A stretch of 64,000 nucleotides of DNA from a virus, in IMG/VR virus record IMGVR_UViG_3300009506_000001, positions 91,246 to 155,245 of that record; one strand, written 5' to 3'. A program made the translations under genes and the position numbers. Position 1 is the first letter of the stretch, and every line of letters begins with the position of its first letter. Below the pieces are notes generated by a model. It saw only the letters and a program-made list of their open reading frames with translations. It was not told where the DNA came from and did no database searches. Positions 1 through 64,000 of the stretch are shown piece by piece.

Positions 1-121
1 TGTTCATGCTCATTAGTCCTGTGTGGTGAGCAAGCCCAGTACTTGTGTCTACATCGTGCTGTTTGTTAGCGAAGAACGTACGGTATAGCACGTTCGAAAT
101 ATCAAAAACAAGGTACTTCAT
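1..121 (-). CDS. 5'-3' exonuclease / RNase H-like, N-terminal fragment
   Basis: An ATG on the minus strand at 121 opens a frame that runs off the left edge; about 40 codons are visible. The start MKYLVFDISNVLYRTFFANK, followed by a GLAHHTGLMSMN-like segment, is typical of the FEN1/T4 RNase H family, where the first aspartate (here in FDISN) binds metal. In T4-type phages this enzyme removes RNA primers and flaps. The ATG overlaps the TAA of the gene upstream (TAATG), so the two are probably translationally coupled. Only the first ~40 residues are seen, so the family call rests on the N-terminal motif. Confidence 0.6.
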   Translation of the reverse strand, partial: MKYLVFDISNVLYRTFFANKQHDVDTSTGLAHHTGLMSMN

Positions 122-516
122 TATTCGTTCTCGTTGTATTGGTCGTCAGCCATATCTTCTGCTACCTGCTTAGCAAGCACAGCGACGTAGCGTTGGATAA
201 CGGCATTGTCATCGACGCCAGTGTATCCATTGTCACGGAGATGCTTTACAAAAGCATCATTCCAGTCGAGGTCAATCTTGATGCCTTTTTCGGGGTCTTG
301 GACGATACCTTTGATCTCGACCCATGGTTCCTCAGAGGCCTTCATTCGAGCAGCCTCTTCTTCACGAGCCTTTTCCTCGGCAGCTAGACGAGCACGCTCT
401 TCTTCACGAGCCCTTTTTTCAGCTTCAGCAATTTCCTTGCGACGCCTTTCGTCCTCTTCACGAATCTCAGCGAGAAGCTCATCTTTTAGTGTTTTTCTGC
501 TTTTCCATCCGAACAT
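121..516 (-). CDS. Coiled-coil protein of unknown function
   Basis: A 131-residue protein. Residues ~10-62 are an uninterrupted run of Glu, Arg, Lys and Ala, predicted as a charged helical coiled coil. A C-terminal part of ~65 residues (EPWVEIKG..., LDWNDAFVKHLRDNGY) looks globular. A clear AAGGA ribosome binding site precedes the ATG at 516. It sits directly upstream of the exonuclease fragment in the replication block, which suggests but does not prove a DNA metabolism role. I do not recognise the family. Confidence 0.75.
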   Translation of the reverse strand: MFGWKSRKTLKDELLAEIREEDERRRKEIAEAEKRAREEERARLAAEEKAREEEAARMKASEEPWVEIKGIVQDPEKGIKIDLDWNDAFVKHLRDNGYTGVDDNAVIQRYVAVLAKQVAEDMADDQYNENE

Positions 517-701
517 TGTTGGTTCCTTATATGAATCTTTTTAAGTGCTTCCAACTGTCGTTTGGCCCTACAACATTTAAGCAGTTCCTCAGATGAGCAG
601 GAAATAACCCCAGGACCAGAGATCCGAACTGACTTCTTGTGTGGACATTCCTTAGAAGGATCTTCCTCACAACGTGTGTTGTATAGACGTTCGTCTGACA
701 T
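486..701 (-). CDS. Small cysteine-rich protein, hypothetical
   Basis: A 71-residue frame with six cysteines, some in a CEEDPSKECPHKK arrangement that could bind metal. Its ATG at 701 lies just past the sliding clamp stop and has an AAGGT site upstream. Its 3' end overlaps the next gene by 31 bases, more than usual here, which lowers confidence. No function recognised. Confidence 0.5.
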   Translation of the reverse strand: MSDERLYNTRCEEDPSKECPHKKSVRISGPGVISCSSEELLKCCRAKRQLEALKKIHIRNQQCSDGKAEKH

Positions 702-702
702 C

Positions 703-1407
703 TTATACCTTTGGAAGTACGTAGACTCCTAGACCACTGACCTTGACGAGCATGGTGCCTTTTCCGCCGACGCTGAAATGATCAACAGAACTATCCTTAA
801 ACAGAGCCAGGAGTGTCTTTACAGGGTACTTATACGTAAATTTACCTTCGCTTCCCTCTGTGAGCGGTGTTGCTTTTTCAGCAAACTGGTGCTCAAACGT
901 GTCATTGTTCACGTCAACCAGCGAGAAATGCACTCCGTCTCCGTCGCTGTGAAACTCGACAAGGTCAGAGCCCATTGCAGCAGCACCTTTCTGGAGTAGC
1001 TTGACAGCCTCTGCTGTGACATCTACACGAGCACTTGGTTCGTCATTAATGACACGAGGAGCACGGATCGTTGTTGGGTTGGCACACCGATAATCAACTT
1101 TGGTGCCTTTTGCTTTCAGTGTTAGGGACCGAACGAATCCTTTGTCGCTGCCATCCATCACAGCCTCGACTGCAAACCCGTCTAGGTCTTTAACAACATC
1201 CAGACGCTGTAGAAATACATCTGTACGATTCAGGCCAATCGAGCCAATTTCCAATTCAGGGACCTCCTTTTCAAGAAGAACGACTGTGTGGTTATCGGCA
1301 AGGCCTCGTACACTTTCAGGATCGATGATGATGCTGTCAATATCAACGATACCAGCAGTGTGGACAACATTCTGAATAAAGGAAAGGGTTTCATCGGATA
1401 GTTTCAT
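703..1407 (-). CDS. Sliding clamp (gp45-like processivity factor)
   Basis: A 234-residue protein close in length to T4 gp45 (228). It begins MKLSDETLSFIQNV and carries the repeating beta-strand pattern of the clamp family, with a hydrophobic C-terminal strand (LVKVSGLGVYVLP). The clamp trimer rings DNA, tethers the polymerase and, in T4, also activates late transcription. The family B polymerase lies three genes upstream on the same strand. The clamp loader is not in the window. The call rests on overall sequence character and context, not on a catalytic motif. Confidence 0.75.
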   Translation of the reverse strand: MKLSDETLSFIQNVVHTAGIVDIDSIIIDPESVRGLADNHTVVLLEKEVPELEIGSIGLNRTDVFLQRLDVVKDLDGFAVEAVMDGSDKGFVRSLTLKAKGTKVDYRCANPTTIRAPRVINDEPSARVDVTAEAVKLLQKGAAAMGSDLVEFHSDGDGVHFSLVDVNNDTFEHQFAEKATPLTEGSEGKFTYKYPVKTLLALFKDSSVDHFSVGGKGTMLVKVSGLGVYVLPKV

Positions 1408-1445
1408 TGTTATTATCTCTTATTGTTAGTTTGGTCTTAACTATA

Positions 1446-1856
1446 CTAAAATTGAAGCAAATTGTCAACCACATCCTGTTGCTTTTGTTCTTCAAGCTCT
1501 TTTGGGTTTTTCCATTCTTGAATTAGAAAACCGTGCTTTCGTTTAACCCATTCAGCGAAAACGTGCCGATGACAAAAGTCGGTAGGTGTTTCATAACACA
1601 GGAAGTATGTTGGATGTGGCCAGGAGTTCAACCAGTTGAGCCATCCCATGCTGAGTTCCAGTCTGTTTAGCTGGGCTAAGTACTGCCGTGCATATTCTTC
1701 TTCGCTAATGCGACCCTCTTTCACGCCGCAGATCATGTCCCATGTTGGGGCAATAATTTTTAGGTGTGGCCCTTTAAACCAATCAGGGGGTCTGCGGCTA
1801 ATTGAAACCGCGTTTGGGTCTGTTCCCTTACGAGCGTAATTAGATGTGTAGATCAT
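1446..1856 (-). CDS. DUF488-like protein
   Basis: A 136-residue protein with hallmarks of the DUF488 family: an N-terminal IYTSNYARKG segment, a central WDMICGVKEGRISEEEYARQY helix and a CYETPTDFCHRHVFAEW segment like the conserved C-x-E...C-H-R block. The biochemical role of DUF488 is not settled. The ATG overlaps the preceding TGA, as expected for an operon. It ends in TAG, showing that amber is read as stop here. Confidence 0.65.
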   Translation of the reverse strand: MIYTSNYARKGTDPNAVSISRRPPDWFKGPHLKIIAPTWDMICGVKEGRISEEEYARQYLAQLNRLELSMGWLNWLNSWPHPTYFLCYETPTDFCHRHVFAEWVKRKHGFLIQEWKNPKELEEQKQQDVVDNLLQF

Positions 1857-2071
1857 TCTTTATCTCGAACAACCAGGGCAAGTGCACACATGGCACTGTA
1901 ACGCATGTCCCTTATGCGAGGGTTATTGATGGCCTCTTCCATTTTTTCGACCATCATTAGTATGCTCTTTCGAAGAAAGTCCTCATCGACGTCCTGACGT
2001 TCGGTCAGTGCACCAAGCACCTTCATGTCGTTACAAACGATCGCCGCCACTTTCTGGTATTCGTCAACCAT
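1853..2071 (-). CDS. Small hypothetical protein
   Basis: A 72-residue, mostly helical protein (MVDEYQKVAAIVCND... to ...ALALVVRDKE) between the DNA polymerase and the DUF488-like gene. Its start overlaps the polymerase stop and its stop overlaps the next start, so it belongs to the same transcript. No motif is recognisable. Confidence 0.7.
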   Translation of the reverse strand: MVDEYQKVAAIVCNDMKVLGALTERQDVDEDFLRKSILMMVEKMEEAINNPRIRDMRYSAMCALALVVRDKE

Positions 2072-4623
2072 TAGAACCCTAGTAAATCTTCTACAACAAG
2101 CGATTGTGCTGTTGGTACTTCTTTACCAATAGCCTTGATAATGTTACCCAGTGGATTGTCAACAAGTCGTTCAATGTGCATTTGTCGATTGATTGTGAAG
2201 TTCTCCAAGAACCACTCCGGTACATCGTGCAAGTCAGTTGGAAGTGCAATGCTCTTGAACTTGCCGTACTTCTTCGTTAGGTAGAAAACCTTAATCTTCA
2301 TACCAGACGTAATTGCACCGCTAACACGATCGCCGTGCTGCTCGATCATCTTGTTGTAGTGAATTGCTGCAGCAACATGCCCAGGCAAACGAGTATTCGG
2401 ATCATGTTCAAGGTTGGTTGTGTATTCCTCAACCTTGTTGACGCCTTTAGGAAGACCAATCGCCATAATGTCATCGGTGGTTTCAATGTAGTGCTTGAAT
2501 TCAACAATATCGTTAGCGATATCGGCCCATTCTTCGCCCTTGAGCAACCGACCCACGTATTCATTCAACTTTTTACCAACAGCAGGTGGAATTGTTGTTT
2601 TCTTTGTGTCCAAGCCCATAACTTTGAGCTTATCAACCTTCTCGCCTTCGTTGTCGATTACACGAAGGATGTAGCGTTTCTTTTCAACGAAGATCCCACG
2701 AGAAGCGACAACTTCTCGACCAGCCTTGATAATATCATCGAACCCTGGCTGACACAAGAACGTCTCACGCATGAATTCCTGGAACGATGCTGTGACCTTT
2801 TCGCCAGCAGCATCAGCAATCACAACAGCCTCTTCAGCATTCTCGGCAAACAAGGCAAAGTATGTGGAGTCTGTGTCACCATATAGAACAGCCTCACCGC
2901 TAGCATCATATACACCAGTCATCACTTCGTTCGTTTTTGCACACTGATGTCGAAGGATAGCACGACCTGTGCCAGTTGTACTCTCGCCCATACGTAAGTC
3001 AGAATACCTGAAGTATGCGTTGTTGAGAGCACCGTACAAGCTGTTTAGCTTGATCTTGTATACGTATTGTAACCGGTCATAATACGACTTCTTGCCTTTG
3101 TCCTCTGCCTCTGCTTTCAGTGCCTGATATTTCTTACGAGTAGCGTACCAGTCTTCAAGTATGGCTGGAATGATGCCTTTCTTCTCCTGTGAGAAGACAG
3201 TACCGAACCCACTGATGGCCCATTTACGTTCTCGCATTACAGAACGCCACTCTTCGCCCGTGTATTCTTCTTCGGAGCCATCTTCGTAGGCAAGAACTAA
3301 CGTCACCATTGTCCCTTTAGCAATGTTCTCGGCCGCCTTCGCACAGTCGTCAAACTGACCAATGAGCGTTTCAGGACTAATATTGATAGAGCGAATAGCA
3401 GAAGGATACAGCGAATTGATGTCGATTGATCCAATCCAATCATGCATACCTGTCTTTGGTTCGAGCACAAACGCCCCTGCAATACTGCCCTGCTCGGGAT
3501 CACCCATGTCAGGAAAACGCATGTCCATCTCATGCACAATGTAGTTGTTGATAGCAAGCTCAGCGAGTTTTAGTGTGCCTGTAACATGCTTCCACAACCC
3601 AGTAGAAAGGTGGTACATTTCATTTGCCAGAGCAACGTATCCTAGCTTTTCTTCAAACCCCTTTAGGACCTCCGTGTCACGAAGGTTGTATCGACAGAAC
3701 CAAGCAAAGTCATTTCGATACAAATCAGCCAAGGTGCCATTGTATTCCAACTTTGGTAGGTCAGGAAGCATTTCGTCGGCAATCGATTCCAACTTGTACG
3801 AAGGACGTTCAGCCATCTCATACTTCTTGAATAGAGCAAGATAGTCACAGCTGATACGACCATGAAGGTCAATTGTTGTGTTAGTGCGACCGAACATCTC
3901 AACTTCACGATACTTAGGGCGTCCAGCATGTGGGAATGACAACATGTCGAAGTACTTCATGCCAAGCGTGCGTTCAAGGCGTTTCGCTATATAAGGTACG
4001 TCGAAGAAGTCACTGTTCCAACCTGCAATGAGGTCAGCATCTTCAATCTCGCCAATAATGCTGAGAAGCAATTCTTTTTCGTTTTCGCAGAGGTAAACTT
4101 CGATCTCTGTGTCATCTGGATACTCCTCGATCTCGTTCATCTTCTTGGAGAGAGATTCTTCGGTCCAGGTTTGACCGTCAGGAGGAACCGCGTACAACAC
4201 CATCCTATGTTCCCATTGGTGATACATAGCGATGGAGTTGATTGGAGCGTAAGGGTTATCAACGCTAGAGAACCCTATCTCGGTATTGTAATCAACCTCA
4301 ATATCAAGAAAGGTGATATGGAGCTTGGGAGCTGGAACCTGATAGTACCGCTCGGAAAGAAACTTTAGTTCGGGTGGAAGATCTGACTCGAACATTTCAA
4401 CACCACTGCCACGACATTCACTACGAGCGGCGTTGTATTCTTCGTTTGTTGCAAAATCGTGACGAGTGAGTTTGTCACCGTAAATGCTTACGTGCTTACC
4501 TTTGGGATCTTTCGTGAAGAAATAGTACGGAGCACGGTGATTGTTAAGAGTTCTTTCACCGTCCTCCGTACGTTCCCAAACAATGATATCGTCGCCCTTT
4601 CGGACAGCAGATATGTAGCTCAT
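2071..4623 (-). CDS. Family B DNA polymerase with 3'-5' exonuclease (gp43-like)
   Basis: An 850-residue replicative polymerase, slightly shorter than T4 gp43 (898). The proofreading domain shows Exo I (FLDIEVDY, D107/E109), Exo II (AGWNSDFFDVPYI, from ~200) and Exo III (YNLRDTEVL, ~312-320). The polymerase domain shows motif A (DINSLYPS, from D401), motif B (KIKLNSLYGALNN, from ~523) and motif C (YGDTDS, from 581). All catalytic acidic residues are present, so it should be active for synthesis and proofreading. It copies the phage genome together with the clamp and helicase encoded nearby. It is not split and has no intron. Confidence 0.97.
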   Translation of the reverse strand: MSYISAVRKGDDIIVWERTEDGERTLNNHRAPYYFFTKDPKGKHVSIYGDKLTRHDFATNEEYNAARSECRGSGVEMFESDLPPELKFLSERYYQVPAPKLHITFLDIEVDYNTEIGFSSVDNPYAPINSIAMYHQWEHRMVLYAVPPDGQTWTEESLSKKMNEIEEYPDDTEIEVYLCENEKELLLSIIGEIEDADLIAGWNSDFFDVPYIAKRLERTLGMKYFDMLSFPHAGRPKYREVEMFGRTNTTIDLHGRISCDYLALFKKYEMAERPSYKLESIADEMLPDLPKLEYNGTLADLYRNDFAWFCRYNLRDTEVLKGFEEKLGYVALANEMYHLSTGLWKHVTGTLKLAELAINNYIVHEMDMRFPDMGDPEQGSIAGAFVLEPKTGMHDWIGSIDINSLYPSAIRSINISPETLIGQFDDCAKAAENIAKGTMVTLVLAYEDGSEEEYTGEEWRSVMRERKWAISGFGTVFSQEKKGIIPAILEDWYATRKKYQALKAEAEDKGKKSYYDRLQYVYKIKLNSLYGALNNAYFRYSDLRMGESTTGTGRAILRHQCAKTNEVMTGVYDASGEAVLYGDTDSTYFALFAENAEEAVVIADAAGEKVTASFQEFMRETFLCQPGFDDIIKAGREVVASRGIFVEKKRYILRVIDNEGEKVDKLKVMGLDTKKTTIPPAVGKKLNEYVGRLLKGEEWADIANDIVEFKHYIETTDDIMAIGLPKGVNKVEEYTTNLEHDPNTRLPGHVAAAIHYNKMIEQHGDRVSGAITSGMKIKVFYLTKKYGKFKSIALPTDLHDVPEWFLENFTINRQMHIERLVDNPLGNIIKAIGKEVPTAQSLVVEDLLGF

Positions 4624-4902
4624 TTACGCAGCATCCTCGTCTTCTTTGCGGCCTTCAACAAGGGTTTCGTACAGGATCGAAAACTCTTCATTCTCTGCCT
4701 GAACATCTGCGTAGTTGTGTTTGTACATGGTGCTGGCGATCTTGCGAATCATCTTCTTGTCGACGCCATACTTGTTTGCTGCTTCGGCAAGAATTTCCTT
4801 GATAGCGTCACGCTCGGCATCGATGCGAAGGAAACAGTTGGTGATTTCGCCAATGGCCATCTTGAGCTTCTGACGATCGTTCGGACTGCTAGGTAGGGAC
4901 AT
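4624..4902 (-). CDS. DsbA-like small DNA-binding protein
   Basis: A 92-residue helical protein directly upstream of the polymerase, whose ATG abuts this stop. The middle and end (AEAANKYGVDKKMIRKIASTMYKHN, then AENEEFSILYETLV) resemble T4 DsbA, a double-stranded DNA-binding protein linked to late transcription. The match is from memory of the family pattern, so an unrelated helical protein cannot be excluded. An AAGGAGAATAA-type site precedes the ATG. Confidence 0.5.
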   Translation of the reverse strand: MSLPSSPNDRQKLKMAIGEITNCFLRIDAERDAIKEILAEAANKYGVDKKMIRKIASTMYKHNYADVQAENEEFSILYETLVEGRKEDEDAA

Positions 4903-4968
4903 AGTTATTCTCCTTATAGTTATAATTTTGTGTTGTTACTATACGACGGGGAGCCGTATTAGACAACT

Positions 4969-5565
4969 TTACCTGTAAAATAGGTGGGAACCTATTTGTG
5001 CTACTTGCTTGTAATGGTTGCTCCAGTATGGGTCAACATACTTGGCATGATAGAGGTAAGCACCATTAGTGAGGTCATGGATGTACGCACCATCAGCAAA
5101 CGCACTCGCTATGAGTTGGGCACGTTGCCATGCTTGAGGGTTTTTGGGTTTGTCGGAGCGACCATCTAGTGTCCATGAAAATTGGGCCACGTACTTGCCT
5201 GTACGTTTGTCTTTGTTTTTCTGCCACACAACCTCACAGACCGTGTTCGGATAATATTTAGACCGGACCCTATGCATGGTCACTAATCCGATGGCCAATT
5301 TCCCCTCTAGGTCTTGGTCGCGGGCCTCCCAGTATATGTTGAGTGCGAGACACTTTTCGTCCTCCGATGAGAACGTGTAAGACATTGGTATTTTCAAGTC
5401 CTTTTTCTGAGCGGGTGGGGCTTTCGGTATAGGCAGGCTTTCCTGTGGAGGCAGGATAAGAACGGTGTGGGTCTGGGCCATGCCCACGTTCACACCGAGT
5501 TGGAAAGCAATGTAAAAGTCGATCACGAACATTGTGATCGCCACGAAAACTGATAGTGTCCTCAT
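4969..5565 (-). CDS. Cell wall hydrolase of the SleB type, membrane-anchored
   Basis: A 198-residue protein. Residues ~4-27 form one hydrophobic segment (signal anchor), followed by a Pro-rich linker and a hydrolase domain from ~65. The domain has the SleB/CwlJ (Hydrolase_2) pattern: LALNIYWEARDQ with the probable catalytic Glu, GKLAIGLVTMHRVRSKYYPNTVCEVVW, then a terminal GAYLYHA and a Tyr-rich end. It should cut peptidoglycan from the periplasmic side, consistent with a signal-anchor-release endolysin. No holin or spanin was identified nearby. SleB-type enzymes are common in alphaproteobacteria and their phages. Confidence 0.8.
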   Translation of the reverse strand: MRTLSVFVAITMFVIDFYIAFQLGVNVGMAQTHTVLILPPQESLPIPKAPPAQKKDLKIPMSYTFSSEDEKCLALNIYWEARDQDLEGKLAIGLVTMHRVRSKYYPNTVCEVVWQKNKDKRTGKYVAQFSWTLDGRSDKPKNPQAWQRAQLIASAFADGAYIHDLTNGAYLYHAKYVDPYWSNHYKQVAQIGSHLFYR

Positions 5566-5600
5566 TTCCCCATATTACTATAGAATAGGGGTTAAGTCAA

Positions 5601-6221
5601 CTAGGCGATCTCCTCAAACCAAGTTGTGTAGTCACCTGGAAAATCAGCGGGATCATACAGATAGGGCTCAGATGCAGCAATATGAAAACGCACTTGGTAG
5701 GAATCCCCTGCTAGAATAGGTGTTGTGCCATTAATAAAGTGAGGTTCACTAGGGAACAAAACCAATGTGCTACGATTAGGATTGAAGCCAAATTGGTGCT
5801 GTGGGAATTCAACTTTGCCACCATATACTTCGAAGTCGCCATCGAATGGAACACAGTCTTGATAGTCACACAAAAATATGATACCCGTAAGGTCCCGATC
5901 TTTTGTGCGAACCCACTTCTTGCCCATATAGCTGCTGTTCTCGCAGTGAGGCTTTTCACCTTGGCAGCCTTGCGGATACCATTCGAACATCATTGTGGTG
6001 GTGCCACGATACTCAAACCCATAGTGCTCTTCGAGTTTTGGAATCAGTGGACGTAGGTGTTCAAATATTACCTCTTCGGAGCGATCATGTGATCGCATCG
6101 ACTTAATAGGTACGTCCTCTACGTTTCGGTCGGGGTAATTGAAGTTGAGATCATCAACAATTTGTTCGCACAGAAGTGGTGACAGGAAATCCTGTACCAC
6201 ATAGAACGGTGACTTAACCAT
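5601..6221 (-). CDS. 2-oxoglutarate/Fe(II)-dependent oxygenase
   Basis: A 206-residue protein with the jelly-roll oxygenase layout: FLSPLLCEQIVDDL near the start, iron-site PHCENSS (H-x-E rather than the usual H-x-D) near residue 98, and a distal HFINGTTPILAGDSYQVRFHI with the second His and the 2OG-binding Arg. Such enzymes hydroxylate proteins, nucleobases or small molecules; the substrate is not apparent. T4-type marine phages often carry several. It ends in TAG and overlaps the start-stop of the protease-like gene upstream. Confidence 0.75.
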   Translation of the reverse strand: MVKSPFYVVQDFLSPLLCEQIVDDLNFNYPDRNVEDVPIKSMRSHDRSEEVIFEHLRPLIPKLEEHYGFEYRGTTTMMFEWYPQGCQGEKPHCENSSYMGKKWVRTKDRDLTGIIFLCDYQDCVPFDGDFEVYGGKVEFPQHQFGFNPNRSTLVLFPSEPHFINGTTPILAGDSYQVRFHIAASEPYLYDPADFPGDYTTWFEEIA

Positions 6222-7126
6222 TATTTCACCTGCTTTATGATTTCGTCAGCTAAACCAAATTCCTTAACAAGGCCAAGGATCATTTGGTGTACCTTTTCGT
6301 TAGTCAGAGTTGTCTCTTCAAGTACAGTAATGTCTTTGTATAGGTCCTGGAGTGCATCCCAATCTACATCCTCGAAACGGTTATGTTGCTTGGTAGGATC
6401 AACAAGGAAGTTTCCTCGCTCAAGGATATTCTGTCCGATAAGGATTTTATCCTGCATCTGTGAGCGATCATTTAGATTGAATTTGGCATTCTGAATATCT
6501 TTACCGGCAATGGAAATATTCAAAGCAATGACAGGACGGTACTCCGAACCTTCCGACGTCTTAATAGCAGCCTGATCGATGAGCTCGGTACGAATCGTGT
6601 TATTGGATAGTAGGCTAGAACGGAACTCAACCATGTTGCGCCCGGAATCAACTTTCCATTCTTCGCAGTGTAGAGAGGATAAGTTTGCACCTGTATCAAC
6701 TTTACCGGTCAGCTGTTTATTGAACTGTGGGAAACGAATCGTAACACTATCAGCAACGACAGCTTGGTTTTCACGAAGACTGTGCTCACCGGTTTCTAGG
6801 TCGGCTCTTGCTCTTGCGGCACTGTTTGTAACGGCACGGGCAGGTCGAACAGAAAGGGTGCGATCTAGTGCCCAAATAAGAATGATCCACTCCTGCAACC
6901 GCCGCTCCTCAACTGTGTTTTTCCAGTCGGGGCTGGCCTTAACGTGTGGCTCAACGGCGTAAACAACAAACAGTTTTTTGTTTTCGTTTTTCATCTCAGG
7001 AACAGTATGGCCAACAGCAGTAGAGTAATGGTATGGAATGCCCATAACCATAATGTCGCGAGGTAGCGTGAATCGACCTAGTCGAAAGGCCTCGTTTAGC
7101 TGTTCTAAAGATTCAAATTCGTTCAT
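6221..7126 (-). CDS. Retropepsin-like aspartic protease (RimK-associated Zn_protease family)
   Basis: A 301-residue protein. Residues ~130-250 match the family annotated as ATP-dependent zinc protease but folded like retropepsin: VTIRFPQFNKQLTGKVDTGANLS with the catalytic DTG, then RPVIALNISIAGKDIQNAKFNLNDRS and DKILIGQNILERGNFLVDP. The first ~120 residues and the C-terminal ~50 are unrecognised. The family appears in T4-type phages of cyanobacteria and alphaproteobacteria, where the substrate is unknown. It overlaps the nuclease gene upstream by four bases. Confidence 0.75.
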   Translation of the reverse strand: MNEFESLEQLNEAFRLGRFTLPRDIMVMGIPYHYSTAVGHTVPEMKNENKKLFVVYAVEPHVKASPDWKNTVEERRLQEWIILIWALDRTLSVRPARAVTNSAARARADLETGEHSLRENQAVVADSVTIRFPQFNKQLTGKVDTGANLSSLHCEEWKVDSGRNMVEFRSSLLSNNTIRTELIDQAAIKTSEGSEYRPVIALNISIAGKDIQNAKFNLNDRSQMQDKILIGQNILERGNFLVDPTKQHNRFEDVDWDALQDLYKDITVLEETTLTNEKVHQMILGLVKEFGLADEIIKQVK

Positions 7127-7794
7127 GACTTCCCTTTCTGTTTCTTGTAAAACATATTTATGCGATCCACTAAAGGCTTGACGTAATCGTCAATTTTTCG
7201 CTTGAATAACAACGGCATCATGCCTTTTTCCACCGCTATAAGCACGACAATGTCCTCAATAAACTCACCGAACAGTTCATCATACATCAGAGCATACGCT
7301 GTACATTGGAGGAAATAATCTTCAATCATGTCTTCAGTTTTGTTGTTATTTGAGGTCTTGAAATCGATGATAGATAGCACACCGTCGTATTCGGCAACTA
7401 GATCAACACGCCCTGCTATTTTGAGCATGTCGCTGTAAAGCGGAACCTCTTGGGCACGAATGTTGCTAACCTTATTCAAACGAAGCTTCAACTGGTTGAA
7501 CAGCTTCACGTTTAATGGGTCGTGTCCCTTAGCGGGGTTCTCGACGTTATTAAGGTAATCCTCAGCCAGTTTGTGAACAGCTGTGCCACGTTCGGCACAT
7601 CGCTTCATCTCCTTATCAGCCTTTTGAGGACCAAGACTGTTACGCCAATCTTCTAACCAAGGTTTTTCTTTGGCACCAAGAACGGTGGTGACGGATGGGT
7701 ATTTCACCCCCGAAGGTGTTGTGTACCAACGTTGTCCGTTTGTGATTTTGTCTGTAAGTTCCTGAATAGGTGGAACGTTTGTGTGAATAAACAT
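7123..7794 (-). CDS. PD-(D/E)XK exonuclease, RecB/Cas4-like
   Basis: A 223-residue nuclease. The core shows an early CAERGTAVHKLAEDYL helix, the metal site in EVPLYSDMLKIAGRVDLVAEYDG (G-x-x-D) and IIDFKTSNN (D-x-K), then QCTAYALMYDEL. This arrangement belongs to PD-(D/E)XK exonucleases related to RecB and Cas4, found in T4-type phages near replication genes. It probably processes DNA ends during recombination or genome maturation (inference). A CTAAATA element lies just upstream. Confidence 0.8.
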   Translation of the reverse strand: MFIHTNVPPIQELTDKITNGQRWYTTPSGVKYPSVTTVLGAKEKPWLEDWRNSLGPQKADKEMKRCAERGTAVHKLAEDYLNNVENPAKGHDPLNVKLFNQLKLRLNKVSNIRAQEVPLYSDMLKIAGRVDLVAEYDGVLSIIDFKTSNNNKTEDMIEDYFLQCTAYALMYDELFGEFIEDIVVLIAVEKGMMPLLFKRKIDDYVKPLVDRINMFYKKQKGKS

Positions 7795-7809
7795 GAAGTA
7801 TTTAGCTTC

Positions 7810-8142
7810 TTATTTTCCTGCCAAACGTCTGTTCATCCTTGTGACTAGTTTCGACTGTTGTTGGTGCTTAGAGATTCTGGTCTTCATGACACGTACTCCC
7901 TTGCGAGCACGGTTGACTTTCTTACCATGACGACGTTTCTTAGGGTCCTTTCTTTTCGCACACGCTTGTGGTGTAGCGACTATTTTACCTTTTTTTGGAC
8001 CAGAAGTGCAACGGAATTGACGCTTTATTTGTCCACCCACCCGTTTGAACTGACGAATAGCGGCTTCAGAAAGAATGTTACCCTCTTCGTCTAGGTATAC
8101 TTCCTCGCAACATTCTTCACAAATGATTTCGAAAAGTTTCAT
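7810..8142 (-). CDS. Basic protein with N-terminal MKL leader, hypothetical
   Basis: A 110-residue protein. The start MKLFEIICEECCEE resembles a T4 capsid-targeting leader with a possible (L/I)-x-E cleavage site. The rest is strongly basic (KKGKIVATPQACAKRKDPKKRRHGKK, then RARKGVRVMKTRIS). A small basic protein that may be packed into the head with DNA would fit, but this is inference. It is coupled to the next two genes by overlap. Confidence 0.7.
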   Translation of the reverse strand: MKLFEIICEECCEEVYLDEEGNILSEAAIRQFKRVGGQIKRQFRCTSGPKKGKIVATPQACAKRKDPKKRRHGKKVNRARKGVRVMKTRISKHQQQSKLVTRMNRRLAGK

Positions 8143-8504
8143 GCTGGTACTCCTGTTGTTCCTGGTGTAGCGGCTCCCTGCTGTTGTCCCTGTGCTTTTG
8201 TCTGGGCAGTCAACGCTTGTTCTTTGCGAGCAAGGTCCATTTTCATTCTAGCGATTCGCTCTTCCATCTTTTTGATCTGCAGGCGTTCCGTAGCTAATGG
8301 ATCATTAGCCTTGTTGGCTTGGATTGCCTTTTCTTTATTCTGTAGGTCCTGCTGCTGAGCACGAATAGCACGTTGCGGTGATGCAGTTGCAACTTTTTGT
8401 GCTTTCTTTGCCTGAGCAACAACGTCGGCCGGCGACATCGTGGCAGGGTCAAAGGAGATGGTCTGCTCAAGCTCGGACAGATATTCTTTGAATGTCCTAT
8501 CCAT
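8139..8504 (-). CDS. Coiled-coil protein, hypothetical
   Basis: A 121-residue protein starting MDRTFKEYLSELEQT, again close to the T4 internal-protein leader pattern. A long charged helix follows from ~residue 45 to 105 (Gln, Lys, Ala, Glu rich), then a Gly/Ala/Thr tail. It overlaps its upstream neighbour's stop region and lies in a run of similar proteins, consistent with a prohead or virion role that cannot be confirmed. Confidence 0.7.
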   Translation of the reverse strand: MDRTFKEYLSELEQTISFDPATMSPADVVAQAKKAQKVATASPQRAIRAQQQDLQNKEKAIQANKANDPLATERLQIKKMEERIARMKMDLARKEQALTAQTKAQGQQQGAATPGTTGVPA

Positions 8505-8505
8505 T

Positions 8506-9606
8506 TTAACGACGCAATGCCTTCAGAAGCATGTCAGCAAGTTCCATCTTGGAGATGGATGTGTTGCCAATTCCCTTGCCACTGACCTCTTCCATTTCAG
8601 GCTCAGCGTTGATATCAATGTCTTCGGGCTTAGCCTCAACGTTGATGTCAACGTCTTCAGCAGGGGCACTTCCAAGACCTTTGCCTTCATCGGATGCAAG
8701 ATCGTGCTTATATTTTGCTAGTTTTGCGATCTGCTTAGATTCTTTCTCGGCTTCCTTCTTGTCATTGTAGTAATCTTCCATGTCAAGAATTTCTTCCTCC
8801 TGCTTCACTTTCTCAGCAGCTTGACGAGCCGTTGCCTCAGCAGCACGGGCTTCTGCTTCGGCCTTGCGGGCCTCTGCGTCAGCTTTCATCATATCGATGA
8901 CCTGTGTTAGAGCAGATGCAGCAGCTTCTTCACCGGGAGGCTCAGCACCAAGGTCAGCAACCTCACCTGTGTCGGCTGTCATATCCTCACCTTCGCCCGG
9001 TACAGGGGCTTCACCTTCAGCAGGTGCCTCAGCTCCAGCATTCATGTCAACACCTTCGCCAGCACCGCCCTCAACGTTGATCTCCTCTTCCTCGTCTTCG
9101 GGAATATCTCCCCACTCAACGTTGATGATATCAAACTGCTTTCTTAGCTTCCAAAGAACCTCAGCAATTTCGATTGAATCGTTTTCGTCGTCCTCGTCCT
9201 CGTCCGCACCGGCAAGTGCAGACTGAAGTGCCTGTGCGAAACTGTCTGCCTGGTCTTCAGGAACCCAAACCTTTACCATTGACCCTTTTTCATCTTCTAG
9301 GACAAACCCTGCACTATCATCACCCTTTTCTTCGGCAGCCTTTGCAGCAGTCTTTAGTTTGGCGATAACATCATCACGGTCGAAGTCACTCTCTTCGGCC
9401 TCATTAAGGAAACTGCTGAACTGAAACCCTTCACCGACAAGATGGAAGGAATAAGGCAACCCTACTGCACGTCGGTGCACCTTTCTTTTCTTGCTCTTTT
9501 TCTTTGTTTTTGAGCCGAGAGGTTCACGAAATCCTGCGATAGCACCAGCAGATGTGACGCCTGCAGCACCACCAGCAGCCGTTTCTTTGATGAGTTCTTT
9601 TAGCAT
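8506..9606 (-). CDS. Large acidic low-complexity protein, probably virion-associated
   Basis: A 366-residue protein. It begins with MLKELIKETAAGG, a possible capsid-targeting leader, then a Lys-rich patch and a globular segment (residues ~50-135, including GFVLEDEKGSMVKVWVPED). A long region rich in Asp, Glu, Ala, Gly and Pro follows, with helical Ala/Glu/Arg repeats around 240-270. Very acidic alanine-rich proteins are typical of prohead core or scaffold parts in T4-type phages (inference). A late-promoter element CATAAATA at 9638-9645 lies 32 bases upstream, supporting late expression. Confidence 0.7.
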   Translation of the reverse strand: MLKELIKETAAGGAAGVTSAGAIAGFREPLGSKTKKKSKKRKVHRRAVGLPYSFHLVGEGFQFSSFLNEAEESDFDRDDVIAKLKTAAKAAEEKGDDSAGFVLEDEKGSMVKVWVPEDQADSFAQALQSALAGADEDEDDENDSIEIAEVLWKLRKQFDIINVEWGDIPEDEEEEINVEGGAGEGVDMNAGAEAPAEGEAPVPGEGEDMTADTGEVADLGAEPPGEEAAASALTQVIDMMKADAEARKAEAEARAAEATARQAAEKVKQEEEILDMEDYYNDKKEAEKESKQIAKLAKYKHDLASDEGKGLGSAPAEDVDINVEAKPEDIDINAEPEMEEVSGKGIGNTSISKMELADMLLKALRR

Positions 9607-9637
9607 AGTGAGTTCCTTATATAAACCAATTCGTTTA

Positions 9638-9645
9638 TATTTATG
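9638..9645 (-). promoter_or_regulatory. T4-type late promoter element CATAAATA
   Basis: The minus-strand octamer CATAAATA lies 32 bases upstream of the acidic virion-type gene, the right place for a T4 late -10 element. Late transcription in T4 needs gp45, gp33 and gp55; a gp45-like clamp is encoded here. Confidence 0.55.
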
Positions 9646-9671
9646 GTTTTAGACGTTCTTACTCACAAAAA

Positions 9672-9693
9672 GAAACCCGCAGATGCGGGTTTC
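9672..9693 (-). terminator. Rho-independent terminator
   Basis: A near-perfect hairpin (GAAACCCGC-ATCT-GCGGGTTTC on the minus strand) followed by TTTTTG. It ends the transcript of the genes at 9.7-10.3 kb and separates it from the late promoter of the next gene. Confidence 0.85.
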
Positions 9694-9721
9694 AGAACAG
9701 AATGCGAAATCTATGATTGCA

Positions 9722-10051
9722 TTACGATATTTGGCTAGGTTTGAAAGTTCTCCATTTGATATCAGGAAGTTCTCGACCAGTGTGCTCGATAAAATCATCA
9801 AAAGCAAAGAGGGTTCGACGCTGCTGTTCTAGATATTCCTGATATTCATTCCAAGCGGTCAGCATTTCTTCTCGTTGTTCCTCAGAGAGATCCGTGACGT
9901 CAATCGCTTTCACATTCAGGTTCTTTGGGCTAGGAACATACGTAGGGATAACTACACGGTGGGTAACTTCCCCGTGAATGACCTGTTTACCTAGTACCTC
10001 GGTTTTGTGGTACGAGATGCTTTCAAGCTGATTTTCTTTCAACTTAGGCAT
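9722..10051 (-). CDS. Hypothetical protein
   Basis: A 109-residue protein when started at the ATG at 10051 (MPKLKENQLESISYHKTEVLG), which overlaps the upstream stop by eight bases. An upstream ATG in the same frame would add 25 residues antisense in character to nothing but overlapping the upstream gene heavily, so it was not used. Visible parts are a beta-rich start (VIHGEVTHRVVIPTYVPS) and a helical middle (SEEQREEMLTAWNEYQEYLEQQRR). No family recognised. Confidence 0.7.
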   Translation of the reverse strand: MPKLKENQLESISYHKTEVLGKQVIHGEVTHRVVIPTYVPSPKNLNVKAIDVTDLSEEQREEMLTAWNEYQEYLEQQRRTLFAFDDFIEHTGRELPDIKWRTFKPSQIS

Positions 10052-10310
10052 CGCCCTCGGCCTCGTTTGCGGCATCGACCCCTGCTCCAGCCTTTTCCTC
10101 TTCGGCCTGCATAACGACTGCAGCAATCTGGTTAGCGAGACCCTTCATGGCTGTCTGGGCCATCATCATGTCGGAACGGAACTCAAGCTCCTTCTGCTTC
10201 CAGTCGTCGTAGAAGGCGACCAGCTGCTGAGCTTCGGCGGGAAGGGACTCGACCACAAGCGTCTTGCCTTCGATGGTTACAACTTTGGTTTCTTCTGCGT
10301 GTAGTTTCAT
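10044..10310 (-). CDS. Small acidic helical protein, hypothetical
   Basis: An 88-residue protein starting MKLHAEETKVVTIEGKTLVVE, with a helical body (AQQLVAFYDDWKQKELEF) and an acidic Ala/Glu C-terminus. A purine-rich GGAGATAAT site precedes the ATG. It heads a two-gene unit closed by the terminator at 9672. No function recognised. Confidence 0.7.
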   Translation of the reverse strand: MKLHAEETKVVTIEGKTLVVESLPAEAQQLVAFYDDWKQKELEFRSDMMMAQTAMKGLANQIAAVVMQAEEEKAGAGVDAANEAEGDA

Positions 10311-10359
10311 TATTATCTCCTGTTGCGTTTAACTACTATACAATGGTTTTGTTTCTTTG

Positions 10360-11688
10360 TCAACCGTTGATCGATGACATCAATCCTAACAAATTGTTAC
10401 CACTGTTATCTATGTCAGAATCTTCTGGTGTTTCCTTTGGTTTTCCGCCCTTTGGTGGTAAGTTAAGATTATTTGGGTCTGTGATTCGTAGTGTGACTTT
10501 GTTATAGTCGAGGTAGATTGTTTGACCAACACCATCGCTGGAACGTGTTTTGAGAAACTTCAAAGCCATCTCACCCTTTGCTCTCATTGCGTCTGTCATT
10601 AGGATGCTAACGTAAACGTCAGTGGTATTGATCTTACTGATACCACCAGCAATGTGACTGTGATTGACTTCCGTTGCAGTAACAGCACCACGATTCTGCT
10701 GGGATGCTGTAATACCAACAGCGTTGTAGTCGTTTGCTATTTCACGAAGCTCTTCTGATGCTCGCTTATCTTTCTCGTGGATATTGTCGGCTGAGATCTT
10801 CTCATTTGAACCCATCAGATCGATGTAGTCGATCGCAATAACGTCCGGGATGAATCCATTCTTCAACTCGAACTCTTTTAGGTATGCTCGAATCTGGTTG
10901 CTTGTTGCACCCTGTGACATACGCTTGATGAACAACGAGCCAGACTTATCACCCGCACAGTTAATGCGGTGTGCAACTTCGTCCTTTTGCCTCTGCCAGT
11001 CTCTCGTACCAACGCCTGCGACCATTGCAATGTAGCGTTGGTAAATCATTTCCTCAGACAACTCTAGACTAATATAGAGAGCGTTTAGTCCACGCTCGAC
11101 ATAGTTGAGAGCTAGGTTTGCCATAACGATCGACTTACCGCCACCTGAGTTAGCAGATAGTAGGAGCAACTGCTTACGAGCAAGACCACCACCAAGAACG
11201 TCATCAAATTCTTTCCAGCCAGTTGGCTCGTAAATTTCTGCGGTTAAAAGACGTTCAAGAGTCTTATTGACATCGTCAAATAAACTCGTACCCAAATCTT
11301 TCTGGAGGGAGATCAAGAGGGCATTCGTAACAAGGGTTTGAATGCCAGGAAACTCTTTCTCATTGCCGCTCTCATAAATTTCGGCGGCGTTCATTATAGC
11401 CTTTCTTAGGGCTTTGTCACGACAAAACCTTTCAACCTCGTTGGAACAGTAATCAACTTTGTCTCGGGTTATATTGTCGTGGAGAGCAAACGCCTGGCCT
11501 GTTTCAGCGGCGATCTGTTGAGGTGTAGGTAGACTATTGTAGTCATTGTAGTACTCCTGAATAAACTTGACAGAGTCACGAGCCTCTGGGTCAAAGTATT
11601 CAGGTTGAATAATTGTAGTACACTTTGCGAAGACGTCGACCGACGATAGCATGTACTCAATAAGCAAGATTTGCTTTTTCAGATTCAT
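10360..11688 (-). CDS. Replicative DNA helicase, DnaB/gp41-like
   Basis: A 442-residue RecA-type helicase, close to T4 gp41 in length (475). An N-terminal helical domain (~1-145) is followed by the motor. Walker A is LLSANSGGGKS (~176-186), Walker B is VIAIDYIDLMG (~285), and further DnaB motifs (EELREIANDYNAVGITASQQNR, then a KTRSSDGVGQTIYLDYN-like arginine-finger region) are in place. It unwinds DNA ahead of the polymerase and should interact with a primase, for which the PrimPol protein at 31.1 kb is the only candidate in this window. Confidence 0.93.
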   Translation of the reverse strand: MNLKKQILLIEYMLSSVDVFAKCTTIIQPEYFDPEARDSVKFIQEYYNDYNSLPTPQQIAAETGQAFALHDNITRDKVDYCSNEVERFCRDKALRKAIMNAAEIYESGNEKEFPGIQTLVTNALLISLQKDLGTSLFDDVNKTLERLLTAEIYEPTGWKEFDDVLGGGLARKQLLLLSANSGGGKSIVMANLALNYVERGLNALYISLELSEEMIYQRYIAMVAGVGTRDWQRQKDEVAHRINCAGDKSGSLFIKRMSQGATSNQIRAYLKEFELKNGFIPDVIAIDYIDLMGSNEKISADNIHEKDKRASEELREIANDYNAVGITASQQNRGAVTATEVNHSHIAGGISKINTTDVYVSILMTDAMRAKGEMALKFLKTRSSDGVGQTIYLDYNKVTLRITDPNNLNLPPKGGKPKETPEDSDIDNSGNNLLGLMSSING

Positions 11689-11744
11689 AGCGTTCCTTAT
11701 CTTATTATTGTGTGGAACAACTATACTGTGCTAGGAGATGTAAA

Positions 11745-12797
11745 TCAACTGATTTCACGTATAGGAGGATACGTTGAATCAATAACGGTATCGAACGCAA
11801 ACAGCTCACGACCCGAAACAAATAGGGACAATTCTGCGTTGGCAGCAGTAATCTTACTTGCATCAATGACTTGGTTTTTAACCTTATCAATGTTCGTGTA
11901 TGGGTCTAGTCCAAGAAGCACATACACTTCTCGAGCTCCAAGACCCCTTGGTCCTGGTGGAGTGCCTGTGCTGTCGGTGTCAAGGGAACTAAAGTAGAAC
12001 GATGAACCATCAGGTAGGGTTCCATCGGTCATTTCAGGTATGAGTGCATCGAACGTTCGAACCTTGTATCGCTTACCCTGAATGAGAATGGTTCCATAAT
12101 CATCCCAAGGCGAATCAACGCTCGGTAGTGTTCCAATGTTGTATGTCTGGACAAGGCTGGTTAATCCATCCGGAGACTTATAGGTAATGTCCAGCGATAT
12201 GCTGTTAGGTTCAGGGATAACATCGTTGAGAGTTGCAACTGTAAGAAGCGTCCCTGTCGCAGTTAGCTGGAACTGCTCGGCAGCTGTTGTAGTTGTTGTT
12301 TCAACAACACCGGTCGATGTTGATCGGGCAATCATCTGTGCTAGACCGGACTGTGGGTCTGGGAAATGAATGATCAGGTTGTTTGCATCAACAATCTCAA
12401 TGGTGAAATTTGTAGTTTCAATCTGAGTCTGAGCTTCCGTTGTGCCACGCAGTGCACATGAGACGGTGTTGTCCGTATCAACAGATGTTGCAGCTGTGCT
12501 ATTAATGAGCACCTGAACCGAAGGCACAACGCCCATGTTGTGATTGACAAACCAATCTGTAGCAGCCACAGATTGTGTGTGGTTGTAGAGAGCACGCCGG
12601 GCTGAGTAGTCAGTCAGCCCGGGAACCCGTGCTGGTAAATCTCCACGAAGGTAGTCCTGTTTCCGGCCAATGCGATACAATTCACCACGACAGCCTTCTG
12701 TGATGGTGCAACGTTGCACTACCTCAAGGCCATACTTGTTTTCAGGAATTTCAATTTCCCTTTTACATACGGTGCATTTGTAGTCAATGACAGCCAT
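11745..12797 (-). CDS. Zinc-ribbon plus beta-rich protein, probably structural
   Basis: A 350-residue protein. The first ~40 residues form a zinc-ribbon-like unit (YKCTVCKREIEIPE... RCTITEGCRGELY). The rest is Thr/Ser/Val/Asp-rich beta sequence (for example WFVNHNMGVVPSVQVLINST) as in phage tail or baseplate proteins. The C-terminus mentions a second segment (LGAREVYVLLGLDPYTNIDKVKNQVID). A structural role is inference from composition. Confidence 0.65.
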   Translation of the reverse strand: MAVIDYKCTVCKREIEIPENKYGLEVVQRCTITEGCRGELYRIGRKQDYLRGDLPARVPGLTDYSARRALYNHTQSVAATDWFVNHNMGVVPSVQVLINSTAATSVDTDNTVSCALRGTTEAQTQIETTNFTIEIVDANNLIIHFPDPQSGLAQMIARSTSTGVVETTTTTAAEQFQLTATGTLLTVATLNDVIPEPNSISLDITYKSPDGLTSLVQTYNIGTLPSVDSPWDDYGTILIQGKRYKVRTFDALIPEMTDGTLPDGSSFYFSSLDTDSTGTPPGPRGLGAREVYVLLGLDPYTNIDKVKNQVIDASKITAANAELSLFVSGRELFAFDTVIDSTYPPIREIS

Positions 12798-12806
12798 TAA
12801 ATATCC

Positions 12807-13094
12807 TTATTTGGCTAGAGCAATACTTGTGGTCTGCTCCAGATATGGCTTTTCAGCGTCTGTGGAAGGTTCCATTGGATCAACAGCAAGTGCAGCCTTA
12901 CGAATGGTGATGTCACCATCAATGTTTGTTGCTAGGAATGGGGCCATTGCCATGCCCATCTGTTGTGGACCAGTCTGGACCATCTGGATGGCTCGGACCT
13001 TGGATAGTGTGAGGGTAAACTCATCGTCGCTCTCGATACGACCAATGATTTCTTCACCGGAAAGTAGCTTCATGGAACGGATTTCTTGTGACAT
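12807..13094 (-). CDS. Small protein with possible Sm-like fold
   Basis: A 95-residue protein containing MKLLSGEEIIGRIESDDEFTLTLSKVRAIQM, which has the strand pattern of Sm/Lsm-like small beta barrels, followed by an MGMAMAPFLATNIDGDITIRKA segment. Similar small proteins occur in T4-type marine phages with unknown function. A perfect TATAAATA late element at 13113-13120 lies 19 bases upstream, so expression is probably late. Confidence 0.6.
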   Translation of the reverse strand: MSQEIRSMKLLSGEEIIGRIESDDEFTLTLSKVRAIQMVQTGPQQMGMAMAPFLATNIDGDITIRKAALAVDPMEPSTDAEKPYLEQTTSIALAK

Positions 13095-13112
13095 AATTAT
13101 CTCCTGTTTGTA

Positions 13113-13120
13113 TATTTATA
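13113..13120 (-). promoter_or_regulatory. T4-type late promoter element TATAAATA
   Basis: A perfect match to the T4 late consensus on the minus strand, 19 bases upstream of the ATG at 13094, leaving room for a ribosome binding site (AGGAGATAAT). Confidence 0.6.
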
Positions 13121-13373
13121 TGCGGATGCCTATTGCATAAAAATCAAAAGGGAACAAGCCAATCTGCATCCAAAGCAATGAATATTCCTTTTGATAGAAG
13201 GCGTAACCAGACCAGATGAGGTGTGTTCCTAGAAACAAACAATATGGGATTGCACTGTGGGCAGCCATAAATGGCGACACACTAATAATACAGGCAGCCG
13301 TCAGCATCATTACGGTAGCCAAGCCCTTCAATAGACCATGTCCGTTGAATCGTTCCTTGGAAGATTGAGTCAT
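13116..13373 (-). CDS. Small membrane protein
   Basis: An 85-residue protein with three hydrophobic stretches: VMMLTAACIISVSPFMAA (~21-38), IPYCLFLGTHLIWSGYAFY (~42-60) and LLWMQIGLFPFDFYAIGI near the end. It is probably an inner-membrane protein. A holin role is possible because this phage needs one, but the nearest lysin gene is 7.5 kb away and no lysis motif is visible. Confidence 0.65.
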   Translation of the reverse strand: MTQSSKERFNGHGLLKGLATVMMLTAACIISVSPFMAAHSAIPYCLFLGTHLIWSGYAFYQKEYSLLWMQIGLFPFDFYAIGIRI

Positions 13374-13377
13374 ATTC

Positions 13378-13746
13378 TTATTCTTTTGATTTTAGTTGTT
13401 TTCTTCTTTGTTGAGCTTTTTGACGCTGTTTCGCAATACGATCAGCGTGCTGAGAATTATCCTTTACTTCTTTGGATGAATCAACTAGCTCGCCCTCGTG
13501 GACCACAGTAACCGACTTTTTCAGAGCACGGTCAAACACTTCTTGCTCTTTTGGGGTGAGCTCTTTGGGTGGTTTTGTTCGGAGTTGGCGACGCTGCCTT
13601 GGTCGTGGAGGATGTTCCAAAAGTTTAAATATGGTCAGTGGTTTAGTAGGAAGACCATCCCTTTCCCGCCGGGCATTTTCTCTGCGTTCTTGGCGTGTTT
13701 TGATTTTGGCTTCTTCGGTGGTTTCTACAAAAACTACTTTACTCAT
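13378..13746 (-). CDS. Basic hypothetical protein
   Basis: A 122-residue protein rich in Arg, Lys and Gln (QERRENARRERDG; RPRQRRQLRTKPPKELTPKEQE; terminal KQRQKAQQRRKQLK). It is probably unstructured and may bind nucleic acid. Its start overlaps the stop of the next upstream gene by eight bases. Confidence 0.65.
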   Translation of the reverse strand: MSKVVFVETTEEAKIKTRQERRENARRERDGLPTKPLTIFKLLEHPPRPRQRRQLRTKPPKELTPKEQEVFDRALKKSVTVVHEGELVDSSKEVKDNSQHADRIAKQRQKAQQRRKQLKSKE

Positions 13747-14314
13747 AATCCTTTAAATCCTGTAATAGTGTTTCGTAACTGGATGTGCTGTCCCTACGAA
13801 TGGCATAGCAATATGGGATGTTGTAGAGAATAATCTCCGAACCGTGCTCGATTCCTTCGTGGAGATTTTCACGTGTGTATGTATATTTGAGGACCTGTTC
13901 CATCAGCTGGTTGTTGCCGTGAAATTGGGATAAGATCGCATCAAATGCTTCCATATAATCGGTGCTAGAATTGGTCACTTCCAGGCTATACATAAACTCA
14001 AACCCATTGATTGGAAATATATAAAATGGTTCTTTGTCATTTGTTTCAGCTATGAACGAAGTGGGTCCATTGGCAAACATTGCCCGTTGCCGTAAGTTTG
14101 GAATATCGTCAAACGCTTCGTTAAACGTCTTTGCAAACTGGTCTTTGCCCTTTTGTTTGCGGCGGCGCAACTTCACTTTTTGGAAATCTTCGTAGCGTGA
14201 TGGAAGGTTTTTAAGCAGTGGAAGTCCTTCGGCCATTTTCAGATAGGCTGAACACTCCGCAACGACCGGGTGTACCTTTTTGGATTTGCCGTGTAATACT
14301 TCGTCTAAATTCAT
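13739..14314 (-). CDS. Hypothetical protein
   Basis: A 191-residue protein counted from the ATG at 14314 (MNLDEVLHGKSKKVHPVVAE), which has a GAGGG site upstream; an in-frame ATG 21 codons earlier would run into the divergent promoter region. Recognisable stretches are RYEDFQKVKLRRRKQKGKDQ and GPTSFIAETNDKEPFYIFP, but no family is assigned. It is the first gene of the minus block and diverges from the tail fibre gene. Confidence 0.7.
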   Translation of the reverse strand: MNLDEVLHGKSKKVHPVVAECSAYLKMAEGLPLLKNLPSRYEDFQKVKLRRRKQKGKDQFAKTFNEAFDDIPNLRQRAMFANGPTSFIAETNDKEPFYIFPINGFEFMYSLEVTNSSTDYMEAFDAILSQFHGNNQLMEQVLKYTYTRENLHEGIEHGSEIILYNIPYCYAIRRDSTSSYETLLQDLKDYE

Positions 14315-14346
14315 TTGTTTGACCCTCAAAGGGTATTTATCCTTTT

Positions 14347-14354
14347 CATAAATA
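14347..14354 (+). promoter_or_regulatory. T4-type late promoter element CATAAATA
   Basis: A CATAAATA octamer on the plus strand 27 bases before the tail fibre ATG, followed by an AAGGAG ribosome binding site at ~14365. It fits late expression of tail genes. Confidence 0.65.
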
Positions 14355-14380
14355 CGAAGACACCAAGGAGACTGCACTCA

Positions 14381-16930
14381 ATGAAGCATTATGGAATTGT
14401 TAACCCCGAAGGATCAATTATCATCAACCCTGTTGTTCCTTCGGGAACAAGTGACCCTACCCAACCAGACACGGGTGAGTTATTCTTTCGGACTGATTCG
14501 AGTCGTTTGCAAGTATATGGTGGGGGATCTTGGGATAGTCTAATTCCATCAACCGAACTGTCTACTTTATACGGACCGTTGGCCGCCGACAACTCGTGGG
14601 CAGGTATTAACTCATTTCTGCAACCAGTTCTGATTAACGATCCCGTTCTTTCCATTCTTGAAATTCGAGCAACAACAGCACCCTCGGATTCCGCATTTCA
14701 AGGTATGATTACAAAGCGGTACGATGGAACGCATCGTGGATTCTTTGGTAGCGTTCCAGGTGACGTGTCCGGATATGCTTACATTGCCACTTGGGACGAC
14801 ACTGGCAGCCCACAGGGTTGGAATAAAATTTTTGCGGGTTATCCAAACTCTAATGAGTTGAAGCTTGGAACGGGCAATGATTTTTACTTCAATGATATTC
14901 TTGTTGCAATGGCTGGCTCCACAAATACATTTACAGCAGCTAATACGTTTTCCACATCCTACGCTGTCACGGATCAAAGATTCTGGGACGGCGTTGATTC
15001 TTCTGGTGGTATTGTTATTGAGCAGGAGACCTCTAACAGCTACTCAATAGCATACAACGACGATGGCGTCGGTAGTCTTTTTAATTCAACGTTAGCAGCT
15101 GTCAAGATTAGCTTCAACTCCTCAAATGGTTTCACTATTTCTGCACGACCACCAGCTGGTTCTCCAACGAGTGTATACACACCTGTATTTTATGCAAACC
15201 ATGGATCCCAACTGCTTGCACTTGGTGCGAACCTCCAGTATGGTGGTGATAACGTTGCACTTGAGTCCCGTGCAAACTTATTCAAAGTTGGACAGACACT
15301 ATATCATAACAACCCATCACTCAATTGGTTTGATACAGCAACTGTAGATCAAAACTTTACAGCATATGTCCAAAGTGGTGTGTTCAACCTTCGTGGTATG
15401 TTGGACAGTTTTGTAACAACAGCCTTTACACCACTCAAAGTAGACTACAATGCTGATACTCTTTACATTCAAAGTGGTGATATTACATTTAATGGTACAT
15501 CTTTGCTAACAGGCGGCCTGCTGAGTAATCTTGCAGATGTTGATCTAACTGGTTCACCTCCTCCACAGGTTGATGATATTCTCTACTATGCAGATGGTTC
15601 TCCTCCAACGTGGAAATTCAAAACACCAATCAAGAATGCATTGCTTCCTTATCAGTATACCGCAACAGCAGGACAGACAACGTTCAGTGGCACCGATGAT
15701 AAAGGTATCACACTTGTGTATACACCAGGCTACTTGATGGTATTCCGGAATGGTATCTTGCTCGATCCAGATGACTACACAGCAACAGATGGCACGAGCA
15801 TTGTACTTGGTGCAGCTGCAAGCCTGAATGATACTATCAACATTGTTGGCTTTGGTACTTTTGATGTTGCCAATACTTACACGAGGACAGAGGCGGATGC
15901 AACATTTGCTCCTATTGCAAGAGCAAAACCAAACCTTATTATCAATGGTGACTTTCGTGTGTGGCAACGAGGTACATCGTTCGCAGCCGCTGTTGGTGTT
16001 TATACGGCAGACCGATGGAAGCAAGGTGGAAACCACGACGGTGCTATCACTGTCCAGAAAACTTCCACATACCTTGAAGTGGATGTAACAACCGCTGACA
16101 CATCCATTGGGGCAGGACAGTACTGCCAGATGTTGTACGGCATTGAGGGATATGATGTAGAGTTCTTGGGTTGGGGTACAGCAGACGCAAAAGATGTAAC
16201 TCTTTCTTTCAAGCATGCTCACACAAAGACAGGAACATACTGTGTAAAGATTGGTAACGCTGCTGCAAATAGATCCTACATTGCAGAATACACCCAGGGT
16301 GTTGCTGACACTTGGGAAACATCCACTATTACTATTCCTGGTTGCACGGATGGTACGTGGGAGGTAACAACCTCTGCTGGTATCTATATTGTATTCACTT
16401 ACGCTGCTGGTAGCAACTATCAACTTCCTGGTAGTCCTCAACCAACCAACTCCTGGGAGGTAGGCAACTACCTCGCTTCGACTAATCAAGTAAATGCTCT
16501 GGATAGTACAAGCAACTATTTGAGATTTGATAAAGTGAAACTTGAAGAAGGTTCCATTGCAACAGATTTTGAGCCAAGACCATTTAGTGAAGAACTCACT
16601 TTGTGTCAAAGGTACTACCAGAAATCGTACGAACAGGGAACGGCTCCTGGTAGTGTCACCGCCAATGGTGCTTGGAACTTGGCTGCGGACCGTGCTGCCT
16701 TGGTCCAATACATTAGTGAACCATTTTTGGTGATGATGAGAACAACACCAACGTTTGCTGTATATGGAACAACAGGAACAAGCAATGAGATTACGGGGGT
16801 TGATTCGGCAAGCCTTACTTTTAGCACTTTTGCTGCAACCGAAAGAGGAATCCAGAATGTTGCTGCAACTGCAGCATTTACAGCCACAGACAGATACCGC
16901 TTACATTGGACAGCAAATGCTGATTACTAA
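14381..16930 (+). CDS. Tail fibre-like structural protein
   Basis: An 849-residue protein starting MKHYGIVNPEGSIIINPVVPSG, with AAGGAG upstream. The N-terminal region has the pattern TGELFFRTDSSRLQVYGGGSWDSL, seen in phage fibre proteins. The middle is Ser/Thr/Asn/Gly-rich beta sequence. From residue ~517 a domain begins (NLIINGDFRVWQRGTSF) that recurs in the next gene, resembling carbohydrate-binding or collar-type domains at fibre tips. Likely role: adhesion to the host envelope. It is transcribed divergently from the rest of the region and shares a terminator with the next gene. Confidence 0.8.
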   Translation: MKHYGIVNPEGSIIINPVVPSGTSDPTQPDTGELFFRTDSSRLQVYGGGSWDSLIPSTELSTLYGPLAADNSWAGINSFLQPVLINDPVLSILEIRATTAPSDSAFQGMITKRYDGTHRGFFGSVPGDVSGYAYIATWDDTGSPQGWNKIFAGYPNSNELKLGTGNDFYFNDILVAMAGSTNTFTAANTFSTSYAVTDQRFWDGVDSSGGIVIEQETSNSYSIAYNDDGVGSLFNSTLAAVKISFNSSNGFTISARPPAGSPTSVYTPVFYANHGSQLLALGANLQYGGDNVALESRANLFKVGQTLYHNNPSLNWFDTATVDQNFTAYVQSGVFNLRGMLDSFVTTAFTPLKVDYNADTLYIQSGDITFNGTSLLTGGLLSNLADVDLTGSPPPQVDDILYYADGSPPTWKFKTPIKNALLPYQYTATAGQTTFSGTDDKGITLVYTPGYLMVFRNGILLDPDDYTATDGTSIVLGAAASLNDTINIVGFGTFDVANTYTRTEADATFAPIARAKPNLIINGDFRVWQRGTSFAAAVGVYTADRWKQGGNHDGAITVQKTSTYLEVDVTTADTSIGAGQYCQMLYGIEGYDVEFLGWGTADAKDVTLSFKHAHTKTGTYCVKIGNAAANRSYIAEYTQGVADTWETSTITIPGCTDGTWEVTTSAGIYIVFTYAAGSNYQLPGSPQPTNSWEVGNYLASTNQVNALDSTSNYLRFDKVKLEEGSIATDFEPRPFSEELTLCQRYYQKSYEQGTAPGSVTANGAWNLAADRAALVQYISEPFLVMMRTTPTFAVYGTTGTSNEITGVDSASLTFSTFAATERGIQNVAATAAFTATDRYRLHWTANADY

Positions 16931-16942
16931 TAAGGAACAACA

Positions 16943-18058
16943 ATGAGTAAAAACCAAGAAGCTGCAGAAAGAGCATATAAAGAAACCTCAAATCCAAATA
17001 TCATTATCAATGGCGATATGCGTGTTGCTCAACGAGGCACATCCTTTCCAGCAATAACAAGTACGTATCACCTTGACCGCTGGACCTATGGAGCAAATAG
17101 TGATGCAGTTGTAACTATTAGCCAGGGGACAAATACTCCTGGTGGTTCACCACAGAATCTTTGTCCCTTTACCAAATACCTTGAATTGGATGTTACAACA
17201 GCGGATGGATCATTGTCAGCAGCACAATACAGCCACATATTGTATAATGTAGAAGGAAACGACGCTGAAATCCTCGCTATGGGTTCCTCCCTCGCTAAAG
17301 AGTTTACGATATCGTTCTGGCACGCCCATACGAAGACAGGTACACAATCAATAGCAGTCCGCAATAATGGTGGGTCACGGTCGTATGTTGCAGAGTACAC
17401 ACAGTCGGTAGCAGATACTTGGGAATATACGGAGATAACAATTCCTGGAGATACATCTGGCGCTTGGACAACTGGAACAACTCTTGGATTGAGTCTTATT
17501 TTTACTCCTGGCACTAGTAGCACATATGCTGGAACTCCTGGTTTGTGGTTGAGTGGCAACTACATTGGATCTACCGGTCAAGTAAACAATCTGGATAGCA
17601 CTAGTAACTTTTTCCGCATCACAGGTGTCAAGCTGGAAGTTGGGGGGTATGCCACACCTTGGGCACATCGTCCTTTTGCAGAGGAGTTGGCGTTGTGTCG
17701 TCGTTATTTTCAAACAAGCGACGCATACGGCACTGTGCCTTCAAATGGCGGACAGAATACAGTACAAAATGCCACTGTCGCTTACACAACTGTAGCAGGT
17801 CGGTGCCTAATAGTCCTACCAGTTGAGATGCGTACAAATCCAACAATGACTTACTACCATCCCTTGAACGGATATTCGGGGTCTCCTGGGCAGGATGGTC
17901 ATTGGCAGTATTATAACTCTGGTTACAATGATACAACCTCTGCCGTATCAACAGCAACAGGCAACACAAAGGTGATTTCGGTACAAATGCCTGGGTCTTA
18001 CACAGTCAATGACAGTATGCTGACTATTGGCTCTTGGTCAGCATCCGCTGAACTATAA
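16943..18058 (+). CDS. Second tail fibre-like protein sharing the tip domain
   Basis: A 371-residue protein, 12 bases after the previous gene. From residue ~16 it repeats the end of that protein (NIIINGDMRVAQRGTSF; later HAHTKTGT, SYVAEYTQ.VADTWE and LDSTSNFFRI blocks), so it consists essentially of the tip domain alone. A tandem duplication with divergence is the simplest explanation. It could be a separate receptor-binding subunit. A strong terminator follows directly. Confidence 0.8.
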   Translation: MSKNQEAAERAYKETSNPNIIINGDMRVAQRGTSFPAITSTYHLDRWTYGANSDAVVTISQGTNTPGGSPQNLCPFTKYLELDVTTADGSLSAAQYSHILYNVEGNDAEILAMGSSLAKEFTISFWHAHTKTGTQSIAVRNNGGSRSYVAEYTQSVADTWEYTEITIPGDTSGAWTTGTTLGLSLIFTPGTSSTYAGTPGLWLSGNYIGSTGQVNNLDSTSNFFRITGVKLEVGGYATPWAHRPFAEELALCRRYFQTSDAYGTVPSNGGQNTVQNATVAYTTVAGRCLIVLPVEMRTNPTMTYYHPLNGYSGSPGQDGHWQYYNSGYNDTTSAVSTATGNTKVISVQMPGSYTVNDSMLTIGSWSASAEL

Positions 18059-18069
18059 GGAACATCAAA

Positions 18070-18089
18070 GGGGGCGATCGCCCCCTTTT
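18070..18089 (+). terminator. Rho-independent terminator of the fibre operon
   Basis: A perfect 16-base palindrome (five G, CGATCG core, five C) followed by TTTT, 11 bases after the second fibre stop. The core contains GCGATCGC. Confidence 0.9.
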
Positions 18090-18106
18090 CGATTCCTCCG
18101 AGTAGC

Positions 18107-18361
18107 TTACTTCTCTTCAGGTTTGAAGTTCGCTACCTTCTCGATGAGCTCATTCGCAGTTGTAATCAACTTTGGTGCGAAGTATTTGGGACCACGACGA
18201 ATGTCGTCGATCAGGTACATGAACTCTACCTGAAAATCATAAAGGTCGGTGCCCTTCTGATTTTTGTACCCAAGATGACGACTTGCCTTGCTAAACGAGT
18301 TAGTAAGATAAGCAATCACCTGCTCGAGATTGATTTCCTTCTTCTCTTCTCTTTTGGCCAT
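18107..18361 (-). CDS. Small hypothetical protein
   Basis: An 84-residue helical protein (EINLEQVIAYLTNSFSKASRHLGYKNQKG...; FAPKLITTANELIEKVANF). It runs towards the fibre terminator. An AGGAG site precedes the ATG. No motif recognised. Confidence 0.65.
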   Translation of the reverse strand: MAKREEKKEINLEQVIAYLTNSFSKASRHLGYKNQKGTDLYDFQVEFMYLIDDIRRGPKYFAPKLITTANELIEKVANFKPEEK

Positions 18362-18423
18362 ATGATTCTCCTGACCAGAGGTTTAACACAACACCCTAAT
18401 AATAGGATGCACCTACAAGTATA

Positions 18424-18642
18424 TTACTTGCCTTGCTTAGATGAGTCAACCGATGCTTCGTACAAACGATGGTTAGCAATTTCGGTGGTTAATTCATCTA
18501 CAATCTCAAATGCTTTATCGAAGCACGCCGAGACGACATCTTCGTCCTTCACATGTTTGACGATTATGGGCTCGATCAATTGCTTGACGAGTAGGAACTC
18601 GAGGTATTGGCCAATGGCCTCTTTTTCAGATTCAGTAATCAT
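18424..18642 (-). CDS. Small hypothetical protein
   Basis: A 72-residue acidic helical protein (MITESEKEAIGQYLEFLLVKQ...; AFEIVDELTTEIANHRLYE). It follows the deoxyribosyltransferase-like gene on the same strand by eight bases. No function recognised. Confidence 0.65.
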   Translation of the reverse strand: MITESEKEAIGQYLEFLLVKQLIEPIIVKHVKDEDVVSACFDKAFEIVDELTTEIANHRLYEASVDSSKQGK

Positions 18643-18649
18643 GACCTAT

Positions 18650-19114
18650 TTAGTGTGGTACACTGACATCAAAAAGTGCGGACAGTGTGGCATACGCCTC
18701 CTCTAGTGTTTCTACACGGAAGGGACAAGCCTCACGCAGCATGGCGTGCTCATGGATGTTACCTTCCTTCTCCATCACCAATACGATAGGTTTCCGTGCT
18801 GCCTGTGCCCAAGCAATTTCCATAACGGTACCAATGCTGACACGATCCGCACCCAAAAGATTAACAAGCAGGGCGTCGCAGCGGTGTGTGTCCCACGAGT
18901 CTCTGGCAAATATGCCACGCTGACACGAAAGCAGGCTTTCTGTGTATTGGTCTGCTACAGATGTCTCTTGGCGAAGGTATTGTTTGGAACGCATTGGAGA
19001 AAGACCTACCAAACCGGCAGGGGCATTTTGGACAAAATGTTCACGCCAGTCCGTACAACCAGTATATGTTTTTCCGGTTATGGGCCCAGCTAAATAAATG
19101 AGTGCCTCGGTCAT
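18650..19114 (-). CDS. Nucleoside 2-deoxyribosyltransferase-like protein
   Basis: A 154-residue protein from the ATG at 19114, preceded by AAAAGGTAC. The start MTEALIYLAGPITGKTYTGCTDWRE has the YLAGP motif of the family. A DTHRCDALLVNLLGADRVSIGTVMEIAWAQAARKPIVLV segment supplies the typical GT-x-x-EI-x-x-A pattern. These enzymes swap bases on deoxyribosides or hydrolyse nucleosides and phages use them in nucleotide salvage. The frame is open for 41 more codons upstream and that part encodes a hydrophobic stretch, so a membrane-anchored longer form cannot be excluded. Confidence 0.7.
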   Translation of the reverse strand: MTEALIYLAGPITGKTYTGCTDWREHFVQNAPAGLVGLSPMRSKQYLRQETSVADQYTESLLSCQRGIFARDSWDTHRCDALLVNLLGADRVSIGTVMEIAWAQAARKPIVLVMEKEGNIHEHAMLREACPFRVETLEEAYATLSALFDVSVPH

Positions 19115-19263
19115 AATTGTACCTTTTGATTTTGTTGTTATTCGTTGTTGAGCAGCGTACAATAAAAAACCAAGCAGGGCAACACACCATAACCCTTGAC
19201 GGTCAGTGGGGTTTGAAATATACTGCCAAACAAACATAATAATAACTAAATAGACCTTACCTA

Positions 19264-19707
19264 ATGAAAGAAAAATTCATCACAGCCCACATGCGTGCGG
19301 CATTCGTATATGCCGAGCTATCTTCTTGCGTTCGCAGGAAGGTTGGATGTGTCATTGTTAAGAACGGCACCCCAATTGCGATTGGGTACAATGGCACGCC
19401 GTCGGGAGAGGACAACTGTTGCGAAACGGAAGAGAATGTGACAAAACCAAATGTAATCCACGCCGAAGACAACGCTCTTCGCAAACTCACAAAGAGTTCC
19501 GAATCCGCAGAGGGAGCGATCATGTTTGTCACAACAGCTCCATGTGAAAGCTGTGCATCCAGGATCATCGATGCTGGTATTTCAAAGGTATATTACGTAG
19601 ATCTGTATCGCAACAAAGACGGTATAGACTACCTAAACGCACGCCGTCTGGAAACGCATCAGCTCCCAGCTGAACTCTTTCCCGACCGCTACCAACCTAA
19701 CAATTAA
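19264..19707 (+). CDS. dCMP deaminase
   Basis: A 147-residue zinc-dependent deaminase. The zinc site is complete: NVIHAEDNAL (His plus catalytic Glu) and TTAPCESCASRII (two Cys). It converts dCMP to dUMP, feeding the thymidylate synthase encoded at 36 kb. T4 cd is 193 residues. It heads the plus-strand nucleotide module and ribonucleotide reductase follows within 30 bases. Confidence 0.92.
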   Translation: MKEKFITAHMRAAFVYAELSSCVRRKVGCVIVKNGTPIAIGYNGTPSGEDNCCETEENVTKPNVIHAEDNALRKLTKSSESAEGAIMFVTTAPCESCASRIIDAGISKVYYVDLYRNKDGIDYLNARRLETHQLPAELFPDRYQPNN

Positions 19708-19734
19708 TAATAAAAATAATAAGGAGCATTATCG

Positions 19735-22290
19735 ATGTCTAACGACACTATCTTTGAGGATTCCTTTTCGGAAGAAGTATGGAGCACTACGTATAAAGAC
19801 CACAACGACAAAACGATCGATGATACATTAAGAAGGGTTGCAACAGCTGCAGCAAGTGTCGAAAAGAACAAGGCATTGAGAGAGGAATGGGCAGACAATT
19901 TCTATGACATGCTAAGTGGCTTCAAGACCACATCTGGTGGTCGCATCTATTCGAACGCTGGTACTGAATGGAAAGGCACTACCCTAATGAATTGTTTTGT
20001 TGCCCCTCGTGGTACTCGTGACATTGACTCTCTTGAGAACATCATTAAGAACGTCCGCAATCAGTCCTTCACGTTGAAATCTGAAGGTGGTTGGGGTGAG
20101 AACTTTTCGTACATCCGGCCTCGTGGTGCATTCATTCATGGCATCGGCGTTGAGACGCCGGGAGCTGTCAAGTACATGGAAATGTTTGACAAGTCCTCCG
20201 AGATCATCACTTCCGGTTCTGGCAAGAAGTCGAAGAACAAGAAGGCCAAAGGCAAGATTCGTAAAGGGGCAATGATGGGCGTGCTTGATGTTTGGCATCC
20301 TGACATTGTCGAGTTCATCACTGCGAAACAGCAGCCTGGACGCCTCACGAAGTTCAACGTTTCTGTTAACTGCACAGATGAATTCATGAACAAGGTCCTT
20401 CGAGTTCTTGAAATGAAAAAGGCTGGTATGTCGGAGGTTGAAATCGAAGCCGAAGACCAGTGGTTGTTGCGTTTCCCTGATACACGTCACGAGAAGTACC
20501 GCACACAGTGGACAGGTAACCTTGCACAGTGGGAAGCCAAAGGATTCGATGTTGAAGTCTACAATACAGTTTCTGCGTTGTGGCTTTGGAATCTCATTAT
20601 GGAATCCACATACAACCGTGCCGAGCCAGGCGTTCTCTTCCTCGACCGTGCAAACCATTTTGGTCCTCTAAACTACGCCGAGACAATCGTCGCTACTAAT
20701 CCTTGTGGTGAGCAGACACTTGCCGCTGGTGGGGTTTGTAATCTTGGTTCCGTTAATCTGACACAGTTCATCAACAAGGACCGTACAGGATTCAACCTGC
20801 GAGCTATTCGAAAGACTGTCCGCTCGATGAACCGCTTCCTAGACAACATCAACGATCTTTCCGACGCCCCGCTTCCTGAGTATGTGGACTCGATGCGTAA
20901 AAAGCGTCGTGTTGGTATTGGCATTTTGGGTTGGGGCTCTGCTCTATTCATGCTAAAGGTCCGCTTTGGTTCTGAGCGTGCAACTGAACTTCGTGAGCAG
21001 GTTATGCGAACGATTGCACGTGAAGCATATATGTCTTCCATTGACCTTGCCGAAGAGAAGGGAATGTTTGAATACTGCGAACCTGAGAAACATGCAGAAG
21101 GTGTATTTGTCAATAGCCTTGAACTCCCTGCTGAGTATATGGACAAGCTTCGTACAACAGGCATTCGCAACAGCTCGCTGCTTTCGATTCAGCCAACAGG
21201 CAATACCTCGATTCTTGCTAATGTTGTTTCTGGTGGCCTTGAGCCAATCTTCATGCCCGAGTATGTTCGTACGGTTATTGTCAACACAATGCCCGAAGAG
21301 ATCGCTGACGTCTGTCCAAAGTGGTACGAGGGCGAATGGAAGGAGACTTCCATGTTCAAGTTTACCAAAGAAGGCGATGAAGAAATCCTCAAGGGTAAGC
21401 ACAACGGTATCACATACAAGATCGACAAGAATCGTGGTCTGACAAAAGAAGTTCTTTGTCAGGATTACGGAGTGCGTTGGTTGACTGCTCGTGGTGAGTG
21501 GGATCCAAACGCCGAATGGGCGGTCACAACTCTGAACATGACAGTGCAGGATCACGTCAACGATGTGAAAGGTTTTGCTCGTTGGGTTGATAGTGCTATG
21601 TCAAAGACGGTCAACGTTCCACACGATTACTCGTTTGAGAAGTTCAAGGACATTTATCTGGACACGTTCGCAAGTGGCTTCGTGAAGGGTGTTACTACAT
21701 ATCGCTCTGGTACAATGACAACCGTGCTTTCCGCTAAGGATGAGAAAGACGCAGACGCATCTGATGAAGAGATTATCAAGGAAGATGTCAAGCTGCCTGA
21801 CTCTGCACCTGCTGTTATGAAGACACTTCGTGCAGAGGGCCGCAAGTGGTATCTAACAGTTGTGTACCATGAAGATAATCCAGATCGTCCTTTTGCTTTG
21901 TTCGTTAAGACAAACTCTCCAGAGAAGAGCATCGTATCCGATGAGGCTGTTGATCTTTTGATGGCCCTCGCACGCAAGAAGAGGATTCCAAAGCGTCACC
22001 GTGATGATGTAGAGTCCAAGATGGTTCACGACACAAACTCAAGCAAAGTTGCCCGTTTAATCAGCTTCTTGCTACGCCACGGTGTCCTGATCAAGAACAT
22101 CGTCGCTACACTTGACAAGTGTGAGAGTGCGTATGTTGGTACATTCGCATTCCAAATACGTAAGTTCTTGTCCACCTACATCAAAGACGGAGAGACGGTT
22201 GAAGATGAAAAATGTCAGGAGTGTGGTGGGCAGGTTATATATTCTGAAGGTTGTTTCAAGTGTGCAAATTGTGGAACGTCTCGCTGCTAA
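19735..22290 (+). CDS. nrdJ: Adenosylcobalamin-dependent (class II) ribonucleotide reductase
   Basis: An 851-residue single-chain reductase preceded by AAGGAGC. The barrel shows SEGGWGENFSYIRPRGAFI, ATNPCGEQTLAAGGVCNLGSVNLT (active-site Asn-x-Cys-Gly-Glu plus a redox Cys) and RNSSLLSIQPTGNTSIL. The extreme C-terminus is a Cys-rich zinc-ribbon unit (CQECGG...GCFKCANCGTSRC) typical of class II NrdJ enzymes. It makes deoxyribonucleotides aerobically or anaerobically but needs host vitamin B12, unlike the class I NrdAB of T4. No separate small subunit is present, consistent with class II. Confidence 0.88.
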   Translation: MSNDTIFEDSFSEEVWSTTYKDHNDKTIDDTLRRVATAAASVEKNKALREEWADNFYDMLSGFKTTSGGRIYSNAGTEWKGTTLMNCFVAPRGTRDIDSLENIIKNVRNQSFTLKSEGGWGENFSYIRPRGAFIHGIGVETPGAVKYMEMFDKSSEIITSGSGKKSKNKKAKGKIRKGAMMGVLDVWHPDIVEFITAKQQPGRLTKFNVSVNCTDEFMNKVLRVLEMKKAGMSEVEIEAEDQWLLRFPDTRHEKYRTQWTGNLAQWEAKGFDVEVYNTVSALWLWNLIMESTYNRAEPGVLFLDRANHFGPLNYAETIVATNPCGEQTLAAGGVCNLGSVNLTQFINKDRTGFNLRAIRKTVRSMNRFLDNINDLSDAPLPEYVDSMRKKRRVGIGILGWGSALFMLKVRFGSERATELREQVMRTIAREAYMSSIDLAEEKGMFEYCEPEKHAEGVFVNSLELPAEYMDKLRTTGIRNSSLLSIQPTGNTSILANVVSGGLEPIFMPEYVRTVIVNTMPEEIADVCPKWYEGEWKETSMFKFTKEGDEEILKGKHNGITYKIDKNRGLTKEVLCQDYGVRWLTARGEWDPNAEWAVTTLNMTVQDHVNDVKGFARWVDSAMSKTVNVPHDYSFEKFKDIYLDTFASGFVKGVTTYRSGTMTTVLSAKDEKDADASDEEIIKEDVKLPDSAPAVMKTLRAEGRKWYLTVVYHEDNPDRPFALFVKTNSPEKSIVSDEAVDLLMALARKKRIPKRHRDDVESKMVHDTNSSKVARLISFLLRHGVLIKNIVATLDKCESAYVGTFAFQIRKFLSTYIKDGETVEDEKCQECGGQVIYSEGCFKCANCGTSRC

Positions 22291-22312
22291 ATGTAAGTTG
22301 TTAGAAACACCT

Positions 22313-22320
22313 TATAAATA
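22313..22320 (+). promoter_or_regulatory. T4-type late promoter element TATAAATA
   Basis: A perfect TATAAATA only six bases before the ATG of the GIY-YIG gene. T4 late transcripts start about ten bases beyond this octamer, so the mRNA would be leaderless or start inside the gene. Late-element timing of free-standing endonucleases is known from T4. Confidence 0.5.
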
Positions 22321-22325
22321 GTGGT

Positions 22326-23060
22326 ATGGAAAGAAATTACTATGTATATCTGCTATGTGACCCTCGTGTCCCTTTTCGACACGATTCGGTGAAAACAAAA
22401 TTTCAACCGTTTTATGTTGGGAAGGGAAAGGGCAACAGGTACCAAAAACATCTGTATGAAACGGAAAGCAGTCACACAAATGATTCAAAGTTTGATACAA
22501 TTCAGTCTATATTACAGGAGGGGTTGTTGGTCAATTGTGAAATATTCCGTGAAAATCTAACCGAGCATGAAGCATATGAACTGGAAGAAGAAATTATCTT
22601 TTTGCTTGGTCGTGAACGGGATGGTGGTATTCTTACAAATATAGCTTTCGGCGGTCGTTCGCCATCGGCACTTCCTGAGGTACGTAGGAAAATTGGAAAT
22701 GCAAATCGAGGTAGAAAACAATCTGAGGAACATATTCAAAAACGAGTAGAAAAGAATACAGGACAGAAAAGGACAAAAGAGCAAAGAAAGCGTATTCAAC
22801 AAGCGACCGTTGGAATAAAAAGAACTAAAGAAGCTCGTAGAAATATTCAACGGGCGGCACGAAATAGAAGTCAAGAGCATAATCAACACATTTCGAACTC
22901 ATTGAAGGGTAGAAGTATTCCCGAAAGTGTTAGAGAAAAAATTAGTCAAACGCTAAAAGGCAAAGCAAAGCCCAAACGTTGTTGCCCCCACTGCGGTATA
23001 GTTTGTGCCCACAATGTCCTCAAGCGATTTCATATGGATAATTGTAAGTGCAAAAAGTAA
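22326..23060 (+). CDS. GIY-YIG homing endonuclease, free-standing
   Basis: A 244-residue protein. The nuclease domain carries NYYVYLL and PFYVGKGKGNRY (GIY-YIG motifs) with a following Glu-rich helix (LTEHEAYELEEEIIFLLG). Residues ~110-215 hold NUMOD3-like DNA-binding repeats (RRKIGNANRGRKQSEEHI; REKISQTLKGKAK). The C-terminus is a C2HC-like finger (CCPHCGIVCAHNVLKRFHMDNC). It resembles T4 Seg proteins. It sits in the spacer after nrdJ, outside any intron, and lacks an obvious ribosome binding site. Confidence 0.88.
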   Translation: MERNYYVYLLCDPRVPFRHDSVKTKFQPFYVGKGKGNRYQKHLYETESSHTNDSKFDTIQSILQEGLLVNCEIFRENLTEHEAYELEEEIIFLLGRERDGGILTNIAFGGRSPSALPEVRRKIGNANRGRKQSEEHIQKRVEKNTGQKRTKEQRKRIQQATVGIKRTKEARRNIQRAARNRSQEHNQHISNSLKGRSIPESVREKISQTLKGKAKPKRCCPHCGIVCAHNVLKRFHMDNCKCKK

Positions 23061-23107
23061 AACACGAAAGGCAAAACTTTTCTACAGATAATAAGGTCCC
23101 TCCCGTC

Positions 23108-23156
23108 AACCTCTGGTCATACCATTTATTTTTGAATGCGGTGTTGACCAGAGGTT
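23108..23156. repeat. 12-base perfect inverted repeat over a promoter
   Basis: AACCTCTGGTCA (23108-23119) and its exact complement TGACCAGAGGTT (23145-23156) are separated by 25 bases. The right arm covers the -35 box (TTGACC) of the promoter at 23144-23173. It could be an operator or a hairpin terminator for the endonuclease gene, although no U-tract follows. Confidence 0.55.
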
Positions 23157-23173
23157 CGACTTCATTGTATAGT
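23144..23173 (+). promoter_or_regulatory. Sigma-70-type promoter
   Basis: TTGACC, an 18-base spacer and TATAGT read on the plus strand just upstream of the small membrane protein at 23181. Its -35 box is part of the right arm of the inverted repeat. The -10 box ends 8-9 bases from the ATG, so the transcript leader would be extremely short. Confidence 0.5.
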
Positions 23174-23180
23174 ATACGTA

Positions 23181-23360
23181 ATGGATGACCTTTGTAAAGC
23201 ACTGGCACTAATAACAGGAGGGTTCTTTTCTGTTACCCTTATTGCTCTTGGTGTTCAGATCTGGAAGATTCCCAACCATGTTTGGGAGAAGGCTCGTCAG
23301 GAGCTACTGGAACGACGCAAGATTGCTCGTGATATTGTGCAATTTTTTGAAAACAAGTAG
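23181..23360 (+). CDS. Small membrane protein, 59 residues
   Basis: ATG at 23181 to TAG at 23360. One transmembrane helix (ALALITGGFFSVTLIALGVQI, ~7-27) is followed by a basic cytoplasmic helix (HVWEKARQELLERRKIARDIVQFF). It lies between the promoter at 23144 and the next plus-strand gene. No function recognised. Confidence 0.6.
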   Translation: MDDLCKALALITGGFFSVTLIALGVQIWKIPNHVWEKARQELLERRKIARDIVQFFENK

Positions 23361-23371
23361 TAAATACTTGT

Positions 23372-23608
23372 ATGCACCTTCAGGAAATCATAAATTACGA
23401 GAAGCCTTATGCTTTAATGATTGATGGTAAACTAAAAAAGACGTTTGCCGCACAATCACAGGCTATTGACGCTGCTCCAAAGGACGGTTCATGGAAGATC
23501 GTCGACACAGTTAGGAATACTGTGGTTGCTACTGCACGAAACATGGAGTATTCCCCTGAAGACGTGCTAAAGGATCTGCAAACTCGTGCAGCCACGGCGG
23601 GGGATTAA
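23372..23608 (+). CDS. Small hypothetical protein
   Basis: A 78-residue protein (MHLQEIINYEKPYALMIDGKL) containing a segment resembling a short beta-beta-alpha fold (KTFAAQSQAIDAAPKDGSWKIVD). It is followed directly by the next ATG with no gap. An AGTAAATAC element lies just upstream. No function recognised. Confidence 0.6.
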   Translation: MHLQEIINYEKPYALMIDGKLKKTFAAQSQAIDAAPKDGSWKIVDTVRNTVVATARNMEYSPEDVLKDLQTRAATAGD

Positions 23609-24169
23609 ATGAAGCTTTCTGACATAATCAATGCCGAACTAAGTCTCTACAATTCCCTTGGTAAAAAAGGCGGCACAGCTCTGCCTTATCACGGGAAAGA
23701 GACCACTATTGATGGCATCACAGTGTGGCAACGCAAGAACCTGAAAGAGTCACTGAAACCAGGTGATTCCGTCACAGCAAGCAGTCCAGGCAAGAAAACG
23801 AAGAAAGTAATGGTTCGTAAAGTGGGCAACAGTTCGATCGAGACGATCGATGATGAAGGCAACCATAAACTATACAACAAGCAAGGTAAGTTGAAAGTTG
23901 GTGCCATTCACTACAAGAACATGCACACTGGTATACGATCTGAGGGTACTTCTGGTGTTGGCCCTGCTGGATTAGCGGGAGCAAACCAACACACCGGAAC
24001 CGGTCCGTCTGAGTTGGAGTACGATCTTTCAAAGGTTGACGATGAGTTCAAGGGTAAGGATACTCGTGCAGACATAAAGAAATCAAAAGATAAACGTATA
24101 ACCCTAAAACAATTTTTGGATAAGAGGACAGACCGTGAGACTGAACGAGTTACGGCCGGAGCAAGATAA
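23609..24169 (+). CDS. Hypothetical protein with MKLSDI leader
   Basis: A 186-residue hydrophilic protein. It begins MKLSDIINAELSLYNS, matching a capsid-targeting leader with a possible I-x-x-E/AEL cleavage point. A basic central region (SSPGKKTKKVMVRKVGNSS) resembles a small beta barrel, and the C-terminus is highly charged. It overlaps the HAD phosphatase gene by 35 bases. Packaging into the head is inference. Confidence 0.65.
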   Translation: MKLSDIINAELSLYNSLGKKGGTALPYHGKETTIDGITVWQRKNLKESLKPGDSVTASSPGKKTKKVMVRKVGNSSIETIDDEGNHKLYNKQGKLKVGAIHYKNMHTGIRSEGTSGVGPAGLAGANQHTGTGPSELEYDLSKVDDEFKGKDTRADIKKSKDKRITLKQFLDKRTDRETERVTAGAR

Positions 24170-24674
24170 CGATCAACAATACAAAATTTTCGTAGACATG
24201 GATGGCGTGCTCGCTGATTTCGACAAAGGAGTCAGTGAGAAGATGGGAAAGAAGCTAGACCAACGACAGTACGATACAGATCCGAAGTATCGCAGCAAGA
24301 TGTGGAGATGGGTCACAAATTACTCCAAAAGGGGTGGCAAACTTTGGTACGAATTGCCGCTAATGCCCGACGCCATGCAACTCTGGAACTATGTCAAAAA
24401 GTTCAACCCCCAAATCTTAACCGCTCAGGGTAACCCCGAATACGGCGCCGAACCGCAAAAACGCAAATGGATTGCGGAGAAAATTGGCTCGAACGTCCCT
24501 GTTTTAGTCACGCAGAAATCACGAGAGAAGGCTCAATACGCCGCTCCAAATCATATCCTTATTGATGATCGGAAGAAGGCTATTGGACCGTGGAGAGAAG
24601 CAGGTGGTATCGGCATTTTGCATACCAGTGCTGCTGACACAATCAAGCAACTAAAGGAACTAGGAATCGAATGA
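24135..24674 (+). CDS. HAD-family phosphatase, 5'(3')-deoxyribonucleotidase-like
   Basis: A 179-residue HAD hydrolase. Motif I is FVDMDGVLADFDKG (nucleophile and acid-base Asp, ~20), motif II is the ILTAQG Thr, the Lys lies in TQKSREKAQY and motif III is LIDDRKKAIGPW. This pattern matches deoxyribonucleotidases of the NT5C type, which dephosphorylate dNMPs. The start MRLNELRPEQ is another leader of the kind seen in neighbours. It could adjust pools in the nucleotide module or act on nucleic acid ends. Confidence 0.8.
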   Translation: MRLNELRPEQDNDQQYKIFVDMDGVLADFDKGVSEKMGKKLDQRQYDTDPKYRSKMWRWVTNYSKRGGKLWYELPLMPDAMQLWNYVKKFNPQILTAQGNPEYGAEPQKRKWIAEKIGSNVPVLVTQKSREKAQYAAPNHILIDDRKKAIGPWREAGGIGILHTSAADTIKQLKELGIE

Positions 24675-24799
24675 TCTGTGACCAGTGTTACAAGACGATG
24701 AAATTTGTTTCGAACACAAAGAAATGGTTATGCCCTTGCTGCGGATTGACAGTTGCATCCGCACACAAGGACCCTAAACCAAAAGACCAAAAGGATTAA
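24671..24799 (+). CDS. 42-residue zinc-ribbon protein
   Basis: The ATG overlaps the phosphatase TGA (ATGA) and the frame ends in TAA at 24799. Two C-x-x-C knuckles are visible (MICDQCYKTMKF and KWLCPCCGLTV), the geometry of a zinc ribbon. The C-terminus is Lys/Asp-rich. It is probably a nucleic-acid or protein adaptor; no family assigned. Confidence 0.6.
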   Translation: MICDQCYKTMKFVSNTKKWLCPCCGLTVASAHKDPKPKDQKD

Positions 24800-25062
24800 T
24801 ACTCGTCGTCGAATATACGGCCGCTTGAGTGAGGGTGAGCCATGCCGCTCCATCCCTCTTCTTCCACCTGAGCCGCGGCCCATTCGGCCAGCGTAGCATA
24901 CTCTTTCATCGCTACAGGATCATACACTCGACCCGACTTGGAGTCGGGGTCTTCGAAAAACTCAATGCCGTAAAGATCCTGCAACTCCCTTGCGGAGAGG
25001 TGCTGAATGTCGTGATCGATTGAATTGGCCTCGTGTGCCTGTACGTAATGCTGTCTACTCAT
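24796..25062 (-). CDS. Hypothetical protein
   Basis: An 88-residue acidic protein (SARELQDLYGIEFFEDPDSKSG; EYATLAEWAAAQVEEEGWSGM). Its stop overlaps that of the convergent zinc-ribbon gene by four bases, with no terminator between. No family recognised. Confidence 0.65.
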   Translation of the reverse strand: MSRQHYVQAHEANSIDHDIQHLSARELQDLYGIEFFEDPDSKSGRVYDPVAMKEYATLAEWAAAQVEEEGWSGMAHPHSSGRIFDDEY

Positions 25063-25066
25063 ATTG

Positions 25067-25435
25067 CTATACCTTTATTAAGAGCACTCCAAGTATGATA
25101 AGGTTTAGGGCAACCGAACCAAATAAGGCATATTTAAGAGTGTCTATGTTGCGACGAAAACGGTTGATCGTGTTGTTCATGTTCTCGTCTGTGTTCGCTG
25201 CAAACTGCTGAAGAGCAGTGTACAGCTGATCAGTGTCTTCACGTGTCTCTTTCAGGTCACGTTCGACATCCTGTTTGTGAGTCGTGGATTGCTCAAGGAT
25301 ATAGTTGAGCGAATCCAGAATAACTTTCTGGCCTTCGTCCAAGTCCTCAACGGCATTGTTCAGCTCGCCAATGATGAAGTCTTGTTGGCTCTGTAACAGC
25401 TTTTTTAATTCCGGGTCGTCACCAAAGTTTCTCAT
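25067..25435 (-). CDS. Coiled-coil protein with C-terminal membrane helix
   Basis: A 122-residue protein. Residues ~10-95 are a long amphipathic helix rich in Asp, Glu, Gln and Asn, and the end is a transmembrane helix (YALFGSVALNLIILGVLLIKV). It would be tail-anchored with the coil in the cytoplasm. The layout resembles phage membrane adaptors; the function is unknown. It overlaps the gene upstream by four bases. Confidence 0.65.
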   Translation of the reverse strand: MRNFGDDPELKKLLQSQQDFIIGELNNAVEDLDEGQKVILDSLNYILEQSTTHKQDVERDLKETREDTDQLYTALQQFAANTDENMNNTINRFRRNIDTLKYALFGSVALNLIILGVLLIKV

Positions 25436-25701
25436 TTGCCTTTACTCAAAAGTTTTTCAGTCGTGTCCCATTCGATGCAGGCCATGTGGTAGTCGTGCAG
25501 GGCATCGACACCAAATTTGTGTTGCGTAATGTGTTCGATAATACGATCACGTTTCGCATTCATGACCAAGGTGTGGGGAAGGTCTTCATTCAGAATCCGA
25601 TACTTGCCTCTCAACGTTTTCGTGTCGAGCAAGGAAAGCTGGAACATGTAGTGACCGATCTCACCAAATTTTTCGGCGTGGATCGAAGTTGATTCAGGCA
25701 T
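25432..25701 (-). CDS. Hypothetical protein
   Basis: An 89-residue protein (MPESTSIHAEKFGEIGHYMFQLS), mostly helical with several His residues (DALHDYHMACIEWD). It overlaps the topoisomerase stop by eight bases and so probably shares its transcript. No function recognised. Confidence 0.65.
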   Translation of the reverse strand: MPESTSIHAEKFGEIGHYMFQLSLLDTKTLRGKYRILNEDLPHTLVMNAKRDRIIEHITQHKFGVDALHDYHMACIEWDTTEKLLSKGK

Positions 25702-27010
25702 AGTACCCTTTGTTGTATTTCCTCAAAATTTCTCGAAGTTCAGTAACGTATATCTTACTACGTTCGGCAGACTTTGACAACAACATTTTATAGTGCTTCA
25801 TCAAGTCTTTAGCGTCAGCGAGCTTGGCCTCCGTCTTCATCTTCTCCTGTTCTGTGAACCGATAAACAGGGAGGTCAGCTATGTAATCGATGTGGACAAT
25901 TCCAAACTCTTCGAGCAACGATTTCAGCTCAGCACGTGACTGGGTCTTTTTGGCCAACCCAGCAACGTTTTTCTGGATTGCCAAAAGTACGTCCAAGTAC
26001 TTCTGAATGTCGATTTCGAGTAGTTTGGCAAGTCGTTCATACCGCTTCTTATACCATGACAACCGCCAATCAGTGAAGTCCTGTACGACTTGTACATAGT
26101 CGGACGCAATAACACGCTCACCATCAAAGTCCAACAGGTTCATGTTTTCGTTTGCAGTGGCAGACAATTTTAACATGCTGAACACTTTATCTAGATTGGA
26201 GGTCAGCGCACCTCGTTTGAATTTGACAACGATGTCGTACTTGTCTTTAGAGTTGTCCTCGAAGTCAACGATAGAGCCCTTTTCTTCGAGCTTCATTAGG
26301 TGATCGACAAACTTCTCGTGGCTTGCACCATAAGGAAGCTGTGTGATACGAAGTGTCGTCGCATTGACTTGCTCAGCCTCACCAAAGAACTCCCACTTGT
26401 TCCCATCAACGTGCTCAACAATACTACTCGTTGGATAGAAAGCAGGAAACTTCTCTTGAAATTTCTTGCCTTGAAGGTGCTTGATCTGGTCTTCGATAAT
26501 GTCTTCCAATGCACGTGGAAGAATATTGGAAGCAAAGCCGACGGCGATACCCTCACTTGGGTTCAACAAAGCAACTGGAATAAGTGGCAAAAAGTGAACT
26601 GGTTCCTCAAGCGTTCCGTCATAGTTATCTTGCATCGGAACCAATTCAATATCGGCAAAGACAACGTCTTTTGTAAAATCTGATACCTTAACGGAGGTGT
26701 AACGAGAAGCACCATAAGCAGTTGGATTAAGCAGCGTGCCAAACGCTCCATCGCCATGAAGCAATGGAATGTTGTTCCCATAAGGAGCAGCCAGAGTATT
26801 GATTGCACCCTCGGGCTGAGCGTGTGGATGAATCGGCATTGTTGCACCAGCGAGGGTAGCACTTTTATATTTCTTGCCGTCTCGTGCAATCCACAATACA
26901 CGACGCTGTGCAGCCTTCAATCCATCGGCGATTGCTGGAATGGCTCGCATTTGCAATACGTAGAGTGAATACTCTCTGCGCTGCTCATTTACATAACTAC
27001 TGTTGCTCAT
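25694..27010 (-). CDS. DNA topoisomerase II, DNA-cleaving subunit (gp52-like)
   Basis: A 438-residue protein from the ATG at 27010 (MSNSSYVNEQRREYSLYVLQ), matching T4 gp52 (442). The start is supported by an AAAGAGAAG site; the frame is open for 81 more codons that look non-coding. The GyrA-type core shows GLKAAQRRVLWIARDG and the catalytic tyrosine region AYGASRYTSVK. It cleaves and rejoins DNA with the ATPase subunit at 29.2 kb, relieving supercoils during replication. The GyrA C-terminal wrapping domain is absent, as in T4. Confidence 0.93.
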   Translation of the reverse strand: MSNSSYVNEQRREYSLYVLQMRAIPAIADGLKAAQRRVLWIARDGKKYKSATLAGATMPIHPHAQPEGAINTLAAPYGNNIPLLHGDGAFGTLLNPTAYGASRYTSVKVSDFTKDVVFADIELVPMQDNYDGTLEEPVHFLPLIPVALLNPSEGIAVGFASNILPRALEDIIEDQIKHLQGKKFQEKFPAFYPTSSIVEHVDGNKWEFFGEAEQVNATTLRITQLPYGASHEKFVDHLMKLEEKGSIVDFEDNSKDKYDIVVKFKRGALTSNLDKVFSMLKLSATANENMNLLDFDGERVIASDYVQVVQDFTDWRLSWYKKRYERLAKLLEIDIQKYLDVLLAIQKNVAGLAKKTQSRAELKSLLEEFGIVHIDYIADLPVYRFTEQEKMKTEAKLADAKDLMKHYKMLLSKSAERSKIYVTELREILRKYNKGYYA

Positions 27011-27332
27011 CTTCTCTTTGCTTCCGCTTTTCTTCCCATCGATCTCGTTTTCGTTGAATCTGTGCAGCATTTCGGTCCATTTGCTCCGCCAGCGTGACTT
27101 CATGTCGACACGATCCACACAAACTGTATTCGCTAAGGACGGTGAAAGAGCCAAATTTCGGTTCAAATGTGCGGTACGGTACTTCCACCTTACGTCGTTT
27201 TGAAATAAGTTTGCCACCAACGCACATGGGGCACAGCTGATCTGTACGCTCACGATTTTTAGGTGCCTTTCTCGTCCTTGGCTTATTTTCTTTGAGTGGC
27301 TCGGGTCCTTTTTTTGGTTTGTCTAATAGCAT
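26997..27332 (-). CDS. Zinc-finger protein, hypothetical
   Basis: A 111-residue protein: a basic N-terminus, two Cys pairs (QLCPMCVGGKL and YSLCGSCRHEV) flanking a ~35-residue insert, and a long charged C-terminal helix (RDRWEEKRKQRED). It overlaps the topoisomerase start by 14 bases. It may bind nucleic acid; no family assigned. Confidence 0.65.
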   Translation of the reverse strand: MLLDKPKKGPEPLKENKPRTRKAPKNRERTDQLCPMCVGGKLISKRRKVEVPYRTFEPKFGSFTVLSEYSLCGSCRHEVTLAEQMDRNAAQIQRKRDRWEEKRKQREDEQQ

Positions 27333-27333
27333 T

Positions 27334-27513
27334 TTACTTTCCTTTGTTATTCTCGTGCCAGATCAAACTGCACTGTGGGCTACAGTAAACGTGTTCGATC
27401 TTTTGCGTTTGTTGGTCCTTTTTATAATATTTAGGCACCATGTTCCGCATGTCAAAAAATGCACTTCCTGGTCCAAAAGTCTTCCCACATTGCTGGCACT
27501 TAAACGTCTGCAT
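27334..27513 (-). CDS. 59-residue zinc-finger protein
   Basis: ATG at 27513 to TAA at 27334. MQTFKCQQCGKTFGPGSAFF and YCSPQCSLIWHE form a Cys4 site typical of treble-clef fingers. Its start overlaps the gene upstream by 14 bases and the next ATG begins within two bases of its stop. No function recognised. Confidence 0.65.
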   Translation of the reverse strand: MQTFKCQQCGKTFGPGSAFFDMRNMVPKYYKKDQQTQKIEHVYCSPQCSLIWHENNKGK

Positions 27514-27847
27514 CCTTTTCGGCCTTGGCTACCGCATCATCAAGTACTTCGCTCATGCTTGCCCCACCGTTGTACCACGACATGAAATACTCAATGCGTC
27601 CGTCGGGATGTTTAGTGGCCTCAACGAATCCATATGGGTCAACCTCTTGATCTTGTATTTCGTAGATAGTGTCACCACGAATATACGCAGAACGGTAGCC
27701 TCTGTCCTGCAAAACCTCAACCCACGAATCATAGTCGTCCAGTTTATACCCAAGCAACCGACAAGCGTCCTGTGCTCGTTCTTCGAGCGTTGCACCTTTC
27801 AGCGACATCGGCACTAGTGTGCCTTTATGTGTTTCCATCTCACTCAT
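27500..27847 (-). CDS. Hypothetical protein
   Basis: A 115-residue protein from the ATG at 27847, which overlaps the upstream stop by eight bases; an ATG nine bases later is also possible. It contains EERAQDACRLLGYKLDDYDSW and a beta-rich centre (SAYIRGDTIYEIQDQEVD), then an acidic C-terminus. No family recognised. Confidence 0.6.
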   Translation of the reverse strand: MSEMETHKGTLVPMSLKGATLEERAQDACRLLGYKLDDYDSWVEVLQDRGYRSAYIRGDTIYEIQDQEVDPYGFVEATKHPDGRIEYFMSWYNGGASMSEVLDDAVAKAEKDADV

Positions 27848-28337
27848 TGTCTTTTGCCTCTTGGAAGCGTTCATCCTCTGGATCGTTTTCTCTTAACTCC
27901 ATAAAGAGAATTGTTGCTTCTCGCTCAGTAAATTTGTAGTGAGCAAGCAGTTCATAAGTCTCCCATGCGTCATATTCGTAACCACAGTCCGTCCAGTACT
28001 TTTCACCGAACGTCTTAGCCCCAAAAGTTAATCGATACACACCTGGCTGGCTTACATCCATTTCGGAGGTGTCTTGCAGGTTCAGGTGCCCAGTAACTTC
28101 GGTTGGTAGAATGTCTGACGGTGATACATTATCAACACACTCAGAAAAATAGAAGGCCGAATTCATATCACCAATCATGGTGAGATAGCTAGAATCCAAA
28201 ATGTCTGGATCTTCCGGGTATCGTAGATCGACAATAAACTCGACAATGTAGTGCCACTTGGTCTTGTTGGTAGCTGGGTTTTCCTCGGGCTCCATCTTGG
28301 ATAGCCTCTTGAAGAGGTCACGTTCGGATTCACTCAT
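27840..28337 (-). CDS. Hypothetical protein
   Basis: A 165-residue acidic protein (LFKRLSKMEPEENPATNKTKW; GVYRLTFGAKTFGEKYWTDCGYEYDAWETYEL). It overlaps its neighbours on both sides, so is probably translationally coupled. No motif recognised. Confidence 0.7.
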   Translation of the reverse strand: MSESERDLFKRLSKMEPEENPATNKTKWHYIVEFIVDLRYPEDPDILDSSYLTMIGDMNSAFYFSECVDNVSPSDILPTEVTGHLNLQDTSEMDVSQPGVYRLTFGAKTFGEKYWTDCGYEYDAWETYELLAHYKFTEREATILFMELRENDPEDERFQEAKDNE

Positions 28338-29010
28338 AATGATATAATCTCATCTTTGCATCTTGAATAAGTCGTTGAAGGTTAACGGGTCTGTAGTTGT
28401 GTAATTCGCAGCATACGTTAATATGCAGCGGATGTCCAGAGACAGCGTTGGGATATGCGTGCAAGTGTCCGTGGATGTTCACCCAAGGATATGGGATGTT
28501 GTCCATTGGATAATGGGTCAACAACAATCCAACTTCGGGTGTCTCAATCGGGTACACGAGATGAATCTCATCAAAGTTCAGCTTCAGAGGTCTCTTTTTC
28601 CGATGGAAATCGTGGTTGCCAAGAATGAGAATCTTGTAACCATTGCATCGATCTAGTAGTTCGTTGATCTTGGTTTCACTTGCAAATCCAACATCGCCCA
28701 CCCAAATGCTAATGTCATCGGGCTCAACGTACTCGTTGTGGCTAAGAATCAGCGTTTCGTTCATCTCCTCTACATTTAGAAAGGGGCGATCGCTAAAGTC
28801 AATGATATTCTTGTGGTAGAAGTGCAGGTCGCTCCAGACCCACACCTCTCTACCTGCTAACGAAACCTGATCCTCTTTCAGGTAAATGACACGATCAAGT
28901 GCCTCCCATTTCTGAGGATGTCGAACACGAGGACGAGGACCTCCACCGTAGTTCACGATCTTGGTGAGGTCCTCGATGTACAACTGATGTAGGCAATCAA
29001 TCTCGGACAT
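28330..29010 (-). CDS. Calcineurin-like metallophosphoesterase
   Basis: A 226-residue enzyme with all five motifs of the family: WVWSDLHFYH (D-x-H), WVGDVGF (GD-x-x), ILGNHDFHRK (GNHD), LLTHYP (H) and NIHGHLHAY (GH-x-H). This form resembles the phage and bacterial phosphoesterases that hydrolyse phosphodiesters or phosphomonoesters with two metals. The substrate is not apparent. It lies next to topoisomerase genes in the DNA metabolism block. Confidence 0.88.
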   Translation of the reverse strand: MSEIDCLHQLYIEDLTKIVNYGGGPRPRVRHPQKWEALDRVIYLKEDQVSLAGREVWVWSDLHFYHKNIIDFSDRPFLNVEEMNETLILSHNEYVEPDDISIWVGDVGFASETKINELLDRCNGYKILILGNHDFHRKKRPLKLNFDEIHLVYPIETPEVGLLLTHYPMDNIPYPWVNIHGHLHAYPNAVSGHPLHINVCCELHNYRPVNLQRLIQDAKMRLYHYE

Positions 29011-29225
29011 TAGAATGGCCTTGGACGCTCCATTAACATTTGAGTGTTACCGGTATTGGCAAGAGTTAGCTCGCCAATCAAAATGATCAACTCCGTAACC
29101 TGCTTTGGTGTCAAAAGGACATCTTCGTCTTCCTTTGCCGCTGCGATCATCCCAGACAACAGCCGGGTCTTTGCCTGAATGTTGTTCAGTAATTCGAAGT
29201 GTCTCATAATATCATCGTTAATCAT
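29010..29225 (-). CDS. Small hypothetical protein
   Basis: A 71-residue helical protein from the ATG at 29225 (MINDDIMRHFELLNN), chosen because it gives the usual eight-base overlap with the topoisomerase stop; a start nine codons upstream is possible. It contains KTRLLSGMIAAAKEDED. No function recognised. Confidence 0.6.
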   Translation of the reverse strand: MINDDIMRHFELLNNIQAKTRLLSGMIAAAKEDEDVLLTPKQVTELIILIGELTLANTGNTQMLMERPRPF

Positions 29226-31110
29226 CTTGTAACCACCTTTTCCGAACATCACTGTCCGGTCCGAATAGAAGTTTTAGCGTTGCTGCCATGTTACCATCAT
29301 CTATAACTGGAACGAGAGTATCAGTCTTACCGGACAGAATCATCTCCCAGTCTTCCTTCACCATGCTACCAAGTCCTTTGTAGTAACGGACTTCGTAACC
29401 ACGATACTTGCCCTTTTGTTTTTCATATTCTTTACGAGTGGCAAAATGAATTCGTTGTTTGCCTTTGACAAGGCACACGTTTGGAGCAACCAATCGGTAC
29501 ACGATTGGATCGTAATTTTTGTCGAACAGCTCAGGCCATTGATAGAATAGGTTGACAAGCAGTGTAAAGATATCACCACCGTCAACGTCAGCGTCAGTTG
29601 CGATAACGATCTTGCCAAAACGTAGTTCACTACGCAATGCCTTCCTGCCAGGAATGAGACCAATTGCAGCGAGTAAGTTCGTAATTTTGCCCATCTTTAG
29701 CAACTGTGCAGGAGTGCAACCATACACGTTGTTGATCTTACCAGTGAGAGGAAACGAAGCAGTTGTCTTTGGATCTCGTGCCTCAGTGATCATGCTGGCA
29801 GCGGATAGACCTTCAGTAATGAGCAATTGTGTCAGAGCACGATTCTTGTGTGTTGCATCAGTGAGGCCCGCTACTTTCTTCTTGAGACCCTTTGAGTGTT
29901 CTTTGATTGCTTTGGCGTTCGCTTTTGAGTGGTGACGAATCATTGCACGTTCGAGCACTTGTTCAAGCCATCCCTTTTGCTGTCGGGAGAAAGAACGCCA
30001 AGCGTCTTCGACCATCTTTTGCATATCAGTGCGAAGGTTTGGGCCAGTTAGGCGAGTTTTGCTCTGTGCATCATATTCGGGATTAGCAATACGAAGGTTG
30101 CCAAATACAAGCAGCCCTTCACGTACGTCATTCTTGGTTACCTCGGCCTTCTCCTTTTTGGCCTGAGGCTGTAGGTGTTTGATAGCCTTATCAATAAAGG
30201 CATTCATGAACTGAGTGTTACACAAGCCGCCATCAAACAGAAGCGAACTGTTCACCCAAGTGAATACCTGTTCATCCACAGAAGAGTTTACACCAAATAC
30301 AACATAGAACTCCATATCGCCTGCTTGAAACTTGTAGTACGAGCCTTCACCAAGTACGTTGTTCTTGATGATCTTCTTGACCATTTCTTCCATGCCTTTA
30401 TTGTACTTGTACCTCTGTTTGTTGTATGAAACGCCTACGCCAGGATTGGTCATGGCAATTTCAACAGCACGATTCCGCATCAAGTTGTCAGGCAGAGTAA
30501 TGTCACTGAATACTTCAGGGTCGAGGGTGAATGTGATTTCGGTACCAGTCTTTGCTGGTCCCTTGCGGATAGATGGCTTGCTGATCTTCGAAGCACCGTT
30601 ACTGAACGACTGCTGATAACACTTGCCACTGCGGTTGATTTTAACATGGAAGTCAACCGAACAGAAGTTTGTACAAGCTGAACCGACACCGTTCTGTCCA
30701 ATGACACCAGCCTCTTTATCGTCAGAAAAGTTACGTCCTGAACGCAACGAGGCAAGTGCTACTTCTGGTGTGTACTTGCCTGTCTCGTGTTTATCAATTG
30801 GAATGCCACGGCCGTTATCGGCAATGAGATACTCACCAAGCAGCGGATTGGCTTCAATTGTGAGCTGCTTATTTTTGATATCAATGTGAGCAAACTCATC
30901 AACACTGTTGTCAAGGATCTCACCGATTGCTTTGTAGACGGCAGGGATGAAGGTTACTTCTTCAACTCGAAACTGTCCATCCTCGAAAATGGGAATCTGA
31001 TAAGGGGTGGGGTGCATGTTCCCCAAGTATATCTGAGTACGAAGTCGCACGTGCTCCTGATCGCTCAGAACCTGAATGTCTTTTCCTGTATATTCTTTTT
31101 TTCGTGCCAT
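29218..31110 (-). CDS. DNA topoisomerase II, ATPase/TOPRIM subunit (gp39-like)
   Basis: A 630-residue GyrB-type protein. The GHKL ATPase domain has AIGEILDNSVDEF (catalytic Glu and Asn), IADNGRGIPI and GQNGVGSACTN. The TOPRIM domain has ITEGLSAASM (Glu) and ATDADVDGGDIFTLL (D-x-D-x-D). It is a single continuous chain, unlike T4 where gp39 and gp60 are split. It supplies ATP-driven strand passage with the cleaving subunit at 25.7 kb. Confidence 0.94.
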   Translation of the reverse strand: MARKKEYTGKDIQVLSDQEHVRLRTQIYLGNMHPTPYQIPIFEDGQFRVEEVTFIPAVYKAIGEILDNSVDEFAHIDIKNKQLTIEANPLLGEYLIADNGRGIPIDKHETGKYTPEVALASLRSGRNFSDDKEAGVIGQNGVGSACTNFCSVDFHVKINRSGKCYQQSFSNGASKISKPSIRKGPAKTGTEITFTLDPEVFSDITLPDNLMRNRAVEIAMTNPGVGVSYNKQRYKYNKGMEEMVKKIIKNNVLGEGSYYKFQAGDMEFYVVFGVNSSVDEQVFTWVNSSLLFDGGLCNTQFMNAFIDKAIKHLQPQAKKEKAEVTKNDVREGLLVFGNLRIANPEYDAQSKTRLTGPNLRTDMQKMVEDAWRSFSRQQKGWLEQVLERAMIRHHSKANAKAIKEHSKGLKKKVAGLTDATHKNRALTQLLITEGLSAASMITEARDPKTTASFPLTGKINNVYGCTPAQLLKMGKITNLLAAIGLIPGRKALRSELRFGKIVIATDADVDGGDIFTLLVNLFYQWPELFDKNYDPIVYRLVAPNVCLVKGKQRIHFATRKEYEKQKGKYRGYEVRYYKGLGSMVKEDWEMILSGKTDTLVPVIDDGNMAATLKLLFGPDSDVRKRWLQDD

Positions 31111-31970
31111 TATTTCTTTCCATCTAAGTGTTTCAGCAGCGTCTCTCGGAAGCTACTTTTCGGAGCATCACTTTCCACAGTTGTATATGCCCGATCAACT
31201 TTTTCTTTTGCAATGATTGGGTCGAAGGCAGGTGTACATCGTTCGGCAGCAGTCATCATAAAGCCAACAGCCAGTTCATAACTGATGCCCCGACCTTTTA
31301 GGAACCAAGCGAATTTATTCAGTTGCTCGTCACGCTGACCTTCCGTCATGCCGCTGATAACGGACTCTAAGTTTAACCGTCCGTCGTCCTTTTGTCCAAC
31401 CATCTCGACAAGCTTGTATGTCCAAGGCTGCATTGGAGATATGGGTAGGTCAATATCGTTCCAACGATACTCTAACCACTCACCGTTGATATTACGAGAG
31501 GAGGGTGCAACGATGATCTGTCCACCCGCACCACGCGTGTCGATACCAGGTAGAATATTGGAGGTGGTCTTTACTTGGTAATCGTCATCCCATTGGAATA
31601 GCAAATGGATACCGCCAGTCGGCGTTTTGCCAGCGAGATACTTTTTAATATTGAAGACGAAATCTTCACCGAAAAAGTTAGAGAGACTCTCCAACCCATT
31701 AACTTCATCCTTTTCCTCAGTCGCATCACGCATGTCAATGTCGCAGACCCAGAAACCACTTTCTGGTCCGGTGAGGATGCCGACGTTAGCAGACGGAAAT
31801 TCCATCCACCACTTAACGATCTGTCGTTCATCGACAGATGCGTTCTTCGACCATTGTTGGATCAGAGGACGTTTGTTCTTGCTAACAGGTAAGACATGCC
31901 AACCTCTTTCGGTTGCATACATCAAAGCATGTTCAAGAGTACGTTCTTGAAACTTATTCAATTTCGCCAT
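31110..31970 (-). CDS. PrimPol-type DNA primase/polymerase
   Basis: A 286-residue protein matching the bifunctional primase-polymerase family found in plasmids and phages: ATERGWHVLPVSKNKRPLIQQWSKNAS, then WWMEFPSANVGILTGPESGFWVCDIDMRD (catalytic D-x-D), TPTGGIHLLFQW (His) and NILPGIDTRGAGGQIIVAPSS. A C-terminal helical part (~200-286) resembles the PriCT extension. It should synthesise primers for the replisome. T4 uses the unrelated TOPRIM primase gp61, so this is a replacement or addition. Confidence 0.88.
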   Translation of the reverse strand: MAKLNKFQERTLEHALMYATERGWHVLPVSKNKRPLIQQWSKNASVDERQIVKWWMEFPSANVGILTGPESGFWVCDIDMRDATEEKDEVNGLESLSNFFGEDFVFNIKKYLAGKTPTGGIHLLFQWDDDYQVKTTSNILPGIDTRGAGGQIIVAPSSRNINGEWLEYRWNDIDLPISPMQPWTYKLVEMVGQKDDGRLNLESVISGMTEGQRDEQLNKFAWFLKGRGISYELAVGFMMTAAERCTPAFDPIIAKEKVDRAYTTVESDAPKSSFRETLLKHLDGKK

Positions 31971-32015
31971 GCAGCTACTATACTGAATTTAAGACTAAAA
32001 GTCAAATTCCCAATT

Positions 32016-32573
32016 TTAAAAGGGTTCGAAACTGTCTTTAAATAGGTCAAGCAGTAGGGTCATTGTGTGTTCGTTTGTGGGTACTGTGATGAACTCCTGA
32101 CCCAACTCTCTCAGGCTATTCTTAATAGCCTCATCGATCGCTTGTGACTCTTCCAAGTTGTGATCACGCCCATTTGTTTCAAAGTGAGTAGGACGTTCAA
32201 GGAAGATGTTGATGTTGTCGTAGGTGTCATTGACAGCTACAACAAAATCAAGGAAAGCATCAAGAGCAGGCCAAGGACTGACACCCCTTTGCTGTTCGTT
32301 CATCTTTGGATAGATGTAGGAGAACAAGATTGGACTATCTACGATTGCGTAGTCAACATTGTTACGCAACCGACGGATTCGCTTCTGTTGTTCTACAAAG
32401 ATGTCTTCTTGTTTGTCGAGCATCTCTTGAAGACGACCTTCCCAAACAAGTTCCTTTGCGTATTCTGTCACCAAATCGACACTCTGGTGACGCATTTTCA
32501 TGAAGTAGAAAAGGCCTGCGGCAGTAGTGCTTTTACCTGATCCAGGCCCACCGAACAAATTGATTACTTTCAC
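32016..32573 (-). CDS. P-loop ATPase/kinase (AAA_28-like)
   Basis: A 185-residue P-loop protein: MKVINLFGGPGSGKSTTAAGLFY supplies Walker A, VDYAIVDSPILFS the Walker B-like strand, and a lid region follows with FLERPTHFETNGRDHNLEE. Similar proteins are annotated as nucleoside or NadR-type kinases in T4-type phages. The substrate cannot be read from the sequence. Its start overlaps the ClpP-like stop by four bases. Confidence 0.75.
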   Translation of the reverse strand: MKVINLFGGPGSGKSTTAAGLFYFMKMRHQSVDLVTEYAKELVWEGRLQEMLDKQEDIFVEQQKRIRRLRNNVDYAIVDSPILFSYIYPKMNEQQRGVSPWPALDAFLDFVVAVNDTYDNINIFLERPTHFETNGRDHNLEESQAIDEAIKNSLRELGQEFITVPTNEHTMTLLLDLFKDSFEPF

Positions 32574-33265
32574 TTGGCAGCTTTCTTTTTAGATGCTCGC
32601 TTTTTCCTTGGCTGTGGTTGTTTAGCTGCTTCCTTTTCAGCCTCTTTGGCTTTCTGCTCTGCTTCGAGATGTTTCACAAACAACTGTAGTCGTTCACGAA
32701 CCTCTGACGAAGTCATCCAGAAATCTTCACCAGCCAACATACGATTGATCTCTTCTTCCGTCATGAAACCCAAATACGTATCTCTAGCCAGTTCTGCATA
32801 CCACCGAGCTGTTGCGGTTGCCGAAGCAAGATACTCATGGCCTTTGCCATAAGCACCACCACTATGGTTGTGGATCATAAACAGACAGTGGTCATTAACT
32901 ACCATTTCATCACCGTGAAGGAATAGTAGTGTACCTAAAGAGCATACCTCACCTTCCAGCACTGTGACAACATGGCCTTGGCTCATCTTCATCGCACTGA
33001 TGATCTGAATGCCTGTGCTAATGTAACCACCAGGAGTGTTTAAGTAGATGTAGATGACATCATGAGGACCAGCGGCCTTGATACGCTGAATCATCTCGAC
33101 GTAATCTTTTGGAGCACCAATTGAATCGCTTATATAGAAGTGGTATTGTTTCCCTGCAAGAGGAGCCTCGTAGAATTGAACCGCAGGTTCTTTCTCTGAA
33201 TCATCACCACCAGATTCGTATTCGTACTCTTCTTCCTCTGTCGCAACCTTCTTCGTTTTGCTCAT
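32570..33265 (-). CDS. ClpP-like serine protease
   Basis: A 231-residue protein. Residues 1-30 are acidic, the ClpP core runs ~40-195 and the end is a Lys/Ala/Arg tail. The core has YIYLNTPGGYISTGIQI, nucleophile region GEVCSLGTLLFLHG (S109) and MIHNHSGG (H132), followed by RDTYLGFMTEEEI. An aspartate at the canonical third catalytic position is not evident. Its gene lies directly downstream of the phage tmRNA, whose tag would send proteins to ClpP. It could form its own rings or mix with the host enzyme; no ClpX or ClpA is in the window. Confidence 0.85.
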   Translation of the reverse strand: MSKTKKVATEEEEYEYESGGDDSEKEPAVQFYEAPLAGKQYHFYISDSIGAPKDYVEMIQRIKAAGPHDVIYIYLNTPGGYISTGIQIISAMKMSQGHVVTVLEGEVCSLGTLLFLHGDEMVVNDHCLFMIHNHSGGAYGKGHEYLASATATARWYAELARDTYLGFMTEEEINRMLAGEDFWMTSSEVRERLQLFVKHLEAEQKAKEAEKEAAKQPQPRKKRASKKKAAK

Positions 33266-33268
33266 GTT

Positions 33269-33427
33269 TTATTTTTCTTTGTGGAGCAGTTCTGCGACTT
33301 TTGCCTTAGCAACTAGAAATAGTTCTATGGCCTTAACCTGTAGTCTCTTTGCAAGCTCAGGCTGTGGGAAGTTCCAACCAACGTAGGCACCAACAACTAC
33401 ACCTACGGCAAGACTTAATACGGACAT
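33269..33427 (-). CDS. 52-residue membrane-associated protein
   Basis: ATG at 33427 with a GGGAG site upstream; TAA at 33269, three bases before the ClpP-like ATG. It has a hydrophobic N-terminus (SVLSLAVGVVVGAYVGW) and an amphipathic helix after. It lies between the tmRNA and the protease gene. No function recognised. Confidence 0.65.
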   Translation of the reverse strand: MSVLSLAVGVVVGAYVGWNFPQPELAKRLQVKAIELFLVAKAKVAELLHKEK

Positions 33428-33458
33428 CTCACGTTCTCCCTTATTATTGTTATAAATG

Positions 33459-33491
33459 GGAGCCTTTATTTGGTAACAAGGAAAAGGCTCC
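33459..33491 (-). terminator. Hairpin after tmRNA
   Basis: A nine-base stem (GGAGCCTTT...AAAGGCTCC) with a 15-base loop, downstream of the tmRNA coding piece. The following T-rich run is weak, so it may be a processing hairpin as much as a terminator. Confidence 0.5.
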
Positions 33492-33745
33492 TCTATAAAA
33501 CCCCGATGAGGCTTACGCTGCTAGGCGAAGGTCCTCATAGTAGTTGTCATCGTTTGCAACTAAAGTTTTGTGCTGGTTACGCCAGTCACCTCTCGGCTAT
33601 CTCCTGTCCTCTTATTCGCCCCGTCGAATGCCGTGTCATCCCCAATAACTACTTGTTTTAGTGGAGAAGATGGGAGTCGAACCCATGTCCGCAACGCTTC
33701 CAATTTCTATCATCGATAGCAGTGGTATTTATTGTCTAAATGCCA
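33492..33745 (-). ncRNA. ssrA: Circularly permuted (two-piece) tmRNA
   Basis: Read on the minus strand, the acceptor piece comes first (~33745-33661): a TTCGACT T-loop with stem ATGGG/CCCAT, then the 3' acceptor strand CTTCTCC-A-C at 33661. A 17-base spacer follows (33644-33660). The coding piece starts at 33643 with GGGGATG and a GGCATTCGACGGGG tRNA-like 5' half, then the tag frame at 33557-33513: ANDDNYYEDLRLAA, stop. The two acceptor strands pair with a G3-U70 wobble, the alanine identity element, and one U-U mismatch. This order matches permuted ssrA genes of alphaproteobacteria. It rescues stalled ribosomes and tags products for proteolysis. Exact ends are approximate. Confidence 0.9.
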
Positions 33746-33792
33746 CACCTCAGATTATACTGAGAGACGCTTGATAAGACAACAAAAACTAA

Positions 33793-34203
33793 TTAGGGAG
33801 ATGTATAGACGAAGCTACCCTGAGACATACATTCGGAGAAAAATTGCACGTAAAAATGGTCGAGATCCATCTTGGGGTGACGATAAACCGTGTAAAACAT
33901 ACGGGAAAGTTCGAGATACGTCGCTTGGAGCAGGTGATGACCCTGGCTTCTGGCTGTTTCTACTGAGGCATTCAGCTCAGCCAGTGCTTCGCTACGGGTT
34001 TTGCCCTTATCACGAAGGTCAAAGGCTGTTGCTCCTGTTGCAACAACATGGTTACACTCATCTATCTGTTCCTTTGGGAAATCACCGACGTGGGAGTGTG
34101 CCTGTGTCCAGCGAATTGAATCGCTCAGATAGAACATCGTGTAGGCGTGGGCGGAGGTCATAAGGCCCATAGTCAAAAATGCTGCGAGAATCGATTTACG
34201 CAT
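33793..34203 (-). CDS. Small secreted protein
   Basis: A 136-residue protein from the ATG at 34203 (MRKSILAAFLTMGLMTSAHA-YTMFYLSDS), with a clear signal peptide and A-H-A cleavage site near residue 20; an AGGGG site precedes it. The mature part is hydrophilic (WTQAHSHVGDFPKEQIDECNHVV) with a few Cys. The longer open frame upstream overlaps the Acb1-like gene antisense of nothing useful and is not used. It may act in the periplasm; no family recognised. Confidence 0.7.
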   Translation of the reverse strand: MRKSILAAFLTMGLMTSAHAYTMFYLSDSIRWTQAHSHVGDFPKEQIDECNHVVATGATAFDLRDKGKTRSEALAELNASVETARSQGHHLLQATYLELSRMFYTVYRHPKMDLDHFYVQFFSECMSQGSFVYTSP

Positions 34204-34213
34204 GATATTCCCC

Positions 34214-34702
34214 TTATTTGTTCCACTCGTCTTGCAGTTCCTCCTGATATTCCTCGACTGCATCGATTTCTTTGATGGTATCTCGGATGTCAGGGAGTTC
34301 TGCGATGTCCAAATCGCCAATGTCGTAAGACAATGTGATATGCGGTTTGTACTCGTCAAAATCATATGTAGCCTCGTGTTCATCCATGAGTTCTTTGTGA
34401 CGCTTGTTCATTTCAGGGGCATCGAGCTTAACCACCAGGGCGTTCTTTTTGGACTGTGTTGGCCAGACTTCCATTTTGCCAACCTTGCATTTGATAGGCT
34501 TGTCCAGCTGACCCAATGCCTCATAATCGGGGCAAGGCTTTCTACTGTACAGAAGCGTTGTATGAACCTTTTCAGGGTCAAGTGGATTAGGAAGGTTGTT
34601 GTCTTTGGCATATTTGCTGAGCAGTGCTACGCCATCTTTGTCGTACTTGTATCCAGCGTATGTCCCTGCTTCCTTCTTTTCCATTAGTTCTTGTAACCTC
34701 AT
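34214..34702 (-). CDS. acb1: Acb1-like 2H phosphoesterase (anti-CBASS)
   Basis: A 162-residue protein with two H-x-T motifs, VHTTLLYSRK (~48-57) and KPHITLSYD (~119-127), the 2H phosphoesterase signature. The intervening HKELMDEHEATYDFDEYKPH block and the NNLPNPLDPEKVH context closely resemble T4 gp57B/Acb1, which degrades the cyclic nucleotide signals of CBASS defence. It begins MRLQELMEKK, another leader-like start, so early delivery with the DNA is conceivable. Its start overlaps the DHFR stop by four bases. Confidence 0.75.
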   Translation of the reverse strand: MRLQELMEKKEAGTYAGYKYDKDGVALLSKYAKDNNLPNPLDPEKVHTTLLYSRKPCPDYEALGQLDKPIKCKVGKMEVWPTQSKKNALVVKLDAPEMNKRHKELMDEHEATYDFDEYKPHITLSYDIGDLDIAELPDIRDTIKEIDAVEEYQEELQDEWNK

Positions 34703-35286
34703 TTTGTGGTCCTCTGATACTTCATAAACATCAGTTTTTCGTCATCGTTGGTTTTACCTTCGGCGATTCGGAATTTCTTGGTTAGGTATTCGAGCGGGAA
34801 GAATCTATCACAGTCGTAATAGTCATTCACTATTGTCATGTATACCGTGTGTACAAAGGGCAGCGACTCAACAAATAGTTTCTCACCACCGATCACGAAT
34901 ATCGGCCGCTTGTCATCTTCTGGAAGATCGGCGATGGCCTGGATCAAAGATGAAGCAACATCGGCCCCTTCTGCTTTGTAGTTCTCCTGCCGTGTCAGAA
35001 CAATGCAGTGGCGACTAGGGAGAATCTTGCTAACCTTCCTCTTTTTCTTTTGTCGGGCCTTCACCATCTCGAGCATATCCTCATACGTCTTACGACCCAT
35101 GATACAAATGCTGTCCTTTGTGACTTCTTTAAAGTGTTTGAGGTCCTCAGGAAAGTGCCACGGAATTTTTCCGTCTTTGCCGAACCCACCAGCTTTGTCA
35201 ACACCAACAATGATGTTGAGGGGCTTCTGGATAGGACCGACGCCCATGAGACGAGGTTCTTGTGGCCGACCATTAACAAATATCAT
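34699..35286 (-). CDS. Dihydrofolate reductase
   Basis: A 195-residue DHFR. After a ~20-residue extension the core has LNIIVGVDKAGGFGKDGKIPWHFPEDLKHFKEVT, then ICIMGRKTYEDM (NADPH site) and IFVIGGEKLF, with a YMTIVNDYYDCDRFFP C-terminal strand. It regenerates tetrahydrofolate used by the thymidylate synthase two genes away. T4 frd is 193 residues. It forms a DHFR-ThyA pair as in T4. Confidence 0.94.
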   Translation of the reverse strand: MIFVNGRPQEPRLMGVGPIQKPLNIIVGVDKAGGFGKDGKIPWHFPEDLKHFKEVTKDSICIMGRKTYEDMLEMVKARQKKKRKVSKILPSRHCIVLTRQENYKAEGADVASSLIQAIADLPEDDKRPIFVIGGEKLFVESLPFVHTVYMTIVNDYYDCDRFFPLEYLTKKFRIAEGKTNDDEKLMFMKYQRTTK

Positions 35287-35606
35287 CTTTTCCTATACCT
35301 TGATCGTGTGGAGCCTGGCAACGTTGGACGATCGACAAGTCGTTCTTTACGTTTCTTTTTCGGTTCTACGTTTGGTTGTGGAATGTCATCAACTTTCTTT
35401 TGTGCCTGCTCTGCACGACGTTTACGTAGAATATCAGAGCGGCTGCAACACTCAACGTGAGCATTGTAAACGTGCGAGACAATATTCTCGTGACACTTCG
35501 GACACTCAAAGCAACACGGAATGGGATGTTTTACCTCAGGGTCTGTGTGGCACTCACAATGACATACATCGTTGCTTGGCTTTAATTTTTTGTTTTCTCT
35601 TCTCAT
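35283..35606 (-). CDS. Cysteine/histidine-rich protein, hypothetical
   Basis: A 107-residue protein. An N-terminal metal-binding cluster (DVCHCECHTDPEVKHPIPCCF, then CPKCHENIVSHVYNAHVECC) is followed by a basic C-terminal tail (KKKRKERLVDRP; RSRYRKR). It could bind nucleic acid. It overlaps both neighbours by one to four bases inside the DHFR-ThyA unit. No family assigned. Confidence 0.7.
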   Translation of the reverse strand: MRRENKKLKPSNDVCHCECHTDPEVKHPIPCCFECPKCHENIVSHVYNAHVECCSRSDILRKRRAEQAQKKVDDIPQPNVEPKKKRKERLVDRPTLPGSTRSRYRKR

Positions 35607-35941
35607 CAGTCCCTTGTTTTTCGATTAAGAATGTGATACTCGATCACGGTTGTATTCAAACATCCTGGCTGTTTGTAATATACTTCGAACAGATACTCTT
35701 TTGCGAGGTTGGAAAACGATCTGTTGTTTCTCTTGTCACAAATAACTTTTGGCTGTTCGATTTTACCACTCTCCTCAATTTCGAGAAGGTAGTCTTCGAT
35801 AACTTCGACGAAAGACTCACGGTGGCTCTCGCTGGTCCATTTGACGCCGAACGATCCTATGGCATCGTAAATTGCATCGTTGATCTCGTTGAAAAGTGCT
35901 TTGCTATTGACACTCTTTTGAACTACTTTGATTTTCTTCAC
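35606..35941 (-). CDS. Hypothetical protein with GTG start
   Basis: A 111-residue protein. The preferred start is the GTG at 35941, which overlaps the thymidylate synthase TGA (GTGA) and has a GGAGGT site seven bases upstream; an ATG 11 codons earlier would overlap the synthase by 37 bases. Visible segments are a helical start ([19 protein letters not shown]) and [19 protein letters not shown]. No family recognised. Confidence 0.7.
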
Positions 35942-36891
35942 ACCGACACCTCCATTTTCAGTAAAGGATGACACTCGTATTTAACGATTTCGAAATCTTC
36001 GAAAGTGAAATCCGTGATCTCCTTGACGTCGGGGTTCAACTTGAGATATGGTGATGGATATGGGTCACGAGTCAACTGTTGAACAAGTGGACCGAAGTGG
36101 TTTTCGTAAATGTGCACATCACCACCATTCCAAATGAATTCCCCTGGAACCATATTTACGACTTGAGCAATCATGTGCAAGAAAATACTGTACTGCACAA
36201 TGTTGAATGGAACACCAAGTCCGACGTCACAAGAACGCTGGTTGAGCATCAGGGATAGTTCATATTTCGGCACGCCACGATTATCGAAGATTTCGTGCGT
36301 CGCATCGAGGTGAAGGTTGCCATCGTATCCGATACGCTCTGTGCGAGTCAGCGGACGAGTGTAAAACTGGAACGCATAGTGACAAGGAGGAAGTGCCATG
36401 TTAGGCAGTTCAGCAACATTCCACGCACTGATGATCAAGCGACGATCCATTGGGTTGTTGCGAAGCTTGTCGATCAGCATAGCGAGCTGGTCGATTCCCT
36501 TTTTGTGTCCAACGAGCTTGCTTTCGTAAGTTTCTGGATCAAGCTGGTATTCGTCCTTTCCACCCCAGTCTCGCCACTGGGCACCGTACACGGGACCAAG
36601 ATCACCGTTCTCGTCGGCCCACTCGTTCCAGATTCGTACACCGTTGTCTTGTAGGTACTTGATGTTTGAATCGCCCATGATGTACCACAGCAGCTCGTGG
36701 ATGATGCTACGGGTGTGCATCTTTTTGGTGGTAAGCAATGGGATCGTACCATCACTCAGATCGAACCGCATCTGTCGAGAGAACACAGCGAAGGTGTCCA
36801 TGCCTGTGCGATTCTCTTTGCGGACGCCATTGTTGACGACGTCATTTACAAGATTCAGATACTGCCAGTCGTGGGATTTCTCGTTATTCAT
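35938..36891 (-). CDS. thyA: Thymidylate synthase (ThyA type)
   Basis: A 317-residue folate-dependent synthase. Motifs: [31 protein letters not shown] (catalytic Cys in PPCH), [24 protein letters not shown] (dUMP binding) and [12 protein letters not shown]. It makes dTMP from dUMP delivered by dCMP deaminase, with DHFR recycling the folate. T4 td is interrupted by a group I intron; here the frame is continuous. Confidence 0.96.
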
Positions 36892-36899
36892 TATTACCT

Positions 36900-38177
36900 C
36901 TAGTATCGAGTTGGATATCTTTCGTTGTTATATTCGATCAATACCTGGTGGGCAACTGCCCGATGTTCAAGGTCCTTAATATTGATCTTTTGCTCGCTGC
37001 GAACTTGCCAAGAGCGAGCACCGTAAGAGAAACGTTGGCTCTGGGTTGGCAACTGTTCTTTCAGTTTGGTTTCTCGTTGTCCATTGAGAAGTTTAACACG
37101 GTACACTTCCTGGAGATCGAGTATGCCTTGAGGGCGGGCATGCTCGATCATCCACGTGCTTTCATTGGTGAAGGTCAGTATGATATTCTCGTGCTCTGGT
37201 ATGGTTGGAGAATTGTACGTAACGTTGTCGTCAATCAACTCTTGGAGCACAGTATACGTAACTGGCTGTAGAACGGTGCGATAGTCGTCATCCTTAATCG
37301 GTTTCGGTGAAACAAAGATGACGGGCTCACCGTCTCGTGTCAGTGTGTCCACTCTATATCGGCTACGCAGTGCCTTGTTGATACGTGCAGCTCCCTCTTC
37401 GAGAGTGATTTCTTTTTTAGCCCTTGCAACAATCTTAGCCAACTTTGGTGACGGTACCATCAGGATACGATGGTTGCCAGGCATGCGAAAGAAGTGGTTC
37501 TTCTTTTTGCTCTTTGTAAGGACACGAAGGTTCCGCTGATAATCGTATCGATCATAATCACCGGAACTCCAATCGGTCCTTAGAAAGTGATGATAGCCAA
37601 GGTACGTACCAACGGTACCGTTTTTGAGCTCGACCTGATCACCAAGGCTAACTTCCTTTATGGACACATTGCTGTTGTGCCGTTTGGTGTCCTCTATTGC
37701 CTGCTGATACGGTTCGGAGTGTTCGGGAAGCAGAACGACTTTGCTGCCACCAGTTGTGTTCCATCCCCACTTGCACTTGCCTTGGATTTCGCCATTGACA
37801 ATTGTGGAGCAGTCCATAATAGCGGCCATGTTGGCAGAGCTGATCTCAAGTTCAAAGCCACGAGGGTCTTCGATACGCCAAACAACATTACCACCGCCCC
37901 AACTAGCATCCCGCCGAACCTCACGAGCGATCTGGAATCCTCCTAACAGATCGTTGTCGATAATCTTGGAAGGCAGTGCATCAATCTTTTGCCAATAGCG
38001 ACCACTGGCCCAGGAGTCGATCGTTTCTTTACGCTTTTCGAACTTTGCGTTTTCTTCATAGTACGTAGCAAACCCAAGTAACACTTCCTTGCAGTCCTTT
38101 TTAGGAGTGTTCCACGATTCGCCTTCGTGTCTTTTCTGAAAGCCAATGTATATTTGTTTGGAAACGATGATAGCCAT
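36900..38177 (-). CDS. Hypothetical protein, 425 residues
   Basis: A large soluble protein ([22 protein letters not shown]). The central part contains [23 protein letters not shown], which looks like a small SH3/KOW-type barrel, and beta-rich flanks. Proteins of this character occur in T4-type phages without known function. It ends in TAG. It lies upstream of ThyA with an eight-base gap. Confidence 0.75.
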
Positions 38178-38395
38178 TAGTCACCTACAATCTCATAAAG
38201 GTCAGACATTTTAACCCACTTCTTCCAGCTACCACTTTCTAGGTTAGCGGGAGTAATTTCATACAGTACGCTTGGAGCGGCAGCTGTACGCCGTGTAGTC
38301 GTTCTGCGTTCTTTTTTCGCAGTGCGACCAGTCATAACAACTTCCACGTTGTCGTAGACGTATTTCTTACTGTTGGTTTCTGAGGATTCGCTCAT
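38177..38395 (-). CDS. Small hypothetical protein
   Basis: A 72-residue protein from the ATG at 38395 (MSESSETNSKKYVYDNVEVV), with a GAGAAGGGCGAC site upstream. A Thr/Arg-rich segment (GRTAKKERRTTTRRTAAA) is followed by LYEITPANLESGSWKKWVKMSDLYEI. It overlaps MazG upstream by 29 bases and the next gene by one. No function recognised. Confidence 0.6.
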   Translation of the reverse strand: MSESSETNSKKYVYDNVEVVMTGRTAKKERRTTTRRTAAAPSVLYEITPANLESGSWKKWVKMSDLYEIVGD

Positions 38396-38693
38396 ATTTG
38401 TCGCCCTTCTCAGAAATTGCAACGTGCAAGTCCTCAACCAAATCGTATGGCGACTTGTCGGGATACAGTTGCGTCAAACAACCGATAATAACGTTGATCA
38501 TATCGGCCGCCTCGTGGATCGGATCTTCCTTTACTTCTTTGTGTTGCAAATACCCAAGATGGTGAAGCACTGACTCACTGAACTCACCGAACTCTTCGGC
38601 CAGTTTCACGTTCAGCACAAGAGGGTGGCCCTCTTCGAGCTCTCGGGTTAGTGCGAAAAGGGAAAGGATCTCTTCATAAAGTTGTGCTTTCAT
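38367..38693 (-). CDS. MazG-like NTP pyrophosphohydrolase
   Basis: A 108-residue all-helical protein with the MazG metal-binding pattern KLAEEFGEFSESVLHHL (E-x-x-E) followed by HEAADMINVIIGCL (E-x-x-D). Such enzymes hydrolyse NTPs or alarmones; phage versions may keep the host metabolically active. A second MazG-like gene lies at 48.8 kb. Confidence 0.8.
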   Translation of the reverse strand: MKAQLYEEILSLFALTRELEEGHPLVLNVKLAEEFGEFSESVLHHLGYLQHKEVKEDPIHEAADMINVIIGCLTQLYPDKSPYDLVEDLHVAISEKGDKYERILRNQQ

Positions 38694-38911
38694 CGTCTGT
38701 ACCTGTCTGCTTGGTCCTGATCGGCTCGTGCCCTGTTTCGAATACGAACATAGTCGAATACTAAAAGTTCAAACGCTCGGACGAGGTCGGCGTTTGTCAT
38801 GTTATCGTAATCGTATGCACGTTTGTCGGTTGGATCGTAGAATGAAATTCCATCAACATACGACTCAATTCTGTAAATGACGACCTCTCTGCATGTTCTC
38901 TCGTCTTTCAT
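38690..38911 (-). CDS. Small hypothetical protein
   Basis: A 73-residue protein from the ATG at 38911 (MKDERTCREVVIYRIESYVDG), placed right after the Thg1-like stop. It ends in a charged helix (RIRNRARADQDQADRYRR). No family recognised. Confidence 0.6.
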   Translation of the reverse strand: MKDERTCREVVIYRIESYVDGISFYDPTDKRAYDYDNMTNADLVRAFELLVFDYVRIRNRARADQDQADRYRR

Positions 38912-38912
38912 T

Positions 38913-39761
38913 TTACTTCTTCTTATACTGGTCAACGTCTATAGGGCCACCCTTCTTAACAAGACTTTGGCCTTGTTCAGCGAGTAAATCTTCCTCTGGC
39001 ATGAGGTACCGCTCTATATAGTTGCGGTCCTGTGTAAAGATGGGGATGTCCTCATCCTTAACATAAGCGGCAGATGAATCGAACGAGTTCGGGTTTGGAA
39101 TGATACAGCTACCACGCTTCATCCACGTTGGCAGATCATTCCAGTTAACCGGAGTGTCCATAGCCATCAACATATCCTGCACATCGCTGTTACTCTTGCC
39201 GTGCATTTGTTTGGCTGAGAAAAAGTGCCGACCGAGCATCTGCACACTGTTGCGAGACGCATCCTGTTGCCGCCAGATGAAGTAGTTTGCCACCTCCTCT
39301 TTCGGCAAGTTGAACACACGGGCATCGAATAGTGGAATATCCCCAAACCAACTTGGCTCCATCTCCTGAAATTTGTGGTAGAGATGATAGTTGAAGAAAC
39401 CCGTGGCCATGGCGGCAGCAACGGAAACAATTTTCTGTACCTTGGCATCAAACCACTGCTCCGTCTCATGCTTGTCCCAATCACGAAGAAGGATCGAGAT
39501 CTCATCGGACTGTGTGTATGCAAGTTCAGCGTTCTGCATGTGGGCACACATACCACGAGCGGTGACTGTCATAGTCTCGTGCAGCTTCACACTAAAGGGG
39601 GTTGCAACCAAGGACGGGTCAATGGCGTCGTTGATCTTTTTGGTCCATGTATGGAACGCTTTACCGTCCACACGAATGATAACGGGTGTACGACGCAGCA
39701 GTTTAGACTGCGTTGTCGCCTCGTAGGTCTTCATTCTGTTGCCGAGTGCTGTTTTGTCCAT
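38913..39761 (-). CDS. Thg1-like 3'-5' RNA polymerase
   Basis: A 282-residue protein of the tRNA-His guanylyltransferase superfamily. The palm motifs are present: VIIRVDGKAFHTWTK (D32) and AYTQSDEISILL (D86, E87), with PLFDARVFNLPKEEVANYFIWRQQDASRNSV in the following domain. Eukaryotic Thg1 adds G-1 to tRNA-His; bacterial and phage-borne Thg1-like proteins repair 5'-truncated tRNAs by templated 3'-5' addition. Here it may repair tRNAs cut by host anticodon or acceptor nucleases (inference). Confidence 0.9.
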   Translation of the reverse strand: MDKTALGNRMKTYEATTQSKLLRRTPVIIRVDGKAFHTWTKKINDAIDPSLVATPFSVKLHETMTVTARGMCAHMQNAELAYTQSDEISILLRDWDKHETEQWFDAKVQKIVSVAAAMATGFFNYHLYHKFQEMEPSWFGDIPLFDARVFNLPKEEVANYFIWRQQDASRNSVQMLGRHFFSAKQMHGKSNSDVQDMLMAMDTPVNWNDLPTWMKRGSCIIPNPNSFDSSAAYVKDEDIPIFTQDRNYIERYLMPEEDLLAEQGQSLVKKGGPIDVDQYKKK

Positions 39762-39762
39762 T

Positions 39763-39993
39763 TCAATTCTTTTGGTGGATGGCTGTCCAAAACCAGTTGT
39801 CGCTACCCTCGTCGGAAGTCATCTTCTCTTCCAATTGTACGGCAGCTTCTCGTAACAGGGCAATGGTTGCTTGAACATCTTGGTTCTGGATGTAGGTCGT
39901 CTCCTCAGTGTTTGGTGAAATATTACGTAGAGCAAGTTCCACCATGTTCTTTGCAGAGTGTACCTCACTTGCATGTAATGACTGTCTGCTCAT
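39763..39993 (-). CDS. Small hypothetical protein
   Basis: A 76-residue helical protein from the ATG at 39993 (MSRQSLHASEVHSAKNMVELAL), chosen because it starts just after the upstream stop. It contains QNQDVQATIALLREAAVQLEEK. No function recognised. Confidence 0.6.
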   Translation of the reverse strand: MSRQSLHASEVHSAKNMVELALRNISPNTEETTYIQNQDVQATIALLREAAVQLEEKMTSDEGSDNWFWTAIHQKN

Positions 39994-39995
39994 GG

Positions 39996-40289
39996 TTACC
40001 TCGTTAGTGTTGGATCGACTGGCGTCTCTTTGTTGAAACAGAATAGACCACCTTTGCCTTCGTTGCCGGCAACAAACACGCACTGTTTGTGTGGCGATGT
40101 TTCCGGTGTGAATTCGTATACACGCAAGTCTTCGCCTTGGGCTTCAAGCCGAGTGACGACATCGCTTGAGCGCGTGCTTGATGTTAGAATTGACCCATCC
40201 TCGAAAAGATAGATATCGGCCAAAGACCACAGGGCCATTATCACAACAACGGCCACTGCTACACCAATGTATTTCTGCATCTGAGTCAT
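39996..40289 (-). CDS. Single-pass membrane protein
   Basis: A 97-residue protein from the ATG at 40289 (MTQMQKYIGVAVAVVVIMALW), with an N-terminal membrane helix and an extracytoplasmic domain holding two Cys (HKQCVFVAGNEGKGGLFCFN). This recalls small periplasmic proteins with a disulfide. It follows the Pth2-like gene by two bases. No function recognised. Confidence 0.65.
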   Translation of the reverse strand: MTQMQKYIGVAVAVVVIMALWSLADIYLFEDGSILTSSTRSSDVVTRLEAQGEDLRVYEFTPETSPHKQCVFVAGNEGKGGLFCFNKETPVDPTLTR

Positions 40290-40291
40290 AA

Positions 40292-40822
40292 TTACCTCGC
40301 AAGTCCGAATTGATTGAGACGATTCATCAGATCGTACTCCCATTTGGAGATAGCAAACATTGTTTGCTCCTGAACATTGAACCCCAAGTTGTTGTCTGGG
40401 CCGACAACAATGTTCCCTTCTTCTTCCAACATCTGCCGGATTGTCCGAGTGCCATCACGACGAGGACGTTCACTGCGGATGCCTTTGGCGATCAGGTAGA
40501 TTTCCTCAGGCAAGACGATACTGAGCGTCGTTAATATACCGCCGAGTGAATCGTCGCCCTCGTAGAATGGTGCCCACGGATACGGATTTTCGTCCGTGTC
40601 GAAGAATTCCATTAACTCTTGAATGGTTTCCATATAGCCGCCATTGAGCAAAACCATTGTTTTGTGCTCACGTGCCCATTCATCTAGTACTTCGAATTCG
40701 CCACTGGGATCGTCGTTGAAACCAGGCATGTATTTGGTGAATAGTTCGTGAGTGGCATGGGCAGCCTGAATGCCCTGTTGGATAGACGACAAATACATAT
40801 TGCCGAAGTAGTATGCGCGCAC
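40292..40822 (-). CDS. Possible Pth2-like peptidyl-tRNA hydrolase
   Basis: A 176-residue protein. The order of elements resembles Pth2: an N-terminal strand and helix (YLSSIQQGIQAAHATHELF, like the AAQ-x-x-HA helix), EVLDEWAREHKTMVLLNGGYMETIQELMEFF (like the W-x-x-x-G-x-x-KVV-x-K segment) and APFYEGDDSL where Pth2 has DAGRT. A longer C-terminal extension is not explained. Peptidyl-tRNA hydrolysis would fit the translation theme, but similarity is weak and judged by eye. Confidence 0.45.
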   Translation of the reverse strand: MRAYYFGNMYLSSIQQGIQAAHATHELFTKYMPGFNDDPSGEFEVLDEWAREHKTMVLLNGGYMETIQELMEFFDTDENPYPWAPFYEGDDSLGGILTTLSIVLPEEIYLIAKGIRSERPRRDGTRTIRQMLEEEGNIVVGPDNNLGFNVQEQTMFAISKWEYDLMNRLNQFGLAR

Positions 40823-41024
40823 GGGAATCTCCTTAAATTTGCTTTTCTACACTATACCCAAAGAGGAACGGCGTGTCAAGCGTAAATACGAGCCACTCCA
40901 TGCAATATTGACCAAATATTGAAGGACTTTTCCGAAATTTTGTAAATACGCTGAGGTATGGAGGATATCTGGTGTATTCTCCTAATTGCAACTTAAACAT
41001 CTGTTATAGAGGTTAAATCATATT
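40823..41024. promoter_or_regulatory. Divergent intergenic promoter region
   Basis: A 202-base AT-rich spacer between divergent genes. It contains TTGACC near 40910 within the direct repeat CAATATTGA/AAATATTGA and a TATAG box near 41002, but no well-spaced pair stands out. It must drive the PAS gene to the right and the minus operon to the left. Confidence 0.4.
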
Positions 41025-41480
41025 ATGGCCACAAAGGTGTGTAAAACCAACGTTAAAGGTGACGTGACTGAGCTTTTAGCAAAACTAGTAAGTCAAACTG
41101 AGGAAGCGATCGTTTGCGTAGAATGTGACCATAAGGCCATCGTTCTATTCAATGCCGGTGCGGAGCGACTATTTGGCTGGAAGGCTGATGAAATACTAGG
41201 CAAGGATGTCGCTACAATCATGCCTCATCAACCCCGTAAAGAGACAAAAGTAAAAGCAATTGGAACACGTCACGATGGAAGCAAGTTTCCAATTTCAATT
41301 TCAATTTCAACCGTCGATTTTAATGGAAAGGAATATTGTGCAGCAATAGTTCGAGAAGTTGAATCGTCTCTGACGGACGAAATGGCCGAATTGGTGGCCT
41401 ACCGAAAGACAAGAAAGCAAGAGTTGTTAAAAGAAATTGGTACGATTGTAGATCTAAAAATCGCAAGCCGCCAAAGATAA
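41025..41480 (+). CDS. PAS-domain sensor protein
   Basis: A 151-residue protein. Residues ~22-115 form a PAS domain: AIVCVECDHKAIVLFNAGAERLFGWKADEILGKDVATIMP, then TRHDGSKFPISISISTVDFNGKEYCAAIVR. A charged helix follows (MAELVAYRKTRKQELLKEIG). There is no kinase, cyclase or DNA-binding output, so it must act through a partner. PAS domains sense redox, light or ligands. It is paired with the membrane coiled-coil gene downstream. Confidence 0.85.
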   Translation: MATKVCKTNVKGDVTELLAKLVSQTEEAIVCVECDHKAIVLFNAGAERLFGWKADEILGKDVATIMPHQPRKETKVKAIGTRHDGSKFPISISISTVDFNGKEYCAAIVREVESSLTDEMAELVAYRKTRKQELLKEIGTIVDLKIASRQR

Positions 41481-41509
41481 CAGTACACGCAGTAGAGGGA
41501 GAAACTGTT

Positions 41510-41893
41510 TTGGAAAGTTTTGTAATAACTATTCCTGAGGCAATTGCTATAGTTGGGTCTGTTGTAACCATTGTTTTGGGTCTTTTTGGGTACTTACTTA
41601 AAGTACGTCCAACGCAGACAGCAAAACAAGAACGACAAGAGAAACCAGCTGAGGCCGGAGTACCTTATTTGGAAGGGCAGGTGCAATTGGCTCATGAGCG
41701 TATTTCAGAGGTCAAGGATCGGGTTATCGTCATTGAAGGTGATGTGCGGTTGACTGTGTCTAAATTGGAAGCAGTTCGTGCCGCAATGAGCGACCATCAA
41801 GCACGTGATGATCAGGATCATGAGATGTTTGAAAAGAAACTCGATAAGATGATGGATATTCTTATCAAGATATTAACCGACGACAAACTATAA
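41510..41893 (+). CDS. Membrane coiled-coil protein with TTG start
   Basis: A 127-residue protein starting at TTG 41510, supported by GAGGGAG ten bases upstream. Residues ~9-30 are a membrane helix (AIAIVGSVVTIVLGLFGYLL). The rest is a long coiled coil (EGQVQLAHERISEVKDRVIVIEGDVRLTVSKLEAVRAAM). The N-in or N-out topology is unclear. It is probably co-transcribed with the PAS gene and ended by the hairpin at 41895. Confidence 0.7.
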   Translation: MESFVITIPEAIAIVGSVVTIVLGLFGYLLKVRPTQTAKQERQEKPAEAGVPYLEGQVQLAHERISEVKDRVIVIEGDVRLTVSKLEAVRAAMSDHQARDDQDHEMFEKKLDKMMDILIKILTDDKL

Positions 41894-41894
41894 T

Positions 41895-41919
41895 AAAAGG
41901 CCGCTTAAAGCGGCCTTTT
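41895..41919. terminator. Bidirectional Rho-independent terminator
   Basis: A hairpin AAAAGGCCGC-TTAA-GCGGCC-TTTT between convergent genes. Both strands have A/T tracts, so it can end the PAS operon and the PhoH operon. Confidence 0.9.
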
Positions 41920-41937
41920 GGTCTCCAGGGTTGTTGT

Positions 41938-42726
41938 TTATTTTAGATCTGCTAGATGTTCTGTAGCAATGATCCACCTCTTACAAAAATCACCTCGTAC
42001 AATATCATGCTTTGTAAACTGGATACTTTCGAAGTTTGGTAGATCCTTCATCACATCAATCAGTACTTTCATGCCGCTCTTATCACGACCGCTGTGAGGC
42101 AAATCTGCCTGTGGGATGTCACCTGTATAGATAACACGTGAATTGTGTCCCACACGAGTCATGACAGAGTCAATTTCATGAAAGTTCATATTCTGTCCTT
42201 CCTCAACAATAACAACGGCATTGTTCCAAGTCAGACCACGAATGAAGGAAGTAGGCATAAACGAAATCAAACCTGCGTCTTTCATATCTCTGTATGTGGA
42301 TGGGCGATCAAATAGTTCAGCACAGATCTCGCGATAAGGAGCTTCATACTCAGACATTTTCTCATCTAGTGTGCCAGGTAAGTGTCCGACATCTCGTGTC
42401 GCAACATTGGAACGCACGATGATAATGTGAGTAGCTTCTGTTCGCTGATCAAGAACTTCTTGGAATGCTAGATATAATGCTAGGAAAGTTTTACCTGTAC
42501 CGGCAGTGCCGTGTGCACAGATATCTTCCCCGTTGTAGAACGCATGGAACATATCTTCCTGCGTTGGTGACATTGGTCGAATTGTCTTCAAATCATGAAG
42601 AGTCCATTTCTTCTTAATAGGTCCTTCCTCCATTGCTTTCGTATTGTTGATGTTTATGTCGTTTAGAAATCTGATTTCTTCACGTAGTTTGGATTGTGTC
42701 TTGCGTTGTCTTGACTTTCTAGCCAT
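41938..42726 (-). CDS. phoH: PhoH-like ATPase
   Basis: A 262-residue P-loop protein. It has GTAGTGKTFLALYLA (Walker A, ~75-90), AVVIVEEGQNMNFHEI (Walker B with the PhoH EEGQN signature) and SRVIYTGDIPQADLP (sensor). PhoH-like proteins are widespread in marine T4-type phages; related bacterial proteins have RNA helicase and RNase partners. It is not limited to phosphate starvation in phages. Confidence 0.93.
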   Translation of the reverse strand: MARKSRQRKTQSKLREEIRFLNDININNTKAMEEGPIKKKWTLHDLKTIRPMSPTQEDMFHAFYNGEDICAHGTAGTGKTFLALYLAFQEVLDQRTEATHIIIVRSNVATRDVGHLPGTLDEKMSEYEAPYREICAELFDRPSTYRDMKDAGLISFMPTSFIRGLTWNNAVVIVEEGQNMNFHEIDSVMTRVGHNSRVIYTGDIPQADLPHSGRDKSGMKVLIDVMKDLPNFESIQFTKHDIVRGDFCKRWIIATEHLADLK

Positions 42727-42786
42727 AGGAGACGCTCTCCCTTGTTTTGGTTGTTATGGACGTCCTGTCCGTGTTTGTATTACATA

Positions 42787-43119
42787 CTACACAATCTGTT
42801 CTTCGTTAAAATCACCCCCTAGTTCTGGTTCCGTAAATTGTAGATTGTTTAAGATGGCAAACGATCTGACGTGCTGATAGGCCAAAGGATGGATATCTTT
42901 CAGTTCTGAATTGACATGCACCTCGCAATAGTGAGGTGTGCAGCAAATGGTGATGTATCGGGAAATTGAAATGCACGCTTTACGTTCTTCGATTGAATGA
43001 GCGTCCGTTGCGAAAGCGAGGTGTGTGCAAGCGTGAGTATAGTGCCCAACCAGCATTTCAGCCCAATCGCTTGGGCGAAACTTCTTACCCTCATTTGTGA
43101 TGCCACGCACCACCAACAT
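42787..43119 (-). CDS. DUF3579-like protein
   Basis: A 110-residue protein beginning MLVVRGITNEGKKFRPSDWAEMLVG, which matches the start of the DUF3579 family known from proteobacteria. A SIEERKACISISRYI... CCTPHYCEVHVNSELK part follows. The function of the family is unknown. It lies between PhoH and the SpoVR operon, after the hairpin at 43168 and a late-type element at 43196. Confidence 0.6.
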   Translation of the reverse strand: MLVVRGITNEGKKFRPSDWAEMLVGHYTHACTHLAFATDAHSIEERKACISISRYITICCTPHYCEVHVNSELKDIHPLAYQHVRSFAILNNLQFTEPELGGDFNEEQIV

Positions 43120-43167
43120 CCGCAGGAACTCCTGTTACCTCTGTGTGAGTAATTGTCTTCTTATAAC

Positions 43168-43193
43168 TTTAGGGAAGCAATTGCTTCCCTAAA
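43168..43193 (-). terminator. Terminator after the SpoVR gene
   Basis: A perfect hairpin TTTAGGGAAGCAATTGCTTCCCTAAA immediately after the spoVR stop. The loop-proximal CAATTG makes the whole element palindromic. The minus-strand tail is short of U, so efficiency is uncertain. Confidence 0.7.
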
Positions 43194-43195
43194 AG

Positions 43196-43203
43196 TATTT
43201 ATG
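43196..43203 (-). promoter_or_regulatory. Late-type promoter element CATAAATA
   Basis: A CATAAATA octamer on the minus strand overlapping the last codons of spoVR, 77 bases upstream of the DUF3579-like ATG. Because a hairpin lies between, its use is uncertain. Confidence 0.35.
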
Positions 43204-44773
43204 CATCATCGTCGATGAAGACGTCAAGCGAGGAACGCTCGTCCGTAAGTTCGTATAATGCCCAGGTTTTTCCTGTGGCGTCCGTGCTCTCTAATTTGAC
43301 GTCGTATCCCCACAGCACTCGAGCGTGCTTCAACGTCTCCTGAGCAGAGTCCTGATCGAGCGGACGACGATCACGGATAATGTGCTGTAGAGTCATCGAA
43401 CGATCGCCCCATCTGTCAACACCACCCCTTTTCACCTGGATCTCAGGTACGTTCGTTCCACGATTGTACTGGTTGGAAAGAGCAGAGCGGATGTGTCTGT
43501 ACCCGTCGTAGTTGTGGATGGCGGAGATTTCAAGCTTTGGATCTTGGTCGTCATCAAGAACTGAAAACAGATGGAAGTCACGGATTACTTTTGGTGACAG
43601 GAACTCGAGAACGAAGCTGTCATCTTTGAAGTTTGCAGCGGCCCACAGAATGTTGTCAAGCCATTTGCCATTGCCGACCCAATCCTTATGCTTGAACCAG
43701 TCAAGGTCTTCTTGGGTGGGCTCCATGCTGATTCGCTTGATATCTTGGTACATAGCAAAACCGAGAGCATATACGTTAATGCCGCTGTACCACTTCGAGT
43801 CGTAACCAGGCTGGAATGTGACGTTTGTGTGGCTCTCGAGGAACTCCATCATGTAGCCATCACCGATCAGACCTTCATCATACAACTCGTTGAGAATGGT
43901 GTAGTGGATGAAAGTCGCAAACCCTTCGTTCATCAGCTGCGTCTGCATTTGCGGATAGAAGTACTGGCTCAGCTTGCGGACAATGCGGATGATTTCACGC
44001 TTCCACTGAGGAAGGTTTGGAGCACTCTTTTCGATGAAGTATAGAAGGTTCTCCACGCTGTCATCAGGGAACGCAGGACCTGAATCTGTAGCTTGTTCAG
44101 GCTCGGTGTTCGGAACAGTCGTCATCCAGACTTCATTGATCTGGGACTGAATCCATTTTGCACGCTCCTCCGCTTCGGCCTTTTCTTGGGCAGCAGACGG
44201 TTGAGGTGGACGTTTGTACTTATCGATTCCGTAGTATTGAAGTGCATGGCACGCATCCAACACCTCTTCGACTTCTTCATCGCCGTACATCTCTTCGCAT
44301 TCACGAATGTACTTTTTGGCGAATGACAGGTAGTCCACGATCGAACTGGCATCTGTCCACTGCTTGAACATGTAGTTGTTTTTGAAGAAGTGGTTGTGGC
44401 CGAATGATGCGTGAGCCATGACAAGGATCTGCATCAGCATGGTGTTCTCTTCCATTAGGTATGCAATGCAAGGATCGGAGTTGATAACAACCTCATATGC
44501 CAGGCCCATACGACCACGCTTGTACCGTTCCATCTCTTCCACAAACTGCATGCCCGTTGACCAATGGTCGTAGTAAAGCGGCATTGCGTGTGTGGCGTAT
44601 GCCTCAAGCATCTGCTCAGCGGAGATAATCTCCAACTGGTTTGGATACACGTTGAGTTTGAGCTTTTCTGTTCCTATACGAGCGATCTCGTTGTAGTAGT
44701 CATCGAGCAGGTCATAGTTCCATTCCGCCCCTGTCGCCAACGGCTCAACTCGCTTTTCGGTGTTTTCGCTCAT
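43199..44773 (-). CDS. SpoVR/YcgB family protein
   Basis: A 524-residue protein, the usual length of the family (E. coli YcgB 510). Typical segments include EWNYDLLDDYYNEIARIG near the start, YEVVINSDPCIAYLMEENTMLMQILVMAHASFGHNHFFKNN (His-rich conserved core), NEGFATFIHYTILNELYDEG and YDGYRHIRSALSNQYN. In bacteria SpoVR-type proteins act in sporulation or stress and are linked to PrkA and YeaH. Here it is the third gene after prkA and yeaH on the minus strand. Confidence 0.93.
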   Translation of the reverse strand: MSENTEKRVEPLATGAEWNYDLLDDYYNEIARIGTEKLKLNVYPNQLEIISAEQMLEAYATHAMPLYYDHWSTGMQFVEEMERYKRGRMGLAYEVVINSDPCIAYLMEENTMLMQILVMAHASFGHNHFFKNNYMFKQWTDASSIVDYLSFAKKYIRECEEMYGDEEVEEVLDACHALQYYGIDKYKRPPQPSAAQEKAEAEERAKWIQSQINEVWMTTVPNTEPEQATDSGPAFPDDSVENLLYFIEKSAPNLPQWKREIIRIVRKLSQYFYPQMQTQLMNEGFATFIHYTILNELYDEGLIGDGYMMEFLESHTNVTFQPGYDSKWYSGINVYALGFAMYQDIKRISMEPTQEDLDWFKHKDWVGNGKWLDNILWAAANFKDDSFVLEFLSPKVIRDFHLFSVLDDDQDPKLEISAIHNYDGYRHIRSALSNQYNRGTNVPEIQVKRGGVDRWGDRSMTLQHIIRDRRPLDQDSAQETLKHARVLWGYDVKLESTDATGKTWALYELTDERSSLDVFIDDDA

Positions 44774-44784
44774 TCTAAATCCTC

Positions 44785-46086
44785 TTAGTTCTTACGGAAC
44801 AAATCTTTGAATACTGGGTATATGTCAGCAGCGTCAGTAACCTTTTCCATTCTAAAGTTCTTGTGCTGTGCCTGCAGTGATTCAAACTTGGGCCACAAAT
44901 CGGACTGGCGGTTTGGATTCTCCGCAAGTTCAATATACGCATAATAGCGTAGGATTGGCAACAGATCGCTCTTCAAAATATCGATTGCGACATGCGTATC
45001 GTCTGACCAGTTGTCACCATCAGATGCCTGTGAAGCGTATATGTTCCACTCAGCTGGGTCAAATCGTTCAGCGATAATCTCTTTGGTTAGATCCAACGCT
45101 GACGACACAATAGTACCACCAGTCTCCCGATCGTAGAAGAACGTCTCTTCGTCCACTTCATCGGCCACAGTGTGGTGACGAATGAACACAACTTCTACAC
45201 GTTCATAGCTTCTAGTCAAAAACAGATACAGCAGCATGAAGAATCGTTTGGCCATCTCTTTGTGCCATTCTCCCATACTGCCTGATACGTCCATGATGCA
45301 GAACATAACAGCCTGTGTTGTGGGAACTGGAACTCTTTCCCAACGGTTGTAACGAAGGTCCGTGTCGTCGACAAAAGGAATGGCTCGTAGCTTTCTCTTC
45401 AGTTTCTTGATTTCCTCACGAAGGCGAGTCTGTTCATCACGCATGTCTTGAGGAACTGGCTTTCCTTGTGATTCAAGGTCAGCGATGTTTACTGTAAGGG
45501 TTGCCTCTTCTACTTCTAGTTCTTTCAACTTCTTCTTCTTGCCCTTACGCATTAGACCAATGCGACGTCCCTTCGACTGACGCATTGTCCTTTCAATGTT
45601 CAACTGTGCCGCTGTTCCATCTACTGAGAACCCAGCACGTTTGTTTTCGAAGTTTTCGGTTTGCTTGATGGTGTTGTTTTCGAGATCAGGCAGCTCACAA
45701 TCCTCGAAGAATATGTCGAGGAACTCTTTCTGTGTCAGGGTGAACTCGAACTCGTCCTGACCTTCGCCATCTTTGGAACCGCCACTACCACTACCACTGC
45801 CACCGGATGGACGGTCAATGCGTTCGCCTTGTTGGAATTTCTTGTTGCCAGGATGAACACCTTCGCGTTTACCACCCTTGCCGTGGTTGAAGGTTGGCTG
45901 TCCAAGATCCTTCTTAGGAATGTTAATCTTTTTGCCGTTGCCGTTGACAAGGTCATCGATACTTCCAGAAGCGATAGCCTCTTTGATACGTTCCTTTACC
46001 TGATTCTTGACACGTCTGAGGAATTTTTGACGATTACCAGAACTACGCTTTGGGTTCTGTGTCCGGTCGATTATCGTGTAAGCCAT
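44785..46086 (-). CDS. YeaH-like protein (DUF444, VWA domain)
   Basis: A 433-residue protein, close to E. coli YeaH (427). The N-terminus is basic (RRVKNQVKERIKEAI; GGKREGVHPGNKKFQQGERI), with a Gly/Ser-rich linker ~95-110. The VWA domain has MIDAS motif FCIMDVSGSMGEWHKEMAKRF (~263) and later ETGGTIVSSALDLTKEII. It is the usual partner and probable substrate of PrkA kinase. It lies between prkA and spoVR. Confidence 0.93.
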   Translation of the reverse strand: MAYTIIDRTQNPKRSSGNRQKFLRRVKNQVKERIKEAIASGSIDDLVNGNGKKINIPKKDLGQPTFNHGKGGKREGVHPGNKKFQQGERIDRPSGGSGSGSGGSKDGEGQDEFEFTLTQKEFLDIFFEDCELPDLENNTIKQTENFENKRAGFSVDGTAAQLNIERTMRQSKGRRIGLMRKGKKKKLKELEVEEATLTVNIADLESQGKPVPQDMRDEQTRLREEIKKLKRKLRAIPFVDDTDLRYNRWERVPVPTTQAVMFCIMDVSGSMGEWHKEMAKRFFMLLYLFLTRSYERVEVVFIRHHTVADEVDEETFFYDRETGGTIVSSALDLTKEIIAERFDPAEWNIYASQASDGDNWSDDTHVAIDILKSDLLPILRYYAYIELAENPNRQSDLWPKFESLQAQHKNFRMEKVTDAADIYPVFKDLFRKN

Positions 46087-46116
46087 TTGAACTCCGTTGT
46101 TGTAAGTGAAGAGTTT

Positions 46117-46136
46117 GGGGCCTCTTTCGAGGCCCC
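46117..46136 (-). terminator. GC-rich hairpin between prkA and yeaH
   Basis: GGGGCCTC-GAAA-GAGGCCCC on the minus strand, with a GNRA tetraloop, in the 61-base spacer between the two genes. No U-run follows, so it may attenuate transcription or protect the upstream mRNA 3' end rather than fully terminate. Confidence 0.6.
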
Positions 46137-46147
46137 GCCTCTAGTAC

Positions 46148-48100
46148 TTAGTTGTGCTTACGATAACGCATGAACCATTCAACAAGCAAGCGAACCTGCT
46201 TCTTGGTGTATCCCTTCTCAGTCATACGATTAACGAAGTCATCGTGCTTCTGCTGTTCGTCCTTGGAAGCCTTCTTGCCGAAAGAAATGACTGGCAGAAG
46301 TTCTTCGGTGTTGGCGAACATCTTCTTCTCGATGACCTCACGGAGCTTCTCATAGGAAGTCCATGCAGGAGACTTGCCGGCGTTGTTGGCCTTCGCACGT
46401 AGGACGTACTGGACAACTTCGTTACGGAAGTCTTTCGGATTGGCGATGCCAGCGGACTTCTCGACACCTTCTAGCCATTCGTTCAGACCTTCACGGTCGA
46501 ATGCTTCACCTGTATCGGGATCACGATAATCCTGATCCTGAATCCAGAAGTCAGCGTACTGGATGTAACGCTCGAACAGATTCTGTCCGTACTCGTCGTA
46601 CGCTTCCAGATAGGCCTTCTGGATCTCGTCGCCGATGAAGTCAGCGTACTTCGGTGCCAGGATGCCACGAATGAAGCTGATCCACTGCTCTTCGATTTCC
46701 TTCGGATACTGCTCCTGCTGGATCTGCTTCTCGAGGATGAACATCAGGTGAACAGGGTTGGCTGCAACCTCGTCGCTGTCGTAGTTGAAGACCTTCGACA
46801 TGATCTTGAAAGCCTGACGAGTGGAGAAGCCACTCATGCCTTCATCAACACCTGCGAACTCACGGTACTCTGTGATTGACTTCGCCTTTGGATCTTTGTC
46901 CTTCATGGACTCGCCGTTGTAAATCTTCATCTTCGAGTAGAAGACGCTGTTCTCTGGCTGATGCAGACGGGACAGAACGGAGAACTGTGCCATCATCTCA
47001 AGAGTGCCAGGTGCACATGCAGCTTCGCTCAGCTCACTGTTTGCCAGCAGCTTCTCGTAGATCTTGACCTCTTCGCTGTAGCGAAGGGTGTATGGGACCT
47101 TCACGATGTAAACACGATCCAAGAACGCTTCGTTGTTCTTGTTGTTACGGAAGGTTGTCCATTCCGACTCGTTCGAGTGAGCAAGCAGAATACCCTGGAA
47201 AGGAATGGCACCGAACTGCTCTGTACCGTTGTAGTGACCTTCCTGTGTGGCGGTCAGCATTGGGTGGAGCATCTTGATTGGAGCCTTGAACATCTCCACG
47301 AACTCCATCATGCCCTGCGTGGTGACGTTCAGACCACCGGCCCAGTTGTATGCATCGGGATCGTCCTGATCGTAGTCCTCAAGGAGACGGATATTGACCT
47401 TACCAACCAGAGCGGAGATATCCTGATTGTTTTCATCACCAGGCTCAACTTTCGTCACACCAACCTGATTCAGAACAGAAGGCCAAACCTTCACAACCTT
47501 AAACTGGGTGAGGTCACCGTCGGCCTCTTCGAGACGCTTGACAGCCCAAGGCGAAAGGATGGAGCCGAGATAACGTGAAGCAATGCCGTATTCGGACTGC
47601 AGTTCGTCGGCGTCGCTCTCTTTGTCGAACAAGCCCAGTGGGTTTTCGTAGATTGGGGAGATTTCCCAACGGCTGTGATCCTTGTTGTATGCCTTGAGAG
47701 CATAGAAAGGAACTCGCTCGATCAGAGCCTTGAGGCGTTCAGCCAGTGAGGACTTACCACCGCCGACCGGACCCAATAGATAAAGGACCTGCTTGCTTTC
47801 TTCAAGGCCCTGTGCGGCGTGCTTGAAGTAGGCGACAATCTTCTCGACAACCTCTTCCATGCCATAGAATTCGCTGAACGCAGGGTACACACGAATTTTG
47901 CGGTTCGAGAACAGACGGCTCAGATGCTCGTCTTTGCGTGTATCGATGACCTTGGGTTCACCGATCGCCTTGAGCATTCTTTCGGATGCTGTGGCATAAG
48001 CCATAGGATCAGTCTTACAGAGTTCGAGATACTCCATGACTGTCATTTCCTCTGGCTTGTGGGTCTCAAACCGCTCTTTGTATTTGTCGAGAATACTCAT
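46148..48100 (-). CDS. prkA: PrkA serine protein kinase / AAA+ protein
   Basis: A 650-residue protein, close to E. coli PrkA/YeaG (644). It opens with LDKYKERFETHKPEEMTVMEYLELCKTDPMAYATASERML, has Walker A in LYLLGPVGGGKSSLAERLK (~108), then GIASRYLGSILSPWAVKRL, and the C-terminal kinase-like half (EYREFAGVDEGMSGFSTRQAFKIMSKVFNYD). All blocks are intact with no truncation. In proteobacteria it responds to nutrient stress with YeaH and SpoVR. Synonymous codon usage looks like that of surrounding phage genes. Confidence 0.95.
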   Translation of the reverse strand: MSILDKYKERFETHKPEEMTVMEYLELCKTDPMAYATASERMLKAIGEPKVIDTRKDEHLSRLFSNRKIRVYPAFSEFYGMEEVVEKIVAYFKHAAQGLEESKQVLYLLGPVGGGKSSLAERLKALIERVPFYALKAYNKDHSRWEISPIYENPLGLFDKESDADELQSEYGIASRYLGSILSPWAVKRLEEADGDLTQFKVVKVWPSVLNQVGVTKVEPGDENNQDISALVGKVNIRLLEDYDQDDPDAYNWAGGLNVTTQGMMEFVEMFKAPIKMLHPMLTATQEGHYNGTEQFGAIPFQGILLAHSNESEWTTFRNNKNNEAFLDRVYIVKVPYTLRYSEEVKIYEKLLANSELSEAACAPGTLEMMAQFSVLSRLHQPENSVFYSKMKIYNGESMKDKDPKAKSITEYREFAGVDEGMSGFSTRQAFKIMSKVFNYDSDEVAANPVHLMFILEKQIQQEQYPKEIEEQWISFIRGILAPKYADFIGDEIQKAYLEAYDEYGQNLFERYIQYADFWIQDQDYRDPDTGEAFDREGLNEWLEGVEKSAGIANPKDFRNEVVQYVLRAKANNAGKSPAWTSYEKLREVIEKKMFANTEELLPVISFGKKASKDEQQKHDDFVNRMTEKGYTKKQVRLLVEWFMRYRKHN

Positions 48101-48173
48101 GAATCTTATACTCCTATTGGATTATGGTGTGCTGGTAAATAACCTTACTTCAAATGTGAGATGATTTCAACTC

Positions 48174-48830
48174 TTAAGCGTACCATAAAAATGGCCGCAA
48201 TTTAATTGCTCGTACGAGCATCTCTTCGTCTTCCTCTCGCCACCTTTCTTCCTCTTTCATCAAATCGTCCAAGTACTTGCGATAAGCAACAACATCGAGG
48301 TCTTCTCTGTACTTATCGTTCATAAACCTGTCCATACTAATACGAGGTTCAGGACGCTGTTTTTCGAATTCCTTTTCACGATTGGGATAAATTTCTTTAT
48401 ACCAATGAACTAGTTCCATCATTTCTTTCCACGCTGTTGCGTGGGGCAAATCAAAATCCCAATCTACAACATCCCACGCCTTGTTGTTCTCAACGAACTC
48501 GCAGAGTAAAGCGAACACTGCCTCGAACATACGAATATCTGGGTCATAGTAGCCAGGTTTAAGGCGAGTGCGGACAACGTGATATCGGTGTCGGGGATGA
48601 AAACGATGATAGATTTTTGCTTTAAGACGACTGAAGAATCTGTGGATGCCATACTTCCAAATGTCGTCCCAAAAGTCAGGGAGGCTCTCATAAAAGAAGT
48701 AACGGACGGGATAATTGGACTGCATGTCCTCTCTCCATTCGTCCCACTCGTGCCATTGAAGAGCGAGCGGCTTGTGCCAATCGAATCTTCCTGTGGGATC
48801 TGCCCATCTCTTATTTGAGTCGGATGTCAC
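48174..48830 (-). CDS. Hypothetical protein
   Basis: A 218-residue protein rich in Trp, Tyr, Asp and Glu (DWHKPLALQWHEWDEWREDM; WDVVDWDFDLPHATAWKEMMELVHWYKEIYPNR). The end is a charged helix (KEEERWREEDEEMLVRAIK). Its start overlaps MazG by four bases. No family recognised with certainty. Confidence 0.7.
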   Translation of the reverse strand: MTSDSNKRWADPTGRFDWHKPLALQWHEWDEWREDMQSNYPVRYFFYESLPDFWDDIWKYGIHRFFSRLKAKIYHRFHPRHRYHVVRTRLKPGYYDPDIRMFEAVFALLCEFVENNKAWDVVDWDFDLPHATAWKEMMELVHWYKEIYPNREKEFEKQRPEPRISMDRFMNDKYREDLDVVAYRKYLDDLMKEEERWREEDEEMLVRAIKLRPFLWYA

Positions 48831-49432
48831 TTGTGTCCTTCGTTTAGAATGTCTTTCTCAGCATCGGTGTCACGATTGATCGCTTCCTCTGCTGTAAATC
48901 CGTCTTTGTAACGGCCCTTCTGTTTGTCCTGCAACTTCTTGATGTTGGTCTCGAGGTCATCTTCCCAGTGGCCTTCAAATCCCAACTCTTCCATGGCATC
49001 GTAGAAAATGGCCTGATACCAATTAATGTCGCCATTCTCCTCTCTTAGGTTGACTAAGTCAACCTCACCGCCGGTCAAAACATTATAGAGAGCCTCACAC
49101 AGTTCAACCGACTCAGTCCCGATGCCAAAGATGGCGTGCAGAATACGTAGATTGATTTCCTTAATAGGTTCTTCATCCATTTCCTCACTTGTGCCATTGA
49201 CACGTACGCCTTGCAGATCATATAGAGCACGTTCAATCATTGCATAGTCAGTGCTGAAGTTCTCAATGGAATAATCCTTTCCATAAAAAGCATGTTTTTT
49301 GATCTGGTCAAGCATGCGACCAGATGCTGTAAAGATGTAAAGGACATCAACGAGCATCTGATGATTGACCTTGACCTCTTCGGGACGTGATTCAGTTCGT
49401 ACTGCGAGTTTGGTATATTCTTTTAGGTTCAT
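48827..49432 (-). CDS. MazG-like NTP pyrophosphohydrolase (larger form)
   Basis: A 201-residue protein from the ATG at 49432 (MNLKEYTKLAVRTESRPEEV), with AGAGAAG upstream. The MazG pattern appears as GIGTESVELCEALYN (E-x-x-E) and DINWYQAIFYDAMEELGF (N/E-x-x-D-type second helix), and the end KLQDKQKGRYKDGFTAEEAINRD is typical of this longer phage form. It is distinct from the short MazG at 38.4 kb. Confidence 0.8.
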   Translation of the reverse strand: MNLKEYTKLAVRTESRPEEVKVNHQMLVDVLYIFTASGRMLDQIKKHAFYGKDYSIENFSTDYAMIERALYDLQGVRVNGTSEEMDEEPIKEINLRILHAIFGIGTESVELCEALYNVLTGGEVDLVNLREENGDINWYQAIFYDAMEELGFEGHWEDDLETNIKKLQDKQKGRYKDGFTAEEAINRDTDAEKDILNEGHK

Positions 49433-49446
49433 TATTCTTCTCTTTA

Positions 49447-50010
49447 TTAGAATCCGATCCAAGTGGTTGCAATGTACTTGGCTACTTTCTTAGGCATGTT
49501 GGCCCGATGTGGGTACATCCAGTTACAAGGAAACACCAGAGCACTGCCAGCTTTTGGTTTTACTTTCTTGCCCCACAAGAACTCCGTTTCGCCACCATCC
49601 GTGACAGTGTTCAGGTACCACATAATGACGATTACCCGGTTGCAAAGCGACGGAGCGTTGGTATCGATATGCCAGTTATAGAATCCCTCAGAGGGCTCGT
49701 ACTTTTGGATTTGATAGCCACTGTCAACTGTTGCTGGTGGATAGTATCCGTCCATAGCGTTGGCATACTTCTCGAGTATGTTGCCGGCGGAGTTGAAAAG
49801 TAACTCGTCGAGCTCTTTATCCGTGTCTTGTTTGATACGGAGTTGTTTGGCCCTCTTGAGATCCAAATCGATCTCAAATGAGCCATCGTTACCAACGACT
49901 GGTCCCCAGTGAGTCTCATTCGACTCAAAGTGAGTGATGAGTTGGAAACACTCGTCAGCCGTCAGTACGTTTGGGTAGGTTTTGATAAACTGTGATAGGG
50001 TATTGTTCAT
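49447..50010 (-). CDS. 2-oxoglutarate/Fe(II) oxygenase, PKHD type
   Basis: A 187-residue protein from the ATG at 50010 (MNNTLSQFIKTYPNVLTADECFQ), overlapping the upstream stop (ATGA). Iron ligands are clear: YNWHIDTNAP (H-x-D) and WMYPHRANM (distal His), with KKVAKYIATTW supplying the 2OG-binding basic residue. The domain resembles PKHD and prolyl hydroxylases. Together with the protein at 5.6 kb the window has two such oxygenases of different subtype. Confidence 0.85.
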   Translation of the reverse strand: MNNTLSQFIKTYPNVLTADECFQLITHFESNETHWGPVVGNDGSFEIDLDLKRAKQLRIKQDTDKELDELLFNSAGNILEKYANAMDGYYPPATVDSGYQIQKYEPSEGFYNWHIDTNAPSLCNRVIVIMWYLNTVTDGGETEFLWGKKVKPKAGSALVFPCNWMYPHRANMPKKVAKYIATTWIGF

Positions 50011-50189
50011 TTTGCCAATGTGCCGGTTTGTGCTTCCATCCATGCATCAAACCCGTCACGCATTGCTTCTAGCTCTTGTTCTGTTGGCACCACTTCCTGT
50101 GGATTGGTTGTGAAAGGAACGTCGTGGATTGTCATTGTGGTATCGACAACACTCCAGCCAAGCTCTTTCATACGATCACTCGTGTTCAT
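50007..50189 (-). CDS. Small hypothetical protein
   Basis: A 60-residue acidic protein (MNTSDRMKELGWSVVDTTMTIH; EQELEAMRDGFDAWMEAQTG). It is coupled by overlap to the genes on both sides. No function recognised. Confidence 0.6.
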   Translation of the reverse strand: MNTSDRMKELGWSVVDTTMTIHDVPFTTNPQEVVPTEQELEAMRDGFDAWMEAQTGTLAK

Positions 50190-50283
50190 TGTCGTCCTCT
50201 TTCATATTGGATGTGTGAATCCACTGTGCCACAAGAACGAACAACAGTGCAGCACCAACTGGTAAAAGATTCCACCAGCTCAT
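50176..50283 (-). CDS. 35-residue membrane peptide
   Basis: ATG at 50283, overlapping the upstream TGA (ATGA), to TGA at 50176. One membrane helix (WNLLPVGAALLFVLVAQWI) is followed by a short acidic tail (MKEDDNEHE). The overlaps on both sides and the clean topology support a real gene. Confidence 0.55.
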   Translation of the reverse strand: MSWWNLLPVGAALLFVLVAQWIHTSNMKEDDNEHE

Positions 50284-50528
50284 GCTCTGTTCCAACGGGC
50301 ACCTTTGCGATTGGAAACACCCTTGCCAGTGCCACGATTGCGACGACGAGACTCTTTCTGAATCTTACGCAGACGTCTACGCTTGGCAGAGGAAACACGC
50401 TTTTTGGTTGGGTTCCAATCAAACTGCATCCGAAAGCCCTGACGCAGGTTGTGGATCTGTTCGGGAGTTGCACCGGCGTCACGTGCCTGTGCGAGAAGGG
50501 AACTAATTGCAGTTGCAATGTTTTTCAT
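50280..50528 (-). CDS. Small basic protein, hypothetical
   Basis: An 82-residue protein. A short helical N-terminus (IATAISSLLAQARDAGATPEQI) is followed by a very basic C-terminal half (KRRRLRKIQKESRRRNRG), which suggests binding to RNA or DNA. It heads the small-gene run after the deformylase. No family assigned. Confidence 0.65.
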   Translation of the reverse strand: MKNIATAISSLLAQARDAGATPEQIHNLRQGFRMQFDWNPTKKRVSSAKRRRLRKIQKESRRRNRGTGKGVSNRKGARWNRA

Positions 50529-50581
50529 TTTGTATCTCCATACAAGTTCAGGTTACAGCATAACGGAACGATAGGAAGAAA

Positions 50582-51091
50582 TCAACCCATAACTTTTAGG
50601 GTTTTGTCAATTTTTTTCTGTACTCGGGATTTTTTGAAAGGCGAAAGGTCATCGACAAAGACTTTACCCTTTAGGTGATCCATTTCGTGTTGAATTGCAA
50701 ATGCCCACAGGTCTGAGAATTCACGTTCATGTATTTCACCCAAAACATCCTGAAAGCGAACTTTGATCCGCTTCGGACGATCACGCTCCTCGAAGTATCC
50801 TGGCACAGACAGGCATCCTTCACGCCAAGAGAAGAGGTCATCGGACTGTTCGAGGATTTCAGGATTAACAAGGCATAGCGTCTCATCCTCATCTGGTAGT
50901 ACCATGACAAACATTTGAATGTTGTGCCCAACTTGAGGTGCAGCGAGGCCAACCCCGGAACGATGGTACATGGTGACAATCATATCACCATGCAGACGCT
51001 CCAAAGATTCGGAAAAGTCAGTAACGGGTTTGCAAGGCTGATGAAGTCGTTCATCAGGCCAATAAACAAGATCAAGGATTTTATGGATCAT
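50582..51091 (-). CDS. def: Peptide deformylase
   Basis: A 169-residue metalloenzyme with all three motifs: GVGLAAPQVG (motif I), WREGCLSVPGYF (motif II with the metal Cys) and AIQHEMDHLKGKVF (motif III). It removes the formyl group from nascent chains. Phage deformylases are known from marine T4-type phages, where some act on photosystem proteins; here there are no photosynthesis genes. It fits the set of translation functions in this genome. Confidence 0.95.
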   Translation of the reverse strand: MIHKILDLVYWPDERLHQPCKPVTDFSESLERLHGDMIVTMYHRSGVGLAAPQVGHNIQMFVMVLPDEDETLCLVNPEILEQSDDLFSWREGCLSVPGYFEERDRPKRIKVRFQDVLGEIHEREFSDLWAFAIQHEMDHLKGKVFVDDLSPFKKSRVQKKIDKTLKVMG

Positions 51092-51297
51092 TAAGTACTT
51101 AGTACTTTCAGAATGCCGTCCTGTGGTATGTTTTTACGTTCTCCCTTTATAACGTAATAATACTTGCCATCCGATACTTGATGGCTCGACTTGATCTTAC
51201 CAGTAGCAATAGCGAATCTCTTCCCGCTGCATGGGCAGCGGGGTGAGAGATATTGGACGCTTGTGTTGACAGCTAAAGGATGTGTGATGTTGCCCAT
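51091..51297 (-). CDS. Small hypothetical protein
   Basis: A 68-residue protein with CPCSGKRFAIATGKIKS and a beta-rich end (YYYVIKGERKNIPQDGILKVL). Its stop overlaps the deformylase start by one base. No function recognised. Confidence 0.6.
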   Translation of the reverse strand: MGNITHPLAVNTSVQYLSPRCPCSGKRFAIATGKIKSSHQVSDGKYYYVIKGERKNIPQDGILKVLST

Positions 51298-51300
51298 ACT

Positions 51301-51879
51301 TTAGCTCTGGTGCAGACGGCTATGCTCAGGAACGTTTTTGAGCAAGAACTCCATCTGGTCAGCAAGGATTCTTCGGTTTTCAAGAATCAGCCACTCGTAA
51401 CGGTTTGGAGCGTATGGTACGTACAGTAGTGGCATGTGAGCCTCTTCTGGTGTACGACCATCCTTCCGCTTGTTACAGTGTCCACAAGCTGCTACAACGT
51501 TAGTCCAAACGTCAGGGCCATTCTGGCACTGAGGAACAACATGATCACGTGTTAGCTGAGTATTTGGATACTCATCGCCACAGTATGCACAGATGTTACG
51601 GTCACGACGGAACAACGCCTTGTTGTTCAGAGGTGGGATCATGCTCATGTTCTTGTACTTGTGCTTCACGTCGCCACGAACAGCAATGATGGTGTTCATC
51701 GTAAGTGTGGATTGTTCACCTGTCGCAGCGTTTGTACCACCATGCAAAGTGAAAGCAACAGGGGCCATAGCCCAAGCAATCAGATCTTTGGCTGCATAGT
51801 AGGCACTATCCTGATATGTGATCCATCCATCTGGCTGGCCACTTACATCAAGTTTCAATACTAGCGGTAGATTAACCAT
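51301..51879 (-). CDS. HNH endonuclease
   Basis: A 192-residue protein. The HNH module lies at ~90-150: RDRNICAYCGDEYPNTQLTRDHVVPQCQNG and TNVVAACGHCNKRKDGRTPEEAHMPL, with both zinc Cys pairs and the catalytic His. The N-terminal ~85 residues (KLDVSGQPDGWITYQDSAYYAAKDLIAWA) match the type often seen in marine T4-type phages. It could be a homing or packaging-related nuclease. A late-type element AATAAATA lies 35 bases upstream. Confidence 0.88.
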   Translation of the reverse strand: MVNLPLVLKLDVSGQPDGWITYQDSAYYAAKDLIAWAMAPVAFTLHGGTNAATGEQSTLTMNTIIAVRGDVKHKYKNMSMIPPLNNKALFRRDRNICAYCGDEYPNTQLTRDHVVPQCQNGPDVWTNVVAACGHCNKRKDGRTPEEAHMPLLYVPYAPNRYEWLILENRRILADQMEFLLKNVPEHSRLHQS

Positions 51880-51913
51880 CGGTAAACACTCCTTTTAATT
51901 ACAGTTATTACTG

Positions 51914-51921
51914 TATTTATT
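51914..51921 (-). promoter_or_regulatory. Late-type promoter element AATAAATA
   Basis: An octamer one base from the T4 late consensus, 35 bases upstream of the HNH gene on the minus strand, in the gap after the 52 kb gene. Confidence 0.4.
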
Positions 51922-51955
51922 GGCTTGGACATTGTCCTTGATTTTCTTGAAATTG

Positions 51956-52600
51956 TCAACGAGGGCGGCTCCAATATTTGAATTGATACCAATGAAATTC
52001 ACCGAGTTTTTTACCCGATGTTGGCTTTGTATCTGGCCATTCGTTGGTATTTTTGTAGTACTCCTCAACTTGCTTCTGAGTACTCTCTTCACGAGGAATG
52101 GCCATAATCTCAGGGTGATGATCACACCAATCACTCACGTCTTTACGGAAAGCGAAATACTGTGCAATCTCGGCTTTGATTTGTTCTTCGGTGAGTTCAT
52201 GAAGAGCGAAAATACGATCACCCTCGTCTGTCTCTTCAATGCAATTGAAGTACACCCACTCGCCGTTGTACTTAGCCATGCCACTCAGCGGACCATCATA
52301 GTAACCAGTGTGCCACCACATGACAAGATCAGGTTGATCCTTCTCATCGTCATAGAACTGAGTGAGTGGCACGTCCTCTGTGCCACCGTCCCACTCAAAA
52401 TGCATCACGCCTTCACTGATACGAGGTCGCCACCGGTAATGTGCTGGTACGCCATCCACAACAGCATCCCAGCCTTCGTGGTTTATGTTCCGGCGACCTA
52501 TGCCTGCTTGTGTGAGACGCCAATCAATCCAGCGATCCCATACCCACATGTCGATGGTATCCATCACATGCCACGCTGTAAAAAGTTCAGTCTTCTTCAT
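51956..52600 (-). CDS. Hypothetical protein
   Basis: A 214-residue protein from the ATG at 52600 (MKKTELFTAWHVMDTIDMWVW), overlapping the upstream gene by 14 bases. It is rich in Trp and acidic residues (VMWWHTGYYDGPLSGMAKYNGEW; EEYYKNTNEWPDTKPTSG). The run of genes at 51.9-54.0 kb appears to be one transcript of unknown function. Confidence 0.65.
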   Translation of the reverse strand: MKKTELFTAWHVMDTIDMWVWDRWIDWRLTQAGIGRRNINHEGWDAVVDGVPAHYRWRPRISEGVMHFEWDGGTEDVPLTQFYDDEKDQPDLVMWWHTGYYDGPLSGMAKYNGEWVYFNCIEETDEGDRIFALHELTEEQIKAEIAQYFAFRKDVSDWCDHHPEIMAIPREESTQKQVEEYYKNTNEWPDTKPTSGKKLGEFHWYQFKYWSRPR

Positions 52601-52991
52601 TTTCAAACTCCTTGCAAAGATCAAGATACATTTCATATCGCTTTGCTTTATCTTTCATTGCTTGTACCTTTTCCTTTTCGGCACGTTCTTGCATTGCCTT
52701 CAGTTGAGCATCTCGGCGTTTCTTGATTTCTCGTCCAATGAGCTCATCATCCCAAAACACAGCCAAAGGAATTTTTTCAGAGCCTTCGGTGTCGTACCTT
52801 CCACAACTGCCCTCTTGTTCGTACATGTATGTCATTGTGATGTAAGGAGGATACTTGTGATTGTGCACCTGAATTGTAGGGTCCCAAATCTGACGACCAT
52901 ACCCAAGCTCTGCAACCCAGTCCTCGCACTTCTCAACGAGCTCTTCGTGAATCTCGAGGTACGTATCGAGTCTTTCTTTTGCTTCGTTCAT
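52587..52991 (-). CDS. Hypothetical protein, paralogue of the next gene
   Basis: A 134-residue protein. A beta-rich middle (YPPYITMTYMYEQEGSCGRYDTEGSEKIPLAVFWDDE) is followed by a long charged helix (QERAEKEKVQAMKDKAKRYEMYLDL). The neighbouring protein at 52991 shows the same order, EEGCCGCYESHSELIPTSYLFDPEW then charged helix then YKQYLKLKEQYE, so the two are probably diverged duplicates. Confidence 0.65.
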   Translation of the reverse strand: MNEAKERLDTYLEIHEELVEKCEDWVAELGYGRQIWDPTIQVHNHKYPPYITMTYMYEQEGSCGRYDTEGSEKIPLAVFWDDELIGREIKKRRDAQLKAMQERAEKEKVQAMKDKAKRYEMYLDLCKEFENEED

Positions 52992-53416
52992 TAGAAACCT
53001 CCTTCATATTGCTCTTTGAGTTTGAGGTACTGTTTGTACTCTCGCTCTTTACGGTCAGCTTCAGCTTTGAGACGCTTACGCTCCGCCTTCTGTCGCTCCT
53101 CTTCCTCTTTGGCTGCGATTGTCGCTTTTGCGTCCTCTATCCATTCGGGATCAAAAAGGTACGATGTGGGAATGAGCTCACTGTGGCTTTCGTAACAACC
53201 ACAACATCCCTCCTCATAATCGAAGTAAAGGTTTCCATACTCAATGTAAATCTCATCAGGGTCCACCGTTCCTCGACCGTGCAATTTGTTGATTGCAGTT
53301 GCAATTGGGGCTGCTTTTTGCTGCAACCGCTCAAAAGCCTCAGCAAAGATCATGTAATCGTCTTCATTCTCGATCGTGAGCTGTTCGTCACCGTGTTCAT
53401 CTTTGATAAGTTTCAT
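52991..53416 (-). CDS. Hypothetical protein, paralogue of the previous gene
   Basis: A 141-residue protein sharing layout with the gene at 52587: a Cys-containing beta segment (FDYEEGCCGCYESHSELIP) and a C-terminal charged coiled coil (EEEERQKAERKRLKAEADRKE). It adds an N-terminal helix (DDYMIFAEAFERLQQKAAPI). Start and stop overlap the neighbours by one base. No function recognised. Confidence 0.65.
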   Translation of the reverse strand: MKLIKDEHGDEQLTIENEDDYMIFAEAFERLQQKAAPIATAINKLHGRGTVDPDEIYIEYGNLYFDYEEGCCGCYESHSELIPTSYLFDPEWIEDAKATIAAKEEEERQKAERKRLKAEADRKEREYKQYLKLKEQYEGGF

Positions 53417-54048
53417 TACGCCACCTCATAAAGTGCTTGCAGTTCGTCGTATGTGATAACAGGCTTGCCATCAGCAAGCATCTTATCAACAACCTTCTTG
53501 TCTTTGCCGTACGTTACGTACATTGGCTTGACAGTAGGTACCTTAACGGCCTTGAGAATTGCACGATCTATTGTGCCATCAAATGGTGCAAGGAATTCAT
53601 CAATTATGGAAGTCCCATAAAAAGGCTTGTCCACCACTTCAGGTTTTCTTCTGAATAGGTCGCTCAACCGCTTCTTACGTGCTTCGTTCTTGACAGGGTC
53701 AGTGTGCTCCTCTTCCTCCTTGATCAACTTCTGAATGTGCTTCAGTTCACGAACAGCTTGCTCAAGACCCAGCTGTGGACTGGTCCCGTTGCGTAGCTTG
53801 TTAGCGTTGGAGATCATTGTGAAGCCGTAGTGGAATGGCTTACCACGAAGGATGTTGTACAGCACGTGGTGAGCGGACGTTAGCCACCCATCAACTGTGA
53901 CGGTATACTCCTCGACCGAACCCTTCCAAGTGGAAGTACGAACTTCGGTGTGCTCTTTTGCCTTGTCAGAATTGACAGCGGCTGCCCATGCTTTACGGAA
54001 AGCGATGTAGTGCTCTTTAGAAACGAATTGTGAATTTGTCGTAGTCAT
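53416..54048 (-). CDS. Hypothetical protein, 210 residues
   Basis: It contains KEHYIAFRKAWAAAVNSDKAKEH, a middle with His-rich SAHHVLYNILRGKPFHYGF and a basic stretch KNEARKKRLSDLFRRKPE. It is the first gene after the tRNA at 54276 and has a ~200-base leader with several inverted repeats. No family recognised. Confidence 0.65.
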   Translation of the reverse strand: MTTTNSQFVSKEHYIAFRKAWAAAVNSDKAKEHTEVRTSTWKGSVEEYTVTVDGWLTSAHHVLYNILRGKPFHYGFTMISNANKLRNGTSPQLGLEQAVRELKHIQKLIKEEEEHTDPVKNEARKKRLSDLFRRKPEVVDKPFYGTSIIDEFLAPFDGTIDRAILKAVKVPTVKPMYVTYGKDKKVVDKMLADGKPVITYDELQALYEVA

Positions 54049-54076
54049 TGTAGTGTCCTCTTAGGTTAATGTGAAA

Positions 54077-54223
54077 TTTGTTTACGACGTGAATAGCGGT
54101 AAACAAAGTCACGGAGGACCTCGACTACAAACCTACCAGAACGGCAGGGTAAAGAAAGTAACCTACGTATGAGGCATAGTCACGATAGGACCCGTATCGC
54201 CGGGTTCGGCGTTTGCTGGTCCT
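54077..54223 (-). other. Structured leader, hairpin-rich
   Basis: In the 227-base gap before the gene at 53416 there are a nine-base inverted repeat (TTTGTTTAC at 54077-54085 with GTAAACAAA at 54099-54107) and a nested hairpin at 54187-54223 (AGGACC...CGCCG-AACC-CGGCG...GGTCCT on the minus strand). No convincing reading frame fills the gap. It may be a regulatory mRNA leader or a small RNA. Confidence 0.4.
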
Positions 54224-54275
54224 GTATCTCTTGGTTTCATGTTCATCATAAAAGTATATATGCTTGTTTCAAATT

Positions 54276-54354
54276 TGGATCGCCGTACGGGATTCGAACC
54301 CGTGCAGACAGTGGTTTAGAAGCACCCGCTCTGGCCAGGCTGAGCTAACGGCGA
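54276..54354 (-). tRNA. tRNA with probable CUA anticodon (amber suppressor) or unusual Arg-UCU
   Basis: A 79-base cloverleaf with encoded CCA: acceptor TCGCCGT/ACGGCGA, D stem GCTC/GAGC, T arm ACGGG-TTCGAAT-CCCGT. The best anticodon stem (GGTGC/CCACT) leaves the loop TTCTAAA and anticodon CUA, with a G-U pair and a C31-C39 mismatch. Shifting by one base would give UCU (Arg) but breaks three stem pairs. CUA would read the amber codon UAG. Several genes in the window end in TAG, so global recoding is not implied. Discriminator base is U. Confidence 0.75.
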
Positions 54355-54355
54355 A

Positions 54356-54646
54356 TTATCCTAGTGCCCAATTGATTACTCTTTCACTCCATTCAGGCTT
54401 CTTGCACAGTTCCCATTTTTCCTCGTCCCTGTTCCACTCAAACCAAGTCTCAGCTTCGGACATTGGGTGAATGCCAGGACCAATCTTCTCAACAACAGCG
54501 TGCGTATAAAGACATTCGTGTATGTCGCACGCATTTTGCAGTACAGCTCGTATCGCATCCAGGCTGTGTTCGTAATATCCAAAACATCTTGTGTCTCGGA
54601 AGTAGTCGGATCGACTGTTGTTGCAAATTGTTGTTACGAAGTACAT
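54356..54646 (-). CDS. Hypothetical protein
   Basis: A 96-residue protein (VTTICNNSRSDYFRDTRCFGYY) with a C-terminal pattern GIHPMSEAETWFEWNRDEEKW...CKKPEW found in uncharacterised phage and bacterial proteins. It starts upstream of and ends two bases before the tRNA. No function known. Confidence 0.65.
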   Translation of the reverse strand: MYFVTTICNNSRSDYFRDTRCFGYYEHSLDAIRAVLQNACDIHECLYTHAVVEKIGPGIHPMSEAETWFEWNRDEEKWELCKKPEWSERVINWALG

Positions 54647-54891
54647 TTATAAATTCGTCTCACATCCTCTATCATGCCTGCTGCTGTTTGCAACGGCGTT
54701 AGCTTGTCCCGCATACCCTTATATACTTCACTCCGAAGATCAATAACGGCAACACGAGCCTTCTCAAGCGGAACCCCCGATTTTATCAGGACTGATTCAA
54801 CTTGCTCCTTATAAGCGAACGAACCGTTTTGTTTCTTCGTCAGGTTGTGCGAAGGGGGTGATTCGGGGTTCGTAAGAAAAAATTCACTCAT
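54634..54891 (-). CDS. Small hypothetical protein
   Basis: An 85-residue protein (MSEFFLTNPESPPSHNLTKKQNG) with a helical C-terminal half (EKARVAVIDLRSEVYKGMRDKLTPLQTAAGMIEDVRRIY). It overlaps the next gene by 13 bases. No function recognised. Confidence 0.6.
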   Translation of the reverse strand: MSEFFLTNPESPPSHNLTKKQNGSFAYKEQVESVLIKSGVPLEKARVAVIDLRSEVYKGMRDKLTPLQTAAGMIEDVRRIYKCTS

Positions 54892-54912
54892 GGGGAACGA
54901 GTGTACTACAAT

Positions 54913-55146
54913 CTATCTATTAGGGCAACGTTTTTCCCAAAGTCTGAGCATGAATTTGAAGTATGGTGAATTTGGGTGCTCGTCAAGTTTCTTTTCGTAG
55001 TCCATCACCTTTTGCTCACACTCTGTTGCCTCACGAATTTCAATCTGCTGCTGAACTGTGGGCACTGGGGGCTGTTGAGCGTTCATGGCCAATGACGAAC
55101 TGCTGAGGAATAAAGCAAGAAAGAAGATTTTAAGGTGTGTTCCCAT
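54913..55146 (-). CDS. Small secreted protein
   Basis: A 77-residue protein with a signal peptide (HLKIFFLALFLSSSSLAMNA) and a hydrophilic periplasmic part (QQQIEIREATECEQKVMDYEKKLDEH). It overlaps the membrane protein gene upstream by 17 bases. A spanin pair was considered but there is no lipobox Cys. Confidence 0.6.
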   Translation of the reverse strand: MGTHLKIFFLALFLSSSSLAMNAQQPPVPTVQQQIEIREATECEQKVMDYEKKLDEHPNSPYFKFMLRLWEKRCPNR

Positions 55147-55450
55147 TTTTCAGCTCTTCTATCTGTCTGGATATTTGTCTGTGCTTTTCGGCGAGATGCC
55201 TGTGCAGATCTGTATTGGGGTCAACGCTTTCCATGTCCCACAGGATGTCATCGGCCTCTCGCTGCATGTTGGAGATCATCACGCCACGATTCTTCACAAC
55301 CTCACGACGCAGCTCGCCGACAATCTCGTGTTTGGTGGCAAGCAGTTCATCATCGGTGGCCATTGTATTATAACCAGCAATGAGTGTGCCTGCCAATGCA
55401 ACGACAGCGGAGATACCACCAAAAATACTCAGAACTTTTGCCCAATTCAT
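55130..55450 (-). CDS. Membrane-anchored coiled-coil protein
   Basis: A 106-residue protein. An N-terminal membrane helix (VLSIFGGISAVVALAGTLIAGYN) is followed by a coiled coil (KHEIVGELRREVVKNRGVMISNMQREADDILWDME...). The layout is like inner-membrane spanins, but the evidence is only topology. Confidence 0.6.
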   Translation of the reverse strand: MNWAKVLSIFGGISAVVALAGTLIAGYNTMATDDELLATKHEIVGELRREVVKNRGVMISNMQREADDILWDMESVDPNTDLHRHLAEKHRQISRQIEELKNGNTP

Positions 55451-55492
55451 ATGAGTATTTACTGGTGGCCAGTAAAACTAATTAGGGTGTGA

Positions 55493-55738
55493 CTACTTCT
55501 TTCCTCGACTACCAACCCGCTGACTTGGTGGTAGCAGTGCTTCCGCTGCCTCCTGTACTCGTCGCTGGTTACGCTTTTTTGCTGCGGCTTTGTTACGCTT
55601 GCGGACCACACTTGGCTTCTCATAAAATTCACGATTGCGAACTTCTTGAATGATGCCGTCTTTGTCCACGTTACGCTTGAAGCGACGCATTAGGGACTCA
55701 AAACTTTCTTTGTCGTGCCTTAATTTTGCTGATGCCAT
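55493..55738 (-). CDS. rpsU: Ribosomal protein bS21 homologue
   Basis: An 81-residue protein with the bS21 signature: [46 protein letters not shown]. bS21 sits on the 30S subunit near the anti-Shine-Dalgarno end and can be replaced during assembly or exchange. Phage copies, known from large phages and SAR11 phages, may bias initiation towards phage mRNA. The extra Arg/Gln/Ala C-terminus ([14 protein letters not shown]) goes beyond the bacterial form. Confidence 0.92.
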
Positions 55739-55801
55739 TATAAATTCTCATTGTTAAGTTATGGTGTTATTATATATGCTTCATAAAACACAGGCAACAA
55801 A

Positions 55802-56257
55802 TTACTTGTGAACTTCCCTATGACAAGAACGACATAAGTGTACAATGTTGGTAGGCACATTACGCCCACCGTGTTGTAATTGTATAATGTGATGTCTGTG
55901 ATGTGGTTCTTTGGAACAGACAAAGCAGTGCTCATTCAACGTGAACATTTGACGTTCTTTTAGGGTGGTTAGTTTGTTTGGGTTATCTCTCCGTTCGTTG
56001 AACCCCTCTCGTCTTCTTTTTCGGACGCTATATGTGGGTCGTTTTAATACAACTCCAGCCATAGCCTTTAAAACGTTCATTTTGTAAGAACGATCAAACT
56101 GCTCAACGTTACACGACCGAACATCTTTAACTTTTTGATTGTTAGTTTGAAATTGAGCCCAGAACAAAGCCAGACAGGTTTTGAGGTCGTTTGGAATTTT
56201 CTTTTCTTGAATAAAACGAGCTACAACTGTTTTAACGTTACGATTTTTCTTTTGCAT
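55802..56257 (-). CDS. HNH endonuclease, free-standing
   Basis: A 151-residue protein. Residues ~105-150 hold an HNH site: NEHCFVCSKEPHHRHHIIQLQHGG and PTNIVHLCRSCHREVH, with two Cys pairs. The N-terminal ~100 residues are basic and helical. It lies at the 3' boundary of the large RNA candidate, where homing nucleases often occur next to RNA elements. Confidence 0.85.
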   Translation of the reverse strand: MQKKNRNVKTVVARFIQEKKIPNDLKTCLALFWAQFQTNNQKVKDVRSCNVEQFDRSYKMNVLKAMAGVVLKRPTYSVRKRRREGFNERRDNPNKLTTLKERQMFTLNEHCFVCSKEPHHRHHIIQLQHGGRNVPTNIVHLCRSCHREVHK

Positions 56258-56269
56258 ATCAATACACCA

Positions 56270-57187
56270 AGATGGTCTTCGGGCTGAGAATACACCGTCA
56301 GTATTCGTACCTTTGAAGGATTATCCCATCACCTGCTACAGCTAGGGTTCCCTTCGTTTCCACTCCGTCAAACAGAGTCTACGAACAAGGTTGCCTTTTT
56401 AAAGTGGTGGCGGTTCCACTGTCCACTGATGCTACTCTGCAGTCTATCTACCGTCAACCTTGCGGGCTGTAAAGGCTTGCGGGCCACCGTGCGACTTTCT
56501 ACAAATGCCTTCCGCCTTGCGAGCTTCGGACACCTTTATTCACCGTAGTGTAAAGAATTAAACCTCTTTAACACCAGTGCGGCCGCAACTTTGCGTTTTC
56601 GTTTAAAGATAGTGGGTTTGAATCCACAGCCTTCTGTTCCTAAAACAGACGCTCTACATTGAGCTATATCAACCAACCAAGATGTGTGCGGCCAGTAGTT
56701 TCGTGAGTTTTTGGCCCACGAGATGCTACACACCTCATGTCTATTTTCCTTGCGGGAAATATGACCGTTCTTCAAGACTGATGGGCAAGCATTTATCCTA
56801 CACTCGTTGTATGAGTGGTCTCAGGACTTACCCGACAACCTTTCAAACTGCGACGACGCCCTTGATTGCAGTCTCGGACTATCCGTCACTACCCTTTACC
56901 TCTTACGACTCGTTAGCTTGGTATGGTTAGGAGGGGGTACCAGCCCTCTCTTGAATCCCCTGTTCCCGCACGTGGCGGCAGGTCAGATTCTGCTCTTTCC
57001 CTAACACACTAACTTCACCGTTAAGACCGCCGCTCTTATCAACGATCTCCTGTCACCAGGGAGGTGAGGCTTGCATAGGAATACCTCCGAAGAGGTGCAG
57101 GTTAAGTTGGATCCCCTGCTTTCCCCTAGTCACCTAGGTTTATGCCCCTATGCGGCAATTCTGTAGTAATACTCTCTACACTTGATT
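56270..57187 (-). ncRNA. Large structured noncoding RNA candidate (GOLLD/ROOL-like)
   Basis: About 0.92 kb on the minus strand without a coherent reading frame, behind a promoter at 57194-57221 (TTGACT, 16, TATAGT). It contains a C(UUCG)G hairpin near 57085-57100 (ACCTCTTCGGAGGT), many GC-rich helices and, at 56590-56670, a tRNA-like segment. Giant phage RNAs of the GOLLD type have this size, lie near tRNAs and can contain a tRNA. The family call is inference: I cannot align to the covariance model. The 3' end is set by the HNH gene start at 56257. Confidence 0.55.
56590..56680 (-). other. tRNA-like segment inside the large RNA
   Basis: On the minus strand the segment has a D arm (GCTC-AATGTA-GAGC, lacking the GG of true D loops), a perfect anticodon stem TCTGT/ACAGA around TTTAGGA (UAG at the anticodon position) and a T arm GTGG/CCAC with TTCAAA but an eight-base loop. 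Acceptor pairing is only partial (GATA/TATC). It is either a decayed tRNA or a tRNA-mimic domain. Confidence 0.5.
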
Positions 57188-57193
57188 CGTCTT

Positions 57194-57221
57194 ACTATAC
57201 AGATGTTCTCTCAAAAGTCAA
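57194..57221 (-). promoter_or_regulatory. Sigma-70-type promoter of the large RNA
   Basis: TTGACT (57216-57221), a 16-base spacer and TATAGT (57194-57199) on the minus strand. The start would be near 57187, matching the beginning of the structured stretch. It is a host-type promoter, implying early or constitutive transcription. Confidence 0.65.
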
Positions 57222-57237
57222 CACCTGTATTTGAAAT

Positions 57238-57412
57238 TTAGGTGGTGGGACATTCCACCACCGCCTTACGCTCTATAAAATATTCAACCGCAATGCCGCG
57301 GCCGCCTCGTATTCAAACGCTTCTATGGCTTTCGCCTCCACTCATACGATTCTGCAGGATTCAATACCCAGCGTGTCGGTCGGCAGAACAACGCCTAACG
57401 CCTTAACGGGCA
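57238..57412 (-). ncRNA. Small RNA candidate
   Basis: A ~175-base transcript is suggested by a promoter at 57419-57447 (TTGACT, 17, TAAAAT) and a hairpin at 57241-57262 (GGTGGTGG-N6-CCACCACC). The inside has a GGC-GAAA-GCC hairpin. An alternative is a pair of short broken frames on the same strand (a stop at mid-length), so a decayed gene is possible. No known sRNA family is recognised. Confidence 0.4.
57241..57262 (-). terminator. Hairpin after the small RNA candidate
   Basis: A perfect eight-base stem GGTGGTGG/CCACCACC with a six-base loop, followed on the minus strand by TAAATTTC. The U-run is weak. Confidence 0.5.
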
Positions 57413-57418
57413 AGAAAT

Positions 57419-57447
57419 ATTTTATGGAAAATGATGGAAAAAGTCAA
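57419..57447 (-). promoter_or_regulatory. Sigma-70-type promoter of the small RNA candidate
   Basis: TTGACT (57442-57447), a 17-base spacer and TAAAAT (57419-57424). The -35 box abuts the terminator of the metacaspase gene. Confidence 0.6.
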
Positions 57448-57469
57448 CGGGGGATAAAAATCCCCCGTT
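57447..57469 (-). terminator. Terminator of the metacaspase gene
   Basis: ACGGGGGAT-TTTT-ATCCCCCGT on the minus strand, closely followed by TTGACTTTTT. It lies 37 bases after the metacaspase stop. Confidence 0.85.
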
Positions 57470-57505
57470 TTCTAGATAATTACAAATTGAAAAAATTTGA
57501 ACTTT

Positions 57506-58603
57506 TTAGGACATTGCGAAGAAAGCAACCACGGCGATCAAAAGGATAGCACCAGCTACGTACAGCAGCTTATTGCCACCCCCAGAGTCTCCACCGTTTC
57601 CATCCGCCGTGCCGCCAGTAGAATCGCTTCCAGACTCTGGAACAGCGACAGTGTTTTCTGGACTTGCGGCATCTTGTACAGAGTTTGACTCGTTTGCGTT
57701 TAGGCTCGACGTGTCGCCCTCCGACTGGGAGTCGGATGAAGTCTCTGCAGTACCCATTGGCTGCAAGAAACGATATGTGAACAGAGCGGCACTGCCGTTT
57801 AGTTCTGGACGCTGTGTGAACCCATACTTAACCATCTTGTTGTTGATGTCTTCAACCAGCTTCTTATAACCAACGTTATAAGCGTTTGCCTTTAGAGTAT
57901 CAACTAGCATGTAGGTAAAAGCACCCATGTACTTGCCACCAATGTATGCATCAGCAGAGGTTTGATCAGATTCACAACCAGAAAGCAAAAGACCAGTCTG
58001 ATTAAGATCACGAGCAACTGCACGTGGCTTATTGAAAGTTAATTCACGATCTTCAACAAGCGTCTGAACGTGAGCTGGTGGAGGAAGATAACGACCACCC
58101 TTTGCATGTGGCTTTCTGAGAACCTTCTTGATAAGACGTGTTGCAAGAGGCTGGTATTGGTTAGCTTGATCAAGACCAGAACCACTGTGGCAGCTATCAA
58201 GAGAAACCGTTAAGTTAACACCAGCTGGAACTGTATCAAAGATGCGGTGCAGGTCATCGTCACGGATCATCTTGTCAGCCCAGTTTAGATCAACAGGGCA
58301 AATGATTTCGTCCATGCCGTCTGGCTCATTATCACCACCTGGCTGGTTAGGGAACTGCGAACCGTGTCCACTGTAGTGAAAGTAAAGGACATCACCTGGA
58401 GCAGCATTTGCAACCAGATTTCGAAGGCCTTTAATGATTGCAGCGGTAGTTGCTGCGTTGTCGGTTAGCATTGTGATGTCTGTGAAACCATAATGGTTCT
58501 TTAAGACATCTTTCATTGCCGTGACATCATTTACACACCCACGTAGTGAGTAAGTGGTGCCAGGGTAGTTGATTCCTACTAGAAGTGCACGTTTCTTTGC
58601 CAT
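57506..58603 (-). CDS. Metacaspase (peptidase C14) with C-terminal membrane anchor
   Basis: A 365-residue protein. The caspase-fold p20 region starts KRALLVGINYPGTTYSLRGCVNDV, with catalytic His in YFHYSGHGSQ (H80) and Cys in VSLDSCHSGSG (C138); GLLLSGCESDQTSADAY and GAFTYMLVDTL follow as in type I metacaspases. Residues ~285-340 are a Ser/Gly/Asp/Glu linker and ~343-364 a hydrophobic helix (KLLYVAGAILLIAVVAFF), so it is tail-anchored with the enzyme in the cytoplasm. A late element CATAAATA lies 26 bases upstream. Metacaspases cut after Arg/Lys, usually with calcium. A role in lysis, host shutoff or virion processing is open. Confidence 0.93.
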   Translation of the reverse strand: MAKKRALLVGINYPGTTYSLRGCVNDVTAMKDVLKNHYGFTDITMLTDNAATTAAIIKGLRNLVANAAPGDVLYFHYSGHGSQFPNQPGGDNEPDGMDEIICPVDLNWADKMIRDDDLHRIFDTVPAGVNLTVSLDSCHSGSGLDQANQYQPLATRLIKKVLRKPHAKGGRYLPPPAHVQTLVEDRELTFNKPRAVARDLNQTGLLLSGCESDQTSADAYIGGKYMGAFTYMLVDTLKANAYNVGYKKLVEDINNKMVKYGFTQRPELNGSAALFTYRFLQPMGTAETSSDSQSEGDTSSLNANESNSVQDAASPENTVAVPESGSDSTGGTADGNGGDSGGGNKLLYVAGAILLIAVVAFFAMS

Positions 58604-58628
58604 ATATTTCCTCCTTGAAATGATATGG

Positions 58629-58636
58629 TATTTATG
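58629..58636 (-). promoter_or_regulatory. T4-type late promoter element CATAAATA
   Basis: Minus-strand CATAAATA 26 bases upstream of the metacaspase ATG and just downstream of the RNase P RNA 3' end, with an AAGGAGG-like site between it and the ATG. It suggests the metacaspase is a late gene. Confidence 0.6.
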
Positions 58637-58641
58637 AAAAT

Positions 58642-58886
58642 AGTTGGCCTATAGCCAGGGTTCTGTCGAGGACAATCATCCGTCTCTGGATTTCTCCAGG
58701 CTCGTGTGGGCCATACGCCCACCGTAGCTGCCACAACCCGACCTCATAGCGTGGAACTTGGCTCGGTCTGTTTGTGTTGCACGCCCCCTTTCGGTATCAG
58801 CAGTAAAGCGACTTTCGTCTCCTACAGGTTCCTGGCGTGCCCTGAACTTCCTCTACACTTAACGTGCAGCGATTGTCTAGCCAACT
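58642..58886 (-). ncRNA. rnpB: RNase P RNA (bacterial type A-like, compact)
   Basis: A 245-base RNA on the minus strand. P1 pairs AGTTGGC at the 5' end with GCCAACT at the 3' end. The catalytic core P4 is present: 5' strand GAGGAAGTTCAGGGC and 3' strand GACAGAACCCTGGCTATAGG, close to the bacterial consensus GAGGAAAGUCC.GGC / ACAGAACCCGGCUUAU. A GCGTGCAACACAAACAGACCG stretch matches the conserved GUGCAACAGA.A...ACCG region. It is much shorter than host rnpB (350-400), so some peripheral helices are missing. It should process tRNA 5' ends with the host protein subunit; no rnpA was seen. Confidence 0.85.
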
Positions 58887-58893
58887 ATAAATA
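58886..58893 (+). promoter_or_regulatory. T4-type late promoter element TATAAATA
   Basis: A perfect octamer on the plus strand 31 bases before the beta-propeller gene. It overlaps the first base of the divergent RNase P RNA and lies next to its -10 box. Confidence 0.6.
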
Positions 58894-58895
58894 CT

Positions 58896-58924
58896 ATTAT
58901 ATGTCAAAATTGGAGAAAAATCAA
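58896..58924 (-). promoter_or_regulatory. Sigma-70-type promoter of the RNase P RNA
   Basis: TTGATT (58919-58924), a 17-base spacer and TATAAT (58896-58901) on the minus strand. The distance to the predicted RNA start at 58886 is nine bases. The -35 box touches the ATG of the divergent gene. Confidence 0.7.
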
Positions 58925-59763
58925 TGCCGTTAATTATGTCAACCCCATTTGGTGCAGAAACAGTTGTGTATCCGCCTTGGGATCTAACAGGGTTTACATT
59001 ATCTTCGTCATTTTCTGTCGCAGGTGACGGTGCCAGTTTTCTACACGGCGTTGATTTCAACAATGATGGTACAAAAGGGTATGTTATTGACCAGAGTACT
59101 CATAAGGTATATCAATATTCACTATCAACTCCATATGACTTTTCTTCGCCATCGGCATCATACGAATCGCAGTATGATTTCACAGCACAGACAAACCTTG
59201 CTGGTGATATGGCGTGGTCCCGCAATGGACTATTCTTGTATGTGTTGAGTCAGTCTGGACAGAGAGTATACCAATACGAGCCTACGATTCCTTTTGATGC
59301 TAGTACGGCTGTTTATAGTGGTACATTTGTAGCCCTTAATCCTTTGAATGCCGGCATAGTAAATCCAAGGGGATTAGCGATTAGTGAAAATGGCGATCGG
59401 TTGTATGTGACAAACAGCGGTAGTGGTACTAATGGTGTTTATGAATTTATTCTTGGAACGAACTATGTGGTTAGCAGTGCTTCTTTTTCCTACTTTATAC
59501 CACCTGAAGGAACGTCTACGTGCCCTGGAATTCGATTCCAGCCAGGTGGTCTTTATATGACGTATATTAGTGATGCACCTGATAATGTTTACTTGTACCA
59601 ATTGACGTCAGCTTATGATCTTTCAACGGCAACGTTTATTCAAACCTTTGCTACAACTGATCCCGGCAACTTCCCTTCAGGCATTGCATGGAATCCAGAT
59701 GGTAGTTCGTTCTGCACCTGTGACTTTGGAACCAATACGGTTTATAGGTATGTTAAGGCTTAA
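58924..59763 (+). CDS. Beta-propeller-like protein, probably virion tail
   Basis: A 279-residue protein with a GGAG site upstream. It contains repeated blades: FNNDGTKGYVIDQSTHKVYQYS, WSRNGLFLYVLSQSGQRVYQYE, SENGDRLYVTNSGSGTNGVYEF and WNPDGSSFCTCDFGTNTVYRY, each with the pattern of D/NG followed by YV then VYQY. The first 20 residues resemble a short attachment peptide. Late promoter and plus-strand orientation match the tail fibre genes at 14-18 kb, so a fibre or decoration role is likely. Confidence 0.75.
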   Translation: MPLIMSTPFGAETVVYPPWDLTGFTLSSSFSVAGDGASFLHGVDFNNDGTKGYVIDQSTHKVYQYSLSTPYDFSSPSASYESQYDFTAQTNLAGDMAWSRNGLFLYVLSQSGQRVYQYEPTIPFDASTAVYSGTFVALNPLNAGIVNPRGLAISENGDRLYVTNSGSGTNGVYEFILGTNYVVSSASFSYFIPPEGTSTCPGIRFQPGGLYMTYISDAPDNVYLYQLTSAYDLSTATFIQTFATTDPGNFPSGIAWNPDGSSFCTCDFGTNTVYRYVKA

Positions 59764-59975
59764 TAGTCCTTAGGGATTCTCTTGCCTTCTTTGCGGGAAT
59801 ACTTTTTCTTGTCTTCATGACGACCAGCACCAGATGTCTGAGCAAATTTTGCCACGGGATTAGATGGCTTATCCATTGTTGGATTCTCCACCTTCTCTTT
59901 GCGTGCTCGCTTTGCCTCACGCTTCCGTTTGTTTGCACTCTTTGCCATCTCTGTTAGTATCTCTGCTAGTTTCAT
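59760..59975 (-). CDS. Small basic protein with MKLAEI leader
   Basis: A 71-residue protein: leader MKLAEILTEMAKSANKR followed by a basic stretch (KREAKRARKEKVENP) and a hydrophilic end. The stop overlaps the convergent propeller gene stop by four bases. The leader fits a capsid-targeting sequence with (L/I)-x-E cleavage, so it may be a packaged DNA-binding protein (inference). Confidence 0.65.
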   Translation of the reverse strand: MKLAEILTEMAKSANKRKREAKRARKEKVENPTMDKPSNPVAKFAQTSGAGRHEDKKKYSRKEGKRIPKDY

Positions 59976-59976
59976 T

Positions 59977-60495
59977 TTACTTTCCCAAAAAGTATTTGCG
60001 AGCTGCTTCTAGATTTGCATCTAGTTCTTCCAGTACTTCAAAGTCATCGATGTTTGGCATAACCCAAATGACTTCCATTGGAAACTTGTTTGTAATCGCA
60101 TGCCACAATGCGTTATGCTTCTGCACATTGCGATAGAGCTCATCATCAGCGGCAGCCTTTTGAATTGCTCGACGCAATTTTTCTGGTGCCCTTGTTAAAC
60201 GATGACGCCAACTCTTTAATGCATCGTTCAAATCATATCCCGATTTGAAGCCACCTGACATAACAGGACGCTTCAAAAACGCCTGCATCTCTCGCATTTG
60301 AGGTCCGTATTTACGCTGAACGTCCATTGCAAGTGCTTGATCTCTTGCATCAGCGGCGTCAATGTCTGCAGCGATTGCATCTACGTCCAGACCATGATCC
60401 CGCTGTTTGGTGGAAATGTTGTTGATGAAATCTCGTTCTTGCTTTTTCGCACCGAAGTCAACAACATCACCCTCAAGAATGTCAGATAGTTTCAT
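59977..60495 (-). CDS. Hypothetical protein with MKLSDI leader
   Basis: A 172-residue helical protein (MKLSDILEGDVVDFGAKKQERDF; LDVDAIAADIDAADARDQALAMDV; LEELDANLEAARKYFLGK). A perfect TATAAATA at 60502-60509 sits just upstream, so it is probably expressed late with the small basic protein that follows. The leader suggests packaging in the head (inference). Confidence 0.7.
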   Translation of the reverse strand: MKLSDILEGDVVDFGAKKQERDFINNISTKQRDHGLDVDAIAADIDAADARDQALAMDVQRKYGPQMREMQAFLKRPVMSGGFKSGYDLNDALKSWRHRLTRAPEKLRRAIQKAAADDELYRNVQKHNALWHAITNKFPMEVIWVMPNIDDFEVLEELDANLEAARKYFLGK

Positions 60496-60718
60496 AAAGT
60501 GTATTTATATCTGACAGCTTTCGTTTGTGGAACTTTGATTTGATGCGAATTGTATAGCATCTGTGGGCAGAATTATAATAGATTGAGTTTGGTGATTTCT
60601 GAATTTTTTCACAGAGTTCAACAAGCGATTGCTTGTTTGAAGAGTATGCATATACATTTCCACCTATTCCTGTCTTGATGGTTGCTTTCTCAGAAACAGA
60701 TGTGAAAATCCTACTCAT
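60482..60718 (-). CDS. Small hypothetical protein
   Basis: A 78-residue protein (MSRIFTSVSEKATIKTGIGGNV; YYNSAHRCYTIRIKSKFHKRKL). It overlaps the next gene start by 14 bases, and the late element lies inside its 3' end. No function recognised. Confidence 0.6.
   Translation of the reverse strand: MSRIFTSVSEKATIKTGIGGNVYAYSSNKQSLVELCEKIQKSPNSIYYNSAHRCYTIRIKSKFHKRKLSDINTLYETI
60502..60509 (-). promoter_or_regulatory. T4-type late promoter element TATAAATA
   Basis: A perfect octamer on the minus strand, seven bases before the ATG at 60495, inside the 3' end of the upstream gene. The short distance would give a very short leader. Confidence 0.5.
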
Positions 60719-60725
60719 AAAGAAT

Positions 60726-60810
60726 TGGTACCCGAGGAGGGAATCGAACCCCCACGCCTTGCGGCACTAGAACCTAAATCTAGCGTGTCTACCAGTTCCA
60801 CCACTCGGGC
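60726..60810 (-). tRNA. tRNA-Leu (anticodon UAG)
   Basis: An 85-base class II tRNA with encoded CCA. Acceptor GCCCGAG/CTCGGGT (G-U first pair), anticodon stem CTAGA/TCTAG around TTTAGGT with UAG, a long variable arm GCCGCAAGGC and T arm with TTCGATT. It reads CUA codons. Confidence 0.95.
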
Positions 60811-60813
60811 AAA

Positions 60814-61026
60814 TTAACCGTACTTTCGTTCTTCATTTTTCTTGGCAAGGTATTCGAGAAAGCGATCCAGCTCAAATTCCTTACCTAGCATGGAAGTTGT
60901 TTTCTTCCATTCAACGAGCTCGTAACACTCGTGGCTACAAACAGTTCCGCCGTATACGTGGAATGTGGTTGGGAAAGGCCTACCACATCCGTTGCAAAAA
61001 ACTTCTTGTTCAGAAAATAATGCCAT
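60814..61026 (-). CDS. Small zinc-finger protein
   Basis: A 70-residue protein with two Cys pairs (EVFCNGCGRPFPTTF and TVCSHECYELVEW) and a helical end (LDRFLEYLAKKNEERKYG). The arrangement resembles treble-clef fingers. It abuts the next gene by one base. No function recognised. Confidence 0.65.
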   Translation of the reverse strand: MALFSEQEVFCNGCGRPFPTTFHVYGGTVCSHECYELVEWKKTTSMLGKEFELDRFLEYLAKKNEERKYG

Positions 61027-61247
61027 TATGGGTTCAAAAAGTCCATCGCTCTATCGTATGCATCATCGCCTGGATCCGAACCAGAGTCAACAGCATCAGG
61101 AGCACATGGGGCTAACACAACACCCAACCCAGCCCAAAGTGCACGACACTCCTCGAATTCATCTTCTGTCATTCGGATGCCACGGATTTGATCCGCTGCA
61201 GCGTCTAGTAGTTCTTCGAAGGTGAAGTCATTGACCAGATCGACCAT
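61026..61247 (-). CDS. Small acidic protein, hypothetical
   Basis: A 73-residue protein (MVDLVNDFTFEELLDAAADQIRG; DEFEECRALWAGLG). It overlaps the Fe-S-like gene upstream by 20 bases. No family recognised. Confidence 0.6.
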   Translation of the reverse strand: MVDLVNDFTFEELLDAAADQIRGIRMTEDEFEECRALWAGLGVVLAPCAPDAVDSGSDPGDDAYDRAMDFLNP

Positions 61248-61389
61248 CCTGAATCTCTTTTATTATCTGTTGGCGTTGCTCCTCAGTATATTTGAGCCAT
61301 TCACCAATCTGTTGTTTTGTACGCTTACAGCCTGTGCAGACTCCGTCTTTCAGCTTACAAACATTGATACAAGGAGTCGAAACTTTCAT
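61228..61389 (-). CDS. DUF1289-like small Cys protein
   Basis: A 53-residue protein from the ATG at 61389 (MKVSTPCINVCKLKDGVCTGCKRT), with the C-x3-C...C-x2-C pattern and IGEWLKYTEEQRQQII helix of DUF1289, a family of small predicted metal or Fe-S proteins common in proteobacteria. The longer open frame upstream covers a tRNA and is not used. Confidence 0.8.
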   Translation of the reverse strand: MKVSTPCINVCKLKDGVCTGCKRTKQQIGEWLKYTEEQRQQIIKEIQDGRSGQ

Positions 61390-61507
61390 GTTCTTAGTAG
61401 TTAGGTTTAAAGGGACCTTCAGCTCAGTAATTACGACATTGACGTTTGCAACCATCTCTGACAACCTACCCACTCTCCCAGCAGCGTCGTGGGTCCGCTG
61501 AACTACT

Positions 61508-61583
61508 TGGAGCGGGCGAAGAGGCTCGAACTCTCGACCTGTTGCATGGCAAGCAACTGCTCTACCAACTGAGCTACACCCGC
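61508..61583 (-). tRNA. tRNA-Gly (anticodon GCC)
   Basis: A 76-base cloverleaf with encoded CCA: acceptor GCGGGTG/CGCCCGC-type pairing, anticodon stem GTTGC/GCAAC around TTGCCAT with GCC, T loop TTCGAGC. It reads GGC and GGU. Confidence 0.93.
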
Positions 61584-61591
61584 TTGTGTTT

Positions 61592-62143
61592 TTATTTATT
61601 GCGACTCCGTCCGACGACAACCATTCCGAGAATACCGGAACCAAATAACCATCCAGCCGCAGGGACCGGAACAGTAGTCACATTCTCGTACACATCAAAC
61701 GAGTACGAAAGTAGGTTATAGTCCGCGACTCCCGGATAGTTAGACGTAAATGTTGCCTGGACGGGGTTTGACAATATTGCTGCAACCTGTTCTAGTGTTA
61801 GCGAAACGTTGTATACTGTTGGGCTGATGCTTGGGCTGTACGAGGCGGATTCGAACACGCTGCCCACGTCTGAGAATGTTACCACAGCACCATCGTATCC
61901 TTCGTTGGAAGTGGAATCGTCTTTCACTGTGAACGTAAAATCAACGCCGACCAGATCACCGGAAAGAAGCATGTCAAGGGTGACAGCATTGTTACCATTG
62001 ATATACAGTCCAGAACCAAAACTGTCGGAATATGTGGTACAGAGGTTCGCACCCGTAACACCTGAAGGGTCACAGGACGACACAGTCACAGCTGAACTTG
62101 CGGCTGAAAAAAGCATCAGCGCAGCGAAAACGAGTTTCTTCAT
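61592..62143 (-). CDS. Secreted protein with VPLPA/PEP-CTERM-like sorting tail
   Basis: A 183-residue protein from the ATG at 62143, with GGAGAT upstream. Residues 1-20 are a signal peptide (KKLVFAALMLFSAASSAVT). The middle is Ser/Thr/Val-rich beta sequence with two Cys pairs. The C-terminus is VPVPAAGWLFGSGILGMVVV followed by a basic RSRNK: the proline motif, membrane helix and Arg cluster of VPLPA-CTERM proteins, normally processed by exosortase. No exosortase is in the window, so host machinery would be needed. The longer upstream frame covers tRNA-Pro and is not used. Confidence 0.8.
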   Translation of the reverse strand: MKKLVFAALMLFSAASSAVTVSSCDPSGVTGANLCTTYSDSFGSGLYINGNNAVTLDMLLSGDLVGVDFTFTVKDDSTSNEGYDGAVVTFSDVGSVFESASYSPSISPTVYNVSLTLEQVAAILSNPVQATFTSNYPGVADYNLLSYSFDVYENVTTVPVPAAGWLFGSGILGMVVVGRSRNK

Positions 62144-62178
62144 TAAATCATCTCCTAGGGGTTGCGAATGGTTAAAAT

Positions 62179-62255
62179 TGGTCGGAGTACGAGGATTCGA
62201 ACCTCGGACCCCCTGCTCCCAAAGCAGGTGCTCTACCAAGCTGAGCTACACTCCG
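62179..62255 (-). tRNA. tRNA-Pro (anticodon UGG)
   Basis: A 77-base cloverleaf with encoded ACCA: acceptor CGGAGTG with ACTCCG, anticodon stem CCTGC/GCAGG around TTTGGGA with UGG, T loop TTCGAAT. The first base C is usual for tRNA-Pro. It reads CCN codons. Confidence 0.95.
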
Positions 62256-62306
62256 ATCTGATGATAGATTACATGAAATGTCGGAAAAGGACAACATATA
62301 TTTACT

Positions 62307-62384
62307 TGGAGTCCCTAGCGAGAGTCGAACTCGCATCTAATCGTTTAGGAAACGATTGCTCTAGTCCATTTAAGCTATAGGGAC
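62307..62384 (-). tRNA. tRNA-Arg (anticodon CCU)
   Basis: A 78-base cloverleaf with encoded CCA: acceptor GTCCCTA/TAGGGAC, anticodon stem ATCGT/ACGAT around TTCCTAA with CCU, T loop TTCGACT. It reads AGG, a codon often rare in hosts. Confidence 0.93.
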
Positions 62385-62388
62385 AAAA

Positions 62389-62580
62389 CTATTTGAGGCC
62401 AAGAGCACGCAAGTTTTCGTCACTTTCAATGTAGCGACCAATTGCTTTGTTCTTGGCAATTATTTCGGCTCGTTTTTCTTCGGTGGGTAACAATTCGTAA
62501 TGACCATTACCCTTATCGACCAATTTGTACCCTTTAGTTGCACAGAAGGCTTTTCCCTTTTCAAATTGTTCTGGTGTCAT
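62389..62580 (-). CDS. Small hypothetical protein
   Basis: A 63-residue protein from the ATG at 62580 (MTPEQFEKGKAFCATKGYKLVD), with a helical C-terminus (EEKRAEIIAKNKAIGRYIESDE). The open frame continues upstream but only antisense-like sequence overlapping the next gene is found there. It ends five bases from tRNA-Arg. Confidence 0.65.
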   Translation of the reverse strand: MTPEQFEKGKAFCATKGYKLVDKGNGHYELLPTEEKRAEIIAKNKAIGRYIESDENLRALGLK

Positions 62581-62584
62581 TGTG

Positions 62585-62851
62585 CTACCACTCCATATCG
62601 GCGTAGAGATGATCTCCCCATTCGCCATCAAAGTAATCGTCATCTGGGCCATCGGGATAGAGGTCCGAAAACGCATGAGCCTCAAAACTACGCTCGAGAT
62701 CCTCTTTGCATTCAGGATGCAAGTAAAAGCCCTCGATGTTCCCAGCACACCAGATGATGTACTGTGGATCCTTGTTGATGACATCGATAAGCACCTCTCC
62801 TTTGTACTTACCAAATGTCATTTTGTGGTTGAGTTTGAGTATAGCAAACAT
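62585..62851 (-). CDS. DUF3820-like protein
   Basis: An 88-residue protein from the ATG at 62851, which overlaps the upstream TGA (TGATG). It contains MTFGKYKGEVLIDVINKDPQYIIWC, the core of the small domain found in DUF3820 proteins and in exonuclease C-termini, then an acidic tail. The role is unknown; related domains are linked to nucleases. Confidence 0.65.
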   Translation of the reverse strand: MFAILKLNHKMTFGKYKGEVLIDVINKDPQYIIWCAGNIEGFYLHPECKEDLERSFEAHAFSDLYPDGPDDDYFDGEWGDHLYADMEW

Positions 62852-63045
62852 CACTTTTTCGGCTCGTATACGATTTCTATCTCTGATCGATAAAGCTCCA
62901 CGACAGAACCCGTACCATCCATTTTACAATAGACGTACTCACCGTTGCGGGATTCGACAACACCTTTGCTGTCGCCCCGAACGATCATATTGTCGGGAGC
63001 GTTTATCCATTTGACTCGCTCGCCAGGTTCAGGATACCTAGCCAT
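62851..63045 (-). CDS. Small beta-rich protein
   Basis: A 64-residue protein from the ATG at 63045 (MARYPEPGERVKWINAPDNMIV), overlapping GatB/YqeY by eight bases. The strand pattern (GDSKGVVESRNGEYVYCKMDG; VELYRSEIEIVYEP) suggests an SH3-like barrel. No function recognised. Confidence 0.65.
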   Translation of the reverse strand: MARYPEPGERVKWINAPDNMIVRGDSKGVVESRNGEYVYCKMDGTGSVVELYRSEIEIVYEPKK

Positions 63046-63484
63046 TGAGATAGTCCCGAACCAAAGTGCTCGCTGCTTTTCCATCATAGGAACCAGCGTA
63101 GCGTTCTTTGAGTGCCTTCATCATCGTTCCCATGTCCTTTGGAGACGACAGACCGAGCTCATCGCCGATCTCGGTAATCTTGATGCGAAGGACTTCGTCG
63201 GACATTTGTCGAGGCAGGTACATCGCAAGGAAGTTGACCTCAAACTCAGCGACTTTGTGTGCAACAGAATCGGTTGCAGTTCGCTCCATCACTTCGGTGC
63301 TGCCTTTGATGAACTTTTTGATAACGGCAACAACCTCTTCGTCTGTTGTCTCACGGTTACCATCATTCTTGCCCACCATAGCAGCCTCACCAATTAGCGT
63401 GGTGAGAATTGCAGCAGGCTCATTCTTTTTCGTTTTACGAGCAGCGAGTTGATCAACTCTGAGTTGCTCCATTAGCGTTGCCAT
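63038..63484 (-). CDS. GatB/YqeY domain protein
   Basis: A 148-residue protein of the YqeY family: MEQLRVDQLAARKTKKNEPAAILTTLIGEA, a helical middle and LAMYLPRQMSDEVLRIKITEIG ... KDMGTMMKALKERYAG at the C-terminus. The same domain forms the tail of amidotransferase subunit GatB, where it touches tRNA. Stand-alone YqeY proteins are known in bacteria and T4-type marine phages; their role, probably tRNA-linked, is not established. It ends in TAG. Confidence 0.88.
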   Translation of the reverse strand: MATLMEQLRVDQLAARKTKKNEPAAILTTLIGEAAMVGKNDGNRETTDEEVVAVIKKFIKGSTEVMERTATDSVAHKVAEFEVNFLAMYLPRQMSDEVLRIKITEIGDELGLSSPKDMGTMMKALKERYAGSYDGKAASTLVRDYLNG

Positions 63485-63542
63485 GTTGACTCCTCCAAAT
63501 AGTTTTTACAAGTATACATCGTTCTTAAATTACAGGCAACAA

Positions 63543-63566
63543 AAAGGGCCACCGAAGTGACCCTTT
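63543..63566 (-). terminator. Rho-independent terminator
   Basis: On the minus strand AAAGGGTCAC-TTCG-GTGGCCCTTT followed by TTG, with a stable UUCG loop. It separates the Gly/Asp-repeat gene from the GatB/YqeY unit. Confidence 0.88.
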
Positions 63567-63587
63567 GATATTACCCGATGTGGGTTG

Positions 63588-64000
63588 TTAATGGTTGCCG
63601 CTGTTACCGGGATGTTCGCCAGTCGCATGCTCGATGGCATGCTCATTGGCATGCTCGGTCCCCTGACCAGATTCAGCACCGAATCCGAGACGCTCCTGCT
63701 CGTCGTTGCTTTCGTCATCGCCACCACCAGAACCGCCAGTGTCATCGCCACCACCAGAACCGCCAGTGTCATCGCCACCACCAGAACCGCCAGTGTCATC
63801 GCCACCACCAGAACCGCCAGTGTCAGTGTTACCAGGCGTGGAGCCACTACCGGAACCGTTGTCATCGGGATCGCTATCACCGTCACCAGAACCGCCAGGA
63901 GTTGCACCGCTGCGACCACTATCGTCATCAGCAGGAACCGCTGCACCACGACCGCTGTGGTTGTCGTCGTGATCGTAGTAGCCGACACCGAAGTAACCAT
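63588..64000 (-). CDS. Gly/Asp-repeat protein, C-terminal part (cut by right edge)
   Basis: A frame ending in TAA at 63588 runs off the right edge; 137 codons are visible. It is Gly/Asp/Ser-rich, with four exact copies of a nine-residue unit (GDDTGGSGG, 27 bases each) at 63715-63822, preceded by DGDSDPDDNGSGSGS-type stretches that recall calcium-binding repeats. The end is His/Glu-rich (EHANEHAIEHATGEHPG). It is probably a secreted or virion surface protein. Another frame on the same strand is open here but shows a low-complexity Thr/Val/Leu sequence typical of shadows. Confidence 0.7.
   Translation of the reverse strand, partial: GYFGVGYYDHDDNHSGRGAAVPADDDSGRSGATPGGSGDGDSDPDDNGSGSGSTPGNTDTGGSGGGDDTGGSGGGDDTGGSGGGDDTGGSGGGDDESNDEQERLGFGAESGQGTEHANEHAIEHATGEHPGNSGNH
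63715..63822. repeat. Four tandem 27-base repeats, in frame
   Basis: Four identical 27-base units (plus-strand TCATCGCCACCACCAGAACC...) in direct tandem with no spacer, all in frame within the Gly/Asp-repeat gene. Perfect identity at the DNA level points to recent expansion by slippage or recombination. Confidence 0.9.

What the first reader, a model, noticed from the sequence alone, without database searches (positions are those of the whole stretch)
56258..57221. ~0.9 kb structured noncoding RNA with an internal tRNA-like domain
Seen: almost one kilobase without a convincing gene, behind a sigma-70-type promoter, with UUCG hairpin, GC-rich helices and a tRNA-like segment carrying UAG in the anticodon position. 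Known: giant ornate RNAs (GOLLD, ROOL) are found in phages near tRNA genes and some include a tRNA. Inference: this is a member or relative of those families, or a new class; the tRNA-like part looks too degenerate for translation.
Basis: partly seen in the sequence, partly recalled or inferred. Interest (0 to 1): 0.88.

Follow-up and report, generated by a model that had tools for sequence, protein, structure and literature searches.

The report
Phage GOLLD RNA with tRNA-like insert
This stretch of a large phage genome encodes a roughly 0.9-kilobase GOLLD RNA, a known kind of phage RNA that assembles into hollow cages, and relatives show that the tRNA-shaped piece inside it is kept by evolution although it can hardly work as a tRNA.

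Summary
Confirmed. On the minus strand, 56736-56281 is a full-length match to Rfam GOLLD (202 bits; cut-off 150) and holds a tRNA-like segment at 56673-56604 (52 bits, anticodon UAG). With its less conserved 5' domain and a sigma-70-like promoter at 57221-57194, the RNA spans about 57187-56281. Internal tRNAs in GOLLD are already published, so this is a new member of a known kind.

New here is the comparison. I collected 40 distinct members of its subfamily, mostly from phage contigs. Among the 21 found by patterns that ignore the linker, 17 carry a tRNA-like insert at this place and one a circularly permuted tRNA. The arms covary (11 of 13 pairs), and so does the 5' domain (93 of 114 pairs). 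Yet the inserts lack the outer acceptor pairs (1 of 35 complete, against 82 of 86 neighbouring free tRNAs) and CCA (2 of 35 against 81 of 86). Anticodons turn over fast and are skewed to Lys and Arg(UCU). So the insert is a maintained tRNA mimic, probably inside an RNA cage, not a translating tRNA. A decoy role against tRNA-targeting host factors is my preferred but unproven mechanism. Sinorhizobium phage Phosso, a cultured isolate, carries an unannotated homologue and makes it testable.

The parts
57194..57221 (-). sigma-70-like promoter TTGACT-N16-TATAGT
   Evidence: about 7 nt upstream of the inferred start; p about 0.07 against shuffles on its own
56281..57187 (-). inferred whole GOLLD RNA, about 907 nt (5' end inferred from promoter and conservation, 3' end from the Rfam model)
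56737..57187 (-). GOLLD 5' domain (outside the Rfam model); conserved columns begin about 57167
   Evidence: 114 consensus pairs, 93 with double changes, 91% of cells paired; the window forms 92 of 110
57083..57096 (-). hairpin ACCUC-UUCG-GAGGU
56281..56736 (-). GOLLD 3' domain, Rfam RF02032 model 1-416
   Evidence: 202.3 bits, gathering score 150
56604..56673 (-). tRNA-like insert in the GOLLD linker; anticodon UAG at 56642-56640; acceptor 5 of 7 pairs, no CCA, A53-C61 mismatch, one G of the D-loop GG lost
55802..56257 (-). HNH endonuclease gene starting 24 nt after the GOLLD 3' end, no terminator between; neighbour, probably not part of the RNA system
54276..62384 (-). tRNA island that holds GOLLD: CUA (54276-54354), Leu UAG (60726-60810), Gly (61508-61583), Pro (62179-62255), Arg CCU (62307-62384); no tRNA in the other 91 kb of the record

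Best explanation
The locus encodes a GOLLD RNA of a jumbo-phage-like virus (shown by model and covariation). By homology it should fold as a 5' cap domain and a 3' ring domain and assemble into a closed multi-subunit RNA cage (inferred; 14-mer for GOLLD env-38). The tRNA-like insert sits in the linker that in env-38 is disordered and points into the lumen (position inferred), so each cage would hold about 14 tRNA cores. These cores are kept as tRNA-shaped baits, not as translating tRNAs: D, anticodon and T arms are maintained, while the outer acceptor pairs and CCA are absent, so they should be neither charged nor released. Most likely they bind or are cut by a host factor that recognises the tRNA elbow or anticodon arm, such as an anticodon nuclease made in defence, and so protect the phage's and host's working tRNAs. 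Fast anticodon turnover and the skew to Lys and Arg(UCU) would then reflect which nuclease the host uses. My probabilities: GOLLD membership 0.98; cage assembly 0.8; insert not a working tRNA 0.9; decoy or sponge role 0.3. The stated confidence is for the chain as a whole.
For: GOLLD membership. 5' domain structure: 34 sequences at 59% mean identity, 93 of 114 pairs with double changes, energy z about -29 against column shuffles. tRNA arms: 11 of 13 pairs with compensatory changes. Acceptor and CCA deficits: 35 inserts against 86 free tRNAs of the same loci and the window, p about 1e-23. Insert presence is stable (at least 4 changes on the tree) while the insert's state, mainly its anticodon, changes at least 24 times. 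Lys + Arg(UCU): 19 of 35 inserts against 5 of 153 free tRNAs; still p about 6e-4 when close relatives are collapsed to 5 of 15. In the window, a Leu anticodon sits on a short-variable-loop body whereas the free tRNA-Leu(UAG) has the long arm. tRNA-Lys is a target of phage-triggered PrrC (PMC10264068) and PARIS AriB (PMC11455837). The linker lies inside the cage and tRNAs are sometimes present there (PMC12286853).
Against: No expression, cage or nuclease evidence exists for this phage. Three relatives of the unbiased set, plus XacN1 and Stenotrophomonas phages CM1/RAS14, have GOLLD without a tRNA, so the insert is dispensable. Many anticodons (Gln, Trp, Ile, Met, UCA, Leu UAG) are not known to me as nuclease targets. 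The window's own insert is among the weaker ones (A53-C61 mismatch, lost D-loop G, 5 of 7 acceptor pairs), which could be decay. The anticodon skew comes from related phages found by pattern searches.
Confidence: 0.35

Rival explanations
1. The linker tolerates insertions. Phage tRNA genes land there by recombination within tRNA arrays and then decay; the insert has no role in GOLLD.
For: GOLLD sits inside tRNA arrays. Three of 21 unbiased subfamily clusters have other hairpins there. The mycobacterial GOLLD holds a 'pseudo tRNA gene' with no separate expression (PMC6582537). L285 holds a nearly intact, permuted tRNA.
Against: Compensatory changes in all three arms over deep divergence. The window and its sister L277 share the same insert although only 65% identical over the RNA, with compensated stems. 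The acceptor deficit is uniform (about 4-5 inner pairs) rather than random. Presence changes only about 4 times.
Confidence: 0.3
2. The insert is a real tRNA precursor. GOLLD is a carrier from which the tRNA is cut out, trimmed and CCA-tailed for translation.
For: Arms and U33 are mostly kept. Insert anticodons rarely duplicate free tRNAs within about 1.5 kb (2 of 35), as if complementing the array. ARAGORN calls many of the relatives' inserts.
Against: The outer acceptor pairs are missing (1 of 35 complete) and CCA is absent although 81 of 86 neighbours encode it. Leu UAG anticodons sit on short-variable-loop bodies. A free tRNA-Leu(UAG) exists 4 kb away in the window.
Confidence: 0.12
3. The tRNA-like domain is a structural or processing element: it recruits RNase P/RNase Z or helps folding, stabilising or counting subunits during cage assembly.
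For: Fixed place in the linker and a maintained fold. tRNA-like structures are common processing signals (general knowledge).
Against: Typical GOLLDs have a short linker without a tRNA and env-38 assembles with a disordered linker (PMC12286853). The acceptor stack is short for RNase P (general knowledge). A processing role does not explain anticodon turnover.
Confidence: 0.15
4. The insert docks ribosomes or translation factors into or onto the cage.
For: Kretsch et al. state that ribosomes bind GOLLD in pull-downs (PMC12286853). The phage carries bS21 and a permuted tmRNA.
Against: bS21 is not enriched with GOLLD (10 of 50 records against 18 of 50 controls). The pull-down is not tied to the insert in the text read.
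Confidence: 0.08

Closest known systems
GOLLD RNA, Rfam RF02032 (Weinberg 2009; cryo-EM of env-38, PMC12286853)
   Same: Full-length match of the 3' domain over the cut-off; a less conserved 5' domain of similar length; phage genome; tRNA island; about 0.9 kb; variable linker at the same place.
   Different: Divergent subfamily (202 bits against about 320 for the typical members found here); the linker carries a tRNA-like domain, which most typical relatives lack.
GOLLD of Mycobacterium tRNA arrays (PMC6582537, PMC9569102)
   Same: GOLLD inside a tRNA cluster, internal pseudo-tRNA, HNH endonuclease gene nearby.
   Different: Different host and genome; the passages read report no covariation test of the internal tRNA, and HNH proximity is not above background in the relatives of the window.
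ROOL RNA
   Same: Large phage RNA near tRNAs that forms a cage.
   Different: No Rfam match to ROOL in the window.
GOLLDs of jumbo phages XacN1, CM1/RAS14 and Phosso (unannotated in those records)
   Same: GOLLD in phages with the nearest DNA polymerases; Phosso has the tRNA-like insert, anticodon UCU.
   Different: XacN1 and CM1/RAS14 have no tRNA in the linker.

Membership tests
GOLLD (RF02032) | Covariance-model score over the curated cut-off across the whole 3' domain | tested here: met
   202.3 bits against 150, model 1-416
GOLLD (RF02032) | Structured 5' domain upstream of the 3' domain | tested here: met
   Covarying consensus of 114 pairs in 34 sequences; the window forms 92 of 110. 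Not compared helix by helix with env-38.
GOLLD (RF02032) | Phage or prophage genome near tRNA genes | tested here: met
   All five ARAGORN tRNAs of the 155-kb record lie within about 6 kb; DNA polymerase closest to jumbo phages
GOLLD (RF02032) | Homo-oligomeric cage in solution | not testable with these tools
   Needs RNA synthesis and cryo-EM or mass photometry
GOLLD (RF02032) | Expression during lytic growth | not testable with these tools
   No transcriptome; only a promoter-like site
ROOL | Match to the Rfam ROOL model | tested here: not met
   No ROOL match at gathering or relaxed threshold
functional tRNA | 7-bp acceptor stem | tested here: not met
   Window 5 of 7 pairs; family 1 of 35 complete, free tRNAs 82 of 86
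functional tRNA | CCA end (encoded by the neighbouring tRNAs) | tested here: not met
   Absent in the window; 2 of 35 inserts against 81 of 86 free tRNAs. Addition after transcription is not testable here.
functional tRNA | D, anticodon and T arms with covariation | tested here: met
   11 of 13 pairs with compensatory changes
functional tRNA (Leu) | Long variable arm with a Leu anticodon | tested here: not met
   Short variable loop with anticodon UAG; the free tRNA-Leu(UAG) has the long arm

The most novel reading that the evidence does not exclude
A whole clade of phage GOLLD cages carries, in its lumen, a tRNA mimic whose anticodon is re-tuned by evolution to bait tRNA-targeting host defences: an RNA nanocage used as an RNA-based counter-defence.
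Probability: 0.2. Interest if true: 0.88.

Novelty: new member of a known kind. Interest (0 to 1): 0.52.

Why it matters
GOLLD has no known function although its cage structure is solved. A clade in which the linker nearly always holds a maintained but acceptor-deficient tRNA mimic with fast-changing anticodons gives a specific, testable hint of what such a cage might handle, and a cultured jumbo phage (Phosso) carries one.

Tried and rejected
A special link of GOLLD to the nearby bS21 gene, suggested by the OLE-RpsU hypothesis: not supported (10 of 50 GOLLD records against 18 of 50 control records, and about 16-18 kb apart in a lineage that has both). HNH adjacency as part of the system: 6 of 39 relatives have an HNH match within 3 kb, about 4 expected from the density of HNH matches in those records (arithmetic by hand). 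Search for relatives of the HNH protein: none. The first pattern scan was too short and expected to give mainly chance matches; it served only as a control set. Genome-contig scan: the record titles suggest mostly chance matches; they were not scored with the GOLLD model. DNA similarity to phages found only XacN1, to plasmids nothing. A second permuted-tRNA GOLLD: none found. A conserved promoter: only 10 of 37 relatives significant. A conserved terminator: 7 of 43 against 1.0 expected, none in the window.

Full report
WHAT WAS CLAIMED AND WHAT IS THERE. The finding is about a gene-poor stretch at 56258-57221. On the minus strand Infernal with Rfam 15 gives GOLLD (RF02032) at 56736-56281, 202.3 bits against a gathering score of 150, E 1e-55, over the whole model 1-416. 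Inside it, tRNA (RF00005) matches 56673-56604 with 52.3 bits. ARAGORN does not call this segment but calls five other tRNAs between 54.3 and 62.4 kb and none in the other 91 kb of the 155-kb virus record, so GOLLD lies in the phage's tRNA island. The Rfam model covers only the 3' domain. Alignment with relatives shows that conservation begins near 57167, just after a promoter-like site TTGACT-16-TATAGT at 57221-57194.

RELATIVES. Pattern scans of IMG/VR plus the GOLLD model gave two groups. Typical members score mostly 250-332 bits and have a short linker (hits of about 360-417 nt). A divergent group, to which the window belongs, scores 151-227 bits. Merging copies at 95% identity left 40 distinct members including the window, L152 and XacN1. 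Their linkers were read directly. In the 21 clusters found by 3'-domain patterns that ignore the linker, 17 have an ordinary tRNA-like insert, one (L285) a permuted tRNA, and three (L273, L278, L279) small hairpins instead. The scan selected for tRNA features and is not used for that count. The window's sister is L277 (100/100 support, 65% identity), with the same insert and the same UAG anticodon.

COVARIATION. The 5' domain, outside Rfam's model, was folded on 34 sequences of 59% mean identity: 114 pairs, 93 with changes on both sides, 91% of cells paired, consensus energy -157 against -22.5 +/- 4.6 for column shuffles; the window forms 92 of 110 pairs. For the insert, 35 sequences give the D, anticodon and T stems, with compensatory changes in 11 of 13 pairs. 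Column shuffles ignore relatedness; R-scape was not available.

IS THE INSERT A tRNA? Measured in the same way, the seven acceptor positions are paired at 5.3 on average in inserts and 6.95 in 86 free tRNAs of the same loci and the window (p about 1e-23); all seven are paired in 1 of 35 against 82 of 86, and CCA follows in 2 of 35 against 81 of 86. The inner four positions are nearly always kept and the second is mostly lost, a regular shortening rather than random decay. Anticodons: CUU 10, UCU 7, UAG 4 (with L249's loop read with a bulge, as), and ten others. On the tree of the rest of the RNA the insert's state, mainly its anticodon, changes at least 24 times while presence changes about 4 times. 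Lys plus Arg(UCU) make up 19 of 35 inserts against 5 of 153 free tRNAs within about 1.5 kb; collapsing close relatives leaves 5 of 15, p about 6e-4. In the window a Leu anticodon sits on a short-variable-loop body, whereas the free tRNA-Leu(UAG) has the long arm. The window's insert also has an A53-C61 mismatch and a shortened D loop, so for this copy partial decay cannot be excluded.

MECHANISM. From cryo-EM of env-38 (PMC12286853) GOLLD forms a closed 14-mer; the variable linker (nt 497-538, in the 3' region that starts at 421) points into the lumen. The insert here starts 63 nt after the start of the 3' domain, i.e. in that linker (inference). The preferred explanation is a cage that presents tRNA mimics to a tRNA-binding or tRNA-cutting factor; tRNA-Lys is a target of PrrC (PMC10264068) and PARIS (PMC11455837). 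Shown: membership, covariation, acceptor and CCA loss, anticodon turnover. Inferred: expression, cage, lumen position, decoy role. The main rival is a tolerated, partly decaying insertion.

KNOWN OR NEW. Internal tRNAs in GOLLD are known (PMC12286853; PMC6582537, citing Weinberg 2009), including a mycobacterial 'pseudo tRNA' without separate expression and an HNH gene in the same cluster. The window is thus a new member of a known kind. The clade-wide conservation, the regular acceptor loss, the anticodon turnover and the permuted example were not found in the papers I could read; Weinberg 2009 and Morgado 2020 were not held, so this is not a proof of novelty.

PHAGE AND NEIGHBOURS. The DNA polymerase is nearest to Xanthomonas jumbo phage XacN1 (44%) and Stenotrophomonas phages CM1/RAS14. 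All three carry GOLLD without a tRNA insert, and Sinorhizobium phage Phosso carries GOLLD with one (anticodon UCU) followed by a terminator, in a gap without annotated genes. The HNH gene starts 24 nt after GOLLD with no terminator between, so read-through into it is possible; neither HNH nor bS21 is enriched near GOLLD in relatives.

Noticed in passing
L285 (contig of L257) linker, L257 about 7609-7713: A circularly permuted tRNA inside a GOLLD linker: T-arm, ACTCCCC-ACCA, spacer, GGGGAGT, D-arm, anticodon arm. Put back in order, ARAGORN calls an intact 90-nt tRNA-Ile(gat) with full acceptor and CCA; as it stands nothing is called. GOLLD would be joined through the variable arm and the acceptor end would face outwards. 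Only one case found.
   Followed up: partly
window 33422-33751 (-): Permuted tmRNA (Rfam RF04321, 114 bits; ARAGORN tag DDNYYEDLRLAA). Over-cut-off matches also in 11 of 40 records, most with related GOLLDs, and within about 1.3 kb of GOLLD in XacN1.
   Followed up: partly
window 54276-54354 (-): tRNA with CUA anticodon (amber suppressor type, ARAGORN 'tRNA-Pyl'), 2 kb from GOLLD. XacN1 has two annotated tRNA-Sup and CM1 a UUA tRNA near their GOLLDs. TAG ends only 7 of 57 selected ORFs in the window.
   Followed up: partly
window 55493-55738 (-): Phage-encoded ribosomal protein bS21 (Pfam 64.6 bits), downstream of GOLLD and HNH; not enriched with GOLLD elsewhere.
   Followed up: yes
window 57506-58603 (-): Caspase-like protease (PF00656, 116.6 bits) with a C-terminal hydrophobic stretch, directly upstream of GOLLD; seems an unusual gene for a phage, no PHROG match.
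   Followed up: no
window about 56687-56667 and 56277-56257 (-): A near repeat CATCTTGGT...TTGATAT at the 5' edge of the tRNA-like insert and again just before the HNH start codon; may be chance or a trace of recombination.
   Followed up: no
PV764938 33004-34049 (Sinorhizobium phage Phosso): Unannotated GOLLD with a tRNA-like insert (anticodon UCU) in a cultured jumbo phage, ending in an intrinsic terminator.
   Followed up: partly
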